Made by a program: the position numbers and the translations under genes. A stretch of 48,791 nt of DNA. Origin: Porticoccaceae bacterium (GTDB taxonomy: Bacteria > Pseudomonadota > Gammaproteobacteria > Pseudomonadales > Porticoccaceae). The notes below the pieces were generated by a model. It ran no database searches and had not been told where the DNA came from. It was given only the letters and a program-made list of their open reading frames with translations. The stretch covers positions 1-48,791 of the forward strand of contig JAQWUP010000033.1 in the NCBI GenBank assembly GCA_029242085.1, written 5' to 3'. How positions within the stretch are numbered: position 1 is the stretch's first letter; each line of letters opens with the position of its first letter. Positions 1 to 48,791 of this stretch are shown piece after piece.

Positions 1-1569
1 CTGACCCAGCGTGCCCGCGAACATATGGGTCTGGCACCTTCTACCGTATTCCGTCAACCAACTGCACCGGTTGAATCCGATGCCGGTTACACCTTGGCCC
101 AGAAAATGGTCGGTAAAGCCTGTGGCGTTGAAGGTATTCGTCCCGGCACCTACTGCGAACCGAAGATGACTACCGTAGGCTCCCAGGACACCACTGGCCC
201 CATGACCAGAGACGAGCTAAAAGATCTGGCTTGTCTAGGCTTCTCAACTGATTTGGTTATGCAGTCATTCTGCCACACCGCAGCCTACCCCAAGCCTGTC
301 GATATCAGCACCCAGCATAGCCTGCCCGACTTTATAATGAACCGCGGCGGCGTATCACTGCGTCCCGGTGACGGCATTATTCACAGCTGGCTCAACCGTA
401 TGCTACTGCCAGATACTGTAGGCACCGGCGGTGATTCACACACCAGATTCCCCATGGGTATTTCATTCCCCGGCGGTTCAGGCCTAGTCGCTTTCGCGGC
501 GGCAACAGGTGTTATGCCACTGGATATGCCAGAGTCAGTACTCGTGCGCTTTAAAGGCAAAATGCAGCCCGGTATCACATTGCGTGATCTGGTTCATGCA
601 ATCCCCTACTACGGCATTAAAGAAGGTTTGCTGACCGTAGAGAAGAAAGGTAAAAAGAACTTCTTTAGTGGCCGCATCTTGGAAATTGAAGGTGAAGGAA
701 TTGAAGGTCTAACCGTAGAGCAGGCATTTGAATTATCCGATGCATCTGCCGAGCGTTCAGCGGCTGGCTGTACCATTAAGCTGGGTGAACATTCTGTCGC
801 CGAATACCTAAAATCAAACGCAACACTGCTGCGCTGGATGATTGCCGAAGGCTATGGCGATGTGCGCACATTAGAGCGTCGTGTTCGCAAGATGGAAGAA
901 TGGCTGGCAGAACCAACACTCATGTCAGCAGATAGCGATGCCGAATATGCTGCAGTAATCGAGATTGATCTCGCCGATATTAAAGAGCCAATCGTGTGCT
1001 GCCCCAATGACCCAGATGATGCCAAGCTGCTTTCAGAAGTCGCCGGCGATAAAGTCGACGAAATCTTTATCGGCTCATGCATGACCAATATCGGTCACTT
1101 CCGCGCCGCTGGTAAATTACTGGACGAAGCCGGTTCAGTAGACTCCAGATTCTGGATCTGCCCGCCGACACGTATGGATGCCCACACGCTAATGGAAGAA
1201 GGCTACTACAATATTTACGGTAAAGTTGGTGCTCGTACAGAGATGCCAGGCTGTTCACTGTGTATGGGTAACCAGGCGCGTGTATTAGCAGGTGCCACAG
1301 TACTGTCTACATCGACTCGTAACTTCCCCAACCGTTTAGGTGATGGCGCCAATGTTTACCTCACCAGTGCCGAGCTTGCCTCTGTGGGTGGTATTTTGGG
1401 TCGACTGCCAACACCTGCCGAGTATATGGAATACGCCAGCAAGATTGATTCAATGGCGGCTGAAGTTTATAGCTATATGAACTTTGACCAGATTGAGTCA
1501 TTCCAGAAGTCAGCTGAGGAAGGCAAGTTGATTGCAGCGGAGCAGATTGTTGAGGTAACTGGAGCCTAA
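1..1569 (+). CDS. acnB: Aconitate hydratase B, 3' part (5' end outside window)
   Basis: AcnB is a [4Fe-4S] TCA-cycle enzyme that interconverts citrate and isocitrate and also hydrates 2-methyl-cis-aconitate. The reading frame is open from base 1, so the ATG at 25 is internal. About 520 residues remain of a family length near 865, and the HEAT-like and swivel N-terminal domains are missing. The core motifs are the substrate-binding [17 protein letters not shown], the cluster ligand in [10 protein letters not shown] and the CxxC pair in [12 protein letters not shown], followed by [10 protein letters not shown]. The domain order is the AcnB type, not AcnA or AcnD. A hairpin terminator lies about 170 bp downstream at 1743. 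Confidence 0.95.
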
Positions 1570-1598
1570 AGGCTCTAGTTATCCTGAGACGCGTAGCA

Positions 1599-1896
1599 CT
1601 GTCATCCTGAACATAGTGAAGGATCTATTCCCGCGGCACCCAACACTGTCATTCTGAGACGCCTAGCACTGTCATCCCGACAGAGCGCAGCGACGAGGGA
1701 TCTCTGAGACCCCTTGCTCCTAAGCAACAAGTAAGCATATTAAAAAACCTCGCAGAAGCGGGGTTTTTTAATGTCGATATTTTTTCAAGTATCGACATAT
1801 AGAGACCCTGTCATCCTGAATGCAGTGAAGGATCCCTTCCAAGTCAGTTCCAAGCACAACTTTCCAGAGATGTTTCGCTTCGCTCAACATGACAGG
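1599..1896. repeat. Cluster of dispersed GTCATCCTGA...GAAGGATCT repeats
   Basis: Copies of a roughly 28-bp element lie at 1599-1626, 1669-1703 (degenerate) and 1807-1834. A related TGTTTCGCTTCGCTCAACATGACA form runs the other way at about 1870-1895. The outer halves are inverted relative to each other, so pairs could fold as hairpins. The 820-bp gap between acnB and nfuA (1570-2389) holds this cluster, the terminator at 1743, a second cluster near 2200, and between them an unrecognised minus-strand ORF (1935-2159) that I do not call a gene. Confidence 0.75.
1743..1770 (+). terminator. Intrinsic terminator downstream of acnB
   Basis: AAAAAACCTCGC pairs with GCGGGGTTTTTT around the loop AGAA, with one G-T wobble. 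The 3' arm ends in six T. It probably ends the acnB transcript, although it lies about 170 bp past the stop codon with repeat copies in between. Confidence 0.7.
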
Positions 1897-2195
1897 ATAT
1901 TGTCATGCTAGACATTTGGGCCCGATAGCCACTATTAAACCTTCCCCACAGCCTCCAGCAAAAAATCCAAAACCTCATTCTCCTTGCGAGCAGCATTCAA
2001 CAGAGTCCGTGGGAATTTTCGCTCAAAATCCAACCGCGTAACCGACGGACAACCGGTCAGTTTTGCAAGTGATCGTTTGCTCTTAGCCGTGGTCGAAACC
2101 GACTCTCCCAAAACCGACAACAAAAAACCTTCTAAACAAGGCTTTGAGCCCAACACCATAATGGGTGGTCTATCTATTGAAGCCTTGGTATTTAA

Positions 2196-2389
2196 TGATG
2201 ACGGAGTTCGCTCAGGATGATGAAGTTCGTTCAGGATGACAGGGTACGTTTTGCATGGCCCGCGAAAGGGTTTGGGGACAGGATGACCGCTAGAACAATA
2301 CTGTCATGTTGAGTGTAGCGAAACATCTTTAGATCCTTCGCTGCGCTCAGGATGACAGAGTTCGTTCAGGATGACAGGCCTTTGGCCTG
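2196..2389. repeat. Second cluster of dispersed repeats, next to the nfuA 3' end
   Basis: Several partial copies of GTTCG(C/T)TCAGGATGA(C/T) occur at about 2203-2241 and 2341-2379. The full inverted form GATCCTTCGCTGCGCTCAGGATGACA is at 2333-2358, and a TGTCATGTTGAGTGTAGCGAAACATCT form is at 2301-2329. This is the same family as the clusters at 1599 and 7059. The copies abut the nfuA stop and may act as its transcription end. Confidence 0.7.
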
Positions 2390-2971
2390 TCACATATAGG
2401 CGTTGCTTGTGTCGGTGTGGTCGGTTACGTCTCTTACACCCTTTAGCTCAGGAATCTTTTCCATTAGGGTCTTTTCAACACCTTCTTTCAGCGTCAGTGA
2501 CACCGCGGAGCAACCCTGACAGCCACCGCCAAACTCCAGTACTGCTATGCCTTCTGCTATTTCAGAGAGCGATACCACGCCGCCATGGGAGGCTAATCCG
2601 GGATTAATGTCGTTGTACAGCAGATAATTGACCTTATCTTCCATTGGACTGTCGTCGGTGACATTGGGCAATCTTGAATTGGGCGCGCGAATGGTTAGCT
2701 GGCCACCAAACTTATCTTCGGCAAAATCCACTTTGGCTTCATCCAGAAACGGAATGCTGCGCTGCTCGAAGTAGGCATTAAAGGCCTCGTACTCAACAAC
2801 CATATCCTCTTCGTTATGCTCACCGGGGCGGCTGTAGGCGATACAGGTTTCAGCCTTGGGTGTGCCTGGGTCGCTGACAAACATGCGCACGCCTATACCT
2901 TCGCAGTTTTGTTTTTCCAGCAAGCCGGCAAGATAGCCTTGGGCAGATTCTGTAATGGTCACATTGAGCAT
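2390..2971 (-). CDS. nfuA: Fe/S biogenesis protein NfuA
   Basis: NfuA is a cytoplasmic [4Fe-4S] carrier that delivers clusters to apo-enzymes such as aconitase and protects them under stress. At 193 aa it matches the usual length of about 191. The N-terminal degenerate A-type (HesB-like) domain covers about residues 1-95 and includes VFVSDPGTP-like sequence. The C-terminal Nfu domain carries the cluster-binding CxxC in [19 protein letters not shown] and ends with [12 protein letters not shown]. It is transcribed divergently from metH with a 186-bp shared upstream region. Proximity to acnB, a typical client, may be coincidental. Confidence 0.95.
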
Positions 2972-3109
2972 GGTTATATCCTAAAATCCAATCTGGAAAG
3001 TCTTTGGTTGAAAAGTCAGAGTGTATTTTACGCCATCCCCCGTATCAGGCCAACGCTTAGTTGATATTAAAGGTCGCTTTTTAGATTTATCTTGGTATCA
3101 TACGAATCC

Positions 3110-3125
3110 ATCAAAATATTTTGAT
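3110..3125. promoter_or_regulatory. Perfect 16-bp palindrome upstream of metH (candidate operator)
   Basis: ATCAAAATATTTTGAT reads identically on both strands and ends 32 bp before the metH ATG, within the divergent nfuA-metH region. The ATCAA...TTGAT arms resemble sites of ArsR-type methionine-cycle repressors such as SahR. From memory, the assignment to SahR is a guess. It does not look like a MetJ or MetR site. Confidence 0.45.
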
Positions 3126-3157
3126 ACATCAGGCACTCAAAGGCACAGAACAGCATT

Positions 3158-6100
3158 ATGTCGCAAAAGATAGTTGACGCAGCCCAGCAGCGGATTTTAA
3201 TTCTGGATGGCGCCATGGGTACTATGATTCAGCGCCATACCCTCGAGGAAGAGCACTTCCGCGGGGCGCGTTTTGCCGACTGGCACACTGACCTCAAGGG
3301 CAACAACGACCTGCTGAGCCTGACGCAGCCTGAGATTATCTGCGATATTCACCGCGCCTATCTTGAGGCCGGTGCCGATATTATTGAGACTAACACGTTT
3401 AATTCCACTCAGGTGTCTCAGGCGGATTACCAGATGGAAGCTATCTCTCGTGAGATCAATCTGGTTTCTGCACAGTTGGCACGCCAAGCGGCGGATGAAT
3501 TTGCCACGCCAGAGCGTCCGCGCTTTGTGGCCGGTATTCTCGGCCCCACCAGCCGCACCGCGTCGCTGTCGCCGGATGTCAATGATCCGGGCGCGCGCAA
3601 TGTCACCTTTGATGAGCTGGTGGAAAACTACACCGAATCAACCCATGCGCTGATTGAAGGCGGCGTGGATCTGCTTATGGTCGAGACCATTTTCGATACC
3701 TTGAATGCCAAAGCGGCACTGTTTGCTGTGCAGCAGGTATTTGAAGAGCTCGATGTCGAATTACCGATTATGATCAGTGGCACTATTACGGATGCCAGCG
3801 GGCGGACTCTGTCCGGACAAACGCCAGAGGCGTTCTGGAACTCGGTGCGCCACAGCAAGCCGGTCAGCGTGGGCCTAAACTGTGCTCTGGGGCCCAAAGA
3901 GCTGCGCCCTCACCTGCTGGAGATATCGACGGTTGCGGACACTCTGGTCACTGCCCACCCCAATGCCGGCCTGCCCAATGAGTTTGGTGGCTATGATCTC
4001 GATGCTGAGTCAATGGCCGACACTGTGGCGGAATTTGCCGGCGCTGGCCTGTTAAATATTGTCGGCGGCTGCTGCGGCACCACGCCTGAGCATATTCGCG
4101 CTATTGCCGACGCCGTGGCCGATATCCCGCCGCGACAGATTCCTACCATTGAGCCCGCTTGCCGCCTCTCGGGTTTAGAGCCCTTTACCATCAAGACTGA
4201 TTCGCTGTTTGTGAATGTGGGCGAGCGCTGCAATGTCACCGGCTCGGCGGTTTTTAAACGGCTGATTCTGGAAGAGAACTACGATGCCGCACTGGCCGTT
4301 GCCCAGCAGCAGGTTATCAACGGTGCGCAGATTATCGATGTGAATATGGACGAAGGCATGCTTGAGTCACTGCCTGCCATGGTCAAGTTATTACATCTGA
4401 TTGCCTCGGAGCCGGAAATTTCCCGAGTGCCGATTATGGTCGATTCCTCGAAGTGGGAGGTGATTGAAGCGGGCCTGAAGTGCATTCAGGGTAAGGCCGT
4501 GGTTAACAGCATCAGCCTGAAAGAAGGCAGCGACGAGTTTATTGAAAAAGCCAAGCTGTGCAAAAAGCACGGCGCCGCTATTGTGGTGATGGCCTTTGAT
4601 GAAGATGGTCAGGCCGACAATCTAGAGCGTCGGCAGCAGATCTGTCAGCGCAGTTACGACATACTGGTCAATGAGATCGGCTTCCCTGCGGAAGATATTA
4701 TTTTTGACCCCAATGTGTTCGCAGTGGCTACGGGCATTGAAGAGCACAATCGCTATGGCCTGGATTTTATTGAGGCCAGCGGCTGGATTAAAAACAATCT
4801 GCCCCATGCGCTGATTAGCGGCGGCATCTCCAATGTGTCGTTTTCGTTCCGCGGCAATAACCCGGTGCGCGAGGCTATTCACTCGGTGTTTCTCTACCAT
4901 GCTATTCGCGAAGGCTTAAGCATGGGCATTGTTAATGCCGGGCAGTTGGCGGTATACGATGATCTGCCCGCAGAGCTGCGTGATGTGGTTGAAGATGTGG
5001 TGCTGTTCCGCACGCCCGAAGGCACAGAAAATCTGCTGGCCATTGCCGACAAGTACCGTGGTGATGGCTCGACTCAGTCCAAAGCTGAAGACCTGAGCTG
5101 GCGCGAAGGGAATGTCAATCGCCGTCTTGAGCATGCGCTGGTGAAAGGCATTACCACATTTATAGAAGAGGACACCGAAGAGGCTCGCCAAGGCGCTGAA
5201 CGCCCACTGCATGTGATTGAGGGTGCGCTGATGGACGGCATGAATATCGTCGGCGATCTATTTGGTTCCGGCAAAATGTTTCTGCCGCAGGTGGTCAAAT
5301 CCGCCCGGGTAATGAAGCAGGCCGTGGCCTATTTGCAGCCCTATATTGAAGATGAAAAAGACGCAAGCGCCAGTGCCAATGGCAAGATTCTGATGGCCAC
5401 GGTGAAAGGTGATGTGCACGATATCGGCAAGAATATTGTCGGCGTGGTACTGCAGTGCAATAACTATGAGGTCATTGACCTCGGCGTGATGGTGCCCGCG
5501 CAAAAGATATTGGATGCCGCCAAACAACATAATGTCGATATTATTGGTCTGTCTGGTCTGATTACCCCCTCTCTGGATGAGATGGTGACATTGGGTAAAG
5601 AGATGCAGCGCCAAGACTTCACTGTGCCATTGATGATTGGCGGTGCGACCACCTCCAAGGCCCACACTGCGGTTAAAATCGCTCCCGGCTATGAAAATAA
5701 TCAGGCTATCTATGTGTCTGATGCCTCTCGCGCTGTGGGTGTGGCCAGTAAGCTGATCAGTAAAGATAGCCGCGATGATTTTATCGCCGAGATACAGCTG
5801 GACTATGAAGCGGTGAGACTGCGCACGGCCAATAGAACCCCAAGAGGAACACTGTTTGCCTATTCCGATGCCGTTAAGCAGAAACCTCAGCTTAACTGGC
5901 GTGACTATCAGCCTGAGATTCCCAATCAGCCGGGTATTACAGTGCTGGATGATTACCCGCTGGAAGCGCTGGTGCCCTATATCGATTGGACTCCGTTCTT
6001 TATTACTTGGGATCTGGTGGGCAAGTATCCAAAGATTTTAAATGATGAGGTCGTCGGTGAAGCGGCCACCAATCTGTTTGCCGATGCCCAGGCATTGCTA

Positions 6101-6826
6101 AAAGATATTATCGACAATAAGCGATTAACGGCGCGGGCCGTGTTTGGGTTATGGCAAGCCAATACGGTTAACCATGATGATATCGAAGTCTATCATTCAG
6201 ATGGCTCTACCGCCGCCACCCTGCATCAGATACGCCAGCAGATTCAGAAGCCTGGTGCCAGTGAAGAACTTGCTTCGTTAGCCGATTTTATTGCACCTAA
6301 AGAAACCGGATTAACCGACTATATTGGCGCCTTTGCAGTGACCACTGGTATTGGTGCTGATGAATTGGCGGCAGAATATGAGACCGCCCACGATGACTAC
6401 AACGCCATTATGGTGAAAGCGCTGGCCGACCGTTTGGCCGAGGCCTTTGCCGAGCATCTGCACCATCTTGTGCGCACCGAATACTGGGGTTATGCCGCGA
6501 ATGAAACTCTGGACAATGAAGCTCTGATTAAAGAGAAGTATCGCGGCATTCGCCCGGCCCCCGGCTACCCTGCCTGCCCGGATCATACCGAGAAGGCCTC
6601 GCTGTTTGAGCTGCTCAATGCAACAGAACATACAGGTTTGGAATTAACCGAAAGTTTTGCCATGGCACCAGCGGCGGCGGTGAGCGGCTGGTACTTTGGC
6701 AACCCAGATGCGAAGTACTTTAATACCGGGAAAATTGCCCCCGATCAGGTAGAATCTCTGGCCGGACGCAAAGGCATGGCCGTGCCAGAATTAGAGCGTT
6801 GGTTAACCCCTATTCTGAACGACTAA
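3158..6826 (+). CDS. metH: Cobalamin-dependent methionine synthase
   Basis: MetH transfers the methyl group of 5-methyl-THF via methylcobalamin to homocysteine. At 1222 aa it is full length (E. coli 1227). The homocysteine domain (about 1-325) starts at [11 protein letters not shown] and has the three zinc-binding Cys, in GLNCALG and in GGCCGTT 63 residues later. The pterin domain follows (from [13 protein letters not shown]). Then come the cap and B12 domain with the DxHxxG cobalamin-ligating motif in [13 protein letters not shown], and the C-terminal SAM-binding reactivation domain ([12 protein letters not shown]). The ATG has a weak upstream SD. A DUF2970 gene follows 10 bp downstream. A zinc-dependent enzyme in a genome with a zinc-sparing island is worth noting. 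Confidence 0.98.
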
Positions 6827-6836
6827 AGGACTTCAA

Positions 6837-7043
6837 GTGACAGATGCAGAGAAACCAAAAAAACCGGGGCTGGGTACTTTGATTAAAAGTATCCTCGCCG
6901 CCGCTATTGGTGTGCAAACAGATAAAAACCGAGAACAGGATTTTAATGAAGGCAACCCGCTTGCTTTTATTATTGGCGGGTTTGTTTTTACGGCGCTGTT
7001 TATTTTGACTATTGCTCTGATTGTGGGGCTGGTTACTCGTTAG
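6837..7043 (+). CDS. DUF2970 small membrane protein
   Basis: This 68-residue protein starts at GTG 6837 behind an AAGGA Shine-Dalgarno and lies 10 bp after metH, so it is probably cotranscribed. It carries the family signature (LIKSILAAAIGVQ, then D-K-N-R-E-x-D-F) and one C-terminal membrane span of about residues 44-66. The function of DUF2970 is unknown. Confidence 0.85.
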   Translation: MTDAEKPKKPGLGTLIKSILAAAIGVQTDKNREQDFNEGNPLAFIIGGFVFTALFILTIALIVGLVTR

Positions 7044-7058
7044 GTTGGGTGGGTGATT

Positions 7059-7303
7059 GCAGGAGATCCTTCAGTCGCTGCGCTCCTTCAGGATGACTCG
7101 GAGGGCGCCGTCACCCTGAGCGTAATCGGTCATCCCCAGCCCAACCTGTTATCCAAACCCGAACCTGTCATCCAAACCCCAACCTGTCATCCAAACCCCA
7201 ACCCGTCATCCTGAACGACGTGAAGGATCTCATCCAGTGTTGCCAATGCTAAAACTGAGCAAGAGTTTAAAGATCCTTCGTTGCGCTCAGGATGACGGGA
7301 GAT
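7059..7303. repeat. Third cluster of dispersed repeats
   Basis: Inverted-form copies lie at about 7063-7098 (GATCCTTCAGTCGCTGCGCTC and onward) and 7274-7300. A direct-form copy (GTCATCCTGAACGACGTGAAGGATCT) lies at 7206-7231, with a degenerate GTCACCCTGAGCG at 7110. The 355-bp gap 7044-7398 contains only these, a 19-bp tandem repeat and a terminator; no gene is seen. Confidence 0.75.
7143..7199. repeat. 19-bp tandem repeat, three units
   Basis: Units AACCTG(T/C)... of 19 bp start at 7143, 7162 and 7181, with consensus AACCTGTCATCCAAACCCC. A fourth diverging unit at 7200 runs into a dispersed-repeat copy. The unit shares GTCATCC with the dispersed element, so it may have grown out of one copy. 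Confidence 0.7.
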
Positions 7304-7348
7304 CTGCCATCACAGTCAAGGGGGTTCTAGGTATAAACAGCCACAAAA

Positions 7349-7379
7349 AAAGGCCACCTTACTCAGTAAGGTGGCCTTT
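7349..7379 (-). terminator. Intrinsic terminator of the TonB-receptor gene
   Basis: A perfect 15-bp stem (AAAGGCCACCTTACT and its complement) is separated by a single base, so the real loop is CTCAG. On the minus strand it is followed by a T-run (7345-7351 complement). It lies 20 bp past the receptor stop codon. Confidence 0.9.
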
Positions 7380-7398
7380 AAGTGACTGCTTATAACTC

Positions 7399-9765
7399 TT
7401 AGAAATTGTACTTGGCTTGCAGTGCAATATTCAGCGGGCGGTTAACAAAGGCGTAGTAAGAGTTACCACCGCCACCTGTCAGCGTTCCACCCAGTGGCGT
7501 GTTGCCACCGAAGTTAATCACTGTCTTATCGGTCAGGTTGCGACCGATAAGAGCCACTTCCCAAGCACCTTCATAATCACGCAATGCAAGGCGCGCACTC
7601 AGCTGAGTGCTGGCATCCTGCTGGGTGCGTGGGTCGAGGTTTGACGAGTAGATATACTCACCCATATAGACCAGATCAACCGATGCATTGAGGACCAAAC
7701 TTTGGGCTATATCACCGACCCAGGCTGCACCGATATTGGCTTGCAGTTCAGGAGTGTACTCTTTGCGCTGTCCGGACACATCACAGAGGCCTTCAACAAC
7801 GGTTGAATCTGGAGTCTGAGCAAAGTAGCACTGTGAGTTGGGGAACTTGTCATAGTTGAAATCAAGGTAAGCAGCTGAACCCGTCAATGTAACGTTTTCT
7901 GATACAGCCCAACGACCATCAGCTTCGAGACCCTGCACCGTCGCTTCACCGGCGTTGGTCACATTAAAGCCGAGGGTGCCGTCAAACTGAGAGACCTGCA
8001 GGTCGCTGTATTCGGTCATATACAGGGCGACATTTAGCTCTGCTGCGCCATCGGCGAGGGTCATTTTTGAACCCAACTCAATACTGGCCGCTTCTTCACG
8101 ATCAAATTCCCAGCTACCGGTAATCTGGTTGCCGCTTTTTTGACCGTTAGTCACAGCTGCGTCAGGGTGGCCATTGGAACGAGCATCAAATCCACCTGAT
8201 TTAAAGCCTTTGGTCCAGGTCAGGTATGCCATGGTGTCTTCATTAGCATCCCATTCGAGGGTTACCACGGGGGTGAATGAGCTGTCGTCTAGATCACCGG
8301 AAATAGCTGTATAGGCTTCAACGGCAAAAATGCCATAGAGAGCATTGTAGGCACCTGAAACTGCGTCAACAGTAGTCGGAGACTGCAACTGACCACCAAA
8401 TGCCGGATTGGCTCGATGAGCCTGCGAGCGAGTCGCGTCCTTGGTTTCCCGGGTGTAGCGTCCACCAATAGTCAGGCTCAGATCATCTGACAATGTCCAG
8501 CTACCCTGTGCAAAAGCAGCCCAGATATCGCCTTCCTGATTAAAAGTACGATCAGAGGAAGAGCCAGGTGCAAATGGCACTAGCGTGTTAGCGCCAAGCA
8601 GTGCCAGCGCGGTGCTGATCACGGTTGGATCAGGCAACTTTATCTGATCCTTATAGTTTAATTCAGTTGACTGGAAAAACAGCCCGCCGATATAGTCGAA
8701 GTCACCGCCCAAATCGGAGGTAAAACGTAATTCTTGGCTGAACTGCTCGTACTCTTCCTGACGTGAGGCGTCAAAAACAGAGGCGCCGGTAAAGTCACAG
8801 TCACAGTTTTCATCAAACTCGTACTCGGCAAAGCCGGTGATCGAGGTCAGCGAGAAACCCTCCATATCCCAGTCGACAGATAGGGTCGCAACACTGACTT
8901 CGTTATCGCTGTAATGACCATTGCTGTCAGCGCTGTAGTTTAGCTCTGCTTCAACGGGGTAAGCCTGCAATGCATTCAATGTGGCAATATGCGGCGGCGC
9001 ACCAACACTTTGGTAGACTTCCATATTACGGCCGACGGTGTCGAACGTTGAATGGGATACTTTTAAGTTTGCAGTCACATCTTCGTTTACGTCCCAGCGC
9101 AATGAGCCACGAATAACCTGCTCATCTTCATTTTGCTCATCCTGTTGTGACACTGTGTTAAACACGAAGCCATCGAGTGAGCGATCTAGAACCGCTAGAC
9201 GGCCGCTGACCTCTTGACTGATAGGACCAGACAAAACCAGACGTACGTCCTGCTCGCCATGATCCGGTTCATAGAGCGCGGTAACCGACCCTTCGAAGTC
9301 GTCGCTAGGCTTGGCGCTGACCTGGCTAACGGCACCGGCGATGCTGTTTTTGCCAAATAGAATACCCTGTGGGCCACGCAGCACTTCAACGCGTTCCATA
9401 TCCATCATTGGAATTCGAGCGAGCTGGTCACGGCCGAAGAATATACCGTCGTTATAGATACCCACAGACTGTTCAAAGCCGGGGTTAATACCAGAGCTGA
9501 TACCACGAATAGTCACGGTGGTAGAGATACCAGTTTCATTTATACTGAAGTTGGGCACTAATTCAGATAGGCCCTGCAGATCGACAATGCCCGCATTCGA
9601 CATTTTCTCTGCGGTTACGGCTGCAACCGAAACTGGAACATCCTGCAGTGACTCTGAACGCTGTTGCGCTGTCACGACAATTTCTTCAAGTATGGCTGCA
9701 TTGGTTGCGGTGGCCGACGCAGAAATAGCGACGGCTAATATTGATGTAGATAATAATTTATTCAA
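7399..9765 (-). CDS. TonB-dependent outer-membrane receptor
   Basis: This is a 22-stranded outer-membrane beta-barrel importer powered by TonB-ExbBD; the substrate is not evident. I prefer the TTG start at 9765, which has GGGGAG 5 bp upstream and gives MNKLLSTSILAVAISASATA, a clean signal peptide. The ATG at 9795 lacks an SD. The mature N-terminus has a TonB box (EEIVVTAQQR), then a plug domain (DVPVSVAAVTAEKM ... VEVLRGPQGILFGKNSIAGAV). The barrel ends in the terminal aromatic residue typical of these proteins (KYNF). The TIRGISSGINPG plug motif resembles marine receptors for complex carbon compounds. No Fur box was seen, which argues mildly against a siderophore receptor. It lies next to an acyl-CoA dehydrogenase and many hydrolases, so lipid or steroid-like substrates are possible. 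Confidence 0.93.
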   Translation of the reverse strand: MNKLLSTSILAVAISASATATNAAILEEIVVTAQQRSESLQDVPVSVAAVTAEKMSNAGIVDLQGLSELVPNFSINETGISTTVTIRGISSGINPGFEQSVGIYNDGIFFGRDQLARIPMMDMERVEVLRGPQGILFGKNSIAGAVSQVSAKPSDDFEGSVTALYEPDHGEQDVRLVLSGPISQEVSGRLAVLDRSLDGFVFNTVSQQDEQNEDEQVIRGSLRWDVNEDVTANLKVSHSTFDTVGRNMEVYQSVGAPPHIATLNALQAYPVEAELNYSADSNGHYSDNEVSVATLSVDWDMEGFSLTSITGFAEYEFDENCDCDFTGASVFDASRQEEYEQFSQELRFTSDLGGDFDYIGGLFFQSTELNYKDQIKLPDPTVISTALALLGANTLVPFAPGSSSDRTFNQEGDIWAAFAQGSWTLSDDLSLTIGGRYTRETKDATRSQAHRANPAFGGQLQSPTTVDAVSGAYNALYGIFAVEAYTAISGDLDDSSFTPVVTLEWDANEDTMAYLTWTKGFKSGGFDARSNGHPDAAVTNGQKSGNQITGSWEFDREEAASIELGSKMTLADGAAELNVALYMTEYSDLQVSQFDGTLGFNVTNAGEATVQGLEADGRWAVSENVTLTGSAAYLDFNYDKFPNSQCYFAQTPDSTVVEGLCDVSGQRKEYTPELQANIGAAWVGDIAQSLVLNASVDLVYMGEYIYSSNLDPRTQQDASTQLSARLALRDYEGAWEVALIGRNLTDKTVINFGGNTPLGGTLTGGGGNSYYAFVNRPLNIALQAKYNF

Positions 9766-9891
9766 GACGACTCCCCATGAGTTCTTATGGTCCATTTTAA
9801 GTACGAAAGTACATTAGGATTTACTTTTAGTGTGGCAACTTTTAACGGCACTACTGCTGCCGCTTTTTGTGTTGCAAAGAAAGGTAAATCA

Positions 9892-9909
9892 GACCGCTAG
9901 ACAGCGGCC
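9892..9909 (-). terminator. Weak hairpin after the acyl-CoA dehydrogenase gene
   Basis: CCGCT (9894-9898) pairs with AGCGG (9903-9907) around AGAC. The flanks pair with one mismatch. No T-run follows, so it is only a possible terminator. Confidence 0.3.
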
Positions 9910-9932
9910 TGACTTAATTTTCGAGAGGGAAT

Positions 9933-11711
9933 TTACAACGTTTGAAAGTCTGCTGCAACTAGTTCTTCAGCATAATTGGAATCGGTAATAACACTAGCCA
10001 GATAGGCTAAATTGCGAGTAAGGATTTGGCTTGAAAAGAAGCTCGCAGTTTTTATTTTTTGCCCATAAAAAGGATCAGTCGAACCCTCATCTATACGTTT
10101 CTGAGCGGCCACTGCCAACTTAGCCAATAACCAGAAAGAGATGCTGTTGCCAAATAACATTAAGAAGTTATAGGCCAATGAGGGCGATTTAGCGCTGTTA
10201 GCCAATACATAATTCAGCGCCTGCTGACACTGTTCGATAGTGGTGGCCAGGCCCGTTGCCAGCTCTTTGCAAGCACCAGTGGCTGACGAGAGTTCGGAGA
10301 CTGTCTGCTGCATCTCTGCCAGCACCCGAGCAATGGTTTCACCGCCATCGCGCAGACATTTGCGCCCGACAAAATCCAGGGCCTGAATTCCGTTGGTGCC
10401 CTCATAGATGGGCAGAATTCGGGCATCGCGCATATGCTGAGCGGCGCCAGTTTCTTCGATAAAGCCCATGCCGCCATGCACCTGCACTCCTAAGGAGGTG
10501 CTCTCCATTGAGACTTCGGTACACCAGCCTTTAACCAGTGGTGTCATCATTTCCACTAGTTGGGCATCGATAGCACGCTGATCGGCATCGGGATGATGAT
10601 GGCTGCGATCCTCTGCGGCAATAGTAAAGAATGACATGGCACGACCAGCTTCGGTCAGCGCACGCATCTGCATCAGCATACGCTTGACATCTGGATGGTG
10701 AATAATCGGGGCATTGCCCTCGACGCCCTGCACCTTGCCCTGCACACGTTCTGAGGCATAGGCCACGGCTTGCTGATAGGCGCGCTCGCCCAATCCAATA
10801 CCCTGATGCCCTACTGAGAGCCGTGCATTGTTCATCATGCTGAACATACACATCAATCCCTGATTTAACGGGCCAACCAGGTAGCCGACCGCTCCGCCAT
10901 TGTCACCAAAGGCCATGGTGCAGGTGGGGCTGCTGTGGATGCCCAGCTTGTGCTCAACGCCCACCGGTTTGACATCGTTGCGTTCACCCAGGCTGCCATC
11001 GGCATTGATTAAATATTTGGGTACCAAGAACAGTGAAATACCATGGTTGCCTGCCGGTGCATCTGGCAGTCGCGCCAGCACCAGATGAATTACATTTTCG
11101 GTGAGTTCATGGTCACCCCAGGTAATATAGATCTTCTGCCCACTGACCAGATAGTGATCGCCCTCGGGCACCGCTTTGGTCTTTACTGCCGATAAATCGG
11201 TGCCGGCCTGTGGTTCAGTCAGATTCATGGTACCTGACCAGGAACCGGAAATAAGCTGTCTTAGATAGATGTCTTTTTGCTCATCGGTACCATAGAGGTT
11301 GAGGGCGTGAATAACTCCACGGCTCAGCATCGGCAGCAGGCTGAAACCTACATTTGCCGACTGCAGCATCTCCTGCACTGCCACGTCGATAACGCCGGGA
11401 AATCCGGCACCATCATATTTGGCATCACCACTTAGGCAGCACCAGCCGGCGTCGACCATCTGCTGGTAAATGCCGTCTAACATCGGCGCGGTCACCACTG
11501 AGCCCTCATGGAGGTGCGCGGGCTGAGTATCGGCCTCCCAATTGCTCGGCGCGACAACCTCTTCAAAGAACTTTGCCGCTTCCGGCAAGATAGCCTCAAC
11601 CATATCGCTGCTGGCATCTTCAAAGCCGGGTAATTTGCTGTGCTCGTCGTAACCGACCAGCTCTTCTAAAATAAAGGAAATGTCTTTTTGCGGTACTTTG
11701 TAAACAGTCAT
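9933..11711 (-). CDS. Acyl-CoA dehydrogenase, DmdC/FadE-like
   Basis: This FAD enzyme oxidises an acyl-CoA to the enoyl-CoA. At 592 aa it has the extended form: N-terminal helical domain, middle beta domain (GTMNLTEPQAGTDLSAV), C-terminal domain with the catalytic Glu in RILPIYEGTNGIQALDF, and a further C-terminal domain from about residue 470. This architecture is shared by 3-methylmercaptopropionyl-CoA dehydrogenase (DmdC, DMSP demethylation pathway) and by generic FadE-like enzymes; the sequence alone does not separate them. It is a single gene, divergent from the arsM-like remnant, with no dmdA/B/D neighbours. That favours a general fatty or branched acyl-CoA role. Confidence 0.88.
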   Translation of the reverse strand: MTVYKVPQKDISFILEELVGYDEHSKLPGFEDASSDMVEAILPEAAKFFEEVVAPSNWEADTQPAHLHEGSVVTAPMLDGIYQQMVDAGWCCLSGDAKYDGAGFPGVIDVAVQEMLQSANVGFSLLPMLSRGVIHALNLYGTDEQKDIYLRQLISGSWSGTMNLTEPQAGTDLSAVKTKAVPEGDHYLVSGQKIYITWGDHELTENVIHLVLARLPDAPAGNHGISLFLVPKYLINADGSLGERNDVKPVGVEHKLGIHSSPTCTMAFGDNGGAVGYLVGPLNQGLMCMFSMMNNARLSVGHQGIGLGERAYQQAVAYASERVQGKVQGVEGNAPIIHHPDVKRMLMQMRALTEAGRAMSFFTIAAEDRSHHHPDADQRAIDAQLVEMMTPLVKGWCTEVSMESTSLGVQVHGGMGFIEETGAAQHMRDARILPIYEGTNGIQALDFVGRKCLRDGGETIARVLAEMQQTVSELSSATGACKELATGLATTIEQCQQALNYVLANSAKSPSLAYNFLMLFGNSISFWLLAKLAVAAQKRIDEGSTDPFYGQKIKTASFFSSQILTRNLAYLASVITDSNYAEELVAADFQTL

Positions 11712-11882
11712 AAATCTTTAGGCTCAATTTAACTTGTAAGGAACAAGTATTATCGTTTAGTTGGGCCCTGTAAACCAATAACAATGACTAATTGGTTCAA
11801 TCGTTGCACCTATACTGAGTATCTGTTGTCATAGATTGTGGCTGCCATCGAAGGCGCCTGTTTACAGTTAAAGGGACAATTG

Positions 11883-12383
11883 ATGAATAAGGATATTCAG
11901 CCGTCAGATGATAAAGACGCGGTGAGCCAACACGATGATATAACAGCCAGAGTCAAAGCTTATTACGGCTCTGTTTTAGCCACCAGCCAAGACCTCAAAA
12001 CCAGCGCCTGCTGCCCAGCCGATGCCCCGCCGCCCCATATTCAAGCCCTTCTCAACAACATCCATCCCGCGTTTGAGGAAAAGTTCTATGGCTGCGGCTC
12101 GCCGCTGCCGGTGGCGGCCGCGGGCTGTACTGTGCTCGATCTCGGCTGTGGCAGCGGTCGCGATGCCTTTATACTCAGTCAATTAGTCGGCGAGAATGGC
12201 GAGGTTATCGGCATTGATATGACTGACTAGCAGCTGACGGTCACACGGGAGCATATTGACTGGCATACAGACAGGTTTGCCTACAGGTCACCCAACATAT
12301 GCTTTAAAAAGGGTTATATCGAGGACCTGACCAGCATCGGTATCAAAGACGATAGCATTGATATTATTATCTCTAACTGCTGG
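11883..12383 (+). pseudogene. ArsM-like SAM methyltransferase remnant
   Basis: The frame starts at ATG 11883 behind AAAGGGA. It encodes an arsenite-methyltransferase-like N-terminus: KAYYGSVLATSQDLKTSACC, then the SAM motif VLDLGCGSGRDAF and GEVIGIDMTD. A TAG at 12228-12230 stops it at the residue after D. The same frame continues after the TAG as QLTVTREHIDWH ... GYIEDL ... DIIISNC, which is the normal family sequence. Homology ends abruptly near 12380, where the convergent radical SAM remnant begins. It therefore carries one nonsense codon plus a 3' truncation of more than half the gene. Intact relatives are about 350-390 aa. Likely non-functional. Confidence 0.85.
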
Positions 12384-12625
12384 GTGCCGTAATTGCTCTG
12401 TTGGACTTTATCAAGAAAGGTTTGCACCTCAGTGAGACTGGTATAACTGAGTCGATCTTTAACTGGGCTGGATTCGATATAACAGCTTTCGCAAGCCAGA
12501 TTACACAGGGTGCCGGTGTTAAACCAAAGGGTGTCGAGTGCGCGCAGTTGAACGCTGGCGCGGGGCTCTCCGGTCGCTGTTATCAGCGGATCGGTAAACT
12601 GCGCAGAATTCTTTTCAATATCCAT
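12384..12625 (-). pseudogene. Radical SAM protein, N-terminal remnant
   Basis: The gene reads from ATG 12625. It contains LDTLWFNTGTLCNLACESCY with the CxxxCxxC cluster-binding motif of radical SAM enzymes, then ESSPVKDRLSY and EVQTFLDKVQQ. After about 75 residues homology is lost at the junction with the methyltransferase remnant. The rest of the frame reads through that gene's antisense to 12314 and is not native. Intact members usually exceed 300 aa. The family is not assigned; the N-terminus resembles radical SAM proteins that lie beside ArsM-like methyltransferases. Confidence 0.8.
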
Positions 12626-12755
12626 ATTGAACCATCTGTATTAGGCATTTGGGCAGTGGGCTGTGCCCGACTCAGTATTGGAGTCTAACTTCCTGTTGCC
12701 CCAATGCCCAGTTAAAACATAGCACAAACTTTCACGATCGCCAGTTTGACGCTGC

Positions 12756-13178
12756 TTACTCGCTGATCGGCTCTGAGGGACGGGTTGCGCTATAGGCCCA
12801 ATAGATAAAAATAAACTGAAATAGCAGGCGTATATAGAGAAGGCTCAGTGCTATCTCGGGAAATAATTCCGGGTTGAGGGCCATATAAATATTGGCCGGA
12901 TAGACCGCTATCAACAGTGCCACCAATCCCCAACCGGCGGCTGACCGCAGTCTGGGAATCAGTACGCAGACGCCACCGACAATCTCAAAGAAGCCACTGA
13001 TATAGACCGCTTCCAAATGCAGCGGCAGATAGTCGGGCATGATATTGAGATAGAAATCTGGATTGACAAAATGATCGACGCCGATATTGATAAAAAATAC
13101 CGCCAGCCCGAAAAGTGCGATGGTTTTTATACGGCTTGCGGGTAACTGCAGCGCCTTGGAGATTGTTTGCAACATCAT
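12756..13178 (-). CDS. DoxX-family membrane protein
   Basis: A small integral membrane protein of about 140 aa with four predicted spans (around residues 20-38, 55-75, 80-100 and 112-130) and the DoxX-like motif FFINIGVDHFVNPDFYL. The ATG at 13178 follows AGG-TTTTG and is preferred to the TTG at 13181. It lies 18 bp after the carboxylesterase stop on the same strand, so the two are probably cotranscribed. The function of this DoxX branch is unclear. Confidence 0.8.
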   Translation of the reverse strand: MMLQTISKALQLPASRIKTIALFGLAVFFINIGVDHFVNPDFYLNIMPDYLPLHLEAVYISGFFEIVGGVCVLIPRLRSAAGWGLVALLIAVYPANIYMALNPELFPEIALSLLYIRLLFQFIFIYWAYSATRPSEPISE

Positions 13179-13196
13179 CAAAACCTATATGAAATT

Positions 13197-15014
13197 TTAT
13201 AGCACTTCTATGGAGCCATACTCTGCAATCAGTCTGGCATCCAGATCGCGCTGTTCCGCTTTGATATCAAACTGATTGCACAGCCCATCGTTCCAGCTGT
13301 GATATTCCTCCAGCCTGTGATCACCCACATTGGTAAAGGATTCCCAGGCAATAAAACATTTTTCCAATTCGGTAAGCCCATTGTGTGTGGCAATCTTGTC
13401 GAGCAGCGAAGCGATATTGTCCTGCTCTACATCCATTCTCAGCAGATCATCTTTATCCAGGTGCACATATGCGGGGCTGGCCGTTTTAAAGGCCCTCCAC
13501 TCAAAGGGTAAATTAACACTTGGATTTGCCGAGCGGGCGAAGTTACTCCAGGCGCCCATCACAGTCGCTCCCATCTGATCTCGGGCCGGCCCCTCGGGAT
13601 AGATATAGGATGTGATCGGCCCGTAAGTATAGTTTCCCGTCACAAAGGCGATATCGGTGCCATGGGCTGCCCCGATAATATTGGGGATATCAATCAGTAT
13701 CGAGCTCTCCTGATGGTCCCAGTCAAATCTGTAGGCATAGAGATTCTGATATCCGGCCGACTCCATGGCCATCAACGCATCATCGACACCACGCAGTTTC
13801 CAGGCATGGGATCTGGTGCGCACCCAGAGTTCAAATAACTCGGGATTTTTAATGGTTATCTTGGGCGGCAACAGCTTGGTAAAGATATAGCTAGTGTCGG
13901 CGAAGTAGCGATGCAGACCCAGCCAGAACGACACTTCATCTTTGGTAGCACCAGCAATCACAGGTACATTTTTAGCGTATTTGGCTGTGCCCAGAGCGCC
14001 CAGCAATCCCTCAGTGGGAATCACTAGACTGTCGATGGTGGTCAATGGGATTGCATCATAACCCTCAGTCTCGTGATAGAGCCCGATAAAGTCACGCGCA
14101 TCCATCGCCATCAGTCGCTCGCGAAGGTCCACAGCGCTGTACTCAGACTGGGGTTTTTCGACCAGTTTATTGACGATCTGCCAGGAACCGCGTTTAACCA
14201 GCGGATTGACGCCGTTGCGATTATAGGCCTCTTCGAGCGGTGCACTGGTGGTATAGCCTGACTGGGAAATAGCCTTGTGAAACAGCCCGTTGCTCAGTGG
14301 TGATGCGAGCAGTGCAAAGGTGTTGTGCGCCCCTGCTGACTCGCCAAAAATCGTGACATTATCCGCATCGCCACCAAAGTTTTGAATATTATTTTGTACC
14401 CATTTCAGGGCCTCGACAATATCCAGGGTGCCGAAGTTAGAGGTTTTATCCATTCCCTGCTGCTGGCCCTGAATGGCTGGATGGGTAAACCATCCCAATG
14501 CGCCGAGGCGGTAGTTGGTAGTGACCACCACCACATCCTGACTGGCGACCATCTGGGTAAAGTCGTAGTAATCTTTCAGGCCGGTGGTATTGCCACCCCC
14601 ATGGATCCAAAACATGACCGGATACTGTTTTTCGGAGAAATCTGCCGGGGCACGGATATCCAGATACAGGCAGTCTTCAGCGCCAACGATGCCCTCGCCA
14701 CTCGAACCCGCATAGCGACTGGCTTTTTGTACGCAGGCGGTGTCTTCTTGTTCAACGATAATACGCTGCGGCGACTGCAGCGCGCGCGTCGCTTTCCAAC
14801 GCAGTTCACCGACGGGTGGCTGGGCATAGGGAATATCAAACCAGGACACTACCGCCTCTGCGGTCTCAGCTCCTGAACGCAGCGACTGCCCCTGCACTAT
14901 ACCGCTGCTGGTCTGAATATTATTGGCTGGAAGACGGTCGATGGCTGGCTCTTTAGGGGTGACTATCTGACAGGCTGCGAGCGTTGCTGAGACGATCAAT
15001 AGTAGACGAATCAT
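13197..15014 (-). CDS. Type-B carboxylesterase, predicted lipoprotein
   Basis: This alpha/beta-hydrolase is likely tethered in the envelope and cleaves carboxylic esters. The signal ends in a lipobox (TLAAC, Cys15). The oxyanion-hole motif WIHGGGN is at about 137-142, the nucleophile Ser226 sits in FGESAGAH, the acid Glu is probably in ATKDEVSFW, and the His is in GAAHGTDIAF. EDCLYLDI is the second family signature. At 605 aa it is of usual length. GAGAG precedes the ATG by 5 bp. A perfect 17-bp palindrome sits about 45 bp upstream and may be its operator. The natural substrate is unknown. Confidence 0.9.
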   Translation of the reverse strand: MIRLLLIVSATLAACQIVTPKEPAIDRLPANNIQTSSGIVQGQSLRSGAETAEAVVSWFDIPYAQPPVGELRWKATRALQSPQRIIVEQEDTACVQKASRYAGSSGEGIVGAEDCLYLDIRAPADFSEKQYPVMFWIHGGGNTTGLKDYYDFTQMVASQDVVVVTTNYRLGALGWFTHPAIQGQQQGMDKTSNFGTLDIVEALKWVQNNIQNFGGDADNVTIFGESAGAHNTFALLASPLSNGLFHKAISQSGYTTSAPLEEAYNRNGVNPLVKRGSWQIVNKLVEKPQSEYSAVDLRERLMAMDARDFIGLYHETEGYDAIPLTTIDSLVIPTEGLLGALGTAKYAKNVPVIAGATKDEVSFWLGLHRYFADTSYIFTKLLPPKITIKNPELFELWVRTRSHAWKLRGVDDALMAMESAGYQNLYAYRFDWDHQESSILIDIPNIIGAAHGTDIAFVTGNYTYGPITSYIYPEGPARDQMGATVMGAWSNFARSANPSVNLPFEWRAFKTASPAYVHLDKDDLLRMDVEQDNIASLLDKIATHNGLTELEKCFIAWESFTNVGDHRLEEYHSWNDGLCNQFDIKAEQRDLDARLIAEYGSIEVL

Positions 15015-15056
15015 AAGAGCTCTCTTGGTTTTTTAACCGTTATTTTTATTATGGCA

Positions 15057-15073
15057 AGCGTTTGTCAAACGCT
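15057..15073. promoter_or_regulatory. Palindrome upstream of the esterase gene, possible operator
   Basis: AGCGTTTG-T-CAAACGCT is a perfect inverted repeat 43-59 bp upstream of the esterase start codon, where a repressor would overlap the promoter. The regulator is unknown and no regulator gene lies next to it. Confidence 0.4.
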
Positions 15074-15136
15074 GATGTTATGTCGGTTGTACGCGCCGCT
15101 TACCTTAGTCGATCACTGCACAGTTGGGAACTAAAA

Positions 15137-15196
15137 AAGCCGTATTGGGCGCATCCCATCACTAAACTAAGCTCTGGACTACGCCAAATACGGCTT
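15137..15196 (-). terminator. Long-loop hairpin with T-run, terminator of the lipoprotein gene
   Basis: AAGCCGTATTGGGCG (15137-15151) pairs with CGCCAAATACGGCTT (15182-15196) with one mismatch around a 30-nt loop. On the minus strand the stem runs into TTTTTT. It lies downstream of the 15412 lipoprotein gene. It could alternatively be part of a small RNA. The 397-bp gap 15015-15411 otherwise holds a heptamer repeat and an operator-like palindrome. Confidence 0.5.
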
Positions 15197-15254
15197 ACTA
15201 GGAAACGACCCCAAACTACTGATGATCTCCTGCTCTCACTACTGCTTACTTCTG

Positions 15255-15303
15255 TTACTTCTTACCTCTTACTTCTTACTTCTTACTTCTTACATCTTAC
15301 TTC
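15255..15303. repeat. Seven tandem copies of a heptamer (TTACTTC)
   Basis: Units at 15255, 15262, 15269, 15276, 15283, 15290 and 15297. Units 2 (TTACCTC) and 6 (TTACATC) carry one substitution each. The tract is non-coding, lying between the lipoprotein gene and its putative terminator. A repeat with a 7-bp period can change copy number by slippage. Confidence 0.85.
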
Positions 15304-15411
15304 TCTTTACTGCTACTACAGACCTACCTCCTTTGCTAATTTATTTACAGCACGCCACTCTTATGGAATCTGAGCATGATGCAGTTGATATTTCTCCCAC
15401 AGCCGACACGG

Positions 15412-15816
15412 TTAAGCCAGAACCTCTAGAGGCGTAGCCATTACAAGATAAGTCGCCCTCGCTGTAGTCTTTTCCGGTAATTGCCTCACGAACTTTTTTA
15501 CTGGTGCCACTTGACTCAGATCAAAGGCGGAGTGATCGGAGCCGCCCAACACTGAATATGTCAGGGCATCGCCGTCGGGATCATGGCCATGGAGGGCAAC
15601 AACGGTCTGTTGCTGCTCTGGCAGCTCAATAATTTCTGCAACTGTCAATGTAGGAGAATGATTGCTCGCCTGACTCGACCCAGATGCTGAATCGACGGAT
15701 GATCCACCACCTCCGCAAGAGGCTAAAACCAAGCAAAAAACCAGAGGTAAAGCGGTGCGAGAAACTCTGGAAATTTTTATCGGGAACTGTTCGACTGAAC
15801 TGAAATTTACAAGCAT
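15412..15816 (-). CDS. Truncated lipoprotein with cadherin-like start
   Basis: From ATG 15816 the protein is 134 aa: a hydrophobic signal, lipobox LASC followed by a GGGGSS linker, then one Ig/cadherin-like strand set (SPTLTVAEIIELPEQQQ, VALHGHDPDGDALTYSV). Such lipoproteins are usually many hundreds of residues with repeated domains. Here the homology fades after FDLSQ and a stop follows about 30 residues later. It may be a decayed or frameshifted remnant. A longer in-frame start exists at 15888 but would put 24 polar residues before the signal. Confidence 0.55.
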   Translation of the reverse strand: MLVNFSSVEQFPIKISRVSRTALPLVFCLVLASCGGGGSSVDSASGSSQASNHSPTLTVAEIIELPEQQQTVVALHGHDPDGDALTYSVLGGSDHSAFDLSQVAPVKKFVRQLPEKTTARATYLVMATPLEVLA

Positions 15817-15948
15817 GCTTTCATCCGTAAAGCTATTCATAGCTGGATAATAGTCACAGCTATTTATTAATGCAATATTTTTCTGCATAAAATTTGGACG
15901 AAAAAATTAAGATATACGCTTATATTTGAGGGTATTAAAAGATTTTAC

Positions 15949-17700
15949 TTAGCTCTCGGAAGAGATTACCGCATCAGCAGAAAACTGCAGCTTAGCCAGA
16001 CGTGCATAGAGTGGGCTAATGGCTAGCAGTTGCTGATGACTGCCCTGCGCAACCTTGCGCCCAGCATCCATCACAACAATTTCATCCGCATGTAAAATCG
16101 TCGCCAGCCGATGGGCGATAATAATTGTAGTGCGGCCCTTCATTAATTTATCCAGTGCCAACTGCACCTTGTATTCACTCTCAGCATCCAGAGCACTAGT
16201 GGCCTCATCCAGCAGCAATATACGCGGATCCTTGAGCAGCGCACGGGCAATGGCGATGCGCTGGCGCTGACCACCAGAGAGTCGCACGCCCTGCTCACCC
16301 AAGTCGCTGTGATAGCCATTTGGCAGTTTGCTGATAAATTCATCGGCATGGGCAGCCACAGCGGCGGCCATCACCTCTTCATCAGATGCAGAGGATTTAC
16401 CATAGCGAATGTTGTACATCACATCCCCAGTAAATAGCGTTGGCTGTTGCTGCACTACAGCAACTTGCTCACGTAACTCACTGGGACTCAGCTGCCGGAT
16501 ATCGCATTGGCCAAAACATACCTGGCCCTGTTGCGGATCATAAAAACGCTGAATCAAATCAAACAGTGTCGACTTACCTGCGCCTGAGGGCCCCACCAGA
16601 GCAACGATTTTATCTTTGGCAATCTCCAGAGAGAACTCCGCTAGCGCTGGCTGTTCAGGCCTTGAGGGATAGCAAAAGGTGAGGTTTTTAAAACCTAAAA
16701 CTGCAGGTAGACGGGCCACATCCTGTGGCTTGTCGACCGCCAGAATCTCATTGTCTGCATGCAGCAGCTCCATCAGGCGCTCGGTCGCACCCACCGCTCT
16801 TTGCAACTCACCGTAAACCTCTGATAACGAAGCCACACCGGTAGCCATTAGAATCGCATAAAAAATAAAAGCGCCCAATTCGCCGCCACTCATGCTGCCA
16901 TTGATAACATCGCTACCACCAACCCACAGCATTGCCGACAGTGCCCCAAATACTAGCAGAATCACCGCAGCCATTAAGATAGCGCGCTGACTAACGCGAC
17001 GCTTTGCCACCGCAAAAGCACGCTCGACCTCTGCCGAAAATGCTCGTTTCTCCTGCGCTTCCTGAGTAAAACTCTGCACGGTTTTAATATGCTGAATAAT
17101 TTCACCGGCGTAAGAGCCTACATCTGCAATACTGTCCTGACTCTGTCTGGATAGACTGCGCACCTTGCGCCCGAATACCAGTACCGGCATCAGTACCACA
17201 GGCACGGCGACCACAATAATCAGGGTCAATTTAATATTGGTTACCAGCAACATAATCAGCGCGCCGGTAAAGCTAATAGCGCTGCGCAGGGCAATAGACA
17301 CCGAAGAGCCGATAATCGACTGCAGCAATGTGGTGTCAGAAGTCAGCCGCGACATAATGTCGCCGCTGCGATTGGTTTCAAAAAAAGCCGGGTGCAGATC
17401 AACGATATGATCAAATACAGCGGTGCGAATATCTGCACTGACTCGCTCGCCCAGCCAGGAGATAAGATAGAATCTAATATAGGTGCCCAGGGCCATCAGT
17501 GCCGAGGCAATAAGCACAAATAGTATCGCAATATTCAGTTGCAACTGAGACTGCTCAGCAAAGCCCTGATCAATCACCAGCCGCAAACCCTGCCCGATCG
17601 AGAGCGTCACAGCGGCGGTAAACACCAACGCCGCCAGAAATATCCACACTCGCACCTGATAGGGCTTGAGAAACTGAAATAGCGCCAGAAGTACCGACAT
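15949..17700 (-). CDS. ABCB-type ABC exporter (fused membrane and ATPase domains)
   Basis: A half-size exporter that works as a homodimer in the inner membrane. Residues 1-310 hold six membrane spans with coupling-helix sequence FFETNRSGDIMSRLTSD. The ATPase domain has Walker A GPSGAGKST, Q-loop VVQQQPTLF, signature LSGGQRQRIA, Walker B ILLLDEATSALD and the switch His in IIIAHRL. At 583 aa it fits MsbA-related lipid or drug exporters. The essential MsbA is normally linked to lpxK, which is absent here. I therefore regard this as an MsbA-related paralogue of unknown cargo. Confidence 0.93.
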   Translation of the reverse strand: MSVLLALFQFLKPYQVRVWIFLAALVFTAAVTLSIGQGLRLVIDQGFAEQSQLQLNIAILFVLIASALMALGTYIRFYLISWLGERVSADIRTAVFDHIVDLHPAFFETNRSGDIMSRLTSDTTLLQSIIGSSVSIALRSAISFTGALIMLLVTNIKLTLIIVVAVPVVLMPVLVFGRKVRSLSRQSQDSIADVGSYAGEIIQHIKTVQSFTQEAQEKRAFSAEVERAFAVAKRRVSQRAILMAAVILLVFGALSAMLWVGGSDVINGSMSGGELGAFIFYAILMATGVASLSEVYGELQRAVGATERLMELLHADNEILAVDKPQDVARLPAVLGFKNLTFCYPSRPEQPALAEFSLEIAKDKIVALVGPSGAGKSTLFDLIQRFYDPQQGQVCFGQCDIRQLSPSELREQVAVVQQQPTLFTGDVMYNIRYGKSSASDEEVMAAAVAAHADEFISKLPNGYHSDLGEQGVRLSGGQRQRIAIARALLKDPRILLLDEATSALDAESEYKVQLALDKLMKGRTTIIIAHRLATILHADEIVVMDAGRKVAQGSHQQLLAISPLYARLAKLQFSADAVISSES

Positions 17701-17757
17701 TTTTGCGGTCGATTTCTGAGTCGAGGAAGCGGGATTACTGTTAATGGGCTATCACCG

Positions 17758-17823
17758 TTAATAATGGGGTTTTTTAAGATCGGCGCCGAGTATGACGATC
17801 ATACCGAGCAATGCAAGTAGCAC
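17758..17823 (-). other. Possible 21-codon membrane peptide or gene remnant
   Basis: In the 297-bp gap 17701-17997, the minus strand reads GTG (17823) to TAA (17758) as VLLALLGMIVILGADLKKPHY, a single hydrophobic span ending in basic residues. AGAGTTAGG precedes the GTG. It could be a true small protein ahead of the exporter gene or the tail of a lost transporter. Nothing else is recognised in this gap. Confidence 0.25.
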
Positions 17824-17997
17824 CCCTAACTCTTTTATTTATTGCTAAGCTACAGTCAGCGGAATTAGCGCAGATACATCGCCGTCAAAACCAAAATAAA
17901 CAGGGCCCGATTAGATAAAAATGGGTCGCTTTATGCCATTATGCGATAGTCCCTTTACTCTAGATTCAACACAATAATAATCAGGAATGGTCCCAGC

Positions 17998-19317
17998 ATG
18001 AATCGTCTACCCCTCTTTTTGATCTCCAGTCTTATCTCTATCTCCATTGGCCAAACTGCTTACACAGCACCTAATGGCTCAGGTGCGGCAGAACCTATGC
18101 AGGGTATTCCACCCACATCTGAATCTCAGGTCACCATGAAAAACCATGGTACCCACCCGTTTATGAAGTGGTCGTTTCGCAATATGGGCGCGCCGTTCAA
18201 TACAGTGATGATTCCGAGGCAGGGCCAGATCGTCGAGTTGCCAGGGCCATTAAAACCCGCACTCGGGCAGCAGCAGTACCCAGATGGCAGCGGCGCAACA
18301 ATCAGTTTTGATCAGCTATTTGAACGCAATCATGGCGATGGTGTTGCTATTGTTCAGGGCACTAATCTGCTCCATGAAAAGTATTTTCATGGCTTTAATG
18401 AGCACGCCCATCATATTTGGTATTCCATGAGTAAGTCTCTGGCCAGCACGGCATTTGGCTTACTGGTAGCTGAGAGAAAGGTCGATCTGAATGCATCACC
18501 GGCAGATTACATTCCCGAACTTAAGGGCAGCGGTTTTGAGCGTGTCAGTATCCAACAGGTACTAGACCATGCCACCTCTTTGGACTTTAAAGAAAACTAC
18601 ACTGACCTCGATTCAGACTTCGCTAAATACTATGCTCCGGCACTTAATATGATATGGCTGCCCGGCGCTCGCGATATACAGCCGGGCACTGTCGAGGTTT
18701 ATGGCGTCCATGACTTTGTGAGCAAATTTATAAAACCCGATTTAAACCGCGAACCCGGTGATAACTTTGATTACAACAGCAGTAATGCCGATGTCTTGGG
18801 CTGGCTGATCGCGCGTATTAGCGGCCAGTCTTTCCAGGACTACATCCAGCAACATATCTGGGCCAAACTAGGCACAGAGCACGATGCAGCCATTGTCGTC
18901 GACAGAGCCTATATGCCGGTAGTGACCGGCGGTATGAACAGCACATTAAGGGACGCCCTGCGTTTTGGCATGATGGTGCGCGATCGCGGCCAGCACAATG
19001 GTCTGCAGCTGATCCCCGCAGACTGGATAGATGAGTCACTGAATATCAGTGACAAACTGCGCAGCAATATGGCTAATAATGACTGGTATGGTGAAGAACC
19101 CTGGGCGGCCTATCACAATATGTGGTGGATTCTAGACCCGCAGGCTGGCGAGTACTGCGCCGTGGGCATTCATGGTCAGGTTATCTACATTAACCGCAAA
19201 GCTAATACGGTGATGGCCTGGTTCTCAAGCCAGCCCGGTGCCAGCGCGGCAAAAAACAAACACTTTCGCGCCAAGCTAACGGCGGCTCGCGCCCTGGCCG
19301 CGTCACTGATTGAATAG
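17998..19317 (+). CDS. Exported beta-lactamase-fold serine hydrolase
   Basis: This 439-aa protein has an N-terminal signal peptide (cleavage near QTAYTAP). It belongs to the class-C beta-lactamase/esterase/NylB-like fold. The nucleophile and general base are in WYSMSKSLAS (S143-x-x-K146), the tyrosine motif is in FDYNSSNADVLGWLI, and HGQVIYI near residue 392 fills the third-motif position. Enzymes of this family hydrolyse esters, amides or peptides, and true beta-lactam resistance is unlikely. A second, diverged member occurs at 26237. Confidence 0.85.
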   Translation: MNRLPLFLISSLISISIGQTAYTAPNGSGAAEPMQGIPPTSESQVTMKNHGTHPFMKWSFRNMGAPFNTVMIPRQGQIVELPGPLKPALGQQQYPDGSGATISFDQLFERNHGDGVAIVQGTNLLHEKYFHGFNEHAHHIWYSMSKSLASTAFGLLVAERKVDLNASPADYIPELKGSGFERVSIQQVLDHATSLDFKENYTDLDSDFAKYYAPALNMIWLPGARDIQPGTVEVYGVHDFVSKFIKPDLNREPGDNFDYNSSNADVLGWLIARISGQSFQDYIQQHIWAKLGTEHDAAIVVDRAYMPVVTGGMNSTLRDALRFGMMVRDRGQHNGLQLIPADWIDESLNISDKLRSNMANNDWYGEEPWAAYHNMWWILDPQAGEYCAVGIHGQVIYINRKANTVMAWFSSQPGASAAKNKHFRAKLTAARALAASLIE

Positions 19318-19438
19318 AGATTATTGAGGCAGCGCAGAGAATCTAGCTCTGGGGCAGTGCCATTTGCTACAATGCCGCCCTTAGAAAAACGCGCCAAATT
19401 TGCGATTTGGTTAGCCGAACAGATTAGTAGGATTGATT

Positions 19439-20440
19439 ATGTCCACTCAGTACGTCACCTGTGCGCTGTATAAATTTGTCGCACTGCCAAACTATGGCTC
19501 TATTCGTCATCCCTTATTAAAGGTGATGACCGACAACAATGTGTTTGGCACATTGCTATTGGCGGCCGAAGGCATCAACGGTACCATATCGGGGCGTCGC
19601 GAAGACATCGATACCCTGCTCCGCTGGCTCGATCGGCAGCCCGGTTTAGAGAATATTGTGAGCAAAGAATCCTATGATGATGAGATTCCCTTCTATCGCT
19701 CCAAGGTTAAACTGAAAAAAGAAATTGTCACCATGGGTGTCGAGGGCATCGACCCAAAACAGGTGGTGGGCACCTATGTTAAACCCAGTGACTGGAACGC
19801 TTTGATCTCTGACCCGGATGTCGTCATCGTGGATACACGCAATGATTACGAAGTTGAAATTGGCACCTTTAAAAATGCCATAGACCCAAAAACTAAATCA
19901 TTTCGCGACTTTCCCAACTGGGCTAAAAATAACCTCGACCGCGATAAGCATAAAAAAGTGGCCATGTTTTGCACCGGCGGTATTCGCTGTGAAAAATCCA
20001 CTGCCTATATGAAAGAGCAGGGTTTTGATGAGGTCTACCACCTTGAAGGCGGTATTTTAAAATATCTGGAAGAGGTGCCCAGCGATCAGACATTATGGCA
20101 GGGAGAGTGCTTTGTATTCGACAACCGTGTGGCAGTTGATCACGACTTAAAGCGCGGCTCTTACGACCAGTGCCACGCCTGTCGTATGCCGATCACGGAA
20201 CAGGAAAAGTTACTGCCATCCTATGCGGAGGGACTGTCCTGCCTGCACTGCTACGGCACTGTTAGCGAAGAGCAAAAACAGCGCTTTGCCCAGCGTCAAA
20301 AACAAATTGAACTGGCCAAGGCAAGGGGCGAAGAACATATTGGCAACGCCGCATTAGAGGCCACAGAACGTCGCAGAAGTGAAAAGAAAGCTGAAAAATC
20401 GGCCCTTAGGCAGCAGGCCAAAAATACCTGGAATATTTAA
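19439..20440 (+). CDS. trhO: tRNA U34 hydroxylase, rhodanese family (TrhO/YceA)
   Basis: TrhO makes 5-hydroxyuridine at the wobble position of certain tRNAs, an oxygen-dependent route to cmo5U. The ATG at 19439, following TAGGAT, is chosen over the TTG at 19433. The N-terminal acylphosphatase-like domain ([14 protein letters not shown]) is followed by a rhodanese domain with the catalytic-loop Cys in [18 protein letters not shown]-terminal region has CxxC pairs ([15 protein letters not shown]), possibly metal-binding, and a basic tail. Its length of about 333 aa is usual (E. coli 350). Confidence 0.93.
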
Positions 20441-20461
20441 GATAAAAAAGCTCTGACATAA

Positions 20462-20490
20462 AAAAAGCCGCTTCTCGATAGCGGCTTTTT
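20462..20490. terminator. Bidirectional terminator between trhO and the convergent lipoprotein gene
   Basis: AAAAAGCCGC and GCGGCTTTTT pair around a 9-nt loop. T-runs follow on both strands, suiting the convergent genes ending at 20440 and 20506. Confidence 0.9.
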
Positions 20491-20505
20491 ACTGAGTCGC
20501 TTAAC

Positions 20506-21273
20506 TTACTGTCTGATATAAGACTGTGTTATCGACTTGCCGTCCCAAAGGAAGGTTTGGTTTAGCTCATTCTCGCTAACCAGCTCCATGGTCAGTTTGT
20601 GCTGAACACCGGCAAAATCCTCAAAAGAACTGGCGATCACAGTTTCAGTGACAACGCCATCAGCATCAATTGAAAAGTCACCAAAACCAAAGTGTTGTTC
20701 CATTTTTCCTTCAAGCATAAAGCTCTGAGAGAAGATAAAGTGTCCGCCACCAAACATTTTAATTTCAGAGAACTCGGCTATTTCGCCACCCTCTTCACTC
20801 GCTCGATTCTGTAGTTTCCACAGACCATCGAAGGCGGATGCATCACCGGCCTGACGATCCCATGTCTCTACCATATCGTAGACATGACCATTGGACTCCA
20901 AACCTTCAATACTCTGGGTAAAGCCACCCTCTGTCTCTTGAACATCGAGACTAAAGTGCAAATTCTCTAGTGAACCATCCTGATTAAAAATTGGCGATTC
21001 AATCAGCGTGCCATCTTTCCACTCGGTAAGTCCGGCGCCCACATCAGGCTTGTCTGTGCCCTCGTGCATAAAGGCAAACATATAGCGGTCATTGGAATAG
21101 ATCTTCATCTGTGCTCGTTTAAGCACCGTGACTTCGCCCTTTTCAGTCAATGTAACATCGCCCAGCAAGAAGGCTCCATCGGCTAATTCAGTAGTTGCAA
21201 CGACCTCTTCTTCGGCGGCACAGCCAAGCAGTGAGGTGATACCGACAGCTGATAATAGTGATTTAAAGCTCAT
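20506..21273 (-). CDS. Predicted lipoprotein, lipocalin-like, function unknown
   Basis: A 255-aa protein with a short signal and lipobox LLGC (Cys18). The mature part has alternating polar/hydrophobic strands, e.g. TLTEKGEVTVLKRAQMKIYSND, DGLWKLQNRAS and ETVIASSFEDF, suggesting a lipocalin-like or DUF-type beta-barrel with an internally repeated half. I do not recognise the family. AAGGGA lies 9 bp before the ATG. It is alone on its strand, followed by the shared terminator. Confidence 0.7.
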   Translation of the reverse strand: MSFKSLLSAVGITSLLGCAAEEEVVATTELADGAFLLGDVTLTEKGEVTVLKRAQMKIYSNDRYMFAFMHEGTDKPDVGAGLTEWKDGTLIESPIFNQDGSLENLHFSLDVQETEGGFTQSIEGLESNGHVYDMVETWDRQAGDASAFDGLWKLQNRASEEGGEIAEFSEIKMFGGGHFIFSQSFMLEGKMEQHFGFGDFSIDADGVVTETVIASSFEDFAGVQHKLTMELVSENELNQTFLWDGKSITQSYIRQ

Positions 21274-21510
21274 GGTAATTGGTCCCTTAATTTAGTTATT
21301 ATCGAATAGAAATTAGCAAATTCCGACCTCAAGCCGGAGTTCACCTTCAACCTACTGTACCTGCAGGCTCGCTGTCTACAAGACCAGCCTCCCTTTACCG
21401 CTAAATACTGCCGTTCATCGCATTCGCCGCCCTCAGCATCAATGCTTAATGGATATAGTCAATAATGCATAAATTGAACGCTTGATAAGGCGGCCGATGC
21501 AGCTAATACA

Positions 21511-21540
21511 TAGCGCTGACCTAGGTGGGGTCAGCCGCTA
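21511..21540 (-). terminator. Hairpin downstream of the DUF3604 gene
   Basis: TAGCGCTGACC and GGTCAGCCGCTA pair with one bulge. There is no T-run, so termination is uncertain. The 348-bp gap 21274-21621 shows no other feature; it contains the promoter region of the 20506 gene. Confidence 0.4.
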
Positions 21541-21621
21541 TGGATCGCTGGAAAATGACTCAGAAATACCGGCCTGCTAGGCTGTGACAAAGAGCACTTT
21601 ATGTACCGGATAATACTCTCA

Positions 21622-23583
21622 CTACTGCCCCTGATACCAGATCGGCGATGTCCAGGCCATCTCTCGAATGCTGTCTGGATAGGCGCCATTAGCACAGACA
21701 TCTGGGCGCTCGGCCTCGGCAATAGCCGCACAGTCATAGGTGTGCCAGCGCGGGGACTCCGGCTCTACGGCACGCAGGTAGTAATAGGCAGGCTGGGCTA
21801 GATCAAAGCTTTGATCTGTATAGACCTTGCACAGACTGTCGGCACCGGCCTCATCTGTGGCAATCGGCAGTACCTGAGTATTCATTCGGCCCTCGGCATC
21901 AATCCAGCCTTTAATCAGATGGAGCTCGTGAAGCTTTAAGCCCTCGGGATCCTTGGCTGCATAGGCCAGAAAAGATGGCTTGTCGTCTCTGCTAGCCGCA
22001 CTTAAATCGCCGCCCATGGGAACACCACTGGCATAGGCCTGAGCCACCATATCATTGGCCTCACAGAGTCCAGCATCGAGGCCCCAGCCAGCAAATAGGC
22101 GTGGACGAATTCTCGGCCCGGAGGTGCCAAAAACCTCTTTGCGCAGCATGGCATCAAAAATAGCATCTCGGGTGTTTTCTCGCGCCCAAACACCGGCCAA
22201 ACCGCCGGGATTGCCATCGATACCACTGGTTAGCAGACCGGGCTGCAGGCGCTCCAATGGGTTGGCCTCACCGGTCACAGCGCCCACCCATTCAGACTCT
22301 TTAACACCGCCAGAGGTCGCAGAATGGGTGTCAGTCGCGGCAATAATGCCAAGCTTCACGGGGTTTAAACCGATAGCCTGCTCTTCTTTGAGCCCCACCA
22401 ACAGCGCTGAGCGCTGATAGTCAGTGGCGTGCACACAGCCTGCGCCGAGCATACCATTGCTGCCAATAGTCCCCTCGGCACATTCGGCGGTGATCTCAGA
22501 GGCCTGACCGACGGTCAAGGTTGCCGATGACATATCACGAGTAGCATAGGTTTTGTTTTCCCCCATACGCCGAACAGCTTCAACTTCACACAATTCATCC
22601 GGCGCGCCAAAGACAGAACTCAGGCCATTAATACATTCTGAACCCCCTTTATGCTGAAAAATCTCCATAATCGGCTCGCGCTTTAAGCGACTCTGAGCAT
22701 AGGCAATTTTTGCAGCATCTGTGTCTTCAAGCTGCATATAGGGGGCCATGCGCCCATTGGCTAAATTAGAATTATGGGGAATCGTCAGGTAGTCGCAGCC
22801 ATCGGCAATATCGCAGACTGCATCCAGTGCTGACCACAGTTTACTGTCGATCGGCGCATCGATATAGCTTACCGGCAGTGCAGGCACCACATCATTTCTA
22901 AAGATGACATTGCGATGATAGTTACTGGTTCCCGGTGTACCCGTATATTCATAGGCGACAAAGCTTGTGAACTCGCAGGGCGTATTGGCGGCATTGGAAG
23001 CGGCCTGAATATTCTGCCAGGGCGATTGGGCAAAATCACGACACAGGTTGCCGCTGGCACCACAGATTTCAGGAATTCGCGCCGGCGTCTCAGTGGTAAT
23101 CACGGTGCCCAACATCATCATACCCAGACGCTCATCAGACCTGTAAGCCGCGCAGAAATCGGTGTTGTAAACCGGCGAACCCTCTGTACGGCACAGAGCG
23201 CGCTCACCCAGAAACTCACCATGGTCGGTGATCGCCAAAAAGTCGAGAGGACGATCAATTTTAGTGCGCCCCGTGACTACACCCTGCTCATTAATCGGAA
23301 AAATAGGAATGGACTCGCCCCGGGCATAGCGGTGGGCATCCTCTGGTGTAGCCCCTGTACTATTGGCCGCGGCGTCAAAAGAATAGCTGGTGTGTATATG
23401 CAGGTCGCCGAATAGTGCCGTGCGATTCTCATCAAATCTGTCACAGCTAACCAGCTCACCACTAGACGCCGTCTGAGCGTTTTCAGGCGCCGAGGACTGC
23501 GGATCGGCACATCCGGTGAGCAAGATGAGCCAGGGCAGCAGGGCCACTAGTAACCTATTGGATGGCGTAGAATTAGTATTCAC
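21622..23583 (-). CDS. DUF3604 lipoprotein with PHP-like metal-binding motifs
   Basis: A 653-aa envelope protein starting at GTG 23583 behind AGGGG, with a lipobox (LLTGC, Cys25). The motifs FGDLHIHTSYSFDA and DFLAITDHGEF resemble the PHP phosphoesterase metal sites, and AATDTHSATSGG and SGPRIRPRLFAGW recur in the family. The function of DUF3604 is not established; a secreted metal-dependent hydrolase is the likely reading. Such genes are common in marine gammaproteobacteria beside TonB receptors. The nearest partner here is the HMG-CoA reductase gene 113 bp upstream on the same strand. Confidence 0.85.
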   Translation of the reverse strand: MNTNSTPSNRLLVALLPWLILLTGCADPQSSAPENAQTASSGELVSCDRFDENRTALFGDLHIHTSYSFDAAANSTGATPEDAHRYARGESIPIFPINEQGVVTGRTKIDRPLDFLAITDHGEFLGERALCRTEGSPVYNTDFCAAYRSDERLGMMMLGTVITTETPARIPEICGASGNLCRDFAQSPWQNIQAASNAANTPCEFTSFVAYEYTGTPGTSNYHRNVIFRNDVVPALPVSYIDAPIDSKLWSALDAVCDIADGCDYLTIPHNSNLANGRMAPYMQLEDTDAAKIAYAQSRLKREPIMEIFQHKGGSECINGLSSVFGAPDELCEVEAVRRMGENKTYATRDMSSATLTVGQASEITAECAEGTIGSNGMLGAGCVHATDYQRSALLVGLKEEQAIGLNPVKLGIIAATDTHSATSGGVKESEWVGAVTGEANPLERLQPGLLTSGIDGNPGGLAGVWARENTRDAIFDAMLRKEVFGTSGPRIRPRLFAGWGLDAGLCEANDMVAQAYASGVPMGGDLSAASRDDKPSFLAYAAKDPEGLKLHELHLIKGWIDAEGRMNTQVLPIATDEAGADSLCKVYTDQSFDLAQPAYYYLRAVEPESPRWHTYDCAAIAEAERPDVCANGAYPDSIREMAWTSPIWYQGQ

Positions 23584-23696
23584 TCGATTACCCCTATTTT
23601 TATTATTATTGACTGTTTAGTCTTGCTTTAATGCTAGTCCTTTTTTCAATTCGTCAAACTGTCTATTGCGACCACGGAGTATCCATTGCAACCAGT

Positions 23697-24863
23697 TTAG
23701 CGATTGCGCCCCAGGGCATCGTGGCTGGTCACCCAGTCACCGGCCAGCACTGCGCTCATAAGCGATATCTCGCCAGCCAGCACAGTGGCACCAATAATCT
23801 CAGCCAACTTATGTACCTTGCCCGCCCCGTTACAGCCAAGTAAATTAAGGCATTCCTGCTGCGTGGGTAACCCAGTGCCGCCGCCATAGGTGGCGACAAT
23901 AAGTGAGGGAATGGTAATGCTCAGATAGTAGTTACCATGGTCATCAATATCGGCATAGACAATCGCCGCCGAAGACTCTGCCAGGTTGGCCACGTCCTGT
24001 CCTGTGGCGATAAACGCTGCAGTAATACCATTGGCTGAATGGGCCCCGGTATTGTTAGACCCTGCCATAAAGGCGCCTACCTGATTAATCGACCGCGCCT
24101 TAAACAGCGCGTCGGAAGAGGTATTCATTCTCTTTTGCAATAAATCATTGGGAATTGTCACTTCGGCAATCACCCGCTTGCCCCGCGTGTGCAATGTATT
24201 TAACTGCGAGTGCTTCTTGTCAGTATCCATAGCACCAGAAAGCATATAGCGTTTAATACCCGGGTAGTTGGCGGCAATCCACTCACAGGCAACAAAGGTG
24301 GCCTTACCCACCATATTCTGGCCCGCGGCATCACCTGTGGTGTAGTTAAAGCGCAAATAGCGCTGGCGTGCCGCGGCAAACTGCTGGATATCCCGCAACT
24401 TTCCTGAACTCGTGGTGGTCTCGGCCTGAGCTGCTATCTCGGCAAAGTTTTCATCGACCCAATGTCCAAAGTCCCGAGCCGCTCTGGCATCATCAAATAC
24501 AAATACGGGTGCCCGCTGCATGGCATCATCGACCACAGTAACCTTGGCTCCGCCACAGTCACTGAGTAATCGCGCACCGCGATTGTAGCTGGCAATCAAT
24601 GTGCCCTCGCTGGTGGCCATGGGCACATAGAAATCTCCAGCGGCATGCTCGCCATTAATCCGCAATGGACCCACCAGCCCCATAGGTACCTGAGCTACAC
24701 CGATAAAGTTTTCAATATTACCCGCGGTCACCTGCGGATCAACTGAATAGTGGCCGATATTATCTAGCCTGGTGGCAGTTTTTTCACTGACAAAGTCACG
24801 ACGTTGCTGGGCCATCTCTTCGCTGTAGTCATTCTCAGGATTGCGTGGGATTCTATCTGACAT
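23697..24863 (-). CDS. Hydroxymethylglutaryl-CoA reductase
   Basis: The enzyme interconverts HMG-CoA and mevalonate using NAD(P)H. The ATG at 24863 has GAG 7 bp upstream; an ATG at 24869 and a TTG at 24875 are alternatives. Motifs in order are ENFIGVAQVPMGLVGPL, the catalytic Glu in MATSEGTLIASYNRG, TTGDAAGQNM, the Asp region GQDVANLAESSA, ATYGGGTGLPTQQE and LAGEISLMSAVLAG. The C-terminal catalytic His is probably in SHDALGRN. At 388 aa it is a compact soluble form. Most gammaproteobacteria use the MEP pathway, and no other mevalonate gene is in the window. The reaction could therefore run catabolically (mevalonate to HMG-CoA) or supply a special isoprenoid. Confidence 0.92.
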   Translation of the reverse strand: MSDRIPRNPENDYSEEMAQQRRDFVSEKTATRLDNIGHYSVDPQVTAGNIENFIGVAQVPMGLVGPLRINGEHAAGDFYVPMATSEGTLIASYNRGARLLSDCGGAKVTVVDDAMQRAPVFVFDDARAARDFGHWVDENFAEIAAQAETTTSSGKLRDIQQFAAARQRYLRFNYTTGDAAGQNMVGKATFVACEWIAANYPGIKRYMLSGAMDTDKKHSQLNTLHTRGKRVIAEVTIPNDLLQKRMNTSSDALFKARSINQVGAFMAGSNNTGAHSANGITAAFIATGQDVANLAESSAAIVYADIDDHGNYYLSITIPSLIVATYGGGTGLPTQQECLNLLGCNGAGKVHKLAEIIGATVLAGEISLMSAVLAGDWVTSHDALGRNR

Positions 24864-25047
24864 GGGCATACTCAAATTATTATTAAGTCGGCAGTATAGT
24901 CTGGTGGGCCACCATAAATACCAACTCGGCTAAATAAACTCTGACTGGCAGGTCAATTGCTCAGTAGCGATGCAATTATAATGGCATAACTAATGCCAAT
25001 AGGTTATGCTAGGAAAAATTTGATCCACAAGAGTCGCCTAATAAACT

Positions 25048-26193
25048 ATGAAAATACTTAGAACCCCCGATAGCCGTTTTGCATCACTTGAGGAATACCC
25101 CTTTGAGCCTCATTACACAGTCATCAAAACCGATGATGGTTCTGATCTGCGAATCCACCATATCGACGAGGGCCCAAAAGATGGTGCAATTATTCTGTGC
25201 ATGCATGGCCAGCCGGTATGGAGCTATCTCTACGCGCGCATGATTCCCCATCTGGCGAAGGCAGGCCTGCGTGTAATCGCACCGGACCTTCCCGGCTACG
25301 GTAAATCAGATAAGCCTGCCGCCAGAGAAGACTACAGCTACCAGCGGCAAGTCGACTGGATGAATCAGTGGCTGGTACAAAATAATTTCACTGACCTTAC
25401 CTTTTTTGGTCAGGATTGGGGCGGGCTGATCGGCTTGCGTATGGTTGCTGACAACGGCGAGCGCTTTGCCCGAGTGGCCATTGGCAATACCGGACTACCC
25501 TACAACCCAAATGTGGCGCAAAGCACCATCGACAGAGTGAACGCCTTTAGAGCAGACCCGAAAAAATTGAGCCTGTTTGGCATGATGAAACAGGTTGGAA
25601 AAATGAGCGGTATTGGCAAAGACTCTGGTGTCGATCTGTTTGCCTACTGGCAAAAATATACTTGGGAAACTCCGGATGTGCCAGCGGGTATTATTGCCTC
25701 CTCACAGATGGAGTCTCGCAATAAACTGGCTGTGGCTCTAGAGCTGTTCGTGGGCGCTATTGGACTGCGCCATATCTCGCCTTTTCGCACCCGTTTGTCT
25801 AGGGCCTACGAGGCACCCTTCCCTAGCCCGGCATACAAAATGGGGCCTCGCGCTATGCCCAGCCAGGTGCCGACCATACCAGATCAGTCTTTAGAGGCAC
25901 AGAAAAAAGCATGGGAATTTTTTGAGAAATTTAAAAAACCGTTTTTATGTGTGGGGGCAGGCAATGACCCGATCACCAATGGGTTTGAAAAAATCTGGCT
26001 GTCCAAGGTTCCGGGCACCAAGGGTCAGCCCCATACTATGATCGGTGGCGGGCACTTTTTTCAATGGGCTAAAGCAGAGAAACTGTCTGCATTGCTAGCC
26101 GAGTTTATTGAGCAGAACCCAACGCCCAAAGCTCGCAAGACAGCTGCAAAGAAGAGCTCGGTAAGAAAGACAACAGCTAAAAAAGCTTCATAA
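25048..26193 (+). CDS. Haloalkane dehalogenase-like alpha/beta-hydrolase with Lys/Ala-rich tail
   Basis: HLD subfamily I enzymes release halide by attack of an Asp. The N-terminus (SLEEYPFEPHY) and HGQPVWSYLY (oxyanion hole, about 53-62) are typical. The nucleophile is Asp123 in FGQDWGGLIG, with Trp124 as halide ligand, and the His lies in IGGGHFFQW. PFLCVGAGNDPI marks the acid region. At 381 aa it exceeds the usual 300-310. Part of the excess is in the cap domain and the rest is a C-terminal tail of about 25 residues (KARKTAAKKSSVRKTTAKK) resembling histone H1-like tails. The substrate is unknown, and an epoxide or lactone hydrolase role is less likely given Asp-Trp. Confidence 0.88.
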   Translation: MKILRTPDSRFASLEEYPFEPHYTVIKTDDGSDLRIHHIDEGPKDGAIILCMHGQPVWSYLYARMIPHLAKAGLRVIAPDLPGYGKSDKPAAREDYSYQRQVDWMNQWLVQNNFTDLTFFGQDWGGLIGLRMVADNGERFARVAIGNTGLPYNPNVAQSTIDRVNAFRADPKKLSLFGMMKQVGKMSGIGKDSGVDLFAYWQKYTWETPDVPAGIIASSQMESRNKLAVALELFVGAIGLRHISPFRTRLSRAYEAPFPSPAYKMGPRAMPSQVPTIPDQSLEAQKKAWEFFEKFKKPFLCVGAGNDPITNGFEKIWLSKVPGTKGQPHTMIGGGHFFQWAKAEKLSALLAEFIEQNPTPKARKTAAKKSSVRKTTAKKAS

Positions 26194-26199
26194 ACCAGC

Positions 26200-26225
26200 A
26201 GAGAGGCTGCCATTGCAGCCTCTCT
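26200..26225. terminator. Hairpin between convergent genes
   Basis: AGAGAGGCTGC and GCAGCCTCTCT form a perfect 11-bp stem around CATT. It lies between genes ending at 26193 (+) and 26237 (-). No long T-run follows, but the location supports a terminator role. Confidence 0.6.
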
Positions 26226-26236
26226 AATATCAGGCA

Positions 26237-27454
26237 TTACTGGGTAGCCGTAATCCTGCGAAAAAACTCAATCGACTCAAACTCACTAGAGGCGCCCGCG
26301 TCAGCTGGCGTGCCATAGGCACTATTAGCCGAGAGTTTAACAATAACCATATTTGACTGCGGCGCCACATAGATAAACTGGTTGTACACCCCAATGGCCA
26401 TAAATTCGCCCTGATTACCCTCGGGAATCCACCACTGATAGCCATAGCCAAGGAGCCAGTCTGAGGCCGGATTATCTCCCGCGATCAAATGCGGCGCATC
26501 AGGGGTAATAGAATCCTTCACCCACTGTGCTGGCAAAATTTGACGACCGTTAAATAGGCCACCTAGACGATATATCTCTCCCAGTTTGGCATAGTCGCGG
26601 GCTGTTGCATTGAGGCCTGCAAAGGCCATTTCCATATCCTCAGAGTCTGTCAGCCAATGGGCCTGATTTTCAGCACCCATGGGATGCCAGAGCACTTCGA
26701 TCATAAACTCTGAGATCGGGCGGCCCACGGCATTGGTCAGCAGCATCCCTAGAGCCTGGGTATCCGTCGAGTTATAGCGGTTGTAGGTGCCGGGAGCAAA
26801 TTCGGACTCCAGAGTGGCGGCAAATGCATTCATCGAGCCACCCAGGGCAAAAATACGGCTAAAGCGGCTAATATCAGACTCTGGGTCACCATAGTCCTCA
26901 TTCCATGAGGCCCCAGACGACATCTGCATCACATCTTTAATCGGCACATTGTTATAGGCGGAGCCCGCCAGCTCGGGTACATAGTCAGTAATGGGCTGGT
27001 TAATATCGCGGATATGGCCCTGCTCGACGGCAATGCCAATCAAGGCGGAGATAAAGCTTTTGGCCACAGACATCGACAGCCAGGTTTGCTGTTGCCCGCC
27101 GCTAAGCCAGTATTGCTCAAATGCGATTTGACCCTCCTTGATCACCAGCAATGCGCCTGAATCCGTGCGGCTCAAAAACTCAGCGGTCTCGACCCGCTCG
27201 CCACGAAAAGTGAACTCGCTGGGCAGTTCAATAGGCGAACCCGATGCAAAGGCATTGGGCTGTGGCGCCGCGGGCATGGTGTTAACCGGAAACATACTGT
27301 GCATGCGATTAAAGTTTTGCCACTGCTCGGCACCGGTAAATAATGTGCTGACCACCTGCACTCGAGTGATTCGATCACCCAGGCTAATCCACAGAGTCAC
27401 AGCCACAATAACTAGCACTCCCAGACCAATACCCATGCTCTTTTTAAACGTCAT
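26237..27454 (-). CDS. Membrane-anchored beta-lactamase-fold serine hydrolase
   Basis: A 405-aa protein with an uncleaved-looking N-terminal span (about 7-24) placing the catalytic domain outside the inner membrane. The SxxK motif is S129-V-A-K132 (LSMSVAKSFISALIG), the tyrosine motif is in YNRYNSTDTQALG, and GVYNQFIYVAP is in the third-motif position. AGGAG is 5 bp before the ATG. It starts 18 bp after the phytanoyl-CoA dioxygenase-like gene, so the two form an operon. The substrate is likely an ester or cyclic amide. It is related to, but not a recent duplicate of, the 17998 gene. Confidence 0.85.
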   Translation of the reverse strand: MTFKKSMGIGLGVLVIVAVTLWISLGDRITRVQVVSTLFTGAEQWQNFNRMHSMFPVNTMPAAPQPNAFASGSPIELPSEFTFRGERVETAEFLSRTDSGALLVIKEGQIAFEQYWLSGGQQQTWLSMSVAKSFISALIGIAVEQGHIRDINQPITDYVPELAGSAYNNVPIKDVMQMSSGASWNEDYGDPESDISRFSRIFALGGSMNAFAATLESEFAPGTYNRYNSTDTQALGMLLTNAVGRPISEFMIEVLWHPMGAENQAHWLTDSEDMEMAFAGLNATARDYAKLGEIYRLGGLFNGRQILPAQWVKDSITPDAPHLIAGDNPASDWLLGYGYQWWIPEGNQGEFMAIGVYNQFIYVAPQSNMVIVKLSANSAYGTPADAGASSEFESIEFFRRITATQ

Positions 27455-27472
27455 AAGTGCTCCTTAAATAGC

Positions 27473-28645
27473 TTAGATACTCAGGTCCATCAGATTGTAG
27501 TCCTTGAGCGAGGCCTGCATATCATCGCTCCACACTAGGCTGTTTTGAGCCTTGGCATCCGGGGCATAGTTATAGGGAACCTCGTCGGGAAAGCGCTGCT
27601 GCCTGGCGGCGATAGCCATACCAATCACCCGCGAACGCTCGGCGATAAAGTCTTCATCAAAGGTGGCGGCATCGGCATGGATACCAGCCCCCAACACATT
27701 TAGTACAGATGCGCGGCGATGAAAACCAAAATTGACCGTCACTCTGGTTTCAAATCCGGTATTGGCGAAAGAGCCATGCAGCAGTTGTCGATTATTAATC
27801 ACCACATCTCCCGGATTACAAATAATCGGCACTGCATCCGGCAGGCGCTCACTGCCGGCCTCGGCAACCATTTTGACAATATCCAGCCGCCCCCGTTTGT
27901 GACTGCCGGGCACCACCCAAACCCCATTGACCGCGGTGCTGCCATAGACCTGACCCATGAAGTTAAACCCATGGCTATCTTCATCAGAATCCGGGTTATC
28001 CCAATGGGTATCGCCGTCCTGATGCCAGGAAACCGCCGCGCCCAAGCCTGCATATTTAATAAACAGTCCCTCATGAAAGGGGGTAAAGTCCTCGCCATTA
28101 ATCGCCTCCGCCATTTTTAATAGCCCTGGATGACCATAGGCTCGCAGGCAGGCGAGAGAAAACTGCAGGGATCCGGCAAGATAAAATGGCGTCGCCTGAG
28201 GGGCATCATCCCCTGGCTGGGGTTCAAATAGCTTAACCTGATGGCGACCATTGGCTATCGCCGTTCCTCCCAGTGGATCCGAGAGGGGTTTAGCCCATTG
28301 CAATGTCATGGCTTTATTGTCTGCACCCAGAGCAGGACGACCCTGTGCGTCTGTAGGCGCGCCCATCTCGGTAGGAAAATTTTCCCGCAGGCGTTCCAGA
28401 TCATTTTCAAGATCCTTAACTTCTGCCTCACTCAGTGCCTGTTCGAAAATATAGAAACCATGGGTGCCATAGGCTTTAAGAATATCCCCGTGGATGGCCC
28501 CGTCTTTATCAAATCGAATAGGCCCGCGATTGGGCAGTGCCAGTGCCCGCTGCTGCCCTTGAATAAGGTAGCGTCGCACAGCATCTGCATCGTCGCCATA
28601 AAAAGCCGCGCAGGCCTCAATTGAATCACTGATATCTTGGAACAT
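27473..28645 (-). CDS. Phytanoyl-CoA dioxygenase family protein
   Basis: Fe(II)/2-oxoglutarate dioxygenases of the PhyH family hydroxylate acyl chains or small molecules. The ATG at 28645 with AAGAGAC upstream gives 390 aa; an earlier ATG at 28711 would add 22 unsupported residues. The HxD iron motif is in SWHQDGDTHWDN, the distal His in QLLHGSFANTG and the 2-oxoglutarate-binding Arg in ETRVTVNFGFHRRA. NRGPIRFDKDGAI marks the N-terminal part. It is cotranscribed with the 26237 hydrolase and divergent from an acyl-CoA synthetase. A joint role in degrading branched or modified lipids is possible but not shown. Confidence 0.88.
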   Translation of the reverse strand: MFQDISDSIEACAAFYGDDADAVRRYLIQGQQRALALPNRGPIRFDKDGAIHGDILKAYGTHGFYIFEQALSEAEVKDLENDLERLRENFPTEMGAPTDAQGRPALGADNKAMTLQWAKPLSDPLGGTAIANGRHQVKLFEPQPGDDAPQATPFYLAGSLQFSLACLRAYGHPGLLKMAEAINGEDFTPFHEGLFIKYAGLGAAVSWHQDGDTHWDNPDSDEDSHGFNFMGQVYGSTAVNGVWVVPGSHKRGRLDIVKMVAEAGSERLPDAVPIICNPGDVVINNRQLLHGSFANTGFETRVTVNFGFHRRASVLNVLGAGIHADAATFDEDFIAERSRVIGMAIAARQQRFPDEVPYNYAPDAKAQNSLVWSDDMQASLKDYNLMDLSI

Positions 28646-28864
28646 ACTGGTCTCTTTTATTATTTGATCATGCTCTGTCGGCTGTTTAGCCTGTCTGAGA
28701 GAGCAGCTCATTTATTGTCAAAAAAGTTTACTCAAAAAAACTATAGCTGCCAACCGACCAAACCAGACCCAATAGTTCTGTAACAGTTGCGCACCGATTC
28801 CAGACCACAGTACACTCGGAGTAAAGATGGCCTCGGAGCCATCACCGAAAGTGGGGGAAATATC

Positions 28865-30433
28865 ATGATTGAACTACAAGAATTAAGCTGTGTTGCGGAT
28901 ATAAGCCGCTATCAGGCTCGCATCAATGGTGCACAGACAGCGCTGGTCTTTGAGGGCCGCGAAACTACCTACAATGAGCTTGATCAGCGAGCCAGTCGCA
29001 TTGCCAATGGCCTTATAGCGGCTCAGTGCAGCCCCGGCACCCGTATTGGCTATCTGGGTAAAAATAGCGATGCCTACTTTGAGGTGTTGAGCGGTGCGGT
29101 CAAGGCAAATGTTGTTATCGCCGGAGTGAACTGGCGGCTGGCAGCCCCCGAGCTAGACTATATTCTCAATAATGCCGAGACAGAAATTCTATTTGTCGGC
29201 GTCGAGTTCTACGAGCTTATCGCACAGATGCGCCCGTCTTTGACAAGAGTGCGGCAGATTATTGCTATTGATGGCGGCCACAGCGAATGGCTCGACTTTG
29301 CACAGTGGCGCGATACCCAGAGTGATACCGACCCCCTGCTACCCATAGCCATGGATGACGATGTGGTGCAGATGTATACCAGCGGCACCACTGGGCATCC
29401 CAAAGGTGTGCAGCTCACCAATAGCAATTACCTCGACCTGTTAGATCAGGCCGCCAATGGCGGCTGGGGTGACTGGGAAAATGGTGAGTCAACCATTATC
29501 GCGATGCCTATATTCCATGTGTCAGGTGCAAATGCGGGTGTTATTGGTCTTGCTCAGGGTCTTAAAAATATCATTATTAGAGATGTTGATCCGGTAGTTA
29601 TTCTTGATGTACTGGAACAGTATCGCGTGCGCTACGCCTTTTTTGTGCCAGCGGTTATCTTATTTTTAAATTCAATTCCCGGCGTAAAGGATCGAGACTT
29701 TTCAAATTTGGAAACCATTCTCTATGGTGCCAGCCCCATCTCCCAAGATGTTCTAGCCACTGCCCAAGCTATTTTTAAATGCGAGTTTTGTCAGGTCTAC
29801 GGACTTACGGAGACAGGTGGCGGCGGCACCGTGCTGCTGCATGAGGACCATGACCCGGCAAGGGGCAAGTTACTCTCCTGTGGCAAGCCCGCTCAGACTT
29901 CGCGCATTCGCATTCTTGGCAGCGATGGCAAAGACGCCGCGGCCAATGAGGTGGGCGAAATTCTCTATCGCTCCGGCAGCCTTATGAAAGGCTATTGGAA
30001 AAATGATGCAGCCACGGCCAAGGCTATTGTCGATGGTTGGTTCTACACCGGTGACGCAGGCTATCTCGATGAAGATGGGTTTTTGTATATTCATGACAGA
30101 ATCAAAGACATGATTTTATCCGGCGGCGAAAATGTCTATCCAGCAGAAGTTGAAAACGCCCTCTTCAGTCATCCAGATATTGGTGATGTGGCTGTGATCG
30201 GTGTGCCAGACGAAAAGTGGGGCGAAGCGGTCAAGGCGGTCGTGGTTCTAAAGCCGGGCGCAACTGCTGGGGAAGAAGATATTATTATGTTTTCTAAAGA
30301 CAAAATTGCCAGTTATAAAACTCCCAAGAGCGTCGACTTCGTCGATGCGCTGCCGCGCAATCCAACCGGCAAGCTTCTCAAGCGAGAACTGCGGGCACCC
30401 TACTGGAAAAATAAAGAGCGGCAGATAAATTAA
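28865..30433 (+). CDS. Acyl-CoA synthetase, AMP-forming
   Basis: An ANL-superfamily ligase that activates a carboxylate to acyl-AMP and then acyl-CoA. The ATG at 28865, with GGGGGAAA 5-6 bp upstream, gives 522 aa; the longer TTG frame from 28787 is not supported. Motifs are the phosphate loop MYTSGTTGHPKGVQ, YGLTETGG, GEILYRSGSLMKGYW, YTGDAGYLDEDG, the hinge DRIKDMILSGGENVYP and the catalytic Lys in NPTGKLLKR. The best guess is medium/long-chain or aromatic acid specificity. The neutral ceramidase gene follows 26 bp later, so fatty acid released from ceramide could be fed into beta-oxidation. Confidence 0.92.
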   Translation: MIELQELSCVADISRYQARINGAQTALVFEGRETTYNELDQRASRIANGLIAAQCSPGTRIGYLGKNSDAYFEVLSGAVKANVVIAGVNWRLAAPELDYILNNAETEILFVGVEFYELIAQMRPSLTRVRQIIAIDGGHSEWLDFAQWRDTQSDTDPLLPIAMDDDVVQMYTSGTTGHPKGVQLTNSNYLDLLDQAANGGWGDWENGESTIIAMPIFHVSGANAGVIGLAQGLKNIIIRDVDPVVILDVLEQYRVRYAFFVPAVILFLNSIPGVKDRDFSNLETILYGASPISQDVLATAQAIFKCEFCQVYGLTETGGGGTVLLHEDHDPARGKLLSCGKPAQTSRIRILGSDGKDAAANEVGEILYRSGSLMKGYWKNDAATAKAIVDGWFYTGDAGYLDEDGFLYIHDRIKDMILSGGENVYPAEVENALFSHPDIGDVAVIGVPDEKWGEAVKAVVVLKPGATAGEEDIIMFSKDKIASYKTPKSVDFVDALPRNPTGKLLKRELRAPYWKNKERQIN

Positions 30434-30459
30434 ATGCTTGAGTAAAATGGGCAACCTCT

Positions 30460-32463
30460 ATGACCATAAAACAGGTTTTTCACGGCGGTATTTTTTATCT
30501 ATTATTTATATTGTCCAGCAACCTGCAGGCATCGGATAAGACACAGCCCTATTTAATTGGTCGCGGTATCTCAGATATTACCGGGCCGCTGTTTGGCACT
30601 CAGATGTGGGGCTTTGGGCGTGAGGATCAGATCACCGAGGGGCTGCATATAAGGCAGCGATCAAGGGCCTTTGTTATCGCCGAGGCCGATGATCCCAGTA
30701 AACGGCTGGTCTTCGTCAGCGCCGATTTGGGCAGTATTGAACACCATATTAGCCTCTCTGTGATCGATCATTTGCAGCAACTCTACGGCGATACCTACAG
30801 CATCAAAAATGTCATTATCAGCGCCACCCACACCCATGCCGGTCCCGGAGGTTACTGGCACTCAAGATCCGATCTTGGCTTGGATGGCGGGTTCTACCCC
30901 GAACATTTTAAGATAATTGTAGACGGCATTACCGAGTCTATTATCAGTGCGCACAATGATCTGCAGCCGGGCAGTATTCTCCTTGGCAAAGGCAATGTGA
31001 CCAATGCCGGGGCCAATCGATCAGTTTTGGCCTATAAGCAAAACCCTCGGATCGAAAGAGAGAGTTACAGCGACAATACCCCCACTGAAATGAGCCTGAT
31101 AAAGTTTATTGATGACTCAGGACCAATCGGCATGCTTAATTGGTATGCGCTCCATCCCACGGCGATGAACTTTTATAATCGATTAATTTCTGGCGATCAC
31201 AAAGGCTATGCTGCATTAACAATGGAGCAATTACAGGGCACCAGTTACAGGGATAAAAATGATTTTGTAGCTGCCTTTGCCCAGGCCGATCCAGGTGATG
31301 TTACGCCCAATACCAATTTAAATAATACCGGCCCCGGGGCAACGGATGTAGAGACTACGCAAATAATGGGTGACCGTCAGTTGCAGGTGGCGCTGCAATT
31401 ATTTAACCATGCCGAGGAAGCACTGCATGGCCCAATTGAAACTCGCCAAGTCTATGTAGACCTGAGTGACTACAGTATTGAGGATAGCTTTACTCAGTCC
31501 GGTCCACAAAAGACCTGCCCGTCGGCCTATGGTTATTCCTTTGCCGGGGGCTCCAGCGAAGATGGCGGTGGACACTTTTTATTTAGAGAGGGGATGACTG
31601 AGCAGAGCTGGTTTTTAGATTTTTTAATCGGTTGGTTAACCGGCGCGCCCAAGTGGAGCGAAGCGGCAAAAGACTGCCAGGCACCCAAGCCTATATTATT
31701 TGAAACTGGCAGTGGTATGCCGCCTTTGCAGTCCCAGATACGCTCAATCACCCTTGCCCGCATAGGGCAGCTTGTGATTCTGGCCATGCCCACTGAGGTT
31801 GCCACTATGTCCGGCCGACGCCTGCGTGACACGGTGATCAACCAGCTTGGCGACTGGGCCCAGCATATAGTTCTAGCCGGATATTCAAATGGCTATGCCG
31901 GCTATATCACCACACCTGAAGAATATCTCGTGCAACAGTACGAAGCTGGTCATACGCTGCATGGCCGCTGGACATTGCCAGCCTACCAGCAGATCGTCAG
32001 TCATCTGGCCGAGGCCTTGGAAAACGACAGGATAATTGAGTCAGCTATCCGCTACGACGACTGGCGCGGCAAGTCGCCAGAATCCCCGCTTAATAGCACT
32101 ATCAGCCCGCCGCCCATAGGATCGCGCTATGGCGATCCCCTACCCCAACAACAGATACAGTATCAACAGGGTGACACTGTTATCGCTGAGTTTTGGTCGA
32201 GCAATCCGAATCGAAACTACAGAGCGGACAATAATTATATGTTGGTTGAGCGCAAGGTCGCCGGTGACTGGCAGACCATTGCCAGCGACAGCGATTGGAA
32301 TACCACCGTAAGATGGCGCGCCGACAAAAAGTCACTGGTCGCTGAGCTGAGTTGGACTCTACCCGAAGGGGTAACAGCTGGCGAATACCGCATCAGTCAT
32401 TTGGGATATGACCCTGCTGGCAATCAATTTAGGGGGATTTCAGATCCAATTAAGATTAAATAA
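30460..32463 (+). CDS. Secreted neutral/alkaline ceramidase family protein
   Basis: The family hydrolyses the N-acyl bond of ceramides using a zinc site. The 667-aa protein begins with a signal peptide (cleaved near SNLQASD). The metallohydrolase region has GRGISDITGP, VSADLGS, the zinc motif ATHTHAGPGGYW (His124, His126), NWYALHPTAM and SGDHKGYA. YSNGYAGYITTPEEY is a further signature, and the C-terminal Ig-like domain starts near residue 555. It is probably cotranscribed with the acyl-CoA synthetase. Sphingolipids are rare in these bacteria, so the substrate may come from algae or other plankton. Confidence 0.9.
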   Translation: MTIKQVFHGGIFYLLFILSSNLQASDKTQPYLIGRGISDITGPLFGTQMWGFGREDQITEGLHIRQRSRAFVIAEADDPSKRLVFVSADLGSIEHHISLSVIDHLQQLYGDTYSIKNVIISATHTHAGPGGYWHSRSDLGLDGGFYPEHFKIIVDGITESIISAHNDLQPGSILLGKGNVTNAGANRSVLAYKQNPRIERESYSDNTPTEMSLIKFIDDSGPIGMLNWYALHPTAMNFYNRLISGDHKGYAALTMEQLQGTSYRDKNDFVAAFAQADPGDVTPNTNLNNTGPGATDVETTQIMGDRQLQVALQLFNHAEEALHGPIETRQVYVDLSDYSIEDSFTQSGPQKTCPSAYGYSFAGGSSEDGGGHFLFREGMTEQSWFLDFLIGWLTGAPKWSEAAKDCQAPKPILFETGSGMPPLQSQIRSITLARIGQLVILAMPTEVATMSGRRLRDTVINQLGDWAQHIVLAGYSNGYAGYITTPEEYLVQQYEAGHTLHGRWTLPAYQQIVSHLAEALENDRIIESAIRYDDWRGKSPESPLNSTISPPPIGSRYGDPLPQQQIQYQQGDTVIAEFWSSNPNRNYRADNNYMLVERKVAGDWQTIASDSDWNTTVRWRADKKSLVAELSWTLPEGVTAGEYRISHLGYDPAGNQFRGISDPIKIK

Positions 32464-32503
32464 AAACGTTAGTCAGCGGTCAACTATTGGGCAAAGCGTA
32501 TTG

Positions 32504-34237
32504 TTAAAACAATACGGTCTGCAAAATTATAATAATAAATAGCACTAATGAGAGCCCGCGCCAAAATGCCAGCGGGTTACTCTCTATCAGTGGTTGCTGA
32601 TCCATGCTGACAAAATGTTTATTTGGCGTGCGCAAGTCATAGATAAATTCTGAAACCTCATAGTAGCGCTTTAAAGAATTTATACTCAACGCCTTTTTTA
32701 AGCTTTCCTCAATCCATCGGGGCACATTTACCCCATGTTCATTGAGTGGCAGATAACGCAACTTTCGCTGCTCTAATCTATTGTGCGCTCTGGATACATT
32801 TTGCCCATAGGGGAATTTTCCTGACAGCATCTGATAGGCTATAACGCCCAATGAGAATATATCGACTCTGGAAGTAATCGGTGCATTGATAAAATATTCT
32901 GGTGATGAATATTGCAGGGTTCCAACAATGCCCTTATTGTTATCATGTATATCTAAAATTCCCGCCACCTTGGTACTGCCAAAATCAATAATTTTCACCG
33001 TGCCTGATCCGTCGATCATAATATTTTGCGGACGCAGATCCTGATGGATCATTTCACGGCGATGAAATGCCTGAATGCCTTTGGCTACCTGTTCGATAAT
33101 ATTGCGAACCTGCTCCAATGAGGGCGATGGATTATCAATCATCCACTGCATTAGATTTTGTCCTTCTACATATTCCGTCACTGTATAGAGGTAGTTTTGT
33201 TTGCGTTGGGGAGACTTCGCTTTCAACACATTTGGATTATCAATCCGCTTGGCAATCCAATCTTCACGCAATAGACTTTCTAAATATTCAGTATCATTTT
33301 TAAGCTCCGCTGAAGGAAACTTTAGAGCAACTCGCTCTCCTGAGACAGAGTCCTCCGCTAAAAAAACATGGCTGCGGCTACTGATATAGATTGGCCTGAT
33401 AATTTTATAGCCATCAAAATCCATTCTCGGTTCTATCTTTGGCGGCAGCGGTAATTGGCTGACAGCTTGACTGATCTCGCTAACGGATTTCTCCGGTAAC
33501 TGATCAAGGGTAACAATTTGTAGGCTGATATTATCGTCGCTGCCAGCCTCTAGTGCATCATTGGCAATTTTTTTTGCCAACTCGTCTAATGCCTCTACAG
33601 TGGGACTGGGACCAAGCCCACCGAGATACTGAGATAGCTTTTTTTCAGCAATAAATTCGTGGATACCATCGGTACAGAGCACAAAGCAGTCGCCCTCTTC
33701 AACGGGCCGACTCAAGTAATCTATATCAACCTTATTATGAATACCCAGCGCTCTTGTCAGATAACTGGATTGATCAGAGATCACATGGCGATGATCCTGA
33801 GTGAGACATTCAAAACCATTGCTAGAATAATGATAGATACGGGCATCACCGCAATGAAAAATATGGGCTGTCTGTGATTTAAGAACCAGGCTGCTAAAGG
33901 TGCAGATATAGCCCTTTTCTTTATTAAATCGATGCGGGCTATTATGGGTCTGGGAGAACAGCCAAGAATTGGTCGCGCTCAATACTTTCAGGACTGAGTT
34001 TTTAACGGACCAGGCATCTGAGGTACAGTAGTAATCGTCTAAGAAGCTGGTGACAGCCGTATGGCTAGCTATTTGGCTAACGTTACTGCTACTGATGCCA
34101 TCGGCAATAGCAATGGCAATACCCTTGCTATGTAAGAGTGGTTCACTGGGTATAGAGGCCCCGTAAAAATCCTGATTGACCGGTTTTTTACCGGCATCAC
34201 TGTACTGCCCCAAAGTAACTGATAATGCTTTAGCCAT
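32504..34237 (-). CDS. Fused PP2C phosphatase / Ser-Thr protein kinase, C-terminal membrane anchor
   Basis: A 577-aa bifunctional signalling protein. The N-terminal PP2C domain (about 1-245) has metal-binding NQDFYGA, IAIADGISS, FHCGDARIY and CTDGIHEFI. The kinase domain (about 270-535) has the ATP-binding Lys in RVALKFPSAE, the catalytic loop MIHQDLRPQNIM (HQD in place of HRD), KIIDFGSTK and the APE-like SPEYF. A single span of about 20 residues ends the protein, so the enzyme faces the cytoplasm. Relatives lie in nitrate/nitrite assimilation clusters of marine gammaproteobacteria. Here it follows cynS and an FNT channel, suggesting control of nitrogen uptake. Confidence 0.92.
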   Translation of the reverse strand: MAKALSVTLGQYSDAGKKPVNQDFYGASIPSEPLLHSKGIAIAIADGISSSNVSQIASHTAVTSFLDDYYCTSDAWSVKNSVLKVLSATNSWLFSQTHNSPHRFNKEKGYICTFSSLVLKSQTAHIFHCGDARIYHYSSNGFECLTQDHRHVISDQSSYLTRALGIHNKVDIDYLSRPVEEGDCFVLCTDGIHEFIAEKKLSQYLGGLGPSPTVEALDELAKKIANDALEAGSDDNISLQIVTLDQLPEKSVSEISQAVSQLPLPPKIEPRMDFDGYKIIRPIYISSRSHVFLAEDSVSGERVALKFPSAELKNDTEYLESLLREDWIAKRIDNPNVLKAKSPQRKQNYLYTVTEYVEGQNLMQWMIDNPSPSLEQVRNIIEQVAKGIQAFHRREMIHQDLRPQNIMIDGSGTVKIIDFGSTKVAGILDIHDNNKGIVGTLQYSSPEYFINAPITSRVDIFSLGVIAYQMLSGKFPYGQNVSRAHNRLEQRKLRYLPLNEHGVNVPRWIEESLKKALSINSLKRYYEVSEFIYDLRTPNKHFVSMDQQPLIESNPLAFWRGLSLVLFIIIILQTVLF

Positions 34238-34259
34238 AGATTTTTCAATTACTCAGTCA

Positions 34260-34289
34260 GAAAGGCTGCCCACTATTGGGCAGCCTTTC
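34260..34289 (-). terminator. Hairpin between cynS and the kinase gene
   Basis: GAAAGGCTGCCC and GGGCAGCCTTTC form a perfect 12-bp stem around ACTATT. On the minus strand a weak T-tract (TTTTTCAAT-like) follows downstream. It may end or attenuate the cynS message before the kinase gene. Confidence 0.6.
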
Positions 34290-34314
34290 AAGTTAAAACC
34301 ATTTTTTCATTTGC

Positions 34315-34755
34315 TTACCAGGATGCATAGGGTAAGAATTTTCCGTTGAGCGTCAGTAAAACTCGATCGCCCTTCGGACTTTCAATTTTGTCGACTTCCA
34401 TCGAGAAGTCAATAGCACTCATAATGCCATCACCGAATTTCTCCTGAATCACCTCTTTCAATGTATCGCCATAGACTCCCACAACTTCATAGAGTCGGTA
34501 GACAAGTGGATCTGTGGGTACAGCCTGATCCCAAATCTTAGTCGGAAATGCGGCCAATGCCTCTGTCACTTCTCTATCCAAACCCAGGTAGCTGGTAATC
34601 GCTTCTGCTTTATCTTGCGGCGCGCTGTTCATGCCCAGACATGCTGAGGTCAACCATACTGGAGACATAGATAAATCTGTTGCGATCTTTTCCCAGGTCA
34701 GGCCTTTTTCAGCTTTTGCAGAAATAATTACATCTGACATCGTTTCTTTGTTCAT
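34315..34755 (-). CDS. cynS: Cyanate hydratase (cyanase)
   Basis: Cyanase converts cyanate and bicarbonate to ammonia and CO2, giving usable nitrogen. At 146 aa it is close to E. coli CynS (156). The N-terminal helix-turn-helix-like fold (TWEKIATDLSMSPVWLTSA) is followed by the catalytic domain with Arg87 and Glu90 in VYRLYEVVGVYG and Ser113 in GDGIMSAIDF, matching E. coli Arg96, Glu99 and Ser122. A strong terminator separates it from the upstream channel gene, so read-through or its own promoter must serve it. No carbonic anhydrase gene is adjacent. Confidence 0.96.
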   Translation of the reverse strand: MNKETMSDVIISAKAEKGLTWEKIATDLSMSPVWLTSACLGMNSAPQDKAEAITSYLGLDREVTEALAAFPTKIWDQAVPTDPLVYRLYEVVGVYGDTLKEVIQEKFGDGIMSAIDFSMEVDKIESPKGDRVLLTLNGKFLPYASW

Positions 34756-34795
34756 TGAATTTCACCTTTTAAAAACAGTTGGTATAAGTTTTAAA

Positions 34796-34837
34796 AGCCG
34801 CCTTGACCGCCGCTATCTAATGGCGGTCAAGGCGGCT
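34796..34837 (-). terminator. Strong intrinsic terminator after the FNT gene
   Basis: A perfect 16-bp stem (AGCCGCCTTGACCGCC and its complement) with a 10-nt loop is followed on the minus strand by TTTTAAAA. It separates the channel gene from cynS. Partial read-through would set a high-channel, lower-enzyme ratio. Confidence 0.85.
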
Positions 34838-34845
34838 GCTTGACC

Positions 34846-35658
34846 CTATGTCAGTTTGCGTTCTGCGTTAGTTTTTACATGGGTCCAGTAGAGCGGTAGA
34901 CCGACTAAGAAGAGACCGCCAAACAGGTTGCCCAATACAGTTGGAATTTCATTCCACACCAAGTAATCAAAGATAGTGAATTCACCACCCATGATCATGG
35001 AGAACGGGAAAAGGAACATATTAACGATGGAGTGCTCGAAACCCATAAAGAAGAACAGCATAACGGGCATCCACATCGCCGCCATTTTGCTGCCAGCAGA
35101 GGTAGAGATCATAGCGCCCACAACACCCATTGATACCATCCAGTTACATAGCATGCCGCGGATAAAGATAGTGAACCAACCAGAGGTACCATGTTCCTGA
35201 TAGCCCAGAGTTCGCGATTCACCAATACTGCCAACCTTAGCAGCGAGCGCACCACCATCGGTGTTATAGCCATAGGTTAGAATAAAGGAAGCAAAGAAAG
35301 CGACGGTCAGTGCGCCGGCAAAGTTACCCACAAAAACCAAACCCCAGTTGCGCAGCATATTGGGCATAGTAGCCCCGGGCCGCTTATCCAATAGAGACAG
35401 TGGAACCAGTGTGAAAACACCTGTCAGCAAGTCAAACTTCATCAGGTAGAGCATGATAAACCCGACAGGGAAAAGGAGTGAACCGATCAACAGATTACCG
35501 GTGTAGGTAATAACTGAAATCGCAAAGAAAGCGGCCAAGCCGAGAATTGCGCCAGCCATAAAAGCACGTACTAAAGTATCTTTTGTTGACATGAAGAGTT
35601 TTGATTCTCCTGAGTCAACCATTTTTGTTACAAATTCACTGGGTTCTATGTAAGCCAT
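34846..35658 (-). CDS. Formate/nitrite transporter (FNT) family channel
   Basis: A pentameric inner-membrane anion channel with six spans. The ATG at 35658 (MAYIEPSEF) is preferred. The ATG at 35706 lies at or before the predicted sigma-54 transcription start (about 35705), so it could not be translated from that message. FNT motifs are LMKFDLLTG, RGMLCNWMVSMGV and the central His in GFEHSIVNMFLFP. Its place ahead of cynS and under an NtrC-type promoter suggests cyanate or nitrite import rather than formate export. The substrate is inferred from context only. Confidence 0.93.
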   Translation of the reverse strand: MAYIEPSEFVTKMVDSGESKLFMSTKDTLVRAFMAGAILGLAAFFAISVITYTGNLLIGSLLFPVGFIMLYLMKFDLLTGVFTLVPLSLLDKRPGATMPNMLRNWGLVFVGNFAGALTVAFFASFILTYGYNTDGGALAAKVGSIGESRTLGYQEHGTSGWFTIFIRGMLCNWMVSMGVVGAMISTSAGSKMAAMWMPVMLFFFMGFEHSIVNMFLFPFSMIMGGEFTIFDYLVWNEIPTVLGNLFGGLFLVGLPLYWTHVKTNAERKLT

Positions 35659-35714
35659 AATTTGTTTCTCTAGGTAATAAAGTGGATGGATGTTTAATGA
35701 TTGCATTTAGGATT

Positions 35715-35732
35715 TAGCAAGAAGGATGCCAA
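35715..35732 (-). promoter_or_regulatory. Sigma-54 (RpoN) promoter of the FNT gene
   Basis: The minus strand reads TTGGCATCCTTCTTGCTA. The -24 GG and -12 GC are separated by exactly 10 bp, and TTGGCA and TTGCT both match the consensus TTGGCACG-N4-TTGCT at all but the CG pair. Transcription would start about 35705, giving a roughly 47-nt leader. Confidence 0.75.
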
Positions 35733-35824
35733 CCTTTAGAAAACCTAGTTACGCGCTATCTTGGGGACAAAAAGTCGCTCCATGGCTTTTTATGAGGCAG
35801 AAAATTTTGCAGTTATAGATCTAT

Positions 35825-35841
35825 TGCACCTCTTTTGTGCA
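35825..35841. promoter_or_regulatory. NtrC-type upstream activating site
   Basis: TGCAC-N7-GTGCA matches the NtrC/GlnG binding consensus TGCACC-N5-GGTGCA at the ten outer bases. It is about 125 bp upstream of the predicted sigma-54 start, a normal enhancer distance. The 301-bp gap 35707-36007 holds this site, the promoter, and no convincing gene. Confidence 0.7.
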
Positions 35842-36007
35842 GCCAAATATAAACAGCCTGCTGAATTTGTAATATTTCTAGCGAAAGCTATGGGTGGGAT
35901 AGCGGGCATTACAGCAAATGTAATTGACCCTATTAGAGTAGTCGGACAACTCGACTGATTTTAAAACGGCAACCGAGTAGCGCTATCAATCAATGGAAGG
36001 CTCAGAG

Positions 36008-37246
36008 TTACTGCCCGCGATTAATACCTCTGTAGGCAGTCATGGAGGGAATGGCCGCCGCAACCATGGTCGCGCCTGCCACCAAGAGCAAAAAGAGGAT
36101 ATTGTTAAACGATAAGATATTTAAGCCGATATGCAGGCCAAAATTGGTGGATAGTGCATCCTGAGTAGCAAGCAGACACAGATATAGAGTAGCGGTGCCA
36201 GCGAACATACTAATAAAGCTGATCAATAATGCCTCTAGCTCTATCAATAAAAATAAATAAAACGGCGGCGCACCTATCACTCTGAGTAAATGTATTTCCT
36301 GCTCGCGCTCTTTAATAGACGCAAGCATCATTGCGCTGAGCCCCAGTAGAGCTGAGATCAGTATAAGGCCAGAAATCAGACGCAGCGTATTTTCCAATAG
36401 TCCCATCATCTGCCATAACTCTGACAGAGCCACGCCAGGGAGAATGGCCGAGAGAGGCTCTTTGCGATAATTGTTAATATCGCGCTGTACGCCAAAGGTT
36501 GCCATTCGAGAGCTCAGGCCAAGCATCAATGCAGTAATATTTTTTGGCTCGAGTTCAAGGGCTTGCAACTGCGCACTGGTCAATGTGCCTGCCTGCGTTT
36601 TAATCGCCTGCCAGTCCAGGTGAATAGCCTCTATTCCCTGCAGGCTGACATGCACAGTTTGATCAATTGGCGTTCCTGTGGCGGCCAATATACCCACTAC
36701 ATTAAAGGGACTCTTATCGTGCAGCTTAAAGCTCGTTGTGCCGAGACCATGGGCCAAAATCACCTTATCGCCCAGGCTGTAGCCTAGCTTCGTAGCAACC
36801 TGTGCACCCAGCACAACATCAAATAGTTCGGCAAAGGGCTGTCCACTGCTGAACTCAAGATGGCGCTTTTTACCATAGCTAAAATACTTAAAGTAATCGG
36901 TGGTTGTGCCCATTACCCGAAAGCCTTTGTGGGAATCACCTAACGAGATTGGAATTGACCAGGCTACTTTTGCCTTAGTGCTGATCTGCTGATAGGTCTC
37001 CCAGTCAATATTGTTGGTCGGTGAACCCAAACGAAATACAGAATAGAGCAATAGATTTAAGCTGCCGGTTCTTGCGCCAACAATCAGGTCCACCCCTGAG
37101 ACAGTGCTGTTGAAGCTCTGCTTACTCTGAGCGCGGATATGCTCTACCCCTAAAAGCACAAAAATACTCACCGTCATTGCCATAACGGTAAGCACAACTG
37201 AGCCTTTACGGTTTAATAAACTCTTGGAGGCAAGGCGGGCAAACAT
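36008..37246 (-). CDS. ABC transporter permease, FtsX/MacB-like (zinc-regulated type)
   Basis: A 412-aa inner-membrane protein of the MacB/FtsX fold. Its N-terminal span (about 17-37) is followed by a large periplasmic domain (GVDLIVGARTGSLNLLLY, HLDWQAIKTQAG). Three C-terminal spans follow (from about residue 285, with the IKEREQEIHLLRVIGAPP loop). The ATG overlaps the ATPase stop by one base, so the two are translationally coupled. With a divergent DUF3299 gene, a candidate Zur box and a nearby DUF2796 gene it resembles the zinc-uptake Zrg system described in Vibrio cholerae. The transported species is inferred, not shown. Confidence 0.88.
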   Translation of the reverse strand: MFARLASKSLLNRKGSVVLTVMAMTVSIFVLLGVEHIRAQSKQSFNSTVSGVDLIVGARTGSLNLLLYSVFRLGSPTNNIDWETYQQISTKAKVAWSIPISLGDSHKGFRVMGTTTDYFKYFSYGKKRHLEFSSGQPFAELFDVVLGAQVATKLGYSLGDKVILAHGLGTTSFKLHDKSPFNVVGILAATGTPIDQTVHVSLQGIEAIHLDWQAIKTQAGTLTSAQLQALELEPKNITALMLGLSSRMATFGVQRDINNYRKEPLSAILPGVALSELWQMMGLLENTLRLISGLILISALLGLSAMMLASIKEREQEIHLLRVIGAPPFYLFLLIELEALLISFISMFAGTATLYLCLLATQDALSTNFGLHIGLNILSFNNILFLLLVAGATMVAAAIPSMTAYRGINRGQ

Positions 37247-37926
37247 CAGCTGCCCTCTCCTGCTGCATTGATCTCAGATAGGGCATCAATGCGATCAAAG
37301 TAACTGGCGAGAGACATATCATGGCTGACAAAGAGCAAGCTGATGCCATGCTCAGACACCAATGACATCAGCGTTGACATAAAGTTATCCCGGTTTTTCT
37401 GATCCAGAGAAGACGTTGGCTCATCGGCAATCAGCAGCTGTGGCCTATTGATCAGCGCTCTGGCAATCGCAATGCGCTGTTGCTGCCCAATACTGAGCTT
37501 TGCCACCGGGTTGTGCCAGTCAGCCTGAGGAATATGGAAGGTCGACAGTAGAGACTTAATCTCGTCAATTAAAACCGGCTGCGGATTTTTATTGGCAAAT
37601 TGATGGGCCAGTTGAATATTATCAATAGCATCAATATAGGGAATTAAATTGAACTGCTGAAATATATAGCCAATATGATTGGCTCTAAAACGGTCGCGTT
37701 GGCGCGCACCCATGGTCTCGAGGCGCTCACCCAGCACATTTACTTCGCCGCTGGTCGCAGTCAACATACCACTTAGCAGGTTGAGTAATGTCGACTTTCC
37801 CCCACCGGATGGGCCATGCACAAAGACCTGTTCGCCAGTGGACAGCGACCAGTTTGCAATGTGCAATATATCGTTGTCTGGGGTTTCGGGATAGGCAAAA
37901 TGCACATCTTTAAGCTGAATGGCCAT
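37246..37926 (-). CDS. ABC transporter ATPase, LolD/MacB-like
   Basis: A 226-aa cytoplasmic ATPase partner of the 36008 permease. Walker A is HGPSGGGKSTLL, the Q-loop is in YIFQQFNLIPYID, the signature is LSIGQQQRIAIARAL (LSIGQ in place of LSGGQ), Walker B is LLIADEPTSSLD and the switch His is in FVSHDMSL. It is first in the minus-strand unit, and a candidate Zur box lies 46-60 bp upstream of its ATG in the 79-bp region shared with DUF3299. Confidence 0.92.
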   Translation of the reverse strand: MAIQLKDVHFAYPETPDNDILHIANWSLSTGEQVFVHGPSGGGKSTLLNLLSGMLTATSGEVNVLGERLETMGARQRDRFRANHIGYIFQQFNLIPYIDAIDNIQLAHQFANKNPQPVLIDEIKSLLSTFHIPQADWHNPVAKLSIGQQQRIAIARALINRPQLLIADEPTSSLDQKNRDNFMSTLMSLVSEHGISLLFVSHDMSLASYFDRIDALSEINAAGEGS

Positions 37927-37971
37927 AGACAGTTTCTACTCGTCTTTAATGCATGGGGTGTCAACAGGTTT

Positions 37972-37986
37972 TGATACACTGTATCA
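37972..37986. promoter_or_regulatory. Candidate Zur box, shared by divergent genes
   Basis: TGATACA-C-TGTATCA is a perfect 7-1-7 palindrome between the ABC ATPase and DUF3299 genes. The same arms occur before the zrgA-like gene at 41594. The E. coli Zur site TGTTATA-W-TATAACA has the same length and spacing. It probably controls both directions. Confidence 0.7.
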
Positions 37987-38005
37987 TCGGGGCAAGCGCT
38001 TTTAA

Positions 38006-38644
38006 ATGTCAGAGGTGAATAAATTGCGAGTATCAGTAAAGGTAAGACTTCACATTATATTCACTGTAACACTGATGCTAGTGCTGGTTACTCAGGCTCT
38101 TGCCCAGAGTGGTGATGCTGAGAAGGGCGAGAGCCAAGAGGCGCCTTCAGGCCAACATATGACCATTCAATGGACTGATCTTCTTCCCCAGGACGAGATC
38201 GAAATTCTATCCAATCCCCCCAGTTATATCAGTGACATTGAAGACGGTTCAGCTGAGGATCAAATAGGCAGTCTAAGCAATAATTCTATCGTTCTAGAAA
38301 TGGAAGATCGCTATCAACAGGCTCTGGTATCAACGAGAGTAAGGCCTGAGATGGATGGCCGCGCGGTGCGTATTCCCGGTTTTATTGTTCCTTTAGAATT
38401 TGATGGCGAGCAGATTATCACCGAGTTTTTCCTAGTGCCCTATTTTGGCGCCTGCCTGCATATGCCACCACCGGCACCCAACCAAATTATCCATGTGAAA
38501 TATGACAAGGGCCTAGAGCTTGAAGCCCTGTATTACCCATTTTGGATTTCTGGCATGCTGACAGCATCACTGATAGAAAATGATATGGCGACAGCTGCCT
38601 ACGCCATTGAAATGGACAGTTATGAAGCCTATAGGCAGGAATAG
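38006..38644 (+). CDS. DUF3299 exported protein, zinc-regulon type
   Basis: A 212-aa protein with a signal peptide ending near TQALAQ. The DUF3299 core has RVRPEMDGRAVRIPGFIVPL, FFLVPYFGACLHMPPPAPNQ and YPFWISGM; the Cys-x-His in ACLHMPPP could bind metal. A TTG at 38024, 5 bp after a perfect AGAGGTGA, is an alternative start and would still leave a signal peptide. It is divergent from the ABC genes across a candidate Zur box and stops 9 bp from the convergent GTPase gene. DUF3299 proteins recur in zinc-uptake loci; their role is unknown. Confidence 0.85.
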   Translation: MSEVNKLRVSVKVRLHIIFTVTLMLVLVTQALAQSGDAEKGESQEAPSGQHMTIQWTDLLPQDEIEILSNPPSYISDIEDGSAEDQIGSLSNNSIVLEMEDRYQQALVSTRVRPEMDGRAVRIPGFIVPLEFDGEQIITEFFLVPYFGACLHMPPPAPNQIIHVKYDKGLELEALYYPFWISGMLTASLIENDMATAAYAIEMDSYEAYRQE

Positions 38645-38653
38645 ACAGGCCGG

Positions 38654-39667
38654 CTATAAACAGGCCAATAGCTGGGTTTCCCACTGATCACAGATCTCGC
38701 TGGCAATGATATCAATACGACTTTCCAAACAGTCATCCAGCTCTATTTCAGTCAGAGCATCAGGGGTCAGGTTGTAGCCAAAGATACCGCTTTCAGTAAT
38801 AAAAACCGCTTTCACTCTCTCGGCAACCACACCGCTTAGAAAGAGAAATAACGCCTGTCGATTAAATATTTTCGCCGAGTCAAAACGCCAGCCTATGCTG
38901 TGAAATCCTTCACCATGGTTAGCCGCCTTCAGGTAGCCTGATTCAGGCAATGGTAGATCGATCAAGCTGCGCTGTGCAACATCCGGAGAATGATTGTGAT
39001 GGTGGTGGTCGTGATCACGGCAACCAGCAGAGGCACTGGTAGCGCCCTCTAGAATATTGAGGGATAAACGGCCCTGCTCGGTGAAGATGACCTCCACCTC
39101 AGATTGAGAAAGTGACGCAGCATATCGCTGGAGTTCAAGCCTATCGTCGGGCTGATAAAGGTCCTGCTTATTGCCAACAACAATATCGGCAATGGCAATC
39201 TGCTGATTAAACGTCGCATGCTCAAGGTACCTGGTATCAGCTAGATTACGCGCATCAACTAAGGTGATAATTTTTTCGATTGCGAGAGTATCGGTATAAT
39301 GCTCAGCGGTAAGCACTTCCAGCACTTCAACCGGATGTCCAATACCTGTTGGCTCAATTAATAGGCGGTCTGGTTTGGCTCGCGCCAGCAACTGATTGAG
39401 CGCGACTTGCATTGGCAGACCTGCAACACAACACATGCAGCCGCCTGGCACCTCCCGAATAAAAACGTTGCCGTCTTCGGGATGCTGACCTTGAAACAGA
39501 CTCCCATCGACACCCACTTCACCGAATTCATTGACCAGAACGGCCCAACGCTCATTATCTGGTTTTGATTTCAGAAGATGTAGGATAGCCGATGTTTTCC
39601 CAACTCCTAAGAATCCAGTGATAATATTGGTGGGTACAGCTTCAATTCTGCTCGCTATTTCTGTCAT
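38654..39667 (-). CDS. COG0523/CobW-family GTPase, zinc metallochaperone type
   Basis: A G3E GTPase of the ZigA/ZNG1 branch thought to deliver zinc to client proteins. Residues 18-25 form the P-loop GFLGVGKT. The metal motif CxCC is Cys77, Cys79 and Cys80 (GGCMCC). EPTGIGHP is switch-like, and NKQD gives guanine specificity. A His-rich loop (HDHHHHNHS) lies near 220 before the C-terminal CobW_C domain ([10 protein letters not shown]). It overlaps hisI2 by 4 bp (ATGA). That overlap, inside a Zur-type operon with backup enzymes, suggests that HisI2 or another zinc enzyme is its client. Confidence 0.93.
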
Positions 39668-40083
39668 CCCGCAGAGCCAAGAACCGTGACCAAGTTATTG
39701 GCACTGTCGACCTTAAAGTAAAAACAATTATCTCGGCCAGTGTGGCAGGCCCCGCCTGTTTGATTGACCAAACATAATAAGGCATCACCATCGCAGTCTA
39801 TGCGCATTGATACCAATGCCTGAATATTGCCGCTAGTTTCGCCCTTGATCCAAAATTGCGCGCGGCTTCGAGACCAATATGTCATTCGACCAGTCGCCAG
39901 GGTTTTGGCTATGGATTCTTTATTCATCCATGCCATCATCAGAACATCTTTACTCGTTGCATCTTGAGTAATAACGGGAATAAGACCCTTATCGTTAAAG
40001 CTTAATCTATCAATAAGACCCTGTAGCGCCAATGTCTGACCATCGTTAAGACGCTCAATAGATTCAAAGTAGGTATTTTTCAT
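39664..40083 (-). CDS. hisI: Phosphoribosyl-AMP cyclohydrolase, second copy (HisI2)
   Basis: HisI opens the purine ring of PR-AMP in histidine synthesis and needs zinc. The 139-aa protein is HisI only, without the HisE domain. It has [12 protein letters not shown], the substrate motif [11 protein letters not shown], and the zinc ligands Cys97 (RIDCDGDAL), Cys113 and Cys120 (ACHTGRDNC). All three ligands are kept, so it is not a zinc-free variant by this criterion. It is called a paralogue because HisI normally lies in the his operon and here sits between merC and the GTPase. Confidence 0.92.
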
Positions 40084-40099
40084 AACAGATAATTAGTCA

Positions 40100-40498
40100 T
40101 TACGGGTGACAATGGCAATTGGCACGCCTGCACAGTCTGTGGTTAATCAGGTGGCCGCTTGCAATAATAAGCGCGCCTATGGTCGTCAGGATGCTCTCCC
40201 CTGATTCACCTAGCAGTTCATGACCCATAAACGGAGTCGCCACTAGAATCATTAACCCAAAGACGCCAAGTGCCACAACGCTATAAGTTTTATGTCTCTT
40301 ACAGCCCATAGTAAGGGCGTATAAGCTAGTGGGTACCACTGCACTCAGCATCCACCAGTGAACAGCCTCGTCCTGTAAATTATATGCCGTCAGAACAGGT
40401 AGCAGCACAACTAGCAACGGCAGCGCCAGACAGTGGGCGATACAAAGAAAAGATAAACCTATAGCGGCTTTGTCAGAAATGGCTTGTATATTATTCAT
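40100..40498 (-). CDS. MerC-domain membrane protein
   Basis: A protein of about 132 aa with four spans. The start at ATG 40498 matches family N-termini; an ATG at 40540 overlaps zur. MerC proteins were first known for mercury transport. The Cys in SFLCIAHCLALPL sit in the first span, and further Cys/His are near the C-terminus (LINHRLCRRANCHCH). Copies in zinc-regulated loci are thought to move zinc or a similar metal. It lies between zur and hisI2 with 29- and 16-bp gaps, within one operon. Confidence 0.82.
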   Translation of the reverse strand: MNNIQAISDKAAIGLSFLCIAHCLALPLLVVLLPVLTAYNLQDEAVHWWMLSAVVPTSLYALTMGCKRHKTYSVVALGVFGLMILVATPFMGHELLGESGESILTTIGALIIASGHLINHRLCRRANCHCHP

Positions 40499-40527
40499 AA
40501 TTAATTCTTTTTTATGCTCAGGCCACT

Positions 40528-40986
40528 TTAATTTTTGCAACTGTGGCAGATACAGTTTATTTCCAACTGCGGGCTAGCCAGTTGAAAACCAGCATCTTCT
40601 ACGGTGCGCTGCAGCGTATTTATCGTTGACTTGTCAATGGTAATTTCTTTCACGCTTTGGCAGCTATTACAGATTAAAAACTGCACAACGCCATGGTCGT
40701 GATCACATGCTATATGGGTGCAGGCAATGTACTTATTAGCTAGCTTTAGCTTGTGGACCAAATGTTCATTTTGTAAAAAATCAAGAATACGGTAGACCGA
40801 CATCGGCGGCAGTGTTTCACCAAATTCATCTTTACAATAGTCAACCAACTCATAGGCTGATCTGGCTTTGTTCGATTGCAATAAGGCAGACAACACCTGC
40901 TTGCGTTTACTGGTTAAATTGACACCACGCGCTTTGCAGCTATTCTCGGCACTTTTAATTGCTGTCTGTACTCTACTAGCTGCCAT
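40528..40986 (-). CDS. zur: Zinc uptake regulator Zur (Fur family)
   Basis: Zur is a zinc-sensing repressor. At 152 aa it has the Fur-family winged helix (about 20-85, LTSKRKQVLSALL, LPPMSVYRILDFL) and a dimerisation domain. The structural zinc site is CxxC (Cys106, Cys109 in LICNSCQ) with a second CxxC near the C-terminus (CICHSCKN, Cys147 and Cys150). Sensor-type residues are in CTHIACDHDHG. Its start overlaps the stop of the zrgA-like gene by one base (TAATG). Co-operonic with other zinc genes and behind a candidate Zur box, it is probably autoregulated. Assignment as Zur rather than Fur rests on this context and sequence. Confidence 0.94.
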   Translation of the reverse strand: MAASRVQTAIKSAENSCKARGVNLTSKRKQVLSALLQSNKARSAYELVDYCKDEFGETLPPMSVYRILDFLQNEHLVHKLKLANKYIACTHIACDHDHGVVQFLICNSCQSVKEITIDKSTINTLQRTVEDAGFQLASPQLEINCICHSCKN

Positions 40987-41546
40987 TATCTAAACCGAAT
41001 AAGATTATTTTTTGGGGTTAACTCTGCCGAGCCCTGTTTAGCATCAGTGATCCAAATGACTCTGACCTGCTCTATTCTCGAGAAGCGCTTGATCAAATTC
41101 ACTTTAATAGCGTCTAAACTCTGCGCCTCAGAGCAGTCGAATTGATAGCTTGCTGTAATTTCGCTGTGGCTCTGCTTATGGTGCTGATGCTCAGTATCCT
41201 GCCCAACTAGTGCTGAGAAATCGGCACTTGCTCTATTGATCGAACAGTCACCGCCAGAAAAGGAAAATAGTTCTATCGGTGACTCAAGGATTTCTTTTGC
41301 ACCCTCTACTAGCTGTAACTGCTCACTGGACGATGCCCTGTGCTCAAAGCCGACAATATTCGCTGCCGGGGACTCAAAGCTGATCTCGAGACGACTTCCT
41401 TCAATAGCTATCATCAACTCTGTATAACCGTGCAGATGTGCATCTTGCTGAGGCGCATCATGATCATGATGTGAAGATTCGGCATTGAGATTGAGTGCAA
41501 TCGAACAGAGCACTGCAAATATGCCAAACGTAGAAAATATGTTCAT
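40986..41546 (-). CDS. DUF2796 His-rich periplasmic protein (ZrgA-like)
   Basis: A 186-aa protein with a signal peptide (cleaved near LNAESS). Two His-rich patches (SSHHDHDAPQQDAHLHGY near 24-41 and EHQHHKQSH near 118) suit periplasmic zinc binding. The DUF2796 motif is AHLHGYTELMIAIEG ... ISFESPAANIVGFEH. It is the first gene of the five-gene unit zrgA-zur-merC-hisI2-GTPase. A perfect candidate Zur box lies 48-62 bp before its ATG. ZrgA is a described zinc-acquisition protein in Vibrio cholerae, and orthology here is likely. Confidence 0.9.
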   Translation of the reverse strand: MNIFSTFGIFAVLCSIALNLNAESSHHDHDAPQQDAHLHGYTELMIAIEGSRLEISFESPAANIVGFEHRASSSEQLQLVEGAKEILESPIELFSFSGGDCSINRASADFSALVGQDTEHQHHKQSHSEITASYQFDCSEAQSLDAIKVNLIKRFSRIEQVRVIWITDAKQGSAELTPKNNLIRFR

Positions 41547-41593
41547 CTGATCAGAGCCTCAGAGCTAAACCATGCAACCAGCATTTTTTTGAG

Positions 41594-41608
41594 TGATACA
41601 TTGTATCA
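41594..41608 (-). promoter_or_regulatory. Candidate Zur box upstream of the zrgA-zur operon
   Basis: TGATACA-T-TGTATCA is a perfect 7-1-7 palindrome, identical in both arms to the one at 37972. It contains a possible -10 (TACAAT) on the minus strand, so binding would block RNA polymerase. Confidence 0.75.
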
Positions 41609-41728
41609 TTACCAGCTACAGCAAGAGAAGCTTCTATCAATGATCAGGTAGGAGATGATTCTGGGTCTGCAGGTAATCTGTTCATTCTCTGCACCCCTCT
41701 GCATAGCTGAAGGCAGATGCGGCCTGAA

Positions 41729-42307
41729 TCAGGGAACTGGCACACCCAATATTGACAATGTTCGCGCAGTCCACATCAGGGGAATACCGATAATTGAGGT
41801 GTAGTCTTCACAGTCAACACTCTCAAACAGGCTTATCCCCAGCGCCTCAAGTCGATAAGAACCGCAACTATGTAAGGGTTCATCAATATCGATATATCGT
41901 ACTATCTGGCTGTCCGTTAGCTGGCGCATCTTCATCTTGGCGATGCCGGTATAGACATACTCTTGCCCACCACAGATAACAGCCAGAGATGTAATCAGTT
42001 GATGCTCTTTTCCGGCCATTGATTTTAGTTGTTCAAAAGCTCTCTGCTTAGTTTTAGGCTTGCTCAGTATAGTCTGGTTAAAGCTGGCAACCTGATCACC
42101 GCCTATCACAATTGCGTCATCATGAAGGGCGCTTATATCTCGTGCCTTTAGCAAAGATAATTCTTTAGATAACTGAATATGGTCAAGACCCTTGGCCTTC
42201 AAAGTGTCTTCATCGACACTGGGTGCAGCAGTAGAAAATGAAATATTGAGTCTTTCCAATTGCTGTTTTCGATAGATAGATGTACTGGCAAGAATAATTT
42301 TTTTCAT
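41729..42307 (-). CDS. Maf-family nucleotide pyrophosphatase
   Basis: A 192-aa house-cleaning NTP pyrophosphatase. ASTSIYRKQQLERL is the phosphate-binding start, APSVDE the substrate motif, and GGDQVASF the catalytic loop. SYRLEALGISLF replaces the usual GxAxG stretch near residue 150. The Maf subgroup (dTTP/UTP or m7GTP) is uncertain; the sequence resembles YceF most. It starts 1 bp after queD2 and is last in the pyrC2 unit. Why a Maf protein would be zinc-regulated is unclear. Confidence 0.88.
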   Translation of the reverse strand: MKKIILASTSIYRKQQLERLNISFSTAAPSVDEDTLKAKGLDHIQLSKELSLLKARDISALHDDAIVIGGDQVASFNQTILSKPKTKQRAFEQLKSMAGKEHQLITSLAVICGGQEYVYTGIAKMKMRQLTDSQIVRYIDIDEPLHSCGSYRLEALGISLFESVDCEDYTSIIGIPLMWTARTLSILGVPVP

Positions 42308-42308
42308 A

Positions 42309-43172
42309 CTAATTTTTTAACCAAGTAGCCTCACCAAAAGCGCCTTTACCAAAGCCCTCATAGGCTTTAACCAATACATTTATCCTGTTCTCTTTTGAAA
42401 TTATATCGGCAAAATAATTCGCCAGATTTTCAACAGTGCTCTCCATTGGCATGGTAAATACTTGAGCACTTGGCAGGCTTATAGCAAAGTGACCCTGCTG
42501 AGCAATATAAGCCAATCCTGTATGTGCGATGCCATTGAATTCAAATTCTTCAGTGATATGACTTGCAGTGGCTATATAGCTATCCTTTAATCTACTTGCC
42601 CACTGTGCTTCTATTTTTTTATTGCGCTCACCATCAATTTGGATTTCGATCTGTGAACGATGACCATGAGCAATACGTTGGCACTGACCTAAATGTTTTT
42701 GCAGCCCGTGAGTATAATGATAGTAAGCGCCATTGATTACTTCGTTGCGCAGATTAATCAGCACTTCAGTCACATTATCGGGCAATATTTTTTTTATCCT
42801 TGCCTGCATATCATTGACAATGCTTTGAGTTGTAATCAGTTGTGCATCAACTAACAACACAGCATCTGACGGGGATCGGTGAGAAATCATACCTCCAGCA
42901 GCCAGCGGAAACTCAATAGATAATTGGTCATTATCGAGATCTGTACTACAGCCCGATACGGCAATGGGCACTAGTAAGCGGTGATCGACTTCGGTATCTA
43001 TAAATTTTTTGATTTGCTTTTTGACTCTACCAAAATCAAATACCATACCCTGATCGTCTAGACTCCCAACCAATTCGATATCAACTATCCATGACTCACC
43101 GACAACACCGCGTTCACTGTCGAGATATGAGAAGTCAATAACAGATAAATTTTCTACGAAAAGTCGCGCCAT
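42309..43172 (-). CDS. Two-domain 6-pyruvoyl-tetrahydropterin synthase/QueD-like protein
   Basis: QueD-type enzymes are zinc-dependent and act in queuosine precursor synthesis. This 287-aa protein has two copies of the fold. The first (about 1-110) keeps GMVFDFGRVKKQ and the DHRLL motif, but where the zinc His should be it reads FSYL and GVVGESWIV. The second (about 140-280) has the His residues in YYHYTHGLQKH and AHGHRSQIEIQ. It looks like a half-dead tandem fusion. QueD2-like genes occur in Zur regulons, and it lies within the same minus-strand run as folE2, which makes the upstream pathway intermediate. Confidence 0.85.
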   Translation of the reverse strand: MARLFVENLSVIDFSYLDSERGVVGESWIVDIELVGSLDDQGMVFDFGRVKKQIKKFIDTEVDHRLLVPIAVSGCSTDLDNDQLSIEFPLAAGGMISHRSPSDAVLLVDAQLITTQSIVNDMQARIKKILPDNVTEVLINLRNEVINGAYYHYTHGLQKHLGQCQRIAHGHRSQIEIQIDGERNKKIEAQWASRLKDSYIATASHITEEFEFNGIAHTGLAYIAQQGHFAISLPSAQVFTMPMESTVENLANYFADIISKENRINVLVKAYEGFGKGAFGEATWLKN

Positions 43173-43239
43173 GAAATGCCTAGATTAGGTTTGGTGATAT
43201 GTAGGGTCCACTGCATTTTAAAATTTACCGCCGCTATCG

Positions 43240-43605
43240 TTATTCCGGCATTTGCGAGGAATGGTGCTCTATAATCTTCCAGCGCTCGGCATTACGACGA
43301 TATACAAAGGTATACCTTGCCTGTACCACTGAGCCGTTTTTGAAGGTAAAAGTATAGACGCCAGAATTGATGGCAATCTCGCCAAAGATGCGGATATTCG
43401 CTTGATCAATTTTCCCTTGAGGGCCTTTGGCGAGGAAATGGACAAAATAATCAACAATTTCGTCCTGATTATGTCTCACTTTGTTGGAAACGGTCGGTAG
43501 CAGAATGGCTCCATCCTCATACAGAGCTGCAACAGTCTTGGGGTCTCCGGTCTGTAATGCCCTATTCCACTCATCGAATAATGAGGCTATCTCTTTATCG
43601 GTCAT
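43240..43605 (-). CDS. NTF2-like/SnoaL-type small protein
   Basis: A 121-aa single-domain protein of the CaMKII-association/SgcJ-like fold: DEWNRALQTGDPKTVAALYEDGAILLPT, DYFVHFL, and the end strands ARYTFVYRRNAERWKIIEHHSSQMP. Members bind small ligands or act as isomerases; the activity is unknown here. It has no signal peptide. It sits between thrS2 and queD2 within a zinc-starvation gene run, with a 67-bp gap to queD2. No separate palindrome was seen before it. Confidence 0.8.
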   Translation of the reverse strand: MTDKEIASLFDEWNRALQTGDPKTVAALYEDGAILLPTVSNKVRHNQDEIVDYFVHFLAKGPQGKIDQANIRIFGEIAINSGVYTFTFKNGSVVQARYTFVYRRNAERWKIIEHHSSQMPE

Positions 43606-43665
43606 ATTTTTAATATACAGGGGACTATTGATGCCCCCACCTTCATATCAGTTAATTCGCGACCA

Positions 43666-44007
43666 TTATACTGTTTTCAAAGCCTGTATCGACGTCTGAA
43701 TCAACTCTTGCTGATCAATAACATCGGGAGGCCGACAAGCCTGTGTTAAATAATCTACTGCGCTCTCTATATCATCAAAACTGATCTGCTCGCCATTATG
43801 TAACCGCAAATTAACGCAATTACTTTCAACTTCATTTGCACCAACAATCAGCATGAATGGCACTTTCTGAAGTGTTTGTTGGCGAATCTTGTAGCCAATT
43901 TTTTCATTACTATTGTCTAATTCGACCCTGAGCGAAGATGCTGCAAAGACATTAGCTAAGCGCGACGCATAGTCGTTGAATGTTTCCGATATAGTTAACA
44001 CAGCCAA
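43666..44007 (-). pseudogene. Detached anticodon-binding domain of the second threonyl-tRNA synthetase
   Basis: This frame encodes the C-terminal HGTP_anticodon domain of Thr[39 protein letters not shown] and ANEVES. It is shifted by one base relative to the 43995-45629 frame and overlaps its end by 13 bp. The only start is TTG 44007 with no clear Shine-Dalgarno. Compared with intact ThrRS, the linker after WL (usually APVQ-like) is missing, consistent with a small deletion. It is probably one broken gene; translation as a separate subunit, or by frameshifting, is possible but unproven. Confidence 0.75.
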
Positions 44008-45629
44008 GCCGGTAACTTACCGGTGTACTGCTCAATCAATATGCCGGTGAAACGTTCGAGTGATCCAAACAGTGCGCGGTGTAACATTACCGGTGTCTGT
44101 CTCTCGCCCTTATCATCGACATATTCGAGGCCGAATCGAGCCGGCAGGTTCATATCGACCTGCAAGGTCCCGCACTGCCAATCTCGCCCAATTGCATCTC
44201 GCAGCACAAATTCCAGCTTTGGACCATAGAATGCGCCCTCCCCCGGATTTAATTGGTAGTCCAGGGCCAACTCTTTTAAAGAATCAACTAGAGCTGCCTC
44301 AAGGATATCCCAAGTCTGGTCATCGCCCATACGGTTTTCCGGACGGGTGGATAGCTTGATGCTGACATCGCTAAAGCCAAGTTGCTGATATATATCGAGT
44401 ACAAGGCGGATAATCTGGGTACATTCATCCAGCATTTGCTGTTCAGTGCAGTAGATATGTGCATCGTCCTGAGTAAAGTGACGCACTCGCAGTAAGCCAT
44501 GTAAAGAGCCGGAGAGTTCGTAGCGGTGTACCTTGCCAAACTCCGCCATGCGAATAGGTAGATCGCGATAGCTTTTTAACCCGTGGTTATACATCAGCAC
44601 ACTACCGGGACAATTCATTGGCTTGAGCGCCAGTGTTTTCTCGTCCGGTGTATCCGTGGTGTACATATGCTCTTGGTAGTTTTGCCAGTGGCCAGATTTT
44701 TCCCATAAATTTCGCTCCATCATATCGGGCGTATTCACCTCGATATAACCGGATTGTTGTTGGCGACGACGCATATATTCAATCAGCTGTTGGAACAGAG
44801 TCCAGCCTTTGGGATGCCAGAATACTGCGCCGGTGGCCTCTTCATGAAAATGAAAGAGATCCAGTTTTTTACCCAGCCGACGATGATCGCGCTTTTCCAC
44901 TTCCTCCAACATATTGAGATGTGCACGCAACTCTTTTTTATTCGCCCATGCGGTGCCATAAATGCGTTGCAGTTGCTCATTTTTAGAATCACCGCGCCAA
45001 TAGGCACCGGAAATTTTGGTCAGCTTCATATGTTCCAAAAAACGGGTATTAGGCACATGTGGTCCACGACACATATCGACATACTCCTGGTGGACATACA
45101 GGGCCATTTGCTCTTCGTCGGGCATATCAGCGACCAGTTGCAGCTTGTAATTTTCCTGTCTCTCTGCAAAAGTTTCAATTACTGTATCGCGGGGCGCTAC
45201 CTGCTTAAGCACATCGTAATGGGTGGCAATAAGCTGTTTCATTCGATCTTCAATTGCCGCCAAATCGTCGGCCGTAAATGGTCGTTCAAAAGCGATATCG
45301 TAGTAAAAACCATCGTCGATTACCGGACCGATAACCATCTGTGCCGTTGGGTAAAGTCGCTTGACCGCATGACCAACCAGATGCGCGCAAGAGTGACGAA
45401 TTATTTCAACTCCTTCGGCATCCCGTGAAGTAATAATGCGCACTGTTGCATCTTCATTGACAGAGTCACAGGCATCGATAAGCTCGCCATTCACTTCACC
45501 TGCAATGGTGCTCTTTGCCAGCCCTGCGCCGATGCTCAAGGCGATATCCATTACTGTTAGTCCAGCTGGATATTCTCTGCTTGAGCCGTCTGGCAGAGTG
45601 ATTATTACTTGTTGTTTTTGTTGCGACAT
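43995..45629 (-). CDS. thrS: Threonyl-tRNA synthetase, second copy, ending before the anticodon domain
   Basis: ThrRS charges tRNA-Thr and uses a catalytic zinc. These 544 aa cover the TGS domain (about 1-62), the editing domain with [16 protein letters not shown] and CRGPHVPNT, and the class-II core with motif 2 [10 protein letters not shown] and motif 3 [11 protein letters not shown]. The zinc ligands appear kept: Cys in PMNCPG, His in TQDDAHIYC and His in VMLHRAL. The frame ends LPAWLC-stop, whereas intact ThrRS runs on for about 100 residues that lie in another frame downstream. It follows folE2 by 47 bp. The main ThrRS gene is expected elsewhere, linked to infC. Confidence 0.9.
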
Positions 45630-45676
45630 AAATTCCCACTTTGTCTGGCTGCTTTATACGACCACTTTGATTTTGC

Positions 45677-46576
45677 TTAGTTTTTTTGATCTATCACAAC
45701 GGCATTGTGGGCATGTAAACTCTCTTGGTGCTCCACTTTAAACCAGTAGTCTTTTACAAAACTCATACGCTCGATCGCCAACTTAATTCGTCGTGCTGCG
45801 TCTTCACAGAACATTAAATTCTCTGCATTTAGCTTGGCAAATGCCTGTTCATCGACTCGCTTTACCGCCGATTGTACCGGCGTGCCAATAATGCCTTCAA
45901 ATTGAACAATTAACGCCGCCAGTTCGGGCCAGGCATTATCCCCCAATGAAAGACGAATATAGGCATAGGAGCGCTGGCTATGGGGCGTCGCCACAGAGCC
46001 AGCGGGAGATTGAACCCAGTCCAACAGCTCGGCTTTGTCGATGGTTGGACTTGAGAATTGCGTACTAATCGCATCGGCATATAACTGTCGCGCCAGAGAT
46101 GCCGAGCATGGACAGGTACTTGAATAAGGGATGGTCAATTCTAGCTGCGTCGCAAAGCCTGACACCGTTTTTTCCAGGTTGAGTGTAACCGGGTAAGACT
46201 GAAAGCCATATTCATCACTTAATAATGCTGGCTTCTTTAAAAGCACATCGAATGTCAGCGCAATTTTGGCCTCCCGGCCAATACCATTCTGGGACTGAAT
46301 CAACTCATCCAATAGATCTTCAGTATTGAGTTGATTGCACTCTCGCGCAGCCAGCTGGTTAATCACATGGTGGAGACGGGACATATGAATGCCCTTTGCA
46401 TCTGGCTTTTCCAGGCTGACATATACATTGGCCTTAGCCGCAATGCTCTGCACATTCCCATCCTGCAGGCCTATGCTGATTGGCACGGCGATATCTTCCA
46501 TCCCGACCCACTGCAATGTGGAGGGGGTTTCGGCATTAAAATCCGAAGTGACATCCGGTAAAGTACGTTTTGACAA
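45677..46576 (-). CDS. folE2: GTP cyclohydrolase IB, FolE2
   Basis: FolE2 makes 7,8-dihydroneopterin triphosphate from GTP for folate and queuosine, and can use metals other than zinc, replacing zinc-dependent FolE. The start is TTG 46576, 7 bp after AGGAG. The 299-aa protein has GIHMSRLHHV, the metal-binding Cys157 in STCPCSASLARQ and SLHAHNAVV near the C-terminus. It lies between pyrC2 and thrS2 with 15- and 47-bp gaps. FolE2 under Zur control is the textbook zinc-sparing switch, which fits the candidate Zur box at the head of this unit. Confidence 0.96.
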   Translation of the reverse strand: MSKRTLPDVTSDFNAETPSTLQWVGMEDIAVPISIGLQDGNVQSIAAKANVYVSLEKPDAKGIHMSRLHHVINQLAARECNQLNTEDLLDELIQSQNGIGREAKIALTFDVLLKKPALLSDEYGFQSYPVTLNLEKTVSGFATQLELTIPYSSTCPCSASLARQLYADAISTQFSSPTIDKAELLDWVQSPAGSVATPHSQRSYAYIRLSLGDNAWPELAALIVQFEGIIGTPVQSAVKRVDEQAFAKLNAENLMFCEDAARRIKLAIERMSFVKDYWFKVEHQESLHAHNAVVIDQKN

Positions 46577-46591
46577 AAGATTTCTCCTATT

Positions 46592-47929
46592 TTAGCGGTC
46601 GAATGCAAGTCGCATCGACGGCACTGTTTGATCACTCACCTTGTGGCCATCGAATACCTGACAGCCATTCACCCAAGTTTTTTGGATGCTCGAAGAGAAT
46701 TGATAATTATTAAAAGGCGTCCAACCGCAGTGGTAGCGGCAGTTTTCGTGAGTTACCTGAGTGGATTGGTTCAAATCCACCAGAATTAAATCGGCATAGT
46801 ATCCTTCGCGAATAAACCCACGATCTTCCACCGCATATCGTTTTGCTGGATTATGAGCTGTTTTTTCAACGACTTGCTCGATGCTGAGTCGCTGATCTGC
46901 AACATGGTCAAATAGACATAGCAGCGCATGCTCTACGAGAGGCAAACCGGCTGGGGCCTGATTGTAGTCGCCTCGCTTTTCATCCAGCGTATGGGGCGCA
47001 TGATCTGTAGCGATAATATCTATCTGACCGGTATGCAGCGCGTTTATCAATGCATCGCGGTCCGTTGCCGCCTTAATTGCCGGGTTGCACTTAATAAAGT
47101 TACCCAAGCGAGGATAGTCTTGATCACTAAACCAGAGGTGGTGGACACAGGCTTCGGCGGTAATATGTTTATTTTCAATCGGGCCCGTTTCAAATAAGCT
47201 CAATTCTTTTGCGGTGGTGATATGCAGCACATGTAACTGGCTGCGGTATTTTTTAGCCAGATCCACGGCGTAGGACGAAGAGGCATAACAGGCTTGCGTA
47301 TCTCGTATTATTGGATGGTCTAGAATTGTAGCTGTGTGCCCCTGACTCCGCATTAACTCCAGGTTGCTGTTAATGATTGGCCCGCTTTCGCAATGGGTGA
47401 CAATCAGTGCGGGACTGTGACGAAAAATAGCCTCTAATGCCTGGGGATTTTCAACCAGTAAGTTGCCGGTGGATGCCCCCATAAATACTTTTACACCACA
47501 GTGTATTTTTGGATTGAGTAATTTTATCTGCTCCAGATTGTCCTCTGTCGCACCTAGATAAAAGGAATAGTTGGCCATTGATTTTTGCGCGCCAATCGCA
47601 TATTTTTTTTCCAATATCTCAATAGATGTTGTTGCAGGATTAACATTGGGCATCTCCATATAGCTAGTGATACCACCTGCAACGGCTGCTCGAGATTCAC
47701 TGGCAATGGTGCCCTTATGGGTTAAGCCGGGCTCGCGAAAATGCACCTGATCATCAATCATGCCTGGCATTAGATACATGCCGGCCGCCTCAGTAACTGA
47801 GTCATGTTCAGTAGCTGCAATCTCTCGACCTATATGGCTGATACGCTGGCCAATAATCCTTACATCTCCTTCAATGACCTTGCCTTCGTTCACTATTCTC
47901 GCGTTTTTAATGAGTTTGGTGTTTTTCAT
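46592..47929 (-). CDS. Dihydroorotase-like protein, second copy (PyrC2)
   Basis: Dihydroorotases close the ring in pyrimidine synthesis. The start at ATG 47929, with AGGAGA about 10 bp upstream, gives 445 aa and the normal family N-terminus (MKNTKLIKNARIVNEG). The first metal motif, usually HxH, reads IDDQVHFREPGLTHKG, so Gln61 replaces His and His63 stays. Lys147 (GVKVFMGAS), the His in VTHCESG and LHVLHITTA, and the Asp in IATDHAPHT are kept. Losing one ligand suggests a one-metal site. The frame stays open to ATG 48133, described separately. FolE2 follows 15 bp downstream. Confidence 0.9.
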   Translation of the reverse strand: MKNTKLIKNARIVNEGKVIEGDVRIIGQRISHIGREIAATEHDSVTEAAGMYLMPGMIDDQVHFREPGLTHKGTIASESRAAVAGGITSYMEMPNVNPATTSIEILEKKYAIGAQKSMANYSFYLGATEDNLEQIKLLNPKIHCGVKVFMGASTGNLLVENPQALEAIFRHSPALIVTHCESGPIINSNLELMRSQGHTATILDHPIIRDTQACYASSSYAVDLAKKYRSQLHVLHITTAKELSLFETGPIENKHITAEACVHHLWFSDQDYPRLGNFIKCNPAIKAATDRDALINALHTGQIDIIATDHAPHTLDEKRGDYNQAPAGLPLVEHALLCLFDHVADQRLSIEQVVEKTAHNPAKRYAVEDRGFIREGYYADLILVDLNQSTQVTHENCRYHCGWTPFNNYQFSSSIQKTWVNGCQVFDGHKVSDQTVPSMRLAFDR

Positions 47930-48133
47930 CAGGATTGGTCTCCTAAAACAGCCAAATTCATGGCAGGAATGATAATTATAGAAGGCGTTAGGCACTGAGA
48001 TTTGAAGATTTGAGGCATTGACATCGGCATTAAACACTCTAAAAGGGGGTTTCGAGAGCACGCCACTTGAGGTATGTGTAAGTAGAAAAACGAAACACAT
48101 TAGACCTGAAATGTGCCATTGGTCTCTCCACAT
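47930..48133 (-). other. In-frame 68-codon leader ORF before pyrC2
   Basis: ATG 48133 has GAGG 8 bp upstream and opens a frame that runs without a stop into pyrC2. Its 68 residues begin with a signal-like segment (HISGLMCFVFLLTHTSSG) and end with a Cys/His cluster (YHSCHEFGCF). It does not resemble the start of any dihydroorotase. It may be a remnant of a small exported protein gene, a leader peptide, or chance. Confidence 0.35.
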
Positions 48134-48177
48134 TAAACAGCCCTCATCGTTGAGCGGCTGTATAGCTGAGTTATCGA

Positions 48178-48196
48178 GATATGATATATCATATCA
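48178..48196 (-). promoter_or_regulatory. Candidate Zur box of the pyrC2-folE2-thrS2 unit
   Basis: GATATGATATATCATATC (48178-48195) is a perfect 18-bp palindrome. TGATATA-T-CATATCA at 48182-48196 fits the 7-1-7 form of the sites at 37972 and 41594 with one arm mismatch. It is about 50 bp before ATG 48133 and 250 bp before the pyrC2 ATG. The 322-bp gap 48134-48455 shows no gene apart from this. Confidence 0.55.
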
Positions 48197-48455
48197 TTTT
48201 AATTTGAAACTACTTCTGAGCAGATCTCAGCTAAATCTCAGGACTCAAATAGAATCGCCAGCCTGAACATGATGACAGTTTGCAGCAGTGCTATGGAATG
48301 GGCTCAGACACCAGTGGATGATACTGATGGCGTCTAATAGATGGAGTCGAGTTGCCAGAATGACGAACATCGCTGGATCATCACAGGGCAAACAAAGACT
48401 GAGACTCCTACCGATATTGGCAGAAGTCTATCCAGAGGATCAGTTTAAAAATTTA

Positions 48456-48752
48456 CTAGACCTTTAACTGCGAAGTGGCTCCTACTTTCGCTGGACGACT
48501 TCTCACTGTTGTAAAGGTGGTACAGGTTCCCTTGTTATGATCAAAGGTGTATGCGACAACTACTGACCTCTGCTCGGCAAAGGCTCTACATTTTTCTTCC
48601 GACCTGTATTTTTTGGATTTTTTTAAAGCGTGAATTTTACCGCTGATAGCCATTCCTTCCTCTGTTGGCAACCATGTCGATGAAGAACTGGCAAAACTGA
48701 GAGCGGGTGCTAGTATTGCCAGAATTAAGCTTTTTCTTATTACATTTTTCAT
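48456..48752 (-). CDS. Small secreted protein, possibly PAN/apple-like
   Basis: From ATG 48752, with AGGAG 6 bp upstream, the protein is 98 aa. It has a signal peptide (cleaved near ALSFASS) and a mature domain with two Cys (EEKCRAFAEQ and NKGTCTTFTTV) spaced as in minimal PAN-like domains. The family is not certain and no neighbour explains it. It ends 260 bp from the candidate Zur box and is not obviously part of the zinc unit. Confidence 0.7.
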   Translation of the reverse strand: MKNVIRKSLILAILAPALSFASSSSTWLPTEEGMAISGKIHALKKSKKYRSEEKCRAFAEQRSVVVAYTFDHNKGTCTTFTTVRSRPAKVGATSQLKV

Positions 48753-48791
48753 ACGAACTCCTAACACTATAATTTAGTTCTAACAGACTTA

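Follow-up and report, generated by a model that had tools for sequence, protein, structure and literature searches.

The window examined here, a stretch of 48,791 nucleotides from the draft genome of a marine gammaproteobacterium of the Porticoccaceae, raises the question of which signal switches on a channel of the FNT family encoded next to a cyanase, and of what this channel would bring into the cell. The answer argued for below is that the sites in front of the channel gene are very likely the NtrC/sigma-54 promoter of a nitrogen-limitation operon, FNT-cynS-PP2C/kinase, with cyanate, and perhaps nitrite, entering via the channel.

Gene Content of the Unit

The unit lies on the minus strand. 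The channel gene (34846..35658, with its ATG at 35658) specifies 270 aa that match PF01226 with 211 bits against a cut-off of 34.6; behind it stands cynS, the cyanase gene (34315..34755), with 146 aa, 167 bits against 113 for TIGR00673 and 201 bits, over the cut-off, for NF002773; and finally comes a fusion of a PP2C phosphatase and a Ser/Thr kinase (32504..34237; 577 aa, PF13672 and PF00069) that ends in a hydrophobic C-terminal tail. The adjacency of channel and cyanase described in the initial annotation therefore holds, but the unit also includes the PP2C/kinase gene at 32504-34237, which had gone unmentioned.

A locus resembling one for zinc limitation (window 38654-41546) lies beside the cassette, with a CobW GTPase (38654-39667), a HisI-like PRA-CH gene (39664-40083), a Fur-family regulator (40528-40986) and the zinc uptake protein ZrgA (40986-41546). 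A neutral ceramidase-like protein is encoded at 30460-32463 (PF04734, 525 bits), and a gene of this kind also adjoins the cassette in G026, a relative of the same genus.

Promoter Elements in Front of the Channel Gene

A candidate sigma-54 promoter of the -24/-12 type, GTTGGCATCCTTCTTGCT, occupies 35716..35733 on the minus strand, and its core at 35716-35731, TGGCATCCTTCTTGCT, shows no mismatch to TGGCAYN5TTGCW and is preceded by a T; the invariant GG and GC of the box are both present, with 10 bp separating them. The element TTGGCATCCTTCTTGCT, on the minus strand of the window, is of the sigma-54 type with exact spacing and lies 110 bp from a TGCAC-N7-GTGCA palindrome. This NtrC-type enhancer palindrome, TGCACAAAAGAGGTGCA (35825..35841, minus strand), is the sole perfect one that a pattern search of the whole window returned. 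The transcription start predicted from the position of the promoter falls at about 35705 on the minus strand, 12 nt past the GC of the -12 element, which places the centre of the palindrome about 128 bp upstream of +1, inside the interval of about 100-150 bp upstream. The two positions were read against the forms that we take to be the consensus of the -24/-12 sigma-54 box (35716-35731) and of the NtrC palindrome (35825-35841). Thus, the two elements that had been announced before the FNT gene, TTGGCA-N6-TTGCT with exact -24/-12 spacing and a TGCAC-N7-GTGCA enhancer, are borne out.

Looser patterns say less. For TGGCAN{5,7}TTGC the window contains 9 matches where 3.2 are expected, a mild excess that one of 100 shuffles reaches, and palindromes with up to two mismatches number 29 against 30 expected, that is, without excess. 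The strength of the motif case thus comes from the perfect sites, their pairing and their conservation, and not from counts of loose patterns.

An Arrangement Common to glnA and ntrBC

The source draft genome of the window (G000; 2,193,357 bases, 82.65% complete) encodes RpoN, which, together with NtrB (331 bits against a cut-off of 240) and NtrC (724 against 559), completes the required set of regulators. Perfect copies of TGCAC-N7-GTGCA occur at four places in this genome, namely the FNT site, a site upstream of ntrBC, one on contig C30 and one on contig C80 that falls within a 409-aa frame, and perfect copies of TGGCAYN5TTGCW at 10, with the reversed control at 0 in both cases. When the two were searched as a combined arrangement (GCAC-N7-GTGC, 75-105 bp, TGGC-N7-TTGC, with the reversed pattern as control), the source genome gave three occurrences, which under this strict pattern precede glnA (C72, where the contig ends inside the gene and leaves a GlnA fragment), ntrB (C69) and FNT (C74) and no other gene. 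There are likewise three in G026, before the same three genes (glnA and ntrB recognised by eye from the source-genome proteins), one in G020, before FNT, and one each in G017 and G018, before ntrB (by eye); the zero of G032 is uninformative, the region before its channel reading N, and the control gave 0 in six of six genomes.

The distance from site to site is 110 bp in the window, 109 in G026 and 111 in G020 at FNT, 117 at ntrBC and 121 at glnA. In other words, the FNT promoter resembles those of glnA and ntrBC in its palindrome, its -24/-12 box and a similar offset, with the difference that theirs drive core nitrogen genes whereas this one would drive a channel, a cyanase and a kinase. A chance match as the origin of the sites was considered and ruled out by the genome-wide counts, the controls and the footprinting described below.

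On C30, the perfect palindrome (C30:137120-137136; L001 1501-1517) is followed after about 130 bp by a GntR-like gene in its longest reading (named by eye), which adjoins a flavoprotein-like gene, and across this 3-kb locus no sigma-54 site within one mismatch was found. The P-II loci of G000, G026 and G020 were tried as a further positive control and rejected in that role, as they contain no NtrC site within one mismatch; on a second look, they present a weak conserved form, with a one-mismatch sigma-54-like site 70-83 bp before the gene preceding P-II and a two-mismatch NtrC-like site 68-69 bp upstream of the former. The P-II/ammonium-transporter loci may therefore carry a weaker form of the arrangement, and are taken as a weak positive. 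In G000 it is an outer-membrane-like gene that precedes P-II and the ammonium transporter, and like sites are seen in G026 and G020 (L221, L223, L225; by eye).

Conservation in Same-Genus Relatives and the Start Codon

Comparison of orthologous upstream regions had been proposed in the initial annotation as a check, and both sites prove to be kept in G026 and G020. In the alignment of these two with G000, 14 of the 17 columns of the palindrome are invariant, as are 14 of the 16 columns of the sigma-54 core (35716-35731) and both bases before it; elsewhere, the invariant columns amount to 31 of 93 in 35732-35824 (including the two bases before the core), 16 of 119 in 35842-35960, and 30 of 57 in the leader. 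In these three genomes, then, the two sites together have 28 of their 33 columns invariant, compared with 47 of 212 in the intervening and upstream DNA. The sites have persisted despite the drift of the flanking DNA and despite differing upstream neighbours, which are ABC-transporter genes in G000, a DUF3299-like gene in G026 and a serine dehydratase-like gene in G020 (those of the relatives named by eye).

These relatives also bear on the start of the channel, which had been placed at 35658 and not at 35706. In each of the 11 genomes having a match, the best one begins its alignment at residue 1 of the 270-aa form; G026 and G020 both have counterparts of the ATG at 35658 and of its preceding AGAGA, and neither has one of the ATG at 35706, so that the start is set at 35658. 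Furthermore, the predicted transcript start at 35705 is one base past the first base of the ATG at 35706, and a transcript beginning there, without the complete codon, could not use it. The ATG at 35706 was ruled out as the FNT start by the residue-1 alignments and by its missing counterparts, and the earlier placement is thereby supported.

Promoters and Gene Order across Related Loci

The survey took in FNT relatives of the same order and the best 80 of at least 579 confirmed relatives in GTDB species genomes; 112 loci were kept once L043-L045, which duplicate L112, L113 and L121, and another 13 duplicates had been removed, and 108 of them have 350 bp of sequence ahead of the leading gene. 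This set is not phylogenetically independent and contains several near-copies. A sigma-54 site with at most one mismatch precedes, within 350 bp, 58 of the 87 units led by FNT, where 40 dinucleotide shuffles lead one to expect 0.7, and the comparison inside the FNT gene gave 0; before cynS it is found in 20 of the 21 cynS-led loci (0.1 expected from shuffles), the expectation over all 108 loci being about 1. The presence of such sites before either leading gene indicates that the promoter goes with whichever gene leads the unit. Pairs of a sigma-54 site (at most one mismatch) and an NtrC-like site (at most two), 60-200 bp apart, occur in 39 of the 87 FNT-led loci (0.00 expected) and in 5 of the 21 cynS-led ones (0.03 expected), NtrC-like sites being weak or not seen in many loci, above all in the latter. 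A sigma-54 site within one mismatch was not found in the 350 bp of the remaining 29 FNT-led loci, which means that control differs, or escapes this test, in some lineages. Carriers of the cassette among named relatives include Shewanella olleyana (L126), Catenovulum sediminis (L115) and Neptuniibacter caesariensis (L186). Taken together, the arrangement held in common with glnA and ntrBC, its conservation in two relatives and the sigma-54 sites before the leading gene in most relatives speak for the NtrC/sigma-54 control that had been proposed, and as a prediction NtrC control of the FNT operon is well supported.

With regard to gene order, the kinase gene lies downstream of the channel and codirectional with it at 96 of the 112 loci and is convergent at two, cynS is linked to FNT in 56, and nirB lies within 9 kb of FNT in eight, these linkage counts being lower bounds, with flanks of 1.5 kb at L094-L096, L098, L100, L104, L105 and L109 and contig ends at others. 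The cyanase gene takes up four positions: upstream of the channel in 22 loci, directly behind it in 13, codirectional behind the kinase in 12 and convergent in nine. The kinase is thus a more constant neighbour of the channel than the cyanase. Mapped on a tree of the 112 channels, the linkage of cynS requires 22 changes, and starred branches compel at least six of these; for the arrangements the figure is 32. The tree is a quick and partly resolved one that leaves 55 of 109 inner branches open and does not separate gains of linkage from losses. Among 145 genomes sampled evenly from the order, 36 FNT proteins score 195-226 bits with PF01226; 28 of these have the kinase at most 1.5 kb away and 16 have cynS at most 2.5 kb away, and the other 27 FNT matches of that sample have neither within these distances; cynS stands beside FNT in 16 of the 29 genomes that bear it. 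Genes resembling glnA-ntrB-ntrC, as named by eye, are found in G053 about 2 kb upstream of the cassette.

Within the genus of the window, the channel was found in six of the 35 genomes searched. The order is FNT-cynS-kinase in G000, G026, G020 and G032, and cynS-FNT-kinase in G017 and G018, whose channel groups with Alteromonadaceae, away from its congeners (SH-aLRT 89 and 81, not starred); this suggests that the cassette was acquired twice, separately, inside one genus. The kinase gene of G017 (L045 7543-9259) is read as two overlapping frames where its near relative G018 has a single one. Two genomes, G100 (L193/L194) and G166 (L204/L196), have two channels each, one by the kinase with nirB within 10 kb and the other by cynS; the cynS-linked copies, which come from two families, share one clade.

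The gap between FNT and cynS contains a strong and perfect hairpin of 16 bp followed by TTT (34796..34837, minus strand), possibly a partial terminator, and sequence and fold indicate another strong hairpin in the gap between cynS and the kinase (34260..34289, minus strand); a terminator scan of the window (loop of 3-8, at least five T) listed neither of them. Among 93 FNT-to-next-gene gaps, 42 have a best perfect stem that surpasses every one of 30 shuffles, the sequences of those inspected being unlike one another, and no such perfect stem occurs in this gap in G026 and G020. Partial termination yielding more channel than enzyme is a fair guess.

The Channel, Its Pore and Its Cargo

The channel scores below the cut-offs of the FocA equivalog TIGR04060 (119 against 290 bits), the NirC equivalog NF008595 (46 against 293) and the subfamily TIGR00790 (134 against 232). 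In a PDB sequence search its closest solved relative is LCIA (9v2a, 103 bits), with formate transporters next and FocA at 69 bits. Mapping on FocA through the alignment of that search places H209 as the central pore His and T79 and N172 as the Thr/Asn, residues whose roles in an FNT pore are presumed here. Seven candidate pore residues (F63, F67, L77, T79, N172, F202 and H209) are invariant in 112 of 112 channels, whether by cynS or by nirB, so that the sequence does not decide between cyanate and nitrite, and it is possible that the channel is open to both. A pore signature specific for cyanate was sought and rejected: among 25 positions tabulated by class (106 of 112 rows), variation is confined to 168, 176 and 206 and does not follow class.

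The argument that cyanate must be the cargo for want of nitrite assimilation was also dropped, nirB being present in G000. It is found on a different contig, beside a NasT-like gene and NrtA-, NrtB- and NrtC-like ABC-transporter genes (those four by eye), and since nirB has transporter-like genes of its own, the FNT channel is probably not the only entry route for nitrite in this genome, and cyanate is likelier than nitrite to be its main cargo. Thus, of the cyanate/nitrite scavenging locus of the initial annotation, the cyanate part gains, cyanate being the likely cargo as far as gene content can tell, and the nitrite part loses weight with nirB on another contig next to those genes.

Weighing the Alternatives

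As regards control, a sigma-54 activator other than NtrC, responsive to cyanate as is CynF of Pseudomonas, could drive the promoter; CynF is sigma-54-dependent and essential for the expression of cynABDS in P. pseudoalcaligenes (PMC6627978), and, G000 being 82.65% complete, another activator could be missing from this draft. We consider this very improbable, given that matching palindromes precede glnA and ntrBC in G000, that of the 10 sigma-54 activator-domain matches there just three are strong (over 220 bits, the next having 55), namely NtrC and two on contig C11, and that a Pfam scan of 15 window proteins detected no such domain. The motifs could also be accidents, with FNT transcribed from a promoter belonging to the upstream ABC-transporter genes at 36008-37926, which share its strand and the nearest of which ends about 350 bp before the channel start codon; however, both sites persist in G026 and G020 where the upstream genes differ, and shuffles of the 87 FNT-led loci give about 0.7 sigma-54 sites and no pairs, and the idea is hardly credible.

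As regards cargo, LCIA, the top PDB match, is named as a low-CO2 inducible protein and carries bicarbonate, the co-substrate of cyanase, which the channel could supply instead of or besides cyanate. Cells at marine pH normally have ample bicarbonate, and, moreover, 50 of the 112 channels, with no cynS linkage seen, still sit with the kinase, seven of these with nirB within 9 kb, so that such a role is improbable. A more serious rival, although we hold it to be unlikely, keeps the same NtrC/sigma-54 promoter but has the channel import nitrite, with the cyanase as a passenger on a nitrogen-limitation promoter or as a means of clearing cyanate by-products. In its favour are the nirB gene of G000, the eight loci with nirB close to FNT, the seven candidate pore residues common to all channels, and the fact that NirC, NAR1 and NitM carry nitrite, NitM being uninhibited by cyanate (PMC4390861). 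It is opposed by the location of nirB in G000, on another contig next to NrtABC-like ABC-transporter genes (by eye), and by the linkage of cynS in 56 of 112 loci, in four arrangements, against eight for nirB, even if the eight loci with 1.5-kb flanks could conceal more of either.

Comparison with Known Systems

Predicted sigma-54 regulons of alpha- and gammaproteobacteria are reported to be enriched in cyanate lyase (PMC12316311). The cynFABDS genes of Pseudomonas pseudoalcaligenes CECT5344 are a cyanase cluster with a putative sigma-54 promoter and repression by ammonium, and to this extent similar, but they employ an ABC transporter, CynABD, and a dedicated activator, CynF (PMC6627978), where the window has an FNT channel and an NtrC site; no activator was found among the neighbours of the window cassette that were scanned. 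In Bradyrhizobium DOA9, fnt has a candidate RpoN site and cynS is lower in an rpoN mutant, with the differences that this is an alphaproteobacterium, that its fnt site is weak and that the accessible text contains no description of a cassette (PMC13207237). In nitrifiers, focA/nirC lies next to cynS, and a cyanate transporter was proposed from this proximity, the role of FNT in cyanate uptake being called uncertain and based on genomic evidence alone; the part of that report available mentions neither a kinase nor NtrC/sigma-54 control (PMC10753782). The nitrite channels NitM, NAR1 and NirC have the FNT family in common with the window channel; of these, the cyanobacterial NitM takes up nitrite with no inhibition by cyanate, and nitM is linked to the nitrite reductase gene nirA in alpha-cyanobacteria (PMC4390861), whereas channels of the window type are mostly linked to the kinase and cynS.

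The PP2C/Kinase Fusion

Across 95 aligned rows, conservation reaches at least 95% at residues K306, E325, D400, N405 and D418 of the kinase and at D46, D131, D190 and D235 of the PP2C domain; we take these residues to be catalytic, D418 as the DFG Asp. The glycine-rich GxGxxG loop is not found in these rows; ssRShv stands in its place at 286-291, with R288 and S289 at 95% or more and the other positions at 70-95%. A strongly hydrophobic segment occurs in the last 60 residues of 76 of 88 rows (at least 540 aa) and in the rest of the protein in 0 of 88, nine of the 10 inspected among the 12 rows under the hydrophobicity threshold being just below it; confined in this way to the C-terminal end, the segment fits a tail anchor. 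Of the 92 long matches to the family in the order sample, 29 are beside FNT and 35 of the other 63 lie within 10 kb of nirB, which ties this kinase/phosphatase family to the uptake of nitrogen anions.

A phosphorylation site that would track the kinase was looked for and rejected: at residue 24, Ser is found in 93 of the 96 channels whose kinase is codirectional, and five of the 16 channels that lack such a kinase have Gly, but the five Gly-24 channels form one clade and hence represent one event at best. The branch of 2.04 leading to this clade in the quick tree misfits its 63% median identity to the rest, and no weight was given to it.

Proposed Course of Events and Significance

The course of events that we infer, with NtrC binding, induction, co-transcription, cyanate as cargo and a role for the kinase as its links, would be the following. 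With ammonium short, NtrB would phosphorylate NtrC, which would bind the palindrome at 35825-35841 and reach the sigma-54 polymerase at 35716-35733 through looping of the DNA; a transcript would start near 35705, with the channel first, then the cyanase and the kinase; the channel would admit cyanate, perhaps nitrite; the cyanase would turn cyanate and bicarbonate into ammonia and CO2; and the tail-anchored kinase/phosphatase would probably tune the channel or the enzyme. The phosphorylation of NtrC by NtrB and the reaction of cyanate with bicarbonate on cyanase are established biochemistry. The cell, in short, probably feeds on cyanate when ammonium is scarce.

The likeliest role for the kinase/phosphatase would be the gating of the channel. 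As a tentative proposal, possible but still short of probable, small-anion uptake would be gated by phosphorylation, in that the tail-anchored kinase/phosphatase would open and close FNT with nitrogen status and so limit the entry of a toxic anion (cyanate, nitrite) to the rate of its consumption, in a unit switched by NtrC and repeatedly paired with a cyanase. The adjacency of FNT and cyanase and the linkage of cyanases to sigma-54 have already been published; among the literature matches listed, in which few subscription journals were covered, there was no report of a kinase-FNT partnership or of control of FNT by phosphorylation. The control is thus a further case of a familiar kind, and the channel-cyanase-kinase unit beneath it is the less familiar part.

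For bacteria that lack known cyanate transporters, the uptake of cyanate is unsettled, and a conserved NtrC/sigma-54 promoter makes the idea of an FNT route testable. If the kinase does gate the channel, phosphorylation would emerge as a post-translational control on an FNT channel.
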